This document shows, in pieces, positions 1-31,855 of a DNA stretch of 31,855 nt. Each line of letters begins with the position of its first letter. The first letter of the stretch is position 1. Both the position numbers and the translations under genes were made by a program. This DNA comes from a bacterium (GTDB taxonomy: Bacteria > SZUA-182 > DTGQ01): positions 1 to 31,855 of the forward strand of contig JAILZY010000037.1 of the NCBI GenBank assembly GCA_023512255.1, read 5' to 3'. The notes under the pieces were generated by a model. It ran no database searches. It saw only the letters and a list, made by a program, of their open reading frames with translations, and was not told the origin of the DNA.

Positions 1-76
1 ACTATTGTCTTTTACCTCAATACCCTTCCCCTGCAGCTTATCTACTTCTCCTAATTTTAAATATGGGGAACATCTG

Positions 77-222
77 GGAAGGAACCCTTTTTTGGAAGGA
101 ACCCTTATTCAATAAGGGTCCCTTCCAAACCATCCTCCCAAAACTTTAATATTAAAAATATTAATTAAAGTTTTGGGAAAAGAGCTTAAGGGAAAAACCT
201 TATCGAGTAAGGGTTTTCCCTT
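77..222. repeat. Composite palindromic repeat cluster, left end
   Basis: Three palindromes follow each other. The first has two direct copies of GGAAGGAACCCTT (77-89, 94-106), the second pairing with AAGGGTCCCTTCC (114-126) with one mismatch. The 20 bases after it (127-146, starting AAACCATCCTCC) recur at the right end of the window with one difference. The second palindrome (about 137-177) is an AT-rich hairpin with arms TCCCAAAACTTTAATATT and its complement, interrupted by a four-base bulge. The third (188-202 with 208-222) pairs 14 of 15 bases. There is no open reading frame in it. It resembles a dispersed REP/MITE-like element; mobility and copy number cannot be judged here. Confidence 0.75.
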
Positions 223-441
223 ATCTTAATGCCCAATACCCTCGCCCTTCCGAGGATGATAAGCAAAAAAATTCCCCAAGTGGATTGATTCTCAGGACGA
301 AATCATTTATAGTAGTAAGAAAAGCTCAGCCAACTCTTACTCAAGATAGCCCTTGACTCCAAGATAAAAAGACTTCATATCGAATAATAGTTAAATGACT
401 CATGAGATAGAGAGACAGTAAGATAAGGAGATTTATTTCTT
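223..441 (+). promoter_or_regulatory. Leader of the LysM/transglycosylase gene
   Basis: This interval has no convincing coding region. A small GC hairpin (CCTCG 240-244 with CGAGG 251-255) starts it. A TTGACT at 353-358 with TATCGA at 378-383 could be a weak sigma-70 promoter, but the 19-base spacer is long. The clear signal is the ribosome binding site AAGGAG at 425-430, about 11 bases before the ATG at 442. Confidence 0.35.
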
Positions 442-2424
442 ATGAAAGTGAAGTTGAATTATGTTTTACTTACCTGCTTTGTTCTTTTCCTATGTCTTGC
501 CCAAGTCGGATGTTCACAGCTCTTGCTGCCGACATCGGGAAATTCTGCCTCTCAGGAATCTAACTCATTTGTAAGAGAAGAGCTCTTTGAAGCCGATAAA
601 GACACTCCCCCTCAAGAGAGCTCATCTTCTATCTACAGTCAACAGAAAAATCATGCCCTGGCCGAAAAACAGATAAAAGGATCAAGCACATTTCAACCCC
701 CAAACCTGAATGACTCAGCCCCCCAAGCAACTGATCTTGCCCTAGATGATGATCAATCCTTGAGCGATCAATCAGAAGTTGAGTCAATGGAGGATTCGCC
801 AGCCCTCGAAGAGTCAAAGCTAGGCGAGGAAGAGACTGATGAAAGCTCACCGCAAGAGAAGTTAGACGCTGCTCTTCAGCTCTGTCAAGAAGCTCAAAGA
901 CAGTGGGAGGGTGGCAATCCGGACGCGGCTCTTGAAACTTTGGACAGTGCCTATGCACTTTTGACCTCTGTTGATCCCGATAATGATACAGATCTATTGC
1001 AGCAAAAGGACGATATCCGATTTTTGATTTCTAAACGGACAGTGGAAATTTATGCTTCTCGGCAACATGTAGTCAATGGGACTCATCGAGAAATCCCTTT
1101 GACCATGAACGAGCATGTAAAGAGAGAAATCGACTCCTTTCTGGGAATTGAAAGAGAGCATTTCCTTGAGGCTTTCAGCCGCTCTGGGCTCTATCGTCCG
1201 ATGATCGTTAAGGAATTGACCGAAGCCGGCCTTCCAACCAAGCTCTCTTGGCTGCCTCTGATCGAAAGTTACTTCAAGGAAAAAGCCTTTTCCCGATCCC
1301 GTGCCCTGGGTTTATGGCAGTTTATCCCTTCAACTGGATGCAAGTTTGGCCTCAAGAGAGACAAATGGGTCGATGAGAGAATGGATCCTGAAAAATCAAC
1401 TCGAGCAGCCATTGAGTATCTCAGGCAACTGCATCAAATGTTTGGTGACTGGACCACGGTTTTAGCCGCGTATAACTGTGGAGAAGGAACAGTCCTGAGG
1501 GTGATTCGCAATCAACATATAAACTATCTGGATAATTTCTGGGACCTTTATGAGCGCCTTCCCCAGGAAACTGCCCGCTATGTTCCCCGGTTTTTAGCGG
1601 CCATTCAGATCATTGAAGCCCCTGACCGCTTTGGGATCGATTTAGGCCAGCCGCTTGCCCCCCTTGAATACGAAACCGTTACTGTAAGGAAGCAGATTTC
1701 CCTAAAGAGCTTGGCCGAAAAACTAGGAATAAGTGGGAAAGCACTGGCTGAGTTAAATCCTGAGCTTCGCTACCAGATAACGCCAAATTATGAATACCCG
1801 TTGAAGGTTCCTCTAAATACCAAAGAACAGGTCCTCGCCTGCCTGGAATCTCTCCCTGAGACGTCCCCACCAGAGCCTGAAGATTCGCCAATTGTACGGA
1901 TCCAACAAAAAGCTACCTATACTACTACTACCTATACCCTGGCCAAAACGAAAACTAAACCAAATACCTCTCCAATCACAGCTAAACCGAAACCTACACC
2001 CGAAGTCATTACTGTTCGGCTGAGGCCAGGAGATACCCTAAATAAATTAGCTAAAAAATACAAAACTACAGTCAAGGCTATCGTTAAGGCAAACAACCTC
2101 AAGAGCAGGAAACAGCTTAAAGTTGGCCAGCAGATTCGGATCCCGCTCAATCCTGATAATCCTGACCAGAGTCTTGCTCAGAACAATTCCTCGGCCTCCC
2201 AAAAATCTTCTGCTCAAAATGCTGAAAATAGTAAGGGGAAAAAGGCCAAAGGGAAAAAGGCCAAGGTTAGCCGCTATCAGGTCTACTTAGTTAAAAAGGG
2301 AGACTCTCCGGCTAAGATAGCCAAAAGTCACAACCTAGATTTAGACGAATTTTTGAAGTTAAACAAGCTGAATGCCAAAAGCACCATACGCCCTGGCCAG
2401 CAGGTTTTGATTAAAATCGACTAG
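442..2424 (+). CDS. MltD-like lipoprotein lytic transglycosylase with LysM repeats
   Basis: Probable membrane-bound lytic murein transglycosylase that cleaves peptidoglycan glycan strands. Residues 1-24 form a lipoprotein signal with lipobox AQVGC, so Cys24 would be acylated. Residues 25-145 are a low-complexity acidic linker, then a short helical region. The SLT domain spans about 240-395: catalytic Glu275 in PLIES, then GLWQF (290-294) and AYNCGEG (343-349). Three LysM-type repeats follow: a degenerate one near 410-457, a clear one near 522-568 and one at the C-terminus (612-658), linked by Lys/Ser-rich stretches. The architecture matches MltD; 660 residues is long because of the acidic linker. 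Start supported by AAGGAG. It stands alone and converges on queD; its stop codon touches a tandem duplication (2423-2459). Confidence 0.9.
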   Translation: MKVKLNYVLLTCFVLFLCLAQVGCSQLLLPTSGNSASQESNSFVREELFEADKDTPPQESSSSIYSQQKNHALAEKQIKGSSTFQPPNLNDSAPQATDLALDDDQSLSDQSEVESMEDSPALEESKLGEEETDESSPQEKLDAALQLCQEAQRQWEGGNPDAALETLDSAYALLTSVDPDNDTDLLQQKDDIRFLISKRTVEIYASRQHVVNGTHREIPLTMNEHVKREIDSFLGIEREHFLEAFSRSGLYRPMIVKELTEAGLPTKLSWLPLIESYFKEKAFSRSRALGLWQFIPSTGCKFGLKRDKWVDERMDPEKSTRAAIEYLRQLHQMFGDWTTVLAAYNCGEGTVLRVIRNQHINYLDNFWDLYERLPQETARYVPRFLAAIQIIEAPDRFGIDLGQPLAPLEYETVTVRKQISLKSLAEKLGISGKALAELNPELRYQITPNYEYPLKVPLNTKEQVLACLESLPETSPPEPEDSPIVRIQQKATYTTTTYTLAKTKTKPNTSPITAKPKPTPEVITVRLRPGDTLNKLAKKYKTTVKAIVKANNLKSRKQLKVGQQIRIPLNPDNPDQSLAQNNSSASQKSSAQNAENSKGKKAKGKKAKVSRYQVYLVKKGDSPAKIAKSHNLDLDEFLKLNKLNAKSTIRPGQQVLIKID

Positions 2425-2459
2425 TGCCCGGCTTGCCTATCGATCAGTGCCTGGCTTGC
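2423..2459. repeat. Tandem duplication at convergent gene ends
   Basis: AGTGCCCGGCTTGC (2423-2436) recurs as AGTGCCTGGCTTGC (2446-2459), period 23. The first copy begins inside the TAG stop of the transglycosylase gene. The related string GCCCGGCTTGC occurs at 22283-22293 between the HAD and receiver-like genes. No transcription terminator is visible between the convergent genes. Confidence 0.7.
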
Positions 2460-2466
2460 TGAAGTG

Positions 2467-2853
2467 TTAAGTGGCGCTCTCGTCCTGCTCTAAGTATTCT
2501 GCATAGGCGCTGTCTGATTCCCAGACCCGAACTGAAGCTACTTTGATGGGCGATCCTTGAAGCTCCTTGCAAGCCTGCTCGAATATATACCTGGCAATGT
2601 TTTCCGAGGAGGGGTTTTGCTTTTCAAAAGAAGGCAGGGTATTTAGGTTTGTATGGTCAAGGGTGCTGAGGATGCCGTCGAGGCATTTTTTCAAGTGCTT
2701 AAAATCAATAGCCAATCCAACCTCATTGACCTCCCCGGCCCTGACATAGAGCTGAACCCGCCAGTTATGCCCATGAAGCGCTTCACACTTTCCCCTATAG
2801 CCCCGCAACTGGTGAGCGGCGGCAAAACTTGCACTGACCATAAGTTTATACAT
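2467..2853 (-). CDS. queD: 6-carboxy-tetrahydropterin synthase (QueD/PTPS family)
   Basis: QueD converts 7,8-dihydroneopterin triphosphate to 6-carboxy-5,6,7,8-tetrahydropterin, an early step to preQ0 and queuosine. At 128 residues it has the usual bacterial QueD length. Visible signatures are the zinc histidines His14 (in AAHQL), His27 and His29 (in LHGHNW), catalytic Cys23, the Asp66-His67 pair in LDHTNLN, and Glu112 in the C-terminal WES motif. It is the last gene of the minus-strand cluster, 58 bases after ispG. An AGGAGG lies about 15 bases before the ATG, rather far, with GAAGGG closer. No other queuosine gene is in the window, and eukaryote-type pterin synthesis is the less likely alternative role. 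Confidence 0.92.
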   Translation of the reverse strand: MYKLMVSASFAAAHQLRGYRGKCEALHGHNWRVQLYVRAGEVNEVGLAIDFKHLKKCLDGILSTLDHTNLNTLPSFEKQNPSSENIARYIFEQACKELQGSPIKVASVRVWESDSAYAEYLEQDESAT

Positions 2854-2878
2854 GCCCTTCTTTTATCCTCCTCTTAAT

Positions 2879-2902
2879 TTCACTTACCATTAGTTCACTT
2901 AC
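2879..2902. repeat. Short direct repeat between ispG and queD
   Basis: TTCACTTAC occurs at 2879-2887 and again at 2894-2902 (period 15) in the 58-base spacer just before the queD start. Confidence 0.55.
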
Positions 2903-2911
2903 AAGGTTCGC

Positions 2912-3982
2912 TCAAAGCTTCTCTCCGGTCATCTCTTCAATCAGCTCAATCAGGGCCGAAAGAAGATCCTCTTCTGCACATTTTTTGACAATCACTCCCT
3001 GGCGAAAGATAACCCCTCTCTTTCGGCCTCCTGCAATCCCCAGATCCGCCTCCCTCGCCTCTCCTGGGCCATTGACCACACAGCCCATAATGGCTATTTT
3101 CAGGGGATGGGTAAGATGGCCAACTCGCTCCCTGACCTCGGCGGCTAGCCTCTGGATATCAATTTCACAGCGGCCACAGGTAGGGCAGGAAATAATTTCC
3201 GGCCCTCGCTGTCGAATCCCCAAAGAGCGCAAAATTTCATATCCTGCCCGCACTTCCCAGATCGGATCTGCGGTCAGAGACACTCGAAGCGTATCTCCGA
3301 TTCCCTCGGCCAGCAAAATCCCCAATCCAACCGCAGATTTGATTCCGCCGAAAAAAGCATCTCCTGTCTCAGTAATGCCAATGTGGAGTGGATAATCCAG
3401 CTCTTTGGCTATCAGCCGATAGGCTTCGATCGTCTCTGGCACGGATGAGGATTTTACAGAGATTTTGATTCTTGAAAATCCCGCCTCTTCTAAAAGCTCG
3501 ACTTTACGCCTGGCGCTCTCAACCATCGCTTCGGCGCCTGCCCCTCCATATTTTTGATACAGCTCTTTTTCCAGTGAGCCGGCATTGACACCAATGCGAA
3601 TAACCACCCCCCTGTCGCGAGCTACCCGAATCAACTCCCGCAAGTGCGCCTGCGATCCGATGTTGCCCGGATTGATCCTAAGCCCTTCAGCCCCACCCTC
3701 AATAGCCATAATCGCCAGCCGGTAATCGAAATGGATATCGGCAATGACTGGAATCGGGCTATGTTGAACTATATAAGGAATCTGCCCGGCTGCTTCTCGA
3801 TCAGGCACAGCGACGCGGATAATCTCACAGCCAGCCTGAGCCAGCCGCCTGATCTCGGCCACTGTAGCCTGGCCATCTCGAGTATCGGTTTTGGTCATAG
3901 ATTGAACCGAGATCGGGGCGCCACCGCCGATTTGTACCCCCCGCAGCCATAGGGGCCTGGTTATCTTTCGCTGGATGTTCAT
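2912..3982 (-). CDS. ispG: 4-hydroxy-3-methylbut-2-enyl diphosphate synthase (flavodoxin/ferredoxin)
   Basis: IspG (GcpE) reductively opens methylerythritol cyclodiphosphate to HMBPP in the MEP isoprenoid pathway, using a 4Fe-4S cluster. The 356 residues match the short two-domain bacterial form. The N-terminal TIM-barrel part carries PISVQSMTKTDTRD and the LRINPGNIG loop (about 101-109). The C-terminal cluster domain has Cys266, Cys269 (in CPTC) and Cys301, with Glu308 in the CVVNGPGE motif, which are the expected cluster ligands. It lies 76 bases after tsaE and 58 before queD in the same orientation, so it is probably read from an upstream promoter. No good ribosome binding site was seen before the ATG. 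Confidence 0.95.
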   Translation of the reverse strand: MNIQRKITRPLWLRGVQIGGGAPISVQSMTKTDTRDGQATVAEIRRLAQAGCEIIRVAVPDREAAGQIPYIVQHSPIPVIADIHFDYRLAIMAIEGGAEGLRINPGNIGSQAHLRELIRVARDRGVVIRIGVNAGSLEKELYQKYGGAGAEAMVESARRKVELLEEAGFSRIKISVKSSSVPETIEAYRLIAKELDYPLHIGITETGDAFFGGIKSAVGLGILLAEGIGDTLRVSLTADPIWEVRAGYEILRSLGIRQRGPEIISCPTCGRCEIDIQRLAAEVRERVGHLTHPLKIAIMGCVVNGPGEAREADLGIAGGRKRGVIFRQGVIVKKCAEEDLLSALIELIEEMTGEKL

Positions 3983-4043
3983 ATCAGTATACTTTTAAAA
4001 TTTTATAATTATTCAATATTTCCTGAAATCTGACCAAACTGTT

Positions 4044-4067
4044 CATCAATATTTATCATCAATATTT
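4044..4067. repeat. Tandem duplication over the tsaE stop codon
   Basis: CATCAATATTT is present at 4044-4054 and 4057-4067 (period 13). The tsaE stop codon (4059-4061, minus strand) lies inside the second copy. Confidence 0.6.
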
Positions 4068-4562
4068 CATTGAAAAGAGCAGACCGCGAAAGCGACCCAA
4101 AAGTCTCCTTGAATTCTCCCCTTGAGCAGTGAATAACAGCCGCCGAGTGTCGATCCCAATCTGCTCCAGAACTACCCCAAGATGATCTTCGGGCAAAAGC
4201 TCTTTGATTTTATCAGCCCACTCAACCAAAGTCACTCCCTGGCCAAAGAAATACTCCTCATAGCCAAGCTCTTCAAGCTCCTGCGGGCTGGTGAGCCGAT
4301 AGACATCGAAGTGATAAACTGGCAGCAGCCTTCCCTGATACTCATTAATTAGGGTAAAGGTAGGGCTGGTAAGATAGCGGTCCTGAACCCCTAAGCCACG
4401 CATTATGCCCTGGATCAGGCATGTTTTCCCTGCTCCCAGATGACCAGACAGAGCAACAAGCTGGCCGCAGGACAAAGACTCTCCCAGTACCCTCCCCAGA
4501 TAATGGGTTTCCTCTGGGCTCAAGCTGAACAGAATGAGTCGGTCAATTTCCTGATTTTCCAT
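4059..4562 (-). CDS. tsaE: tRNA threonylcarbamoyladenosine biosynthesis ATPase TsaE
   Basis: TsaE is the P-loop ATPase that works with TsaB and TsaD to make t6A37 on ANN-decoding tRNAs in the cytoplasm. The family signatures are all present: the P-loop GHLGAGKT, TSPTFTLINEY, the HFDVYRL motif and LVEWADKI near the C-terminus. The ATG at 4562 gives 167 residues. A longer form from a TTG at 4589 adds nine residues, but that TTG sits in an AT-rich tandem duplication; neither start has a clear ribosome binding site. tsaB and tsaD are not in the window. It follows tonB in the same direction across an 82- to 109-base spacer rich in short repeats. Confidence 0.93.
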   Translation of the reverse strand: MENQEIDRLILFSLSPEETHYLGRVLGESLSCGQLVALSGHLGAGKTCLIQGIMRGLGVQDRYLTSPTFTLINEYQGRLLPVYHFDVYRLTSPQELEELGYEEYFFGQGVTLVEWADKIKELLPEDHLGVVLEQIGIDTRRLLFTAQGENSRRLLGRFRGLLFSMKY

Positions 4563-4573
4563 CTGGTTATCAG

Positions 4574-4649
4574 TTAGGCTTTTTTTCAATTAGGCTTTTT
4601 TATTTTTATCAGTCAGGATTTTATTATTGTCCAGAATTTTATTATCCTG
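4574..4649. repeat. Two consecutive AT-rich tandem duplications upstream of tsaE
   Basis: TTAGGCTTTTTT occurs at 4574-4585 and 4590-4601 (period 16). Directly after it, CAGGATTTTATTATTGTC (4614-4631) is followed head to tail by CAGAATTTTATTATCCTG (4632-4649), period 18. They fill the tonB-tsaE spacer. No function is evident. Confidence 0.65.
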
Positions 4650-4671
4650 GCCGCCATCAGCCACGGCGAAC

Positions 4672-5577
4672 TCATTCAAGGCGAAAGCTAAATGGAATAA
4701 TTCCCCACTCAAGCTCTCCTTTCCCTCTACTTATTGGCTCGAACCGATACTGGCGTAAATACTCCGTGGCCACCACATCTAGCCGAGGGTCTAATTTTTG
4801 CATCGGCACCACCCGAACAACATATCCCTGGCTATCTACCCAAAACTTCAACTTGATCCGTCCCTGAGTCTGGCCCCGATAGCCTTCTGGGTAGCGTGGC
4901 GGATAGGCAGGTTTGTAAAGAATACGCCGAGGCTTCCCTGACCATTCGATATCAGGACTAAACGAAGAAGAAAGGCTAGCATCGCTCACCTCTTCTGCTG
5001 CCTCTTCATCATCACCAAAGTCAATCTCTTCCGGCTCAGGCTTTGGCAAGATATCTTCCGGTTTGATCACATCCTCCTTTTTATTCTCCCTTTTGATCGG
5101 CTCTTCAGCCAGCTTGGGGAGCGGCGGCGGCTGGGGTGCTGGCATATGACGAGGAGAAAGCTGCCTCTGCTCCTGCTGCTGGCTGGCTATCTCATCTGGC
5201 AAGGGCTGGTCTATCAGCTCATCCTCAAGAGTCTTGTCCCTATGCGGTAGGGGAAGTGTTTCCTTCTGCTTGGGCCAAGGAGGGGCAAAGGAAGGCATCT
5301 TGATATCATCCCGCACAGTCTTGAGCCGCTCAAGCATCCTTGGATCTATTTCAGGAGCAGGCAGATCCCCCCGGGCCTGAGGTCTAGCCTTTTTCTTTTG
5401 GACGGGCGAGGAGAGGGGACGGCTCTGAATGAGATGAACCTGGGTGGCAGAGGATGATCCGCCGATCTGCTGCATCGGCAGATCTTGCGGCCTGAATTTT
5501 GGGATCAGCAAGATAAGAACGGCATGCATCAGGAGAGAGATGGCTATAAATGTAGACAAACTTCTATTCTCCGCCAT
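4672..5577 (-). CDS. TonB-family energy-transducing protein
   Basis: TonB proteins carry proton-motive energy from an inner-membrane ExbB/ExbD motor to outer-membrane partners. The protein has one N-terminal membrane anchor (about residues 8-27) with Ser14 and His18 at the Ser-x3-His spacing seen in the E. coli TonB anchor. A long Pro/Glu/Lys-rich periplasmic spacer follows (30-205). The C-terminal TonB domain spans about 215-301, with the YPPRYPEGYRGQTQGRIKL stretch and the conserved end PFSFRLE. It is third in an exbB-exbD-tonB row, 36 bases after exbD. The row follows TPR genes, not a TonB-dependent receptor gene, so the outer-membrane target is unknown. The symbol is left open because paralogues are common. 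Confidence 0.88.
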   Translation of the reverse strand: MAENRSLSTFIAISLLMHAVLILLIPKFRPQDLPMQQIGGSSSATQVHLIQSRPLSSPVQKKKARPQARGDLPAPEIDPRMLERLKTVRDDIKMPSFAPPWPKQKETLPLPHRDKTLEDELIDQPLPDEIASQQQEQRQLSPRHMPAPQPPPLPKLAEEPIKRENKKEDVIKPEDILPKPEPEEIDFGDDEEAAEEVSDASLSSSFSPDIEWSGKPRRILYKPAYPPRYPEGYRGQTQGRIKLKFWVDSQGYVVRVVPMQKLDPRLDVVATEYLRQYRFEPISRGKGELEWGIIPFSFRLE

Positions 5578-5613
5578 AATAATCAGCTACTTATGGTCAA
5601 AGTTACCACCTGC

Positions 5614-6027
5614 TCAATGTTCGTCCTCTGGCCGAGTAGCAATGGCCAGGGTTTCAATGCCGCTTTTTTTGGCAACATCCATAACTGAAACAACCAGGCC
5701 ATGAGGGACGACCTCATCGGCCTTGATAATCAGAACGGATTTATTCCCCAAACTTCGGGCCTTGTCTAGTCGGGCAGGCAGCTCAGCCAGAGAGACAAGG
5801 TCTTCATTCAGGTAAATTTTCCTATCCTTGCTGATCGTTACCGTAAGCTCCTTCTCTGGCTGAAGGTCCTTAGTGCTAGCCTTGGGGAGCCTGACATCAA
5901 TCCCAGTCTGAGCCATAAAGGTAGTGGTAATCATGAAAAATATTACCAGTTGCAAAGTTACGTCAATCAGGGGAGTGAGATTGATATCCATCTTGATACC
6001 GGTATTGTCGTCATTAGAAAAATTCAT
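5614..6027 (-). CDS. ExbD/TolR-family biopolymer transport protein
   Basis: This is the small rotor-type subunit of an ExbB/ExbD (TolQ/TolR) proton-driven motor. The 137-residue protein has one N-terminal transmembrane helix (about 17-38) with the family pattern NLTPLIDVTLQLVIFFMITT. Asp22 corresponds to the conserved membrane Asp thought to take the proton. A periplasmic domain follows (about 43-137). Its start overlaps the exbB stop by four bases (ATGA), showing translational coupling, and a GGGAGG precedes it. ExbD and TolR cannot be separated by eye; the neighbouring TonB-like gene favours the Exb type. Confidence 0.9.
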   Translation of the reverse strand: MNFSNDDNTGIKMDINLTPLIDVTLQLVIFFMITTTFMAQTGIDVRLPKASTKDLQPEKELTVTISKDRKIYLNEDLVSLAELPARLDKARSLGNKSVLIIKADEVVPHGLVVSVMDVAKKSGIETLAIATRPEDEH

Positions 6028-6680
6028 CTCTCCCTCCCCCTTGCCTCACTATCCCGGTGTAAATAGCCTTTTGCGCTCTCATCCTTTTTCAGAATGTCCA
6101 GAAGCTCCATGGAGGTATTTTCCATCTCAGCAATGTATCCATGTGCCTCCTTATAGAAGTAGTTATGCGCCACCAGGGCCGGAATACCGATAATCAGACC
6201 GGCAGCCGTGGTAATCAAAGCCTCGCCGACACCTCCAGCCAGGTCCTTGGGATGGCCGACACCAACAGCGGCCACGACCTCGAAAGCCTTAATCATTCCG
6301 GTTACGGTTCCCAAAAGCCCTAACAGAGGAGCCACCGTAGCTATCGTCGCCAGCGGAGCCAGGTGTTTTTGCAATTTTATTGATTCCTTTTTGCCTGCAT
6401 GTTCGATAGCCTCTTTAATCTCATCCCGTGAGGCATTAATTTTCATTATACCCGCTTCAATGATTTTCGAGATGGCGAAGGAACTGTTGCCACAGATGGC
6501 AATCGCCTCATTTATCTTTCCCTCATGGAGCAGTTTTTTTATTTTGGTAACAAAATCAGGGGGATGAATCCTCGACTCCCGCAGACTGTAGAGCCTCTCA
6601 AGCACAATCGCTAACCCCAGCACCGAGCAGAAAAGAATGGGAACCATGACCCATCCTCCCTTGATAATGTAATCAATCAT
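6024..6680 (-). CDS. ExbB/TolQ-family proton channel protein (MotA/TolQ/ExbB)
   Basis: Inner-membrane channel subunit of the ExbB/ExbD-type motor. The 218 residues hold three predicted membrane helices: about 9-30, about 108-132 with the family signature APLLGLLGTVTGMIKAF, and about 150-178 (GEALITTAAGLIIGIPALVA). A cytoplasmic helical loop lies between the first two. The start is supported by AAGGAGG, and there is a 37-base spacer after the giant TPR gene, so it is probably co-transcribed with it. With the next two genes it forms a complete minimal energiser. Confidence 0.92.
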   Translation of the reverse strand: MIDYIIKGGWVMVPILFCSVLGLAIVLERLYSLRESRIHPPDFVTKIKKLLHEGKINEAIAICGNSSFAISKIIEAGIMKINASRDEIKEAIEHAGKKESIKLQKHLAPLATIATVAPLLGLLGTVTGMIKAFEVVAAVGVGHPKDLAGGVGEALITTAAGLIIGIPALVAHNYFYKEAHGYIAEMENTSMELLDILKKDESAKGYLHRDSEARGRER

Positions 6681-6717
6681 ACCTTACTTCCTCCTTGGTT
6701 AAATAAATATTTAATAC

Positions 6718-9700
6718 TTAGTTTTTTTTCGATTTTTTCTTTGATTCCGAGGACAGCACCCCAATCCTGCGGAGGGCCTCTTTCTGCAATTTCTCATCAC
6801 GGGCGCCGTTGACCACCTTCTGATAGGCGCTCTTGGCTTCCTCGCTTTTTCCCTGCCGCTCGTATAATTCCCCTACTCGGTAGTAGACCTTGATCTTCCA
6901 CTCTTCTTCCTCCGGATAGAGGTATGGAATTTTCAGAAAATCAGCTATCGCCTGGGTATAGTCTCTCAACTGGGTTCTAGCCTCCCCAAGCTGAAACAAT
7001 GACTTAAGTCGCATTTCCTTATTCTGGGACTTAGCCGAATCACTGAAGGCTCGCACTGCCTCCTCGTAGCGGGCCTCATCGAAAAAGGCCTGGCCAAGCT
7101 TGAATTGAACCTCGTGAAAGAAAGGCCCTTCGGGGAATTTCTCCACAAGCTGAAGATAATCAGCCCGCGCCTTTTCTGTCTCGCCCAGCCTCTCAAAAGA
7201 AGCCCCCCGGTAGTAAAGCGCTTCATGGAGGAGAACCTCGGGTTTTTCGTACTGCAATACAGCATCGCACTCGGCAATAGTCTTTTGAACCTGCCCAAGG
7301 GAAAAGTAAGCCTTAGCCAGGCCAACGTGGATATCTATCGCCCGGCTGGTTTGGGGAGATATACCGAGAAGCTTGGTAAATTCCTCAATGGCCCGCTCAT
7401 ACTCGCCCGATTGCAGATGGATAGAGGCGACCTTGTACATGGCCTCATCTAGGAGTTTTCCCTTGGGAAATTTCTGAATCAGGGTCTGATAATTCTGAAT
7501 AGCCTCGGGCAGATTCCCACGAGTGAAAAGGGTTTCTCCGATCTGGAACTGAAGTTGCTCGCTGATCGGGTTATCCTTATATTTTTCAATAAAATTCTTA
7601 GATGCCTCAAGGTATTGCTCGATCATCCCCAGCCGATCATAGCAAAGAATTATCCCGTATTCGGCCTCAATCCCTACCGAAGTGTCGACAAACTGAGCAG
7701 CAAGCTCCTGGTAGCGCGAGAGAGCCTGTGAATACTGCCCCAGATTATAGAGACAGTCAGCTATTCTGATCTTGGCCTGATTGACAAAACGGCTCGTGGG
7801 GTATTCTGCAAGGAGATGCTGAAATTCTTTCAGCGCTTCTTGGAATTTGCTATCCTGGAAAAAGGTTAACCCAATGTAGTACTGACTTTGGTCGAGTAAA
7901 TCACTCTGTGGAAACCGCTTGATCAGCCGCCGAAATTGCCTGATCGCCTCTCGCCCATCACCCATCCGGGAGAAGGTCAGAGCATAGCGAAAGGTGGCTG
8001 TAGGCAGAAGAGATGAGGTGGGGAATTTAGTCATCAGCTCCTCAAGGCACTTTTGAGATTCGGCATATTTTTTCAGATTATGCAAGGATTCGGCCTGACG
8101 AAAGAGAGCATCGGGCACAAGTGAGCTGTCTGGAAAACTGGTAACCATCCGTGAAAACTCCCTAGCAGCCTGGTGCCAGTCTTCCATCCGATAATAGGCC
8201 CAGGCAATCCCATGCTGGGCAGGAGCGCTCCATTTGCCTTCCGGATACTCATCCAGAAGCTTAGAGTAGCTTTGAATAGCTGCCCGGTAGTTTCCCTGGC
8301 GAAAATTTGATTCACCGATCCAGTAAAGCGCCTGATCGGCTAGGGCGCTGTCAGGATAGTCATTGAGGAGCTTGGTGAGATCAGAAATAGCCTGGGCATA
8401 ATGCTCAAGGAGAATAGAGCAGGTGCCCAGCCGAAAATAGGCTGCTTCCGTATAATCGTTAGCTTTGGCTACAGCGGGGGGAGTCAATTTTCGATACCAA
8501 TTGGCAGCCTCAGCGTACTGCTTCTGATTGTAGAAGGTCTCAGCCAGCATGAAGATAGCAGAAATCTGAAGATGCTCATCAATTCCCTGCCGCCCCAGCA
8601 GTTCCTTCAATCTTTCGGCCGCAGTCTGATAGTCCGCGGTTTTAAACCCAGCCCAAGCAATGCCAAACAGGGCCTGATTGGACACCGTGGCAGTGGGATA
8701 GCTGGCTAGGAGCTGCTCGTAGGTTTTTTGCGCTCTTTGGTAGTCTTCCAGCATGAAATAGCAGCGCCCCTGACGATATATGGCTTGGGGAATCAGGCTG
8801 CTGTTTGGGTATTTTTGTCTAAGAGCCTCAAGCTGCTTGATCGACTCATCAAATCTTGAGGTCTTAAAATATGTCCAGGCCAGGCCATACAAGGCAGAGT
8901 CAGCCAGACTGTGAGAGGCGAACTTGGAGAGAAACTCGCTATAGAGCTTTTCACTAGTGTTAAAATCATTCAGGTTAAAAGCGCACTCTGCCTGCCAGAA
9001 GATGCCCTGAGCGAGAAAGGGGCTTTCAGGGAATTCCCTGAGCAGCTGCTGGTAAGCGCGGGCTGAGTCCTCATATTTTCCTAGGTGATAGAGGCTTGCC
9101 GCCAGAAGATAATAGGCTTTCTCACGCAAGGGGCTCAAGCCAAAAAGCCTAATTACCGACTGAAGATAGTCGCTGGACAGTCGAAACTCTCCCCTTTGAG
9201 CATGAATCCACCCCAGAGAGTAAAAGGCGTAATCAGCGTACTGAGCCTGAGTTGAGCGCTCAATAACCCGCTGGTAGAAGGATATAGCCTTATCCATCTC
9301 TTTCAGGTTGAAGTATGATTCTCCAGCCCAGTAGGCGGCTACACCCTTATAGGGGCTGTTTGGATATTTCCTGATCAGCGTCTCAAAGGCTGAGGCGGCT
9401 TGGCGGTAATTTCCCCGTGAATATTCATGCTTTCCATACTCATAATAGCCCTTGTCCTTCAAAAGAGCCCGGGAGAAGGCTCCGGCGACCGGCAAACCAA
9501 AAAGGCAGCCAAAGCGGGGTTTGACCACAGGTTTCACTTTCTCATCAGCACCAATGGCCGGCGCGATAGCTGATTTGGCCGATTCACTTGGAACATCCTT
9601 GACTCCTAGAGCTGAGAGGGTTGGAAGCTGCAGGTCGGTCTTATCCTCTTTAAACTTTAACTGATAATCTCCAGTAACCACAACCTCCGGCAAGGTAATG

Positions 9701-9903
9701 CCTGGCTTGGCTTCATCCTCCTTGATCTCAGCACCATCACCACCTGCCGCCGTGGCGGCCCATGAGGGCAGCCTCAATGGAGGCAGCATTGAGCAGATTA
9801 TTAGCCAGCATGATATAAGAATTATCCCCAAAATCATCCATACTTTTCTAGATAAGCTTACCTGCGGGGTCCTCAATCTCCCCTGCTTTTTTATCCGCTT
9901 CAT
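6718..9903 (-). CDS. Giant tetratricopeptide repeat protein, envelope-anchored
   Basis: About 1060 residues, made up almost entirely of TPR units of roughly 36-37 residues (around twenty or more by eye). Typical motifs are Y-x-x-A-x-x-x-F and a terminal P of the YPxS type (for example FETLIRKYPNSPYKGVAAYW). The YbgF/BamD-like spacing suggests an extended solenoid for protein contacts. An N-terminal hydrophobic segment with an apparent cleavage region (SWA-AT) predicts export to the periplasm or inner-membrane anchoring. The C-terminus is Lys-rich (ESKKKSKKN). ATG at 9903 is preferred, 13 bases after AAGGGAGG; a TTG at 9927 would contain that ribosome binding site. It lies between another TPR gene and exbBD-tonB, so it may scaffold the TonB machine. 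No enzymatic motif was seen. Confidence 0.85.
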   Translation of the reverse strand: MKRIKKQGRLRTPQVSLSRKVWMILGIILISCWLIICSMLPPLRLPSWAATAAGGDGAEIKEDEAKPGITLPEVVVTGDYQLKFKEDKTDLQLPTLSALGVKDVPSESAKSAIAPAIGADEKVKPVVKPRFGCLFGLPVAGAFSRALLKDKGYYEYGKHEYSRGNYRQAASAFETLIRKYPNSPYKGVAAYWAGESYFNLKEMDKAISFYQRVIERSTQAQYADYAFYSLGWIHAQRGEFRLSSDYLQSVIRLFGLSPLREKAYYLLAASLYHLGKYEDSARAYQQLLREFPESPFLAQGIFWQAECAFNLNDFNTSEKLYSEFLSKFASHSLADSALYGLAWTYFKTSRFDESIKQLEALRQKYPNSSLIPQAIYRQGRCYFMLEDYQRAQKTYEQLLASYPTATVSNQALFGIAWAGFKTADYQTAAERLKELLGRQGIDEHLQISAIFMLAETFYNQKQYAEAANWYRKLTPPAVAKANDYTEAAYFRLGTCSILLEHYAQAISDLTKLLNDYPDSALADQALYWIGESNFRQGNYRAAIQSYSKLLDEYPEGKWSAPAQHGIAWAYYRMEDWHQAAREFSRMVTSFPDSSLVPDALFRQAESLHNLKKYAESQKCLEELMTKFPTSSLLPTATFRYALTFSRMGDGREAIRQFRRLIKRFPQSDLLDQSQYYIGLTFFQDSKFQEALKEFQHLLAEYPTSRFVNQAKIRIADCLYNLGQYSQALSRYQELAAQFVDTSVGIEAEYGIILCYDRLGMIEQYLEASKNFIEKYKDNPISEQLQFQIGETLFTRGNLPEAIQNYQTLIQKFPKGKLLDEAMYKVASIHLQSGEYERAIEEFTKLLGISPQTSRAIDIHVGLAKAYFSLGQVQKTIAECDAVLQYEKPEVLLHEALYYRGASFERLGETEKARADYLQLVEKFPEGPFFHEVQFKLGQAFFDEARYEEAVRAFSDSAKSQNKEMRLKSLFQLGEARTQLRDYTQAIADFLKIPYLYPEEEEWKIKVYYRVGELYERQGKSEEAKSAYQKVVNGARDEKLQKEALRRIGVLSSESKKKSKKN

Positions 9904-9947
9904 CAAGGATTTCCATCCTCCCTTCAAAAATAATGACCTTCTGTCTC

Positions 9948-11510
9948 TTATGGAGCTTTTTTTATCTGAGATCGCAATTTCTCAATCCTCTGGCGAGCGG
10001 CTGATCGGAGCTGATCTTCATTTTTCCCTCGGGCCACCTTCTCGTAAAGCTCTAGGGCCTTTTCGACCTTACCCTGATGCTCGTAGATCCCCGCGACCCT
10101 CATTTCAGCCATAGCCGCCCAGTTGTCGATCCCATGGTACTGCTGCTGCTGGGAAAGCTGCAACCATGCATGGATAGCTTGATCGTAATTTTTTTGCCCT
10201 GCCCAGGACTCTCCTAGCCAGTAGAGGGCCTCGGCAGCCACACTCCGATCAGACGCCTTTGAGGCGCTTTCATAAGCCCTGACCGCCTCAGTAAACTGCC
10301 CGGCCTGATAGGCCATAGCCCCAAGCTGTAGCCAAGAACTAGCGCATAGCGAGCTTTCTTTAAACTCCTTGACGATGCGGCTAAACTGCTGCTTGGCTAG
10401 ATCCATCTTGCCCAGTTTTTGATTGCTTAGGGCAAGGTAATAGGAGGCTTGGGGCAGATAGTCGCTTTTTGTCCAGGTGCGAATGAATTTCTCCAGCCAC
10501 TCCGCCGCCTGGGAGTAATTTTCCAGTTTAAAGTGCAAAACTCCTATCTGAAAGGTCACTGCCTCTGCTAGCTCATCTTTTGGATATTTGGCCAAGAACT
10601 GCTGATATAAAGCTATAGCCTTCGAAAATTGCTGAATCTGATAAAGGGAAAGACCTGCACCATACAAGGCTAGCCTGATCTCGGGCGAATCAGGATAGTC
10701 ATTGATAATCTTCTGATAGTGCTGAGCTGCCCGATCATAATTCCCAGCTCGATATTCAATCTCCGCTATATTCAGCCAGGCACTGACAACCTGCTGTTTG
10801 TTTTGTGGCTTCCTGGCTGTAAATTCCTGAAAGGCTTTCAGAGCCTGGTTATCATCCTGCAATTTCAGAGCGGCCATGCCCAGCCCATAAAGGGCATCGG
10901 CAGCATAACGGTAATTTGGGTAATTCTTTACCACCTGCTGGTAGGCTTCTTTGGCCTCCTTCCATTTTCCCGCTAGGCTTTTTGATTCCGCTGACCAAAA
11001 GAGGGCATCAGCAGCCAGCCGGCTACCAGAGCAGCGATCGAGTAGGGTTTGATAGAAGCCGTCTGCCTTCTCATATTCTTTTTTGAGAAAATATATCTGT
11101 CCCAGCCGATAAAGGGTCTTATCCAGCAGATCGCTTTTTTGAGGATACTGATCGAGCAGTTTCTGATACCAGATAAGAGACTGATCGTAATTTTTTTGCT
11201 TAAAATACGACTCTGCAATCCGAAACTGAGCATAGGGAGCTTTGGCAGAGTTTGGATATAACCGCAACAGGTGGGAAAACTGATCAATAGCCAAATCATA
11301 AAAGCCATCCTTATAGGCTCCGAGGGCAACCGCATACAGGCTATTTTCATCCGCCACCATGCCCTCCTGAGCAGCAAAGCATCGCCCTGCTGAAGAAGAT
11401 GAAGCTTGAAAAAACGCACCGGCAACCATCACGGCCATCATTACGGACAGCACTAGTGAGGACATGGCGACAGAGGACAAAACCACCCTCCAAGCTCTCT
11501 GAGCAGCCAT
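9948..11510 (-). CDS. Exported tetratricopeptide repeat protein
   Basis: About 520 residues with an N-terminal signal sequence (hydrophobic segment ending near GRCFAA) followed by roughly a dozen TPR units spaced about 36 residues apart, of the same YbgF-like type as the next gene (for example FSHLLRLYPNSAKAPYAQFR). It probably acts in the periplasm. The ATG at 11510 is 11 bases after AGGG. An in-frame ATG at 11531 adds seven residues but has no visible ribosome binding site. It is the first gene of the minus-strand cluster, about 45 bases before the giant TPR gene. The two TPR proteins may be tandem paralogues, as their repeats look alike. Confidence 0.85.
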   Translation of the reverse strand: MAAQRAWRVVLSSVAMSSLVLSVMMAVMVAGAFFQASSSSAGRCFAAQEGMVADENSLYAVALGAYKDGFYDLAIDQFSHLLRLYPNSAKAPYAQFRIAESYFKQKNYDQSLIWYQKLLDQYPQKSDLLDKTLYRLGQIYFLKKEYEKADGFYQTLLDRCSGSRLAADALFWSAESKSLAGKWKEAKEAYQQVVKNYPNYRYAADALYGLGMAALKLQDDNQALKAFQEFTARKPQNKQQVVSAWLNIAEIEYRAGNYDRAAQHYQKIINDYPDSPEIRLALYGAGLSLYQIQQFSKAIALYQQFLAKYPKDELAEAVTFQIGVLHFKLENYSQAAEWLEKFIRTWTKSDYLPQASYYLALSNQKLGKMDLAKQQFSRIVKEFKESSLCASSWLQLGAMAYQAGQFTEAVRAYESASKASDRSVAAEALYWLGESWAGQKNYDQAIHAWLQLSQQQQYHGIDNWAAMAEMRVAGIYEHQGKVEKALELYEKVARGKNEDQLRSAARQRIEKLRSQIKKAP

Positions 11511-11561
11511 AGAAGCATTATCCCTGCACATTCTTAAGAAGAATACAGCAAAGTATACACC

Positions 11562-11721
11562 TTCACAAACTATGCACCTTACACAGCGCTAAATGGTCTT
11601 TTCGCTAATAAGGTGCGCAAGCTAGGCGGGCACAAGGTCCGCCCCTACACAATTGATAACGTAATTGATCCGCTGTGCACTTGTGTTACGCACTTAGCGA
11701 AAGAACCACTAAATTTGTGAA
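11562..11721. repeat. MITE-like imperfect inverted-repeat element
   Basis: A 160-base non-coding segment bounded by TTCACAAA (11562-11569) and its complement TTTGTGAA (11714-11721). Inside, TGGTCTTTTCGCTAATAAGG with the following TGCG (11594-11617) matches the complement of 11689-11708 apart from a four-base gap and a few changes. The centre is GGCGG (625-629) and CCGCC (639-643) around GCACAAGGT at 11625-11643. The shape is that of a small non-autonomous palindromic element. A short GC hairpin (CCCGC/GCGGG, 11735-11749) and an ATTTGT/ACAAAT hairpin (11761-11776) follow. No target-site duplication was recognised. Confidence 0.5.
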
Positions 11722-11796
11722 TACTAGATCATCCCCCGCCCTTCGCGGGAGAGGCAATAGATTTGTCTCCACAAATTAAAGAAAGTGTGAAGGCCC

Positions 11797-11867
11797 GCTA
11801 AACTCAAAGCTTAACTTTTTGTATTTCCATACGATAAATATTTATTCGCCAGTTATTTGAGTTTAGC
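11797..11867. repeat. Perfect 12-base inverted repeat with central AT palindrome
   Basis: GCTAAACTCAAA (11797-11808) is perfectly complementary to TTTGAGTTTAGC (11856-11867), and the 47-base loop contains the perfect palindrome ATAAATATTTAT (11835-11846). It lies about 290 bases upstream of the TPR operon start. It could be an operator, a protein-binding cruciform or the end of a small mobile element; nothing decides between these. Confidence 0.6.
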
Positions 11868-11923
11868 ATACTTTGCTTAGAAATTCAATTTTTCCTCAAG
11901 GCAAGCTAGGCTGGGCTCTCTTT

Positions 11924-12011
11924 TCTTTATCTTGTCTTTATCTTGGCAGGTGGGTAAGGCCTATCTTTCTTTACGGTTTCAATGGCCCTGGGGGTTCAAT
12001 AGCCTTGGGGA
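11924..12011. repeat. Two tandem duplications downstream of larE
   Basis: TCTTTATCTTG is repeated head to tail at 11924-11934 and 11935-11945 (period 11). TTCAATGGCCCTGGGGG (11978-11994) is followed directly by TTCAATAGCCTTGGGGA (11995-12011), period 17 with three differences. Both lie in the 500-base gap between larE and the TPR operon. Confidence 0.65.
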
Positions 12012-12032
12012 CTGAAGAGCTTTAGGCGGCTT

Positions 12033-12869
12033 TTAAGGACAGTAGTCCTCAAGGTCTAAGATTGCGGTTTCAAACCCAAGTTCTTTCAAGCCGCTTGCAA
12101 TCTTTGGCCAAAGCCCAAGCCCCAGAATCCTTTTCCGATCAGCCGCCGAGGGCTGAACCCTGGCCAGTTGATTCTGAGCCGCCATTTGCCGCAGAGTCTT
12201 AGACTGCCCCTGATTTTGGCTATGGTAGCGAAGCCGGAAGCAGGATAGCCCAAGCTCCTTCAAGAATCTCTCTCCCCGATCAATGAGACTAAGTTTCTCC
12301 CTGCTCAAGGGCTCACCTTGGGGGAATCTTGTGGCCAGGCATGAGTCGGCAGGCTTATTCCAATTCGACAGGCCAAGCTCTTGAGCCAAAGCCCGCACCT
12401 CATCCTTTCGCAGCCCAGCCTCCCGCAAGGGGCTTCGGATGCCAAGCTCTTCAGAGGCCCGAAGCCCTGGCCGATGCTGCTCTAGGTCCTGAGCATTGGT
12501 GCCGTCAACCACCCAGGCCAAGCCTCTCTGTGCGGCTATTTGCTTGGCCACAGAAAACATTTTCCGCTTGCAGAGGTAGCATCGCTCAGCAGGGTTAGCA
12601 GAAAGGCCAGGCTCTTTGAGCAGATCGAGCGGCACGATCAGATGATGAGCGGCCATCTGGTTAGCTAGCAGAGCGGCCTGCTCGATTTCCTGTCGGGAAA
12701 TGAAGGGAGAATCTATGGTTATGGCCAGGCACTTATCACCCAGAGCCTCACGGACTAGGCTCAAGAGCAGGGAGCTATCGACTCCAGCAGAGAAGAGCAG
12801 TGCCGCACTCTCTAGGCTCCTGACTATGCCCTGGAGAGCTTTAAGTTTCTCTAGTAGGTATTTATCCAT
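12033..12869 (-). CDS. larE: ATP-dependent sacrificial sulfur transferase (LarE family)
   Basis: LarE family PP-loop ATPase that adenylates and thiolates carboxylates; in the founding case it builds the nickel-pincer cofactor of lactate racemase. In the 282-residue frame the PP-loop is SAGVDSS (31-37). A CYLC pair (Cys101, Cys104) follows the conserved AER. Cys181, in the DSCLATRFP motif, matches the sulfur-donating Cys of lactobacillus LarE. The ATG at 12869 (residue 5 of that frame) is preferred because GGAAG abuts the first ATG at 12881. No larA, larB or larC is nearby, so it may serve another nickel enzyme or another thiolation. No strong terminator was found after it. Confidence 0.85.
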   Translation of the reverse strand: MDKYLLEKLKALQGIVRSLESAALLFSAGVDSSLLLSLVREALGDKCLAITIDSPFISRQEIEQAALLANQMAAHHLIVPLDLLKEPGLSANPAERCYLCKRKMFSVAKQIAAQRGLAWVVDGTNAQDLEQHRPGLRASEELGIRSPLREAGLRKDEVRALAQELGLSNWNKPADSCLATRFPQGEPLSREKLSLIDRGERFLKELGLSCFRLRYHSQNQGQSKTLRQMAAQNQLARVQPSAADRKRILGLGLWPKIASGLKELGFETAILDLEDYCP

Positions 12870-13182
12870 GATCTGCCCCATCTTCCTGCTTTCCCTTATT
12901 TACTGTAACTCTATGCTTTTGCACTTTTTTCCGAACCTTTGATTTTACTGGATTTGCTATTATGAGATAATTTTTAAAGATTTCAAGGCGTTAAGAAATT
13001 TCTGCAAAAGTTTAGTGTAACTTATACTTTACCTTCGGTATTTGGAAAAAAGAGAGAAGTAGGCTCAACATACGAAGCAGGCTAAACATACATGGGAATA
13101 TGCCCCTCAAAGCCTTCAATAAAGGCTTTGGTCGACTCATCAAGAGAGCAAAGAGACTGCACACCAAGGTGCTGCTAGCCAT
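12870..13182. other. Gap between larE and glmM
   Basis: No coding region was recognised. It contains the tandem pair AGGCTCAACATACGAAGC (13061-13078) and AGGCTAAACATACATGGG (13079-13096), period 18. A GGG/CCC mini-hairpin around 13094-13106 and a perfect 9-base hairpin at 13108-13130 follow. Past the glmM stop, CCAAGGTGCTGCT (13165-13177) copies CCAAGATGCTGCT (13190-13202) in the glmM 3' end. Confidence 0.55.
13108..13130 (-). terminator. Hairpin downstream of glmM
   Basis: CAAAGCCTT (13108-13116) and AAGGCTTTG (13122-13130) form a perfect 9-base-pair stem with a 5-base loop, about 52 bases past the glmM stop. There is no T-run after it on the minus strand, so it is not a canonical intrinsic terminator. 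It could protect the 3' end or be a dispersed palindrome. Confidence 0.35.
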
Positions 13183-14529
13183 TTATGCCCCAAGATGCTG
13201 CTGCACCAGCGCGGTCAGCTCACTAGCTAGCCTTTCTGTGGTCTTAGCATCCGGCCCCTCAACCATGACTCGAACCATGAGCTGGGTTCCAGAATATCGA
13301 ACCAGTACCCGCCCCTGGTTTCCAAGCTCTGCCTCAGCCCGGCTGATTGCCTCTCGAATCTGCGGAACCTGAGTTAAATCCACCCTGGCCCGCACCGGCA
13401 CGCTAGTTAAAACCTGGGGATAGCGACGCATGATTTTCCCAAGCTCAGACACAGGCCCCGACTGCTCCCGAATCACCCGAAGAAGCCTTAAAGCAGCAAA
13501 AATCCCATCTCCAGTAGTTTGCTCACCATCCATGATGATGAGATGCCCTGAGTCCTCTCCGCCGATAACCGCGCCGCAGGCTTGCATCTCCTCCAGCACG
13601 TAGCGGTCTCCGACTTGGGTCTGCCGAACATTTAGCCCTAAGAGCTCGGCAGCTTTAAAAAACCCCAGATTGCTCATAACCGTGGTTACTACCAGGTTAT
13701 TGAGAAGAAGTCCCTTCTCCTTAAGATAGCGGGCCAGAATCAGGAGCATCTGATCGCCGCTCAAAATCGCTCCCTGCTCATCCACACAGATCAGCCGATC
13801 TCCATCCCCATCAAAAGAAAAGCCGACCTCAGCCCCCTGTTCCAGAACCTGCCTGGCCAGGGTCTCAGGGTATAGGGCTCCGCATTGATGATTGATATTG
13901 ATCCCATCGGGCTGAAAATGGATGGGATGTACCCTCGCTCCCAGCTCCTGAAAGAGGAAGGGAGCAATCGAGCTCGTGGCCCCATTAGCACAATCGAGAC
14001 AAATCTTCATCCCTGACAGATCAAGATCAATAAACGTGCACTTTAAAAAATCAAAATACTGCTGGACAGCATCCCTCACCTCCAGAATGCACCCGATCTG
14101 CCGTCCGGTCGGATGGGGGAATTCTTCATCTTCGGCCTGGATCCTCCTCTCCATTTCCATCTCCTGCTGATCAGTCAATTTGAATCCATCAGGGCCAAAC
14201 ACCTTAATACCATTGTCTTCCATGGGATTGTGAGAGGCGGAGATCACTACTCCGGCGGCTGCTTTGAGTTTTCTGGTCAGGTAGGCAATGCCGGGCGTGG
14301 GCAAAACCCCGACTCGATAGCAGGACCTCCCGCAGGAGGTGATTCCGGCCATTAAGGCCGCCTCCAGCATATCACCAGAGCGCCGTGGGTCCTTTCCCAC
14401 TACGATCCCCTTCCCTTCTGGGTCCAGAGTAACCGCGATCACCTGCCCTACCCGCACAACAGTTGAGGGAATCATGGGAGCGAGATTAGCTATTCCCCGA
14501 ATCCCGTCAGTGCCGAAAAATTTCCTCAT
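13183..14529 (-). CDS. glmM: Phosphoglucosamine mutase
   Basis: GlmM interconverts glucosamine-6-phosphate and glucosamine-1-phosphate on the way to UDP-GlcNAc. From the ATG at 14529 it has 448 residues, the family norm, and begins MRKFFGTDGIRG, the usual GlmM start. GGAGA lies 9 bases upstream. A longer open frame to 14634 would overlap the previous gene and is not needed. Ser99 in ISASHNP is the phosphoserine, the metal loop is DGDGDR, the sugar loop GGEDSGH, and the C-terminal phosphate loop is RYSGT. It lies 74 bases after the GlmS-like gene in the same direction, completing an amino-sugar block. Confidence 0.95.
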   Translation of the reverse strand: MRKFFGTDGIRGIANLAPMIPSTVVRVGQVIAVTLDPEGKGIVVGKDPRRSGDMLEAALMAGITSCGRSCYRVGVLPTPGIAYLTRKLKAAAGVVISASHNPMEDNGIKVFGPDGFKLTDQQEMEMERRIQAEDEEFPHPTGRQIGCILEVRDAVQQYFDFLKCTFIDLDLSGMKICLDCANGATSSIAPFLFQELGARVHPIHFQPDGININHQCGALYPETLARQVLEQGAEVGFSFDGDGDRLICVDEQGAILSGDQMLLILARYLKEKGLLLNNLVVTTVMSNLGFFKAAELLGLNVRQTQVGDRYVLEEMQACGAVIGGEDSGHLIIMDGEQTTGDGIFAALRLLRVIREQSGPVSELGKIMRRYPQVLTSVPVRARVDLTQVPQIREAISRAEAELGNQGRVLVRYSGTQLMVRVMVEGPDAKTTERLASELTALVQQHLGA

Positions 14530-14603
14530 CTTCTTGTCTTCTCCTTGTCTCTTTCCCTTGAGAATCAACACCTTCTCCTTAAAACCAGACGTGTATTTCA
14601 CCA

Positions 14604-17600
14604 TCAAGAATTTGACCTGCCCAGCCGGCTGCAAATAGCCTCGATGAGTGCATCATCGGATTTTAGGAAAAGCTCAGCCGTGGAAAATGAGGCCAGGAAT
14701 TCATCCTGCCAGGGAATATCGAGCTCAGCCAGGGCATCAATCAGGTCCTCATATTTGGAGCCCAGGGCGGCAACTTTAGTTTCCAGAGAGACATCCTCAT
14801 CAAATCCAATGTGAAATAGGAGCACAATCTTCTGATGGACGCTCTCGCCCTGAGCAGGGATAATCAAGAGCTGGGCCTGATCAGATTTCCCAAGGCCGAT
14901 GAAAACAGTGTTATTGGTAACAATACTCCGTTTGTTGCCACGCAGCCTTGAGTCTTTTTCAACCCGTGAGGCAAGATTTAGAGAGATTCCCCCTCGGCCA
15001 ATGATTCTTATGGTCGAGTTTTCAGTGGGCCTCCCTAAATAATCTAACTGATTGACTTCATAGAGAGTATAGCCATGAATAGTTTTGATTACCGGCTGGA
15101 GCCGTCTCAAGGTAGCCAGATTGGGAGGGGAGAATTTTTCGATCGGCAGCCCGATCTGCCGAATGGTTTCGAAGATATGGCCGGTCAAAAGCTCAGGCAG
15201 ACGGCTCGTTCCGACAGTAACCGTTTTGGCCTGGTGTTTTATGGCATCAATTGGCCGGGAAAGCTCATTAATAGCCTGATCCAAAGCCTTTTGCAGGAGG
15301 TTAAGGCAGCAGCTAATACCGCCTTCTAGTTGAAAATCCCGGTCAAGGTCAGTGATCGGCAGCTTTCCGGCAGCATACTTCAACAGCAAGATCAAATTGG
15401 CAATGGTATTCGGTTTCATGGCTGCATTGAAGACTCCGGCGGAATTTTTCTGATGCAGGAGGAAAGCAGCCTCACTGGCCAGATTCTGAAAATTCAGATC
15501 AAAGATAATTTCCAGCGGATTTCGGCCTGCACTTTCAAGCTCAACGATTTTCTGGTTGATCATCTGACGTGAGGTTCTCAAAAAGTTTGCCTCTTCATCA
15601 ATATTCAGAGCCGCATAATATCCCCACAGATGCCCGACCAGGGTGTTGAGAATCGGCGACAGCCGCTCACTGGTGCGGGGAATCTCAATCAGAGAATCCG
15701 CACATCCTTGAAATCGCTTTTCTCCTTCATTGGCAATAACGATCGTTGTGGCCTTATGAGCTTTAAAAATAGCCACATCTTTAATAATATCCCCCAGGAC
15801 CACCTCTCGGCTTCCGGCTGCACAGACCAAAACCAGGGGCTCGGCTGAAAGATCAATATGCTTTCTGTCTTCAACCACATCAGCGGGCAGGGTTTTGTAG
15901 CACAACTCGCTGAGCTTGATGCGAATCTCATCTGCGGCAACCTTATTTGGTCCGCTGCCCACTACGGCCCAGTGCCTTTTTGACAGCGCCCACTTTTTGG
16001 CTGAAGCCGCGATCTGATCCTGTTTCTCCTGAAGCACCTGACTCATCAGCCGGGGAAGCCTCTTCAGCTGCTTAACCTCCTGGATCAGGTATTCATCCGG
16101 ACGAAGCCCCATAATTTGCGCAAAACGCAAACCCAGGAGATAGCCAGCCACAATCTGAGAATAGAAGGCCTTAGTTGAGGCCACCGACATTTCAATATCC
16201 CGTCCGTCACTGGTGTAGAAGACCCCATCGACCTTGTAGGTAATGTCAGAATCACGGCGGTTGACAATAGCCAGAGTGTAGGCCCCAGCCTCTTTAGCCA
16301 TATCGACTGCTTTATTGGTATCGGTGGTTGTCCCTGATTGGGTAACCGCGATGACCAGGGTATTATCCATCCTGCCGTCAAGGCAAAAGCCGCTCAGCTC
16401 AGAGGCCTTCTGCTCGGCGATATGAATTCCGGAGTTGCTCAGATACTCCCGCAGCAGCATAGCGATGCCACTGGCAGCAATGCCTGCCGTGCCCTGCCCC
16501 ACTAGATAGATATGCTTGATCAGCCGCTCACGCAGAGCCTGCTCGATCCGAGAAGGTATTATCTCTTCGCCTAGATTGAAGACTACCTGCCGCGGGGACT
16601 CTCCAGAATCTCCCCCCCCGACAAGCACCAGGTCAGCCTTTCCTCTGATAGTCTTTTGCACCGACTGAGGAGATTCTGATATCTCCTTGAGAAAATAGTG
16701 GAAGAAGCCCCGGCGGTCAATGTCTCGGGTCGTAATCTCAGTAGACTGAATCGCTTTGTCAGAAAGAGCCAGTGGGAAACCATCATAGCCCATAGCCACG
16801 ATCCCATCCAGATGTCCCGAAGTGTCGGCATCAAGGATGAAAATCTGTCCCTGGGTTTTGGGCTCACCTGCAATCCGCTCTCGCTCGCCATCCATTTTTA
16901 TAAACCGGGAGGTTTCTTCAACAAATCCGTAGATCTCGGAGGCAGGGAAATACCCCTCTTCGCCAATCCCGACAAAAATGGACTGGCCGCTACCGCGCAA
17001 AGCCAAAAAAATCCGACCAGGCTCAAGCTCGCTCTGTAGGGCAATGGCATGAGAGCCCTCAAAATCATTTACCGCCCGACGGAAGGATTCGGCCAAATCA
17101 TACCCTTTCCTCAGATAGCTCTCGACCTGCAGGGGGATGATCTTGGTGTCAGTGGTGATCCTCTCGCTAAGGCACCGATTTGGATTTTCCCGCTCCCAGC
17201 AAGCCCTAAGGTGCACATAGTTATCGATGTCGCCATTCAAAACAGCCTGCAAACTGCCAACTGGCCGCTGATAGTGGGGAGAGATAAAGTCAGAAATCAC
17301 CTCATGGCGTTTAATTTCCCCCCCTCCTGGCTGGCCTTCAATGAGATATGAGGCGTTATTAACCGGATGGCAATTCTCTTCACTGATCATGCCAACGGAT
17401 GCCCATCGGGTATGGGCAATGATATTGGTGAAAATGCCCCTCTCCTGAAGAGCAAGATGGAAGATAGGGTCTTGGGTGATAGTTCGGCGAAGGAAAGCTA
17501 CGTTATCCCCCAGTTTGCCGATTTCGGCTGCCACTTTGAAGGTAAAAATCATGGTCGGAGGACGACAGGCAATGTGGCCACTCAAAAGATCGCGGATTTT

Positions 17601-18383
17601 GGTACGCTGCTCAAACTGATCTTCCAAACCTTGGGCTTTTAGTTTGTTCAAAAATTCTTCTAAAGCCACTTGATCAGGGAAGGTGATCATGACGGAAATA
17701 CCGGCTGAGTCACGGCCCCGAATCTCAAGCCGATCAAGGTTATTCAAGATGAAGTTAATCTTGCGAAACTCCTGAATAAGCTGAGGCGAGGGAGAGCTGT
17801 CCGAACTTTGGCCGAGCAATCCCTTAACCTTGTCAAGGTTGGCCCCAACTTCATTCTCTATGCTCCAGATAATATCTTTCAGGGCAACGAGATTGTTGTT
17901 CATAAGCTCAAGAAGACTTGAAGGGATTTTGATCCCCTCTTTTTCCACAAGCCGCTCCTCGCGCTCGAGCAAGGATTTCAGATTCTGAGCCTGCTTCAAA
18001 AAGCCCGCGCAGATAGCCCCTCCCTGCATAAGATCGTAAAAAACCTCGGCCCGTTTGCTCTGTTGAACCATCTGCTTCAGCTCCCTGAGCAGTTCGGTTT
18101 GCTGATGCACCCAGGAAAGGGAGAATTCATCTGACTGGGGGCTCTGGCTACCCAGCTTTTCTACCAGCTCCTGAATCTTAGCCACAATCTGCTCAGCCTT
18201 CAGGGGCTTGCTTTTTCTTCTAAATTCCAAAATGCCCACTAGCCCACAACACAGAAGATTAGGCCTGTAGGGAAACAGAACAATGGCTGAATGGGAGAGA
18301 TATTTTGGACAACTGACCCAATAGATCCTCGGCAAATATCTTTGAGCAAATCTTGTGGCGACCTTAATCATGTATCTTATCAT
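14604..18383 (-). CDS. Oversized GlmS-like glutamine--fructose-6-phosphate aminotransferase
   Basis: 1259 residues against about 610 for ordinary GlmS. The glutaminase part is recognisable: Cys46-Gly-Leu-Val-Gly, RGRDSAG (222-228), AHTRWASVG (323-331), Asn383-Gly384 and Asp412 in TTDTK. The synthase part has HYFLKEISESP (562-572), a first SIS domain with TQSGTTTDT (681-689) and EMSVASTKAF, and a second with Lys823, Glu826, Lys841 and His842 at the spacing of E. coli Lys485, Glu488, Lys503 and His504. AKTVTVG (1052-1058) recalls the GlmS tail, making Lys1053 the likely sugar-binding lysine. Additions are a roughly 45-residue N-terminal stretch (propeptide?), helical insertions near 55-210, 232-320 and 910-1040, and a 200-residue C-terminal extension. 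Its ATG directly follows the stop of the acetyltransferase gene. THG of the glutaminase is SVG here. Confidence 0.82.
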   Translation of the reverse strand: MIRYMIKVATRFAQRYLPRIYWVSCPKYLSHSAIVLFPYRPNLLCCGLVGILEFRRKSKPLKAEQIVAKIQELVEKLGSQSPQSDEFSLSWVHQQTELLRELKQMVQQSKRAEVFYDLMQGGAICAGFLKQAQNLKSLLEREERLVEKEGIKIPSSLLELMNNNLVALKDIIWSIENEVGANLDKVKGLLGQSSDSSPSPQLIQEFRKINFILNNLDRLEIRGRDSAGISVMITFPDQVALEEFLNKLKAQGLEDQFEQRTKIRDLLSGHIACRPPTMIFTFKVAAEIGKLGDNVAFLRRTITQDPIFHLALQERGIFTNIIAHTRWASVGMISEENCHPVNNASYLIEGQPGGGEIKRHEVISDFISPHYQRPVGSLQAVLNGDIDNYVHLRACWERENPNRCLSERITTDTKIIPLQVESYLRKGYDLAESFRRAVNDFEGSHAIALQSELEPGRIFLALRGSGQSIFVGIGEEGYFPASEIYGFVEETSRFIKMDGERERIAGEPKTQGQIFILDADTSGHLDGIVAMGYDGFPLALSDKAIQSTEITTRDIDRRGFFHYFLKEISESPQSVQKTIRGKADLVLVGGGDSGESPRQVVFNLGEEIIPSRIEQALRERLIKHIYLVGQGTAGIAASGIAMLLREYLSNSGIHIAEQKASELSGFCLDGRMDNTLVIAVTQSGTTTDTNKAVDMAKEAGAYTLAIVNRRDSDITYKVDGVFYTSDGRDIEMSVASTKAFYSQIVAGYLLGLRFAQIMGLRPDEYLIQEVKQLKRLPRLMSQVLQEKQDQIAASAKKWALSKRHWAVVGSGPNKVAADEIRIKLSELCYKTLPADVVEDRKHIDLSAEPLVLVCAAGSREVVLGDIIKDVAIFKAHKATTIVIANEGEKRFQGCADSLIEIPRTSERLSPILNTLVGHLWGYYAALNIDEEANFLRTSRQMINQKIVELESAGRNPLEIIFDLNFQNLASEAAFLLHQKNSAGVFNAAMKPNTIANLILLLKYAAGKLPITDLDRDFQLEGGISCCLNLLQKALDQAINELSRPIDAIKHQAKTVTVGTSRLPELLTGHIFETIRQIGLPIEKFSPPNLATLRRLQPVIKTIHGYTLYEVNQLDYLGRPTENSTIRIIGRGGISLNLASRVEKDSRLRGNKRSIVTNNTVFIGLGKSDQAQLLIIPAQGESVHQKIVLLFHIGFDEDVSLETKVAALGSKYEDLIDALAELDIPWQDEFLASFSTAELFLKSDDALIEAICSRLGRSNS

Positions 18384-19202
18384 CTACTTATCATCCCGCC
18401 TTTCGATCAGCTGTTGATCCTGTTTGACCTTGACAATAACAGAGGGAGGATAATAACCTCTCAAGGTTGCGTTCGGATAGGCCAAGACATTTGGGCTAAC
18501 GATGGTGCCCGGTGCGGTTACTGTATTGCATCCGGTCTCGACTCCATCGCCTAAAATTGCCCCCATCTTCCGTAGCCCGGTCTGATATCGCTTCCCCTCC
18601 ACAGTAACCGTAACTGAAGAGGAGAAAACCTTCAGGTTAGCCAGCTTAGTGCCAGCTCCAAGATTAACCTTGCCTAAGATGCTGTCTCCGATATAAGAAA
18701 AGTGCCCGGCCTTGCTATCTCCAAGGAGAATGGAGTGCTTGACCTCTGTGGTATGTCCCACCACACACCGAGACCCAACCAGGACATGACCACGAATGTA
18801 GGCTCCCTGGCGAACCTCGGTAAAGTCGCCAATAATGGTTGGTCCCATGATCAGAGCACCAGGCTCAACTACGGTCCCCTGGCCGATATAGATATTTGGG
18901 TCCATGATGATTGATCCGGCATACAGAATACTTGCCTCAGGGCACAAGTTGTTTTCAAAAATGACCCGAGGAGAACTACCACTAGATCGGTCAAGGTGAA
19001 ACCCCCGATCGAATAATTTCCCCTGGTAGATAATATATGTTTTCGACAGCACCCCAAGGGGAAGATCAGCAAGATTAGGATGAAGGTGGTCTGAAATGAA
19101 ATTTTTTAGCTTTTTCAAAGGATTCCAGACTTCCTCTTCTGGTGAGAAAAGGTCTGGAAATGGAAAATTTGCTAAATTAAAAAAATTTTTTGCTTCTATC
19201 AT
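18384..19202 (-). CDS. Stand-alone GlmU-like left-handed beta-helix acetyltransferase
   Basis: 272 residues. The first 75 form a helical lead containing PFPDLFSPEEEVWNPLKKLK, followed by hexapeptide repeats (about 80-250) of a left-handed beta-helix. The stretch GDSKAGHFSYIGD (161-173) closely resembles the GlmU acetyltransferase site SKAGHLTYLGD, so His167 is the likely catalytic base. NLGAGTKLANL (180-190) matches GlmU NIGAGT. The uridylyltransferase half of GlmU is absent. Likely role: N-acetylation of glucosamine-1-phosphate or another sugar phosphate, inferred from the next two genes. A role in sugar-nucleotide synthesis other than UDP-GlcNAc is possible. It is the first gene of the block, preceded by a hairpin (19221-19263). 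No good ribosome binding site is visible. Confidence 0.8.
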   Translation of the reverse strand: MIEAKNFFNLANFPFPDLFSPEEEVWNPLKKLKNFISDHLHPNLADLPLGVLSKTYIIYQGKLFDRGFHLDRSSGSSPRVIFENNLCPEASILYAGSIIMDPNIYIGQGTVVEPGALIMGPTIIGDFTEVRQGAYIRGHVLVGSRCVVGHTTEVKHSILLGDSKAGHFSYIGDSILGKVNLGAGTKLANLKVFSSSVTVTVEGKRYQTGLRKMGAILGDGVETGCNTVTAPGTIVSPNVLAYPNATLRGYYPPSVIVKVKQDQQLIERRDDK

Positions 19203-19493
19203 AGATCATGTAAAGGAATCGTGCCGATAAAATAGTGTAGGCTGTTACTATCCTTTTCGGCACAAGGAAAAGTTTTGATCCCAAAATAACTCCTTAAGCC
19301 TGAAAATATCCTGAAAAAAATAACCAATTATAAAAAAGAAACTTTTTGATTTCTTCTAATGGGTCAAATCATATAATTTTTCTTTATATCTGTCAAAAAA
19401 AACATGTAAAAGAGAGCGCGAGAGCCCTTTTTAAGCCGAAATTAAAGACTAGACCCTAATTTTTTCCTAATCAAGGATTTTTAAACTAATCTA
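19203..19493. other. Divergent gap between acetyltransferase and glycosyltransferase genes
   Basis: No coding region was seen. Close to the acetyltransferase start is the nested hairpin 19221-19263. The remainder is AT-rich with several poly-A and poly-T runs (for example around 19270-19400), suitable for promoters in either direction. The glycosyltransferase promoter follows at 19494-19522. Confidence 0.5.
19221..19263 (-). promoter_or_regulatory. Nested hairpin in the leader of the amino-sugar block
   Basis: GTGCCGA (19221-19227) pairs perfectly with TCGGCAC (19257-19263), and inside ATAGT (19232-19236) pairs with ACTAT (19247-19251). The structure lies 19 bases before the acetyltransferase start codon. 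It could be an RNA leader element or a protein-binding site. It does not show the glmS ribozyme core sequence. Confidence 0.4.
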
Positions 19494-19522
19494 TTGACTT
19501 TTGAGGTTATAATCACTATGAT
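19494..19522 (+). promoter_or_regulatory. Sigma-70-type promoter of the glycosyltransferase gene
   Basis: TTGACT (19494-19499) and TATGAT (19517-19522) are separated by exactly 17 bases, giving a leader of about 48 bases to the ATG at 19577. A TATAAT at 19508-19513 is an alternative -10 but lies only 8 bases after this -35. Confidence 0.6.
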
Positions 19523-19576
19523 GAACAAGTTTATATGTTATTATAAACAACCGCATATCTTAGGGGGATGGACTCT

Positions 19577-20740
19577 ATGAGAATTGCCATATTTTCCTGG
19601 GAATCCCTGCACTCGATCAGTGTGGGAGGGGTAGGGAACCACGTGACAGAGTTGGGAGCGGCTTTAGAAAGAAAAAAACATGAAGTCCACATCTTCACTA
19701 GAATGGGACACAACCAACCTCACTACGAAAAAATCCATGGAGTTCACTACCATCGCTGTCCTTTTTCACTCAACCCTAACTTTATCGAAGAAGTAAAGGA
19801 AATGTGCCGGTCTTTTGTTTACCATTTTCTGCAAACCGAGGATTACATCGGACATTTCGATATCATTCATGCTCACGATTGGTTGGCCTCAAACAGCATG
19901 ATCTGGTTGAAAGCTGGCAAAGGGGTTGGGAAAAAGATGATCTTTACCCTCCATTCAACTGAATATGGACGATGTGGCAATCACTTCTGGGGAGGAAACT
20001 CAGCCATTATCCGGGAGCAGGAACGCCAGGCAGTTCATGCTGCTGATCGGGTGATCACGGTTTCCAATCAATTAAAGAATGAAGTCATGTGGATGTATAA
20101 CGTTCCAGACTGGAAGATTTCTGTCATCTATAACGGGATCAATGTCCATAATTTTGATGGCTGGGTCGATCCTGGCGAGGTCAAAAGACAGTATGGAATC
20201 GGCCCTCTTGATCCCACTGTTCTCTTTGTCGGAAGAATGACCTATCAGAAAGCCCCTGATCTTCTGGTTGAGGCTATTCCCTATGTTTTACGCTACTACC
20301 CGGCAGCCAAGTTCGTCTTCGTTGGAGACGGAGACATGAAAATGGGCCTCGAACGCCGCGTCCACCAGATAGGAGTAGCCCATGCTACCCGCTTTTTGGG
20401 ATACCGCTGCGGGACCGAACTCTACAACCTCTATAAGGCCTGCGATTGTGTCTGCATTCCAAGCAGAAATGAGCCCTTCGGCATCGTCATCCTTGAGGCT
20501 TGGGGAGCAGGAAAGCCGGTCATCACCACGGTCAACGGAGGACCCTCCGAGTTCATCTGGCACGATGTAACCGGATTGAAGATCTACGATAACCCCGATT
20601 CTATCGCCTGGGGAATCGGAACCCTGTTTGCTGACTTCGAACATGCCCGCTGGATGGGGAAAAACGGAAGAATTGCCGCCGAGAAGGGATTCTCCTGGGA
20701 CACCATTGCTGATAAAGTGATCGAAGTCTACAATAGCTGA
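19577..20740 (+). CDS. GT4-family glycosyltransferase
   Basis: Retaining GT-B glycosyltransferase of family 4. The N-terminal half has the GGVGNHVTELG glycine loop and the HAHDWLA motif. The C-terminal half has VLFVGRMTYQKAPDLLVEA and the E-x7-E signature in NEPFGIVILEAWG, followed by GGPSEFI. The end (GFSWDTIADKVIEVY) is typical of the family. From the ATG at 19577, 9 bases after GGGGG, it has 387 residues; an upstream ATG at 19568 abuts the GGGGG and is less likely. The substrate is not evident: glycogen synthase-like alpha-glucosyl transfer or a polysaccharide/glycolipid role are both possible. It diverges from the amino-sugar genes and appears monocistronic. Confidence 0.9.
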   Translation: MRIAIFSWESLHSISVGGVGNHVTELGAALERKKHEVHIFTRMGHNQPHYEKIHGVHYHRCPFSLNPNFIEEVKEMCRSFVYHFLQTEDYIGHFDIIHAHDWLASNSMIWLKAGKGVGKKMIFTLHSTEYGRCGNHFWGGNSAIIREQERQAVHAADRVITVSNQLKNEVMWMYNVPDWKISVIYNGINVHNFDGWVDPGEVKRQYGIGPLDPTVLFVGRMTYQKAPDLLVEAIPYVLRYYPAAKFVFVGDGDMKMGLERRVHQIGVAHATRFLGYRCGTELYNLYKACDCVCIPSRNEPFGIVILEAWGAGKPVITTVNGGPSEFIWHDVTGLKIYDNPDSIAWGIGTLFADFEHARWMGKNGRIAAEKGFSWDTIADKVIEVYNS

Positions 20741-20789
20741 TATTGCTGATGGCTTGACGGATGGATTGGTTTTCCACCTCATGAACGAT

Positions 20790-20909
20790 ATCTCTCCTTG
20801 ACCCAGGGAGCCTCCTTATGTTAAGCAGGGGCCTCCCTCCTTTAAGAGAGGCTCGAAGGAATATCAGGGGTCTAAAAGCTTCAGACTTTCGCCTGGGTCA
20901 AGGGGAGAT
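20790..20909. repeat. Long-stem hairpin after the glycosyltransferase gene
   Basis: ATCTCTCCTTGACCCAGG (20790-20807) pairs with CCTGGGTCAAGGGGAGAT (20892-20909): 17 Watson-Crick pairs plus one G-U on the plus-strand RNA. Inside the 84-base loop, GAGCCTC (20808-20814) continues the stem by pairing with GAGGCTC (20848-20854). There is no T-run after it. It may be a stable 3' end of the glycosyltransferase mRNA, a small RNA or a MITE-like insertion with 18-base terminal inverted repeats. Confidence 0.6.
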
Positions 20910-20921
20910 CCTGCTGATAGC

Positions 20922-20953
20922 TCTTATTCTCCTTTTGGTCTTATTCTCCTTTT
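20922..20953. repeat. Short tandem duplication
   Basis: TCTTATTCTCCTTTT is present at 20922-20936 and 20939-20953 (period 17), overlapping the end of the small open frame at 20941-21066. Confidence 0.6.
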
Positions 20954-21066
20954 TCCGGTCTTTTGGCTGAAGGAAGTTTGACATTATTGCAGATATAGAC
21001 ACAGACAAAACTCATTAAAGCAGGCAGGAGAAAATAGACAAAGTCCAAGCGGTCAAGGTAATGCAT
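20941..21066 (-). CDS. Putative 41-residue single-pass membrane protein
   Basis: A short open frame starting at ATG 21066 reads MHYLDRLDFVYFLLPALMSF and continues VCVYICNNVKLPSAKRPEKG before ending in Glu. Residues 8-27 form one hydrophobic helix, followed by a basic tail. The strong point is the ribosome binding site GAGGGAGGG ending six bases before the ATG. It lies alone in an 800-base gap, on the strand opposite to the glycosyltransferase gene, and its stop is followed by the long hairpin at 20909-20790. It resembles many unannotated small membrane proteins; no family was recognised, and chance cannot be excluded for so short a frame. Confidence 0.45.
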   Translation of the reverse strand: MHYLDRLDFVYFLLPALMSFVCVYICNNVKLPSAKRPEKGE

Positions 21067-21101
21067 GGTAAGCCCTCCCTCGATGAATGAATCAAGTTGC
21101 T

Positions 21102-21210
21102 AAACACTTCCCCTAAAGGGTGGAAAAACGTGATGTGATCACGTCTTACCACTGCTTGAAAAAACACTTCCCCTAAAGTGTGGAAAAAAACTTTATATTA
21201 AAATATAAAG
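21102..21210. repeat. Paired 26-base direct repeats with palindromes
   Basis: AAACACTTCCCCTAAAGGGT plus GGAAAA (21102-21127) recurs with one change (GTG for GGG) at 21162-21187, 60 bases on. Between them lies ACGTGAT-GTG-ATCACGT (21128-21144), a perfect 7-base inverted repeat. In the second copy ACACTT pairs with AAGTGT; in the first copy the pairing survives mostly as G-U on the plus-strand RNA. Directly after comes the perfect palindrome CTTTATATTAAAATATAAAG (21191-21210), similar in build to the AT hairpin at 137-177. Non-coding; probably a dispersed structured element. Confidence 0.6.
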
Positions 21211-21533
21211 CAATTTCTGTGCCAGTCTTGAGTAGGCAGCAAAGTCTTTTTCAGAACGCTTTTTGATTACTGAATCAATGAGTTTCCCTGGGGCTTGGCT
21301 TAGCAGGTAATGAGATTTGATCAGCGGACTTGTTCCAGAGTGAAATAAATAGTCAAGGTATGAGGGTTTATGAAATTATAATTCAAATAGTTAACCAAAG
21401 GAGATTTGCCTTGCAATATCTTTCATACCTGGTTTTTTAAGGAAGAGATCTTAAAATATCCATAGAATTCTGGAAATCTTTCCATATTCAAAGACTTAAC
21501 GCTAGCTGAGCAATGATTCTCCGGCCCTTTATC
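21211..21533. other. Non-coding gap downstream of the HAD gene
   Basis: No gene was supported here. The only structure seen is a small TTGATT/AATCAA hairpin near 21262-21277. An AAGGAG near 21398-21403 leads only to a nine-codon frame. Confidence 0.4.
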
Positions 21534-22229
21534 TCATTTTGAGATCAAAGCCAAAAACTGCTTGTGGTCAGCAAGGTTTGGCAGAAGATAATCAGGCTGG
21601 CAGCAGGCCAAATCCTCCCACGGGCAAGACCCCGTGGCTACCGCTATCGCCCTAACGCCAGCAGCCCTGGCGCAGCGGATGTCATAGGGAGTGTCGCCGA
21701 TAACAAAAATTCGATCCTCACCGATCCACTCACCCGCATATTCCCTCCCCCGCTGGACAGCCAGTCTGGCTATTTCCGCTCGATCTTCGGCATCCGACCC
21801 AAACCCTCCGAAAGGGAAAAATCGTCTCAAGTTCGAACGATCTAGCTTAATCCTGGCTCCCTCCTCCCAGTTGCCGGTCAACAATCCCAGGATTAGGTCA
21901 GACCTTTGGCTGCCCTCCTCCAACAGATGAAGGATGCCGGGCAGGAGACGGTAGCCTGAAGATGCCTTGACCTCAGCCAGCAAATAGCGCAAGTATACCC
22001 TTTTCAATTCCTCAATCTCAGTGAAGGCAGGCTCCCGATGCAGCTTTTTTCGAAAAACTTCCCGAACGATAGCCGGATCGGTTTTGCCGTCAGGGGTGAT
22101 TGACTCCATAGCCTGGCTGATCTGATACTTTTCCTGAAAGGCTCGGTTCAGAGCCCGATTGCCTGCGCCTCCGGAAAGGAGGAGTGTGCCGTCAATATCG
22201 AATAAGAGGATAGTTTTTGAACTGTTCAT
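21534..22229 (-). CDS. HAD-superfamily phosphatase, phosphoglycolate phosphatase-like
   Basis: 231 residues with the complete HAD motif set. Motif I is LLFDIDGTLL with nucleophile Asp11 and Asp13. Motif II is LLTGN (116-120). Motif III is the lysine in ARIKLD (Lys128). Motif IV is GDTPYD (178-183) with Asp179 and Asp183. The helical cap after motif I (about 20-90) is the C1 type found in phosphoglycolate phosphatases and beta-phosphoglucomutase relatives. The substrate cannot be read from sequence. It is the last gene of the PilT group on the minus strand, 78 bases after the receiver-like gene, and its start codon lies in the tandem pair ACTGTTCATTT (22221-22231 and 22236-22246). Confidence 0.87.
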   Translation of the reverse strand: MNSSKTILLFDIDGTLLLSGGAGNRALNRAFQEKYQISQAMESITPDGKTDPAIVREVFRKKLHREPAFTEIEELKRVYLRYLLAEVKASSGYRLLPGILHLLEEGSQRSDLILGLLTGNWEEGARIKLDRSNLRRFFPFGGFGSDAEDRAEIARLAVQRGREYAGEWIGEDRIFVIGDTPYDIRCARAAGVRAIAVATGSCPWEDLACCQPDYLLPNLADHKQFLALISK

Positions 22230-22307
22230 TTATTTACTGTTCATTTTATATGCTGATGCTGATCAAAAAATGACTCATCATCGCCCGGCTTGCTCCTTGC
22301 AGGAAGC

Positions 22308-22769
22308 TCACCTCCCCTGACTGATCTGCTCCTTTACCCTCTCATATACCTGGTAAAATTTGGCATAATTTAAAATCTCCTGCTCCAGAACAGCCCCCAG
22401 TCTCTCATCTTCCCGCACTCTCCCCTTATCCAGCAAGAGATTGGCGCTCAGGGAAAAGGCCGCCATCGGATCAAGGTGTTTTCCCCCTCGGGCCAGCAAA
22501 ATCACAAAGGTCTGGCGCCGCAGGCTCATTGGCATCTGTGCTAGCTCTTGCCAGATCGGGCTCTCAGGCCAAGGCACCCCTCCTTCAAAGCCCTCTTCTA
22601 GGATAATTACTCGGTAGGCCGTAGCCTTGATCTGCTCGACGGCCTTCTCAGCCTGTGAACAGATGGTTAGCTGGTAGCCAAGTTCTTCCAAAATTCTGGC
22701 TAGCTTTTGCTGACTGTCACGGTCATTCACACAGAATAAAGCTTGTCCGCACTGTGCTTGGCTGATCAT
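22308..22769 (-). CDS. Receiver-like protein lacking the usual phospho-acceptor Asp
   Basis: 153 residues. The first half reads as an alternating beta/alpha fold of the response-regulator receiver type: ALFCVNDRDSQQKLARILEE, then GYQLTICSQAEKAVEQI and RVIILEEGFEGG. The usual DLVLLD acceptor position is occupied by Glu58 or Glu59, so classical phosphorylation is unlikely. The C-terminal half (about 80-153) is helical, without a DNA-binding motif. The gene starts two bases after the stop of the second pilT-like gene, so it is translationally coupled, suggesting a regulatory or structural role with the twitching ATPases. Family assignment is tentative. Confidence 0.6.
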   Translation of the reverse strand: MISQAQCGQALFCVNDRDSQQKLARILEELGYQLTICSQAEKAVEQIKATAYRVIILEEGFEGGVPWPESPIWQELAQMPMSLRRQTFVILLARGGKHLDPMAAFSLSANLLLDKGRVREDERLGAVLEQEILNYAKFYQVYERVKEQISQGR

Positions 22770-22771
22770 AG

Positions 22772-23941
22772 TTATCGTATCCTCTTCTCATAATCCTTGT
22801 CAAGGGAAAGTCCTTCAATATCGGTGGTTTTTTCGCCCCGAGCCCCTTTGATCGAATCGATTCCCCGTGAAACAACGCTGCGGTGAGAAGCGTAAGCCAG
22901 GGCTGTCTCTTGGCTAATAATCCCTTGTTCGTAGAGGGAGATAATGTGGCTGTCAAAGGTCTGCATTCCAAAGGCTTTGCCGTCATTGATGATCTCCTGA
23001 AAGGTTTTCCCCTCAGATTCGCCGTTTAAGATGACCTCCTTGATTCGCAGATTGCTGCCCATGATCTCAAGGGCTGCTACTCGGCCTCCTCCCACCTTGG
23101 GCAGAAGCCTTTGACAGACGATCCAGCGCACGGTTTCGGCCAGTCGGATGCGGATTTGTTTTTCCTCCTCCTGCTCGAACATGCCGACAATGCGGTTTAT
23201 GGTCTGTCCGGCATCAATCGTATGCAGGGTACTGAGCACTAGATGCCCTGTTTCGGCGGCTCCAAGTCCGATCTCAACGGTTTCCCGATCGCGCATCTCG
23301 CCCACCAGAATGACCTTGGGAGCCTGCCTAAGGGCTGCCCGCAATCCACTGGCAAAGCGGTCAAAATCCATACCGAGCTCCCGCTGGTTGAAGGTGGCCT
23401 TCTTGTGGCTGTGGACAAACTCGACTGGATCTTCCAGGGTGATGATATGGACAGACTTTTGGCGGTTAATGATATCCAGCAGCGCGGCCAGGGAGGTCGA
23501 TTTTCCAGACCCTGTAGCTCCAGTAACCAGAATGAGGCCGTTTTTTTCCTCAGCCATCTTGTAGAATACGGGAGGCAGCTTGAGATCTTCCACAGTCGGG
23601 ATTTTGGTTTCGAGTTTTCTCAGGACAATGGAATAGGAGCCCCGCTGGGAGAAGATATTGACTCGAAAGCGAGCTACTCCTTCCAGGGAGTAGGAAAGAT
23701 CGCACGAGCCTTCTCTCAGCAGGGTTTCGGTAAGCCGCCGATCCCCCTTGATCAGCATCATAGCCAGGGTTTCGGTCTGATATGGCGTCAGATGGGGCAG
23801 GGGTGGATCAAACTCTACCGGCATAAGCTGTCCCGAAGATTCAACCTGTGGGGGTTTGCCGACTGTAAAGTTTAGGTCAGAGACATTTGGGTAGGCATTT
23901 AGCATGATGGTCAGGATTCGATCTAACTCTCGTTTGGTCAC
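22772..23941 (-). CDS. PilT/PilU-like type IV pilus retraction ATPase (second copy)
   Basis: GspE/PilT-family hexameric ATPase powering pilus retraction at the inner membrane. 389 residues with an N-terminal PAS-like domain (about 1-110), Walker A GATGSGKST (141-149), the Asp box IITLEDPVEF (156-165), Walker B KVILVGEMRD (209-218) and the His box TGHLVLSTLHT (231-241). The start is GTG at 23941 with AAGGAGGG 11 bases upstream. It follows the first pilT-like gene by 51 bases. A second retraction ATPase beside the first recalls the PilT/PilU pairing, though assignment as PilU needs a tree. No other pilus gene is in the window. Confidence 0.9.
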   Translation of the reverse strand: MTKRELDRILTIMLNAYPNVSDLNFTVGKPPQVESSGQLMPVEFDPPLPHLTPYQTETLAMMLIKGDRRLTETLLREGSCDLSYSLEGVARFRVNIFSQRGSYSIVLRKLETKIPTVEDLKLPPVFYKMAEEKNGLILVTGATGSGKSTSLAALLDIINRQKSVHIITLEDPVEFVHSHKKATFNQRELGMDFDRFASGLRAALRQAPKVILVGEMRDRETVEIGLGAAETGHLVLSTLHTIDAGQTINRIVGMFEQEEEKQIRIRLAETVRWIVCQRLLPKVGGGRVAALEIMGSNLRIKEVILNGESEGKTFQEIINDGKAFGMQTFDSHIISLYEQGIISQETALAYASHRSVVSRGIDSIKGARGEKTTDIEGLSLDKDYEKRIR

Positions 23942-23992
23942 TTGCCTTATCCCTCCTTTGGTCAGGTCTGGGTTTGATGTCTTTAAGACAAG

Positions 23993-25069
23993 CTAAATCA
24001 TCTCATCTGGCGGCGTTTTAAGAAACGGCTCAAATCTTGCTTTTTGCACACATTTCATATAGGCTTCCTCGGGACTGATCATATGTTTTTGCAGCAGGCT
24101 CATAATGGCGTCATCCATGGTCTGCATACCTAGTTGCTTGCCGGTCTGCATGACCGAGGGTAGCTGAAAGGTTTTACCCTCGCGGATCAGATTTCCTACC
24201 GCGTAGGTACAGATCAAGATTTCCAGGGCAGCACAGCGGCCCTTGACATCGATTCGCTTAAATAGAGTCTGAGCAACCACTGCTCTCAGGGTTTCGGAAA
24301 GAGTGGTTCTGATCTGACTCTGTTGATTGGCCGGAAAGACATCAATAATTCGATCTACGGTTTTGGCCGCGCTCTGGGTATGGAGGGTTCCGAAGACCAG
24401 ATGGCCGGTTGAAGCAGCCTCAAGAGCCAGAGCAATAGTTTCAAGGTCCCTCATCTCGCCCACCAGGATAATGTCTGGATCCTCGCGCAAGGCCCCGCGC
24501 AAGGCGGTAGCAAAAGACCTAGTATGGGTTCCAACTTCCCGGTGATTTACTATACACCCTTGACTCTGGTGGACAAATTCGATCGGATCTTCAATGGTAA
24601 TGATATGATCTCGACGATTCCGATTGGCATGATTAATGATTGCGGCCAGGGTGGTTGATTTTCCAGACCCTGTAGGTCCGGTAACCAGAACTAGCCCTTT
24701 ATTGAGCATAGCCAGCTTCTTGACCACCGGAGGCAGCCCCAGTTGTTCGGCGGTTAAAATAGTTGAGGGAATCTCTCTGAAAACCGCGCCAATTCCATTC
24801 TTCTGCATGAAGAAATTGGCCCGATACCTAGCCAGCCCTGGGATTTCATAAGCAAAGTCAACATCTCCCGTCTCCTCGAACACTTTGATCTTCTCCTCAG
24901 GAGCGATCTCATACAGCATGGACCGCAGGGTATCATTATCCAGAACGTCGTATTTGACCCTTTCCATATCACCCCGAATCCGCAAGATAGGCTGAGAGCC
25001 AGCAACCATGTGCAAATCCGAAGCTCCCTGCTCATGCATGAGTTTAAAAAAAGCATCGATTCTGGCCAT
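23993..25069 (-). CDS. pilT: Type IV pilus retraction ATPase PilT
   Basis: 358 residues, the typical PilT length. Signatures: GASDLHMVAGSQPILRIRG near the N-terminus, Walker A GPTGSGKST (131-139), Asp box IITIEDPIEF (156-165), Walker B DIILVGEMRDLET (199-211), His box TGHLVFGTLHT (221-231) and AVGNLIREGK, the form of the PilT AIRNLIRE box. It drives depolymerisation of the pilus and thus twitching. It is the first gene of a run with the second ATPase, the receiver-like protein and the HAD phosphatase. The ATG is preceded by AAAGGAG. The upstream sequence is very AT-rich, but no clear promoter was picked. Confidence 0.93.
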   Translation of the reverse strand: MARIDAFFKLMHEQGASDLHMVAGSQPILRIRGDMERVKYDVLDNDTLRSMLYEIAPEEKIKVFEETGDVDFAYEIPGLARYRANFFMQKNGIGAVFREIPSTILTAEQLGLPPVVKKLAMLNKGLVLVTGPTGSGKSTTLAAIINHANRNRRDHIITIEDPIEFVHQSQGCIVNHREVGTHTRSFATALRGALREDPDIILVGEMRDLETIALALEAASTGHLVFGTLHTQSAAKTVDRIIDVFPANQQSQIRTTLSETLRAVVAQTLFKRIDVKGRCAALEILICTYAVGNLIREGKTFQLPSVMQTGKQLGMQTMDDAIMSLLQKHMISPEEAYMKCVQKARFEPFLKTPPDEMI

Positions 25070-25528
25070 AATTTCTCCTTTAATATAATGATATTTATTA
25101 ATATAAATAATACCATGTATATTATAATTTATTATAATGGAATTGCCTAATGATTAAGATGTTCATCAAGGATAATTCATCAGCATGGGTGCGGCCATAT
25201 CTGAAGGTCTTTATATCCCCATTCTATTTTAAATCCTTTTATTTTTATCTCCCTCCTATAATAGCTTTTCGAATAGCTCTTTACTGATTCTCGGTTGACA
25301 TTCGAGAATATTGGCAAATTTTTACTTCAGCAGTTTTTGAACGAAGATTCCCTGTCCCCAGCCGATCATAAAATAGAGAGACGAAAATTAGAGACATGAA
25401 AATTGGGGGAATTAAACGCTCATCCTGCTCTTCCTTAAAAAGAATAAGCTTTCACCTAACTCCAAGACCCCAAATCCGAATCTGTTTCGCCATCTTGAGC
25501 TGTTTACCACATAAGGAGCTTATTACTT
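25070..25528. other. Divergent gap between pilT and the Rieske gene
   Basis: No gene was supported. The pilT side (25080-25140) is nearly pure A/T with palindromic stretches. An inverted repeat, ATTCTCG (25287-25293) and CGAGAAT (25303-25309), frames a TTGACA (25295-25300), which looks like an operator over a -35 box, but no good -10 follows. AAGGAG at 25514-25519 serves the Rieske start. Confidence 0.4.
25287..25309. promoter_or_regulatory. Inverted repeat over a TTGACA box
   Basis: Perfect 7-base inverted repeat with a 9-base spacer containing TTGACA. The position, 220 bases from each gene, would allow regulation of either side. It is an operator candidate only. Confidence 0.3.
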
Positions 25529-25981
25529 ATGGATATAAGTGATACCCAAAAATCTTATCTGACTACTACCCGCAGAATCTTTCTCAACATTTTTACGGGT
25601 GGAATTATCGGTGCACTTCTCAGTTGGTTTCTTTATCCGATTATTCGGTTTCTGATTCCACCTCAAGAGGACTCCCAGGATCCTGATGTGGTTCAAATCA
25701 ATGCTGCTGAGATTCCCACAGGGAAATCCAAAGTTATCAATTATAAAAACACACCGACTATTGTTATTCATACCGGCCAGGAGGTGATCGCCCTCACAGC
25801 CGTCTGTACCCATTTGGGGTGCATAGTCCAGTGGGATGAGGCCAGCCAGGAGATCGTCTGCCCCTGTCATGCAGCCAAATATGATCTCAATGGGAATGTA
25901 AAATCAGGTCCTGCGCCCAAGCCGCTGACTCTTGTCAAGGCCAAAGTGGCCGATGATAAGATACTCATTGGGGAGGCATAA
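25529..25981 (+). CDS. Rieske iron-sulfur protein of a bc-type complex
   Basis: 150 residues. The N-terminus has TTRRIFLN, a Tat-like Arg pair, and one membrane helix (about 17-44), as in bc1/b6f Rieske proteins, which stay anchored. The 2Fe-2S motifs are CTHLGC (93-98) and CPCH (111-114). Cys93, His95, Cys111 and His114 are cluster ligands, and Cys98 with Cys113 form the disulfide typical of high-potential quinol-oxidising Rieske proteins. SGPAPKPL near the end is the usual Pro loop. AAGGAG lies ten bases before the ATG. Cytochrome b follows after four bases, so it is the first gene of a three-gene operon for a quinol:cytochrome oxidoreductase. Confidence 0.94.
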   Translation: MDISDTQKSYLTTTRRIFLNIFTGGIIGALLSWFLYPIIRFLIPPQEDSQDPDVVQINAAEIPTGKSKVINYKNTPTIVIHTGQEVIALTAVCTHLGCIVQWDEASQEIVCPCHAAKYDLNGNVKSGPAPKPLTLVKAKVADDKILIGEA

Positions 25982-25985
25982 GGTT

Positions 25986-27119
25986 ATGGCTACTCTGACT
26001 ACTACCGAGCCAAGAGAGCAGAAGAAGATAAAGGCAGAGCCCAGGCCGAAGAAACCGAACCATACGGCAGGGTTTAAAGAGCTAATTCACTGGTTTACTC
26101 CAGAAGGATTTAGAGAGGATTTTCTCCAAAAGCGGCTTGGGATCAGCGAGAGCCTGCTTCAGACCATTGAGCGAAGCCTGCATCCCAAAAAGAAAATACA
26201 CTTTAGTGCCTATACAGGTTGGCTGATTACCTTCCTCTTTGCGATGGAATGCATAAGCGGAGTTTTTTTGATGATTTACTACCATCCTACGGTGGCCGAG
26301 GCATTTGAAAACGTCCGCTATATTACCAATATCGTACCCTATGGTTGGCTGATCAGAGGAGTGCATTTCTGGGGTTCCCATCTGATGATTGGGCTGACCT
26401 TCCTTCATCTCCTGCAAACCTTCATCCGAGGGGGATATAAACCTCCAAGGGAGGTTACCTGGATATCCGGGGTAGTTTTACTTATCCTAACCCTGGCCTT
26501 TGGACTCACCGGCTATCTCCTGCCCTGGAATCAGATCTCGTACTGGGCTTCGACGGTCGTTACTGAGGTTCCTATGGCCTTTCCCTATATTGGACATTAT
26601 CTTAAGGTTATTGCCCGAGGTGGGGAAAATGTCTCACAGGTAACTCTGACCCGATTTTTTACCATGCACGTTACGGTCTTGCCTGCTTTGACCACCTTCT
26701 TTCTGGTGGTCCATTTTCTGCCAATTCGCAACTACTTGATTCCCAAAGACCTTATTACCCATGCCATTGCTATTCTTCTCTGCTTTGCCCTCCTGATTTC
26801 CCTAGCCACCCTTTCGCCAGCCCCTATTCATGAGAAGGCTGATCCTTATCATACCCCCAAGAGGGTCAAAGCCGAGTGGTATTTCCTAGCTGGACAAGAG
26901 ATTCTGGAGCTAGCGGGGAATCTGGAATTCCTTGGCAGTTGGGCACCAAAATTGCTCGGGGTACTCTTTCAGATGGCAATTATCGCTCTTCTTTTTCTCA
27001 TTCCCTTCATAGACCGAAATCCGGCTCGCAACCCGAAGAAGCGGCCACTAGCCATAGCCTTGATAAGTTTAGGTTTTGTCTGTTTCATCTTTCTTACCCT
27101 TTTTGCCAAGTTCAGGTGA
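25986..27119 (+). CDS. Cytochrome b (b6-type) subunit, fused b6/subunit IV form
   Basis: 377 residues from the ATG at 25986, which has GGGGAGG nine bases upstream; a longer frame from 25932 overlaps the Rieske gene and is rejected. The N-terminal four-helix part carries two heme b sites. His127 and His141 lie in one helix, His228 and His243 in another; the latter pair has 14 residues between, the b6-type spacing. The C-terminal part corresponds to subunit IV, with the quinol-site PEWY motif seen here as AEWY (296-299). It keeps the glutamate but lacks the proline. A 65-residue charged N-terminal extension is unusual. It is coupled to the Rieske gene before and the multiheme cytochrome after (three-base gap). 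Confidence 0.93.
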   Translation: MATLTTTEPREQKKIKAEPRPKKPNHTAGFKELIHWFTPEGFREDFLQKRLGISESLLQTIERSLHPKKKIHFSAYTGWLITFLFAMECISGVFLMIYYHPTVAEAFENVRYITNIVPYGWLIRGVHFWGSHLMIGLTFLHLLQTFIRGGYKPPREVTWISGVVLLILTLAFGLTGYLLPWNQISYWASTVVTEVPMAFPYIGHYLKVIARGGENVSQVTLTRFFTMHVTVLPALTTFFLVVHFLPIRNYLIPKDLITHAIAILLCFALLISLATLSPAPIHEKADPYHTPKRVKAEWYFLAGQEILELAGNLEFLGSWAPKLLGVLFQMAIIALLFLIPFIDRNPARNPKKRPLAIALISLGFVCFIFLTLFAKFR

Positions 27120-27122
27120 TCT

Positions 27123-28481
27123 ATGAGAAGATATTTCCAAAAAGCGGCAGCTATTGTTTTCGCCCCTGTGCTCATTTTCCTTACTTTTTCCCAGAGTCTG
27201 GAGAAAGTGAGTCTAGCGCAGAATACTTCGACTGCCACTTCCCAGAATGAACCAAATATGCCCAGAAAGCGAAAACGCAAGGGGAACCAAATCACCTGCA
27301 TCGTCTGTCATACTCAACTTGGGCAGGATAAAGCCGAATGGGTTAAACAGTGGCAGGTAAGCGTTCATGGGAGGAACAATGTTACCTGTCCGGCCTGTCA
27401 TGGAGGAGACCCCAGCTCCTTCAATAAGCCAAAGGTCGAGGGTACAGGTTTCATCGGCAAGCCCACTCGGCTTGATATACCCGAACTTTGCGGCCGCTGC
27501 CATTCGAATCCTAGCTGGATGAGGCAATATAACAAGCGGGTAGATCAACTCTCGCAGTATAGAACCAGTAAACATGGCAGGACACTGTTTGAGAAAAAGG
27601 ATACTAAGGTGGCGGTCTGTGTAGATTGCCATGGGCGTCATGATATTGCCAAGGTAAGCGAGCACAATTCTCTAGCCAATCATAAAAACGTGGCTAAAAC
27701 CTGCGCCCGCTGCCATTCTAATCCAGACTATATGCTCCCCTATGGCTTGCCGACCAATCAGCTCAAGGCCTACTACAACAGCTATCATGGGATGATTATC
27801 CAAAATAAGGTCGATGGGAAAAACCCCTCTCTGGTCCCCTCATGTCCTGACTGTCACAGTGCCCACGGGGCCAAGCCGGCCGAGGTTTCCGAAGTCCCCA
27901 ATGTGTGTGGAAACTGCCATATGAACACGGCTAAATTTTTCTTTGAGGGGGGACATAAAAACGCTCTGGAAGAGCAAAATAAACCTCGCTGCATTGATTG
28001 CCATGATCATCACGAAATCCGCTATCCCACAACGGAGCTCTTTGCCGGGGAGTCTATCCATCATTGCGGCTTCTGTCATTTGACCAATTCCAAGGAATAC
28101 CTGAGAGGAATTCGACTCAAAGAAGCCATTGAGAACACGACCCAGGAAATCAATCGAACAGAAGACCTCGTCCTGGCGCTTCAGGAAACCCCAGGGCTTG
28201 ATGTCATGGACCTTAAGGAAAGCCTCCTTGAAGCTCGGCGAAGTGTCCTGGAAGCCATACCAAGAACCCACTCACTAAATGAAGAGGAAGTAACTAAGTA
28301 CACCAATCAGGGTATGGCTAAGGTTAAAGAAATCAAACGGACTGTAGATAACATGAAAGAGGAGTTTATCACCCGCAAAAAAGGGCTTTTTGCTGCCTTG
28401 ATGGTTATTTTCTTCATAATATGCTTTCTCCTCTACAAACGATGGCTTCTGGAGTTGAAAGAAGAAGAAGCATCGTTATGA
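27123..28481 (+). CDS. Nine-heme c-type cytochrome, membrane-anchored
   Basis: 452 residues with a cleavable-type signal (1-32, ending SLAQ) and nine CXXCH motifs at 59, 89, 123, 166, 194, 241, 262, 290 and 315. The heme domain ends near 330, followed by a helical, coiled-coil-like stretch (335-418) and one C-terminal membrane helix (about 420-437), so the hemes face the periplasm. In the operon it takes the place of cytochrome c1 or f and probably accepts electrons from the Rieske protein. NapC/NrfH or octaheme reductase activity cannot be excluded, but the operon points to an electron conduit. Its spacing of three bases from cytochrome b indicates co-translation. Confidence 0.9.
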   Translation: MRRYFQKAAAIVFAPVLIFLTFSQSLEKVSLAQNTSTATSQNEPNMPRKRKRKGNQITCIVCHTQLGQDKAEWVKQWQVSVHGRNNVTCPACHGGDPSSFNKPKVEGTGFIGKPTRLDIPELCGRCHSNPSWMRQYNKRVDQLSQYRTSKHGRTLFEKKDTKVAVCVDCHGRHDIAKVSEHNSLANHKNVAKTCARCHSNPDYMLPYGLPTNQLKAYYNSYHGMIIQNKVDGKNPSLVPSCPDCHSAHGAKPAEVSEVPNVCGNCHMNTAKFFFEGGHKNALEEQNKPRCIDCHDHHEIRYPTTELFAGESIHHCGFCHLTNSKEYLRGIRLKEAIENTTQEINRTEDLVLALQETPGLDVMDLKESLLEARRSVLEAIPRTHSLNEEEVTKYTNQGMAKVKEIKRTVDNMKEEFITRKKGLFAALMVIFFIICFLLYKRWLLELKEEEASL

Positions 28482-28545
28482 GAAAGAGCTGATCGCCGCA
28501 GAGTGTGAAAGCATTGCTACCCTAGTCTCCCTCCTGCATTTTGGG

Positions 28546-28575
28546 TTGTAATTTTATCCACAGCTCTGCTATAAT
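28546..28575 (+). promoter_or_regulatory. Candidate promoter of the 28707 gene
   Basis: TTGTAA (28546-28551) and a perfect TATAAT (28570-28575) with an 18-base spacer. Transcription would start near 28582, exactly where the 20-base palindrome begins, leaving a leader of about 125 bases. Confidence 0.5.
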
Positions 28576-28581
28576 CTGATT

Positions 28582-28706
28582 AAATTCAATATATTGAATT
28601 TCATAGCCACTTAAACTTCAGTTAACCTATGGTGAAGTTTGAAAGGGGGTAAGCAGGGACGCAACGCTCTTGTCAAAACAGCAGGTTATACAGTAGGCTA
28701 TTCAGG
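28582..28706 (+). ncRNA. Structured leader RNA, possible GEMM/c-di-GMP-I-like element
   Basis: The leader begins with the perfect palindrome AAATTCAATATATTGAATTT (28582-28601). Next AAACTTCA (28613-28620) pairs with TGAAGTTT (28633-28640). Their 12-base loop contains TAACCT (28623-28628), complementary to AGGTTA (28683-28688), a possible pseudoknot. Between them lies GGGACGCAACGC (28656-28667), close to the conserved GGGACGCAAAGC of c-di-GMP-I riboswitches. The usual GAAA-capped stem could not be fitted, so the class is uncertain. It ends at the start codon of the next gene. Confidence 0.35.
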
Positions 28707-30254
28707 ATGCTCTCTTTCCTGTTTCTCTTAACAATAGCAGTTGTCGAGGGAATAATTTTTTTCTCCCTACTAAAGGGACCAGACCAGCGAGATGAGGCTA
28801 CTCAATCGGCGCAAGATGATATTGGCAGCTTCAGCCACCAGCAGGAGAAAAAGACTGATCTATGGCTAAGGTGGCAGCAGGCAAAAGAGGGGAGAAAATC
28901 TAGCCCCCAAAATTTGCACCCCTTATCTTCTTCTTCTGATGGCCATGCTGACGAAGGCAGGGGGAAAAAGATGCCTCTGGCTAGCTCTTCCTCTGTCCAT
29001 GACCTTGATGGTGAATCTCCTGCTCAAAGGTCTAGGGGGCATATTTCTCCTGAAGTCAGTTTGGCCGAAATTGCTGACTACGATACTCTTAATCATAGCT
29101 ATACGCTTAAAAAGGCAGACCTTTCCTCATCAGAGAATAACTCCTCATCTAGGCTTCTGGCTGCTCTCAAAATACTTAACCGACAGGGTATGCCCACGGA
29201 TTATTTTCGCACCCCTGAGTATAAGGCGGTTTATAGTGAAATTGACCGTTTTTACCCCGACTCCTATATCTGGCCCTATTTTACCAATCCAGAAGCTAGA
29301 GCCAATTTTTTTCTATTTCTATTCACAAAATATGCGGATGATAACAAAAACTGGAGACCGTACGAAAAAAATAAGTCTGACTGCTCTCAATTTTCTCAGC
29401 GGATTTACCTGATGCTCTCACCAGATGAGATCAAGATCAAGGATGAGGAGTACTTTCGTTTTCTTTTCTCTAATCCAAAAGCTAGAGAGGAAAGAAAAAA
29501 GCTCTGCAATAAAATTCCTACGGTTTTCTATACCACACTGACTCCCTACCTCTTGAAGAAGATTCGGTCAACCTTTTTTTCTTCTTCTCCTTCCGCTCAT
29601 GCCATGATTTCCTTTGCCCCACAAGGGCATCTTTCGCGAGGAGTGATTTTGGCCGAGCCCCAGAGCGAAGACTGGGAAAGCTTAGATGAAGGAAACCTGG
29701 GGAATATTCTGAATAATCTGGATATGACCCAATATCCCCTGATCTGTCAGATGGGCAAGATTTTAACTATAGAGGAAAATAGCTCACATGAGGCCAGGAT
29801 GGCTGTTTCGGGGATCTATCTGATCCCACGAATTTCACCACCTGCCGATCTTAAGGAAGAAAACGGGGAAGACCCTCGCTGGGATTATAGCCAAAAACCC
29901 ATCCTGATACCAGCTCAAACCTATCAACTATTCCGACTCATCTCCTCCTACCTAAGGCGCAAGCTTAATGATCAGCCAACTGATCGGCTAGGGTTTCTTC
30001 ATTCGCTGGAGGAGATGGCCCTTGGGGGAAAGCTTTATTTCTCTTCTCTGGAAAGTGATCTTGACTCTTCGGTCAACCTTATCATGCATGGCCTAATTGA
30101 TTTAGAGCAGGAGGATCTGCGCTCTATCAAGGATGAACTGGAGGAGCTCAGGGAGCTGGCCACTAATCAGCCTAGCCTCTCGCCGCAGATCATAGATTTT
30201 ACCTCTCAGCTCAAGCATATTTTTTTACTCAGGCTTGAGCCCTTCCTAGAGTGA
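28707..30254 (+). CDS. Unrecognised membrane-anchored protein, possible papain-like fold
   Basis: 515 residues, family not recognised. A hydrophobic N-terminal helix (about 2-22) is followed by a Ser/Glu/Asp-rich low-complexity region (25-150), then a folded part (150-515) rich in helices and aromatics. FTNPEARANFF (192-202) and FSNPKAREERK (254-264) look like a repeated motif. Cys226 in SDCSQFSQRIYLML, His298 in SAHAMISF and Glu317-Pro-Gln in ILAEPQSED recall the Cys/His/Glu-Pro-Gln order of some transglutaminase-like or NlpC-like proteins, with Cys at a helix start; this is inference. The C-terminus is Leu/Glu-rich. The ATG has no clear ribosome binding site, and a structured leader precedes it. 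It is convergent with pyruvate kinase and not obviously part of the cytochrome operon. Confidence 0.72.
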   Translation: MLSFLFLLTIAVVEGIIFFSLLKGPDQRDEATQSAQDDIGSFSHQQEKKTDLWLRWQQAKEGRKSSPQNLHPLSSSSDGHADEGRGKKMPLASSSSVHDLDGESPAQRSRGHISPEVSLAEIADYDTLNHSYTLKKADLSSSENNSSSRLLAALKILNRQGMPTDYFRTPEYKAVYSEIDRFYPDSYIWPYFTNPEARANFFLFLFTKYADDNKNWRPYEKNKSDCSQFSQRIYLMLSPDEIKIKDEEYFRFLFSNPKAREERKKLCNKIPTVFYTTLTPYLLKKIRSTFFSSSPSAHAMISFAPQGHLSRGVILAEPQSEDWESLDEGNLGNILNNLDMTQYPLICQMGKILTIEENSSHEARMAVSGIYLIPRISPPADLKEENGEDPRWDYSQKPILIPAQTYQLFRLISSYLRRKLNDQPTDRLGFLHSLEEMALGGKLYFSSLESDLDSSVNLIMHGLIDLEQEDLRSIKDELEELRELATNQPSLSPQIIDFTSQLKHIFLLRLEPFLE

Positions 30255-30319
30255 GCCCACCCGTATCAGAAGCAAGAAGATCTAGCATAGAAACTTAAAC
30301 CCAAAAGAGCAGCCCAGAA

Positions 30320-30352
30320 ATTATTAAGCCCCCTAGATTATTAAGCCCCTAG
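30320..30352. repeat. Tandem duplication over the pyruvate kinase stop codon
   Basis: ATTATTAAGCCCCCTAG (30320-30336) is followed directly by ATTATTAAGCCCCTAG (30337-30352). On the minus strand the pyk stop codon (30349-30351) lies in the second copy. Confidence 0.75.
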
Positions 30353-31764
30353 CTAATACGGTCTGCCCTAATCAGATTGGTACCCCCTGCCTCCTTGAGC
30401 GGCAGGCCAGCGGTAAAAACCACCGTATCACCAGGGAAAACCCAGCCGCTGCTTGCGGCTATCCGCTTTGCCTGCCCGATCATGTCATCCAAATCGGAAA
30501 AATCAGGCAGGAGAAAGGGATAAACACCCCAAGACAACTGGAGTATGCGCTGGGTGGAACCATGCCTGCTGAAGGCCAAAATAGGCACCTTGGGCCGGTA
30601 TCGGGCAACCAGCCGGGCTGTTTGCCCCGATTCTGTGGGGGTAATGATGGCCCGCGCCCTGAGATAATAAGCCAGATCGTTACTGGCTTGGCTTACGGCC
30701 TCTTCGATAGTCAGGGGGCCACAGTCGGTTTTCCGATCAAGATTTCTCCAAAAGGGAAAGCTCTTTTCAGCCTCCTGGATGATATTTGACATGATGTTAA
30801 CAGTATCAACGGGATATTTCCCTACAGCCGTCTCCTCGGAAAGCATCAGGGCATCGGAGCCGTCAAGAACGGCATTGGCTACATCTGCTGCCTCAGCTCT
30901 AGTTGGCCGCGGAGCGTCAACCATGGATTTGAGCATTTGAGTAGCCGTAATGATCGGTTTGGCCGCCAGGTTGGCTTTTCTAATAAGCTGCTTTTGGATA
31001 GTCGGCACCTTCTCCAGCGGGATCTCGACTCCAAGATCTCCCCTGGCGATCATAATCGCATCGGCTATCTCGATAATCTGATCGAAATTTTCAACCGCAC
31101 CCCTTTTTTCAATCTTGGCAATGAGATGAACCGAAGAGCGATGCTGCTCCAGGAGCCTTTTAGCCCGATAGAGATCCTCTGCTGTGCGAATAAAAGATAA
31201 GGCTGCAAAATCAACTCCCTGCTCAATTCCCCACAGCAGATCCTCTTCGTCCTGACTGGTAAAAGCAGGAATAGATGAGCTCTCTCCTGGCAGGTTAATC
31301 CCCTTGTGTGAAGCAAGGGTTCCACCGCTTAACACCCGGCATTCGATTTTATCCGACCCTTTAGCTATAACCTCAAGCTGTATGCTTCCATCGGCCAAAA
31401 GCAGTGTATCGCCAATCTTAACATCACGAATCATCAGCGGATAATTTACCGACACCCTTTGGGCAGTTCCCTCAACCGGCTCCGAGGTTAAGGTGAACGG
31501 CTCTCCTTGCTTGAGCTGCACCTCTCCACCGGCGATCGGGCCAATCCGAAGCTTTGGCCCCGGAAGATCCTGTAAGACAGCTATCGGCTTTCCAAGACGC
31601 TTTGATATCGATCGAATATCGGCTAGAGTTTGCTGGTGCTCATCCCTGGTTCCGTGAGAGAAATTGAGGCGGGCAACATCCATACCTGAGCGAATCAGCT
31701 TTTCCAAAACCGCAGGCTCCCGGCTAGCAGGCCCAATGGTACAGATAATTTTGGTCTTCCTCAT
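30349..31764 (-). CDS. pyk: Pyruvate kinase
   Basis: Pyruvate kinase transfers phosphate from phosphoenolpyruvate to ADP in the last step of glycolysis. From ATG 31764 it has 471 residues, the usual bacterial length, and begins MRKTKIICTIGPAS like other family members. Signatures: MDVARLNFSHG, the catalytic lysine region LIAKIEKRGAVENF, the metal site IMIARGDLGVEIP, and ITATQMLKSM. The C-terminal regulatory domain is complete. An ATG at 31767 directly before is equally possible (GAGAAGAGG precedes both). The open frame extends to 31842, but those extra residues (KRVPSKFKRVPSK and flanks) translate the palindromic repeat and are not likely part of the enzyme. It may be read through or regulated by that repeat. 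Confidence 0.95.
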   Translation of the reverse strand: MRKTKIICTIGPASREPAVLEKLIRSGMDVARLNFSHGTRDEHQQTLADIRSISKRLGKPIAVLQDLPGPKLRIGPIAGGEVQLKQGEPFTLTSEPVEGTAQRVSVNYPLMIRDVKIGDTLLLADGSIQLEVIAKGSDKIECRVLSGGTLASHKGINLPGESSSIPAFTSQDEEDLLWGIEQGVDFAALSFIRTAEDLYRAKRLLEQHRSSVHLIAKIEKRGAVENFDQIIEIADAIMIARGDLGVEIPLEKVPTIQKQLIRKANLAAKPIITATQMLKSMVDAPRPTRAEAADVANAVLDGSDALMLSEETAVGKYPVDTVNIMSNIIQEAEKSFPFWRNLDRKTDCGPLTIEEAVSQASNDLAYYLRARAIITPTESGQTARLVARYRPKVPILAFSRHGSTQRILQLSWGVYPFLLPDFSDLDDMIGQAKRIAASSGWVFPGDTVVFTAGLPLKEAGGTNLIRADRIS

Positions 31765-31782
31765 CATCCTCTTCTCTTTTTT

Positions 31783-31855
31783 GGAAGGAACCCTTTTGAA
31801 TTTGGAAGGAACCCTTTTGAAAAAGGGTTCCTTCCAAACCATCCTCCTAAAACTT
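31783..31855. repeat. Composite palindromic repeat, right end (truncated by window end)
   Basis: GGAAGGAACCCTT occurs at 31783-31795 and 31804-31816, and its exact complement AAGGGTTCCTTCC at 31823-31835, then AAACCATCCTCCTAAAACTT (31836-31855). Apart from small loop differences this is the left-end element (77-146) in the same orientation. It sits in the leader of pyk and is cut by the window end just where the left copy continues into an AT-rich hairpin. Confidence 0.8.

Follow-up and report, generated by a model that had tools for sequence, protein, structure and literature searches.

A double-length GlmS-like amidotransferase with a probable propeptide and an internal lysine loop

Introduction

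Peptidoglycan and lipopolysaccharide both depend on GlmS for their amino sugar; the product of the enzyme, glucosamine-6-phosphate (GlcN-6-P), is the first cell-wall building block, and GlmS is a studied antimicrobial target. GlcN-6-P synthase subunits span 589–716 residues (review, PMC9272926), a range well exceeded by the 1259-residue GlmS-like protein encoded in the stretch of bacterial DNA analyzed here (31,855 nucleotides, hereafter the window). Does a protein of this length still make GlcN-6-P, and what do its additional parts do?

Results

A long sister form of GlmS

The gene and its two immediate neighbors are all encoded on the minus strand.

14604–18383, minus strand: long GlmS-like amidotransferase/isomerase, whole gene (open reading frame of 1259 amino acids plus stop)
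18384–19202, minus strand: left-handed beta-helix acyltransferase resembling the GlmU C-terminal half (TIGR03992, E 9e-44, residues 99–246)
13183–14529, minus strand: GlmM, phosphoglucosamine mutase, start taken at MRKFFGTDG (TIGR01455, 541 bits, cut-off 448)

The original prediction, which gave no strand, had described a double-length GlmS-like enzyme, and this description is borne out by sequence, fold prediction, gene neighborhood and the absence of another GlmS. The protein matches the NCBIfam GlmS model TIGR01135 (EC 2.6.1.16) with an E value of 6.9e-69 and 232.9 bits (curated cut-off 418); Pfam recognizes one SIS domain, with the class II glutamine amidotransferase domain falling below its cut-off. 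The resemblance to GlmS is not due to chance, because it combines an E value of 7e-69 to TIGR01135 with Z scores of about 43 to solved GFAT/GlmS structures. Since the bit score lies below the curated cut-off, the window protein is a long sister form and not a TIGR01135 member: it is probably GlmS-like in its working, but by cut-off, length and phylogenetic tree it stands beside the standard family. NagB-II/SIS deaminases (NF046059) share the double-SIS arrangement but have no glutaminase domain, whereas that of the window protein is complete; the score against NF046059 is 68 bits (cut-off 430), which places the protein outside that family.

Retention of both GlmS active sites

The residues named in the original prediction were found at the numbers it gave and align with their E. 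coli counterparts. The corresponding features, in comparison with the other long forms described below and with 23 ordinary GlmS, are as follows.

18246–18248, minus strand: Cys46, predicted glutaminase nucleophile (E. coli Cys1); cysteine in 9/10 long forms and 23/23 ordinary GlmS
17700–17720, minus strand: RGRDSAG motif (E. coli RGYDSAG, 26–32), by alignment
17403–17408, minus strand: Arg326-Trp327 (E. coli Arg73-Trp74), invariant in long and ordinary forms
17232–17237, minus strand: Asn383-Gly384 (E. coli Asn98-Gly99, oxyanion hole), invariant
17148–17150, minus strand: Asp412 (E. coli Asp123), invariant
15594–16718, minus strand: double-SIS isomerase domain, residues 556–930; 342 residues superpose on 1moq, rmsd 2.1
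16326–16340, minus strand: QSGTT sugar-phosphate loop, residues 682–686 (E. coli QSGET, 348–352); Q, S, G and the second T invariant
15858–15929, minus strand: Glu819, Lys823, Glu826 and Lys841-His842 cluster (E. coli 481, 485, 488, 503–504), invariant
15210–15257, minus strand: RPIDAIKHQAKTVTVG loop with Lys1053 (E. coli AKSVTVE end, Lys603), identical in the nine full-length long forms

The counterparts of Cys1, Glu488, His504, Lys603 and the substrate-binding residues of GlmS are thus all matched in the window protein, and the catalytic residues of both sites are invariant across the long forms, save in G387, the tenth, which is truncated ahead of the nucleophile cysteine. The 1104-residue frame in G387 (L055:5223-8537) lacks both start and cysteine, probably through a frameshift in a fragmented assembly. 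Several other positions have changed throughout the long forms (E. coli numbering: T76S, H77V/N, E351T, KHG(P/N) to KHID at Gly505-Pro506, E608G), the position of E. coli Glu351 being threonine in all of them. The alanine at residue 633, where E. coli has Ser303, is ordinary, since 10/23 normal GlmS also carry alanine there. The original prediction had raised an altered substrate, and this gained no positive support: the catalytic residues do not vary, and the genome yielded no GlcN-6-P source besides this gene.

Residues 46–1245 were modeled with AlphaFold2 from an alignment of the window protein, one long relative (L039) and 24 ordinary GlmS, the latter encoded on virus contigs and trimmed of their lysine tails. 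Mean pLDDT was 71.9, with high values in the core. The overlay on E. coli GlmS that the original prediction had proposed aligned this mature-form model with 584/608 residues of 2j6h at Z 41.4, a core match that is partly expected because ordinary GlmS make up most of the alignment. No structure matched better than human GFAT-1 (6r4e and others), which gave Z about 43 across 590–604 residues (in one superposition 590 residues, Z 43.6, rmsd 4.8), and single domains fitted better than the whole, as with the glutaminase domain on 1xff (239/239 residues, rmsd 1.8). Both domains of 2j6h and 6r4e, the class II glutaminase and the double-SIS isomerase, were matched in order within one chain. The model leaves Lys1053 unplaced, with a pLDDT of about 27 in that region. 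The window protein resembles bacterial GlmS (TIGR01135; 2j6h, 1moq, 1xff) in its domain order, its catalytic residues and its AKxVTV lysine loop. It differs from it in having twice the length, a leader, insertions at 57–208 and 931–1040, an internal lysine loop, a 200-residue tail and a deep, separate branch; GFAT-1, at about 680 residues, likewise lacks a leader, long insertions and a tail of this type.

A conserved leader ahead of Cys46

18249–18383, minus strand: leader, residues 1–45, probable propeptide; conserved in 5/5 order members, absent in the second phylum

Between 41 and 51 residues precede the equivalent of Cys46 in the five members of the window's order, and Tyr21, Pro26, Phe37, Pro38, Asn42 and Leu44 are invariant among them. 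Relative to the nearest genome (G001), the dN/dS of the leader is about 0.20, indicating purifying selection. The long forms of the second phylum have no leader and begin at Met-Cys-Gly-Ile (MCGIVG). This start marks Cys46 as the nucleophile and shows the leader to be an addition specific to the order. The possibility that translation instead begins at or close to Cys46 was rejected: residue 45 reads C, G, C, R and C across the order members, none of them offers a start that would yield Met-Cys-Gly, and selection acts on the leader. A lipoprotein or membrane leader was also rejected, as hydropathy over 19 residues does not exceed 1.14 and the members have no lipobox in common.

In Ntn-type glutaminases, catalysis relies on an N-terminal cysteine with a free amino group. 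Conserved residues ahead of the catalytic cysteine, as in the PurF/GltB-type propeptide class, are present here. PurF/GPRAT enzymes with a propeptide (B. subtilis, Arabidopsis GPRAT2) remove such residues autocatalytically (PMC7056826); the likeness of the window protein to them lies in the residues before the cysteine, as read from sequence, and where PurF/GPRAT has a phosphoribosyltransferase domain the window protein has SIS domains. From the sequence and this likeness, the leader is probably removed. The cleaved propeptide of the original prediction thus receives indirect support, from the second-phylum starts at the cysteine and from the low dN/dS. A literature search, thin on subscription journals, returned no GlmS propeptide and no long GlmS.

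Insertions, an internal lysine loop and a C-terminal tail

17760–18215, minus strand: helical insertion in the glutaminase domain, residues 57–208; predicted helical bundle, most blocks at pLDDT 65–87
15264–15593, minus strand: helical insertion between SIS2 and the lysine loop, residues 931–1040; helical, mostly pLDDT 60–90
14607–15209, minus strand: C-terminal tail domain, residues 1059–1259; its profile matches long forms only

Of the additional parts that had been proposed, the leader, the helical stretch before RGRDSAG and the tail were recovered; an insertion assigned to the second SIS domain instead follows SIS2, at residues 931–1040, and is absent from ordinary GlmS. The insertion at 57–208 separates the first strand from RGRDSAG and is similar in position and length in the two clades. 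Taken alone, the between-clade profile match is weak (hhalign P 0.005), but homology is supported by the shared position together with E159, N162, D170 and W173. Smaller insertions occur between RGRDSAG and HTRWAS, around 345–372 and around 502–545. By sequence, the tail and inserts gave no convincing Pfam or PDB match, and by fold the tail yielded a low-confidence model (pLDDT 55; best Foldseek E 0.05) that is not interpretable.

In ordinary GlmS the chain ends at AKSVTVE, whereas in the long form it continues, leaving the lysine loop internal. A tail of about 200 residues is consequently well placed to control loop closure and hence activity, and a conserved domain directly after the loop suggests that it could move the loop and gate the sugar site. 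Altered regulation is plausible. A regulatory role for the tail and insertions in particular is a possibility that we rate somewhat below even.

Distribution and divergence of the long form

The long GlmS is present in 5/5 genomes of the window's order, where the four further orthologues are 48–82% identical over their full length, and in 5/5 genomes of a second, distant phylum, at about 40% identity; the family ranges from 1169 to 1274 amino acids. A profile of the last 330 residues, run against a spread of 386 genomes, found one further genus, which belongs to this small second phylum, all five genomes of which carry the long form. Two other phyla, with 195 and 82 genomes, had no match to the C-terminal profile; a re-centered genome spread gave matches in six genomes, all of them already-known carriers. 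About 660 distinct genomes were covered by tail-profile searches in total, with matches in the ten long-form genomes alone, so the long form may occur more widely. Virus contigs had ordinary GlmS only, and plasmids gave zero matches covering 80% of the query.

A normal-length GlmS was sought elsewhere in the window's genome, as the original prediction had proposed, and none exceeded the TIGR01135 cut-off; the same was true of all ten long-form genomes (0/10), against 3/4 other genomes of the same class. Neither a long nor an ordinary GlmS was found in G006, a class member with only a 407-residue frame that has a glutaminase-type match; the genome being incomplete (89%) may explain this. In a tree computed by a quick method, the ten long forms were separated from 23 ordinary GlmS by a branch with SH-aLRT 100 and a length of 3.7 + 3.3, or about 7 changes per site. 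Over such a branch function could have shifted; the distance would allow a changed acceptor or changed regulation. In two small, distantly related groups of uncultured bacteria, the long form very probably stands in for the ordinary enzyme.

Amino-sugar genes around the long form

The stop codon of the acyltransferase gene abuts the ATG of the long GlmS. GlmM and the GlmU-type acetyltransferase flank the long form in the window's genome and in G001, and both lie downstream of it in G003; in G004, GlmM, the acetyltransferase and nagB (glucosamine-6-phosphate deaminase) are all nearby. NagB can run in reverse to GlcN-6-P, and nagB was not found in the window's genome or in G001. The nagB gene of G004 (L057:7512-8300) lies directly downstream of the long form on the same strand, 20-odd bases away, and the two are possibly a synthesis/breakdown pair in one operon.

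A GlmU-type uridylyltransferase is kept in the six long-form genomes tested of the ten. In the window's genome, a frame of 368 amino acids (C133:42352-43326) encodes a uridylyltransferase-type protein that matches GlmU 2–323 and is without a full acetyltransferase half. GlmU thus seems to be split, with the uridylyltransferase elsewhere and the beta-helix acetyltransferase (18384–19202) beside the long form. GlmU matches in the second-phylum long-form genomes also end near position 310–318. No glmS ribozyme or other RNA element was matched by Rfam in the window. Elsewhere in the window, LarE (sacrificial sulfur transferase, over its cut-off; 12033–12881) adjoins GlmM, and a 515-residue protein with a Ser-rich N-terminus (28707–30254) lies between a multihaem-cytochrome-like gene and a pyruvate kinase gene.

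Discussion

The invariant catalytic residues, the lack of an ordinary GlmS, the lack of nagB in the window's genome and the GlmM and GlmU-type flanking genes together point to a GlcN-6-P synthase. We consider with good confidence, from the residues, predicted fold, context and sole copy, that the protein catalyzes GlcN-6-P synthesis. In double-length form, it is probably the organism's only L-glutamine:D-fructose-6-phosphate amidotransferase. In the mechanism that we propose, the leader of about 45 residues would be cut off in what is probably an autocatalytic step, leaving Cys46 at the N-terminus as the nucleophile; this residue would then hydrolyze glutamine, and the ammonia would pass to the double-SIS domain, where fructose-6-phosphate would be opened by Lys1053 and isomerized to GlcN-6-P by Glu826 and His842. 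The product would be consumed by GlmM, encoded next door.

If the protein were a glutamine-dependent amidotransferase-isomerase whose substrate is not fructose-6-phosphate but another sugar phosphate, for example in a modified-sugar pathway, this would account for the very long branch to ordinary GlmS and for the family-wide substitutions, from T76S to E608G. Such an enzyme is unlikely, however, given that every catalytic residue is kept, that GlmM and GlmU-type genes adjoin, and that the ten genomes have no other GlmS while the six tested retain the uridylyltransferase. We regard as similarly improbable that in the leader-bearing order the leader stays on, with a glutaminase site that is silent or uses an internal cysteine and with free ammonia as the nitrogen source. 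Ntn glutaminases do require a free N-terminal cysteine, and the leader is conserved and shows a variable residue 45 (C, G or R); but the invariance of Cys46, Arg326, Asn383 and Asp412 would be unexpected in a dead site, and PurF-class relatives are known to cleave their leaders. An assembly chimera or frameshift in one metagenome-derived genome might be suspected from its 172 contigs, but this is refuted by a single open frame whose architecture recurs in ten genomes of two phyla (except for the truncated start in G387) and by purifying selection across the whole protein, leaving such an artefact a negligible prospect.

Beyond the preferred assignment as a GlcN-6-P synthase, a more tentative and rather doubtful proposal is that of a zymogen-type enzyme, in which removal of the leader from Cys1 would be the switch and the tail a lever on the lysine loop, with ordinary GlmS replaced in two phyla. 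If true, this would be the first GlmS activated by leader removal, with a new regulatory tail domain. New in any case are the order-specific leader under purifying selection, the internal lysine loop with its conserved tail, and the very long branch between long and ordinary forms. That an organism's sole GlmS can run to about 1250 residues, carry a probable propeptide and have its lysine loop inside the chain indicates that the enzyme can be extensively rebuilt with its catalytic residues intact, and makes the long form a natural experiment on the control of the C-terminal loop and the ammonia channel.
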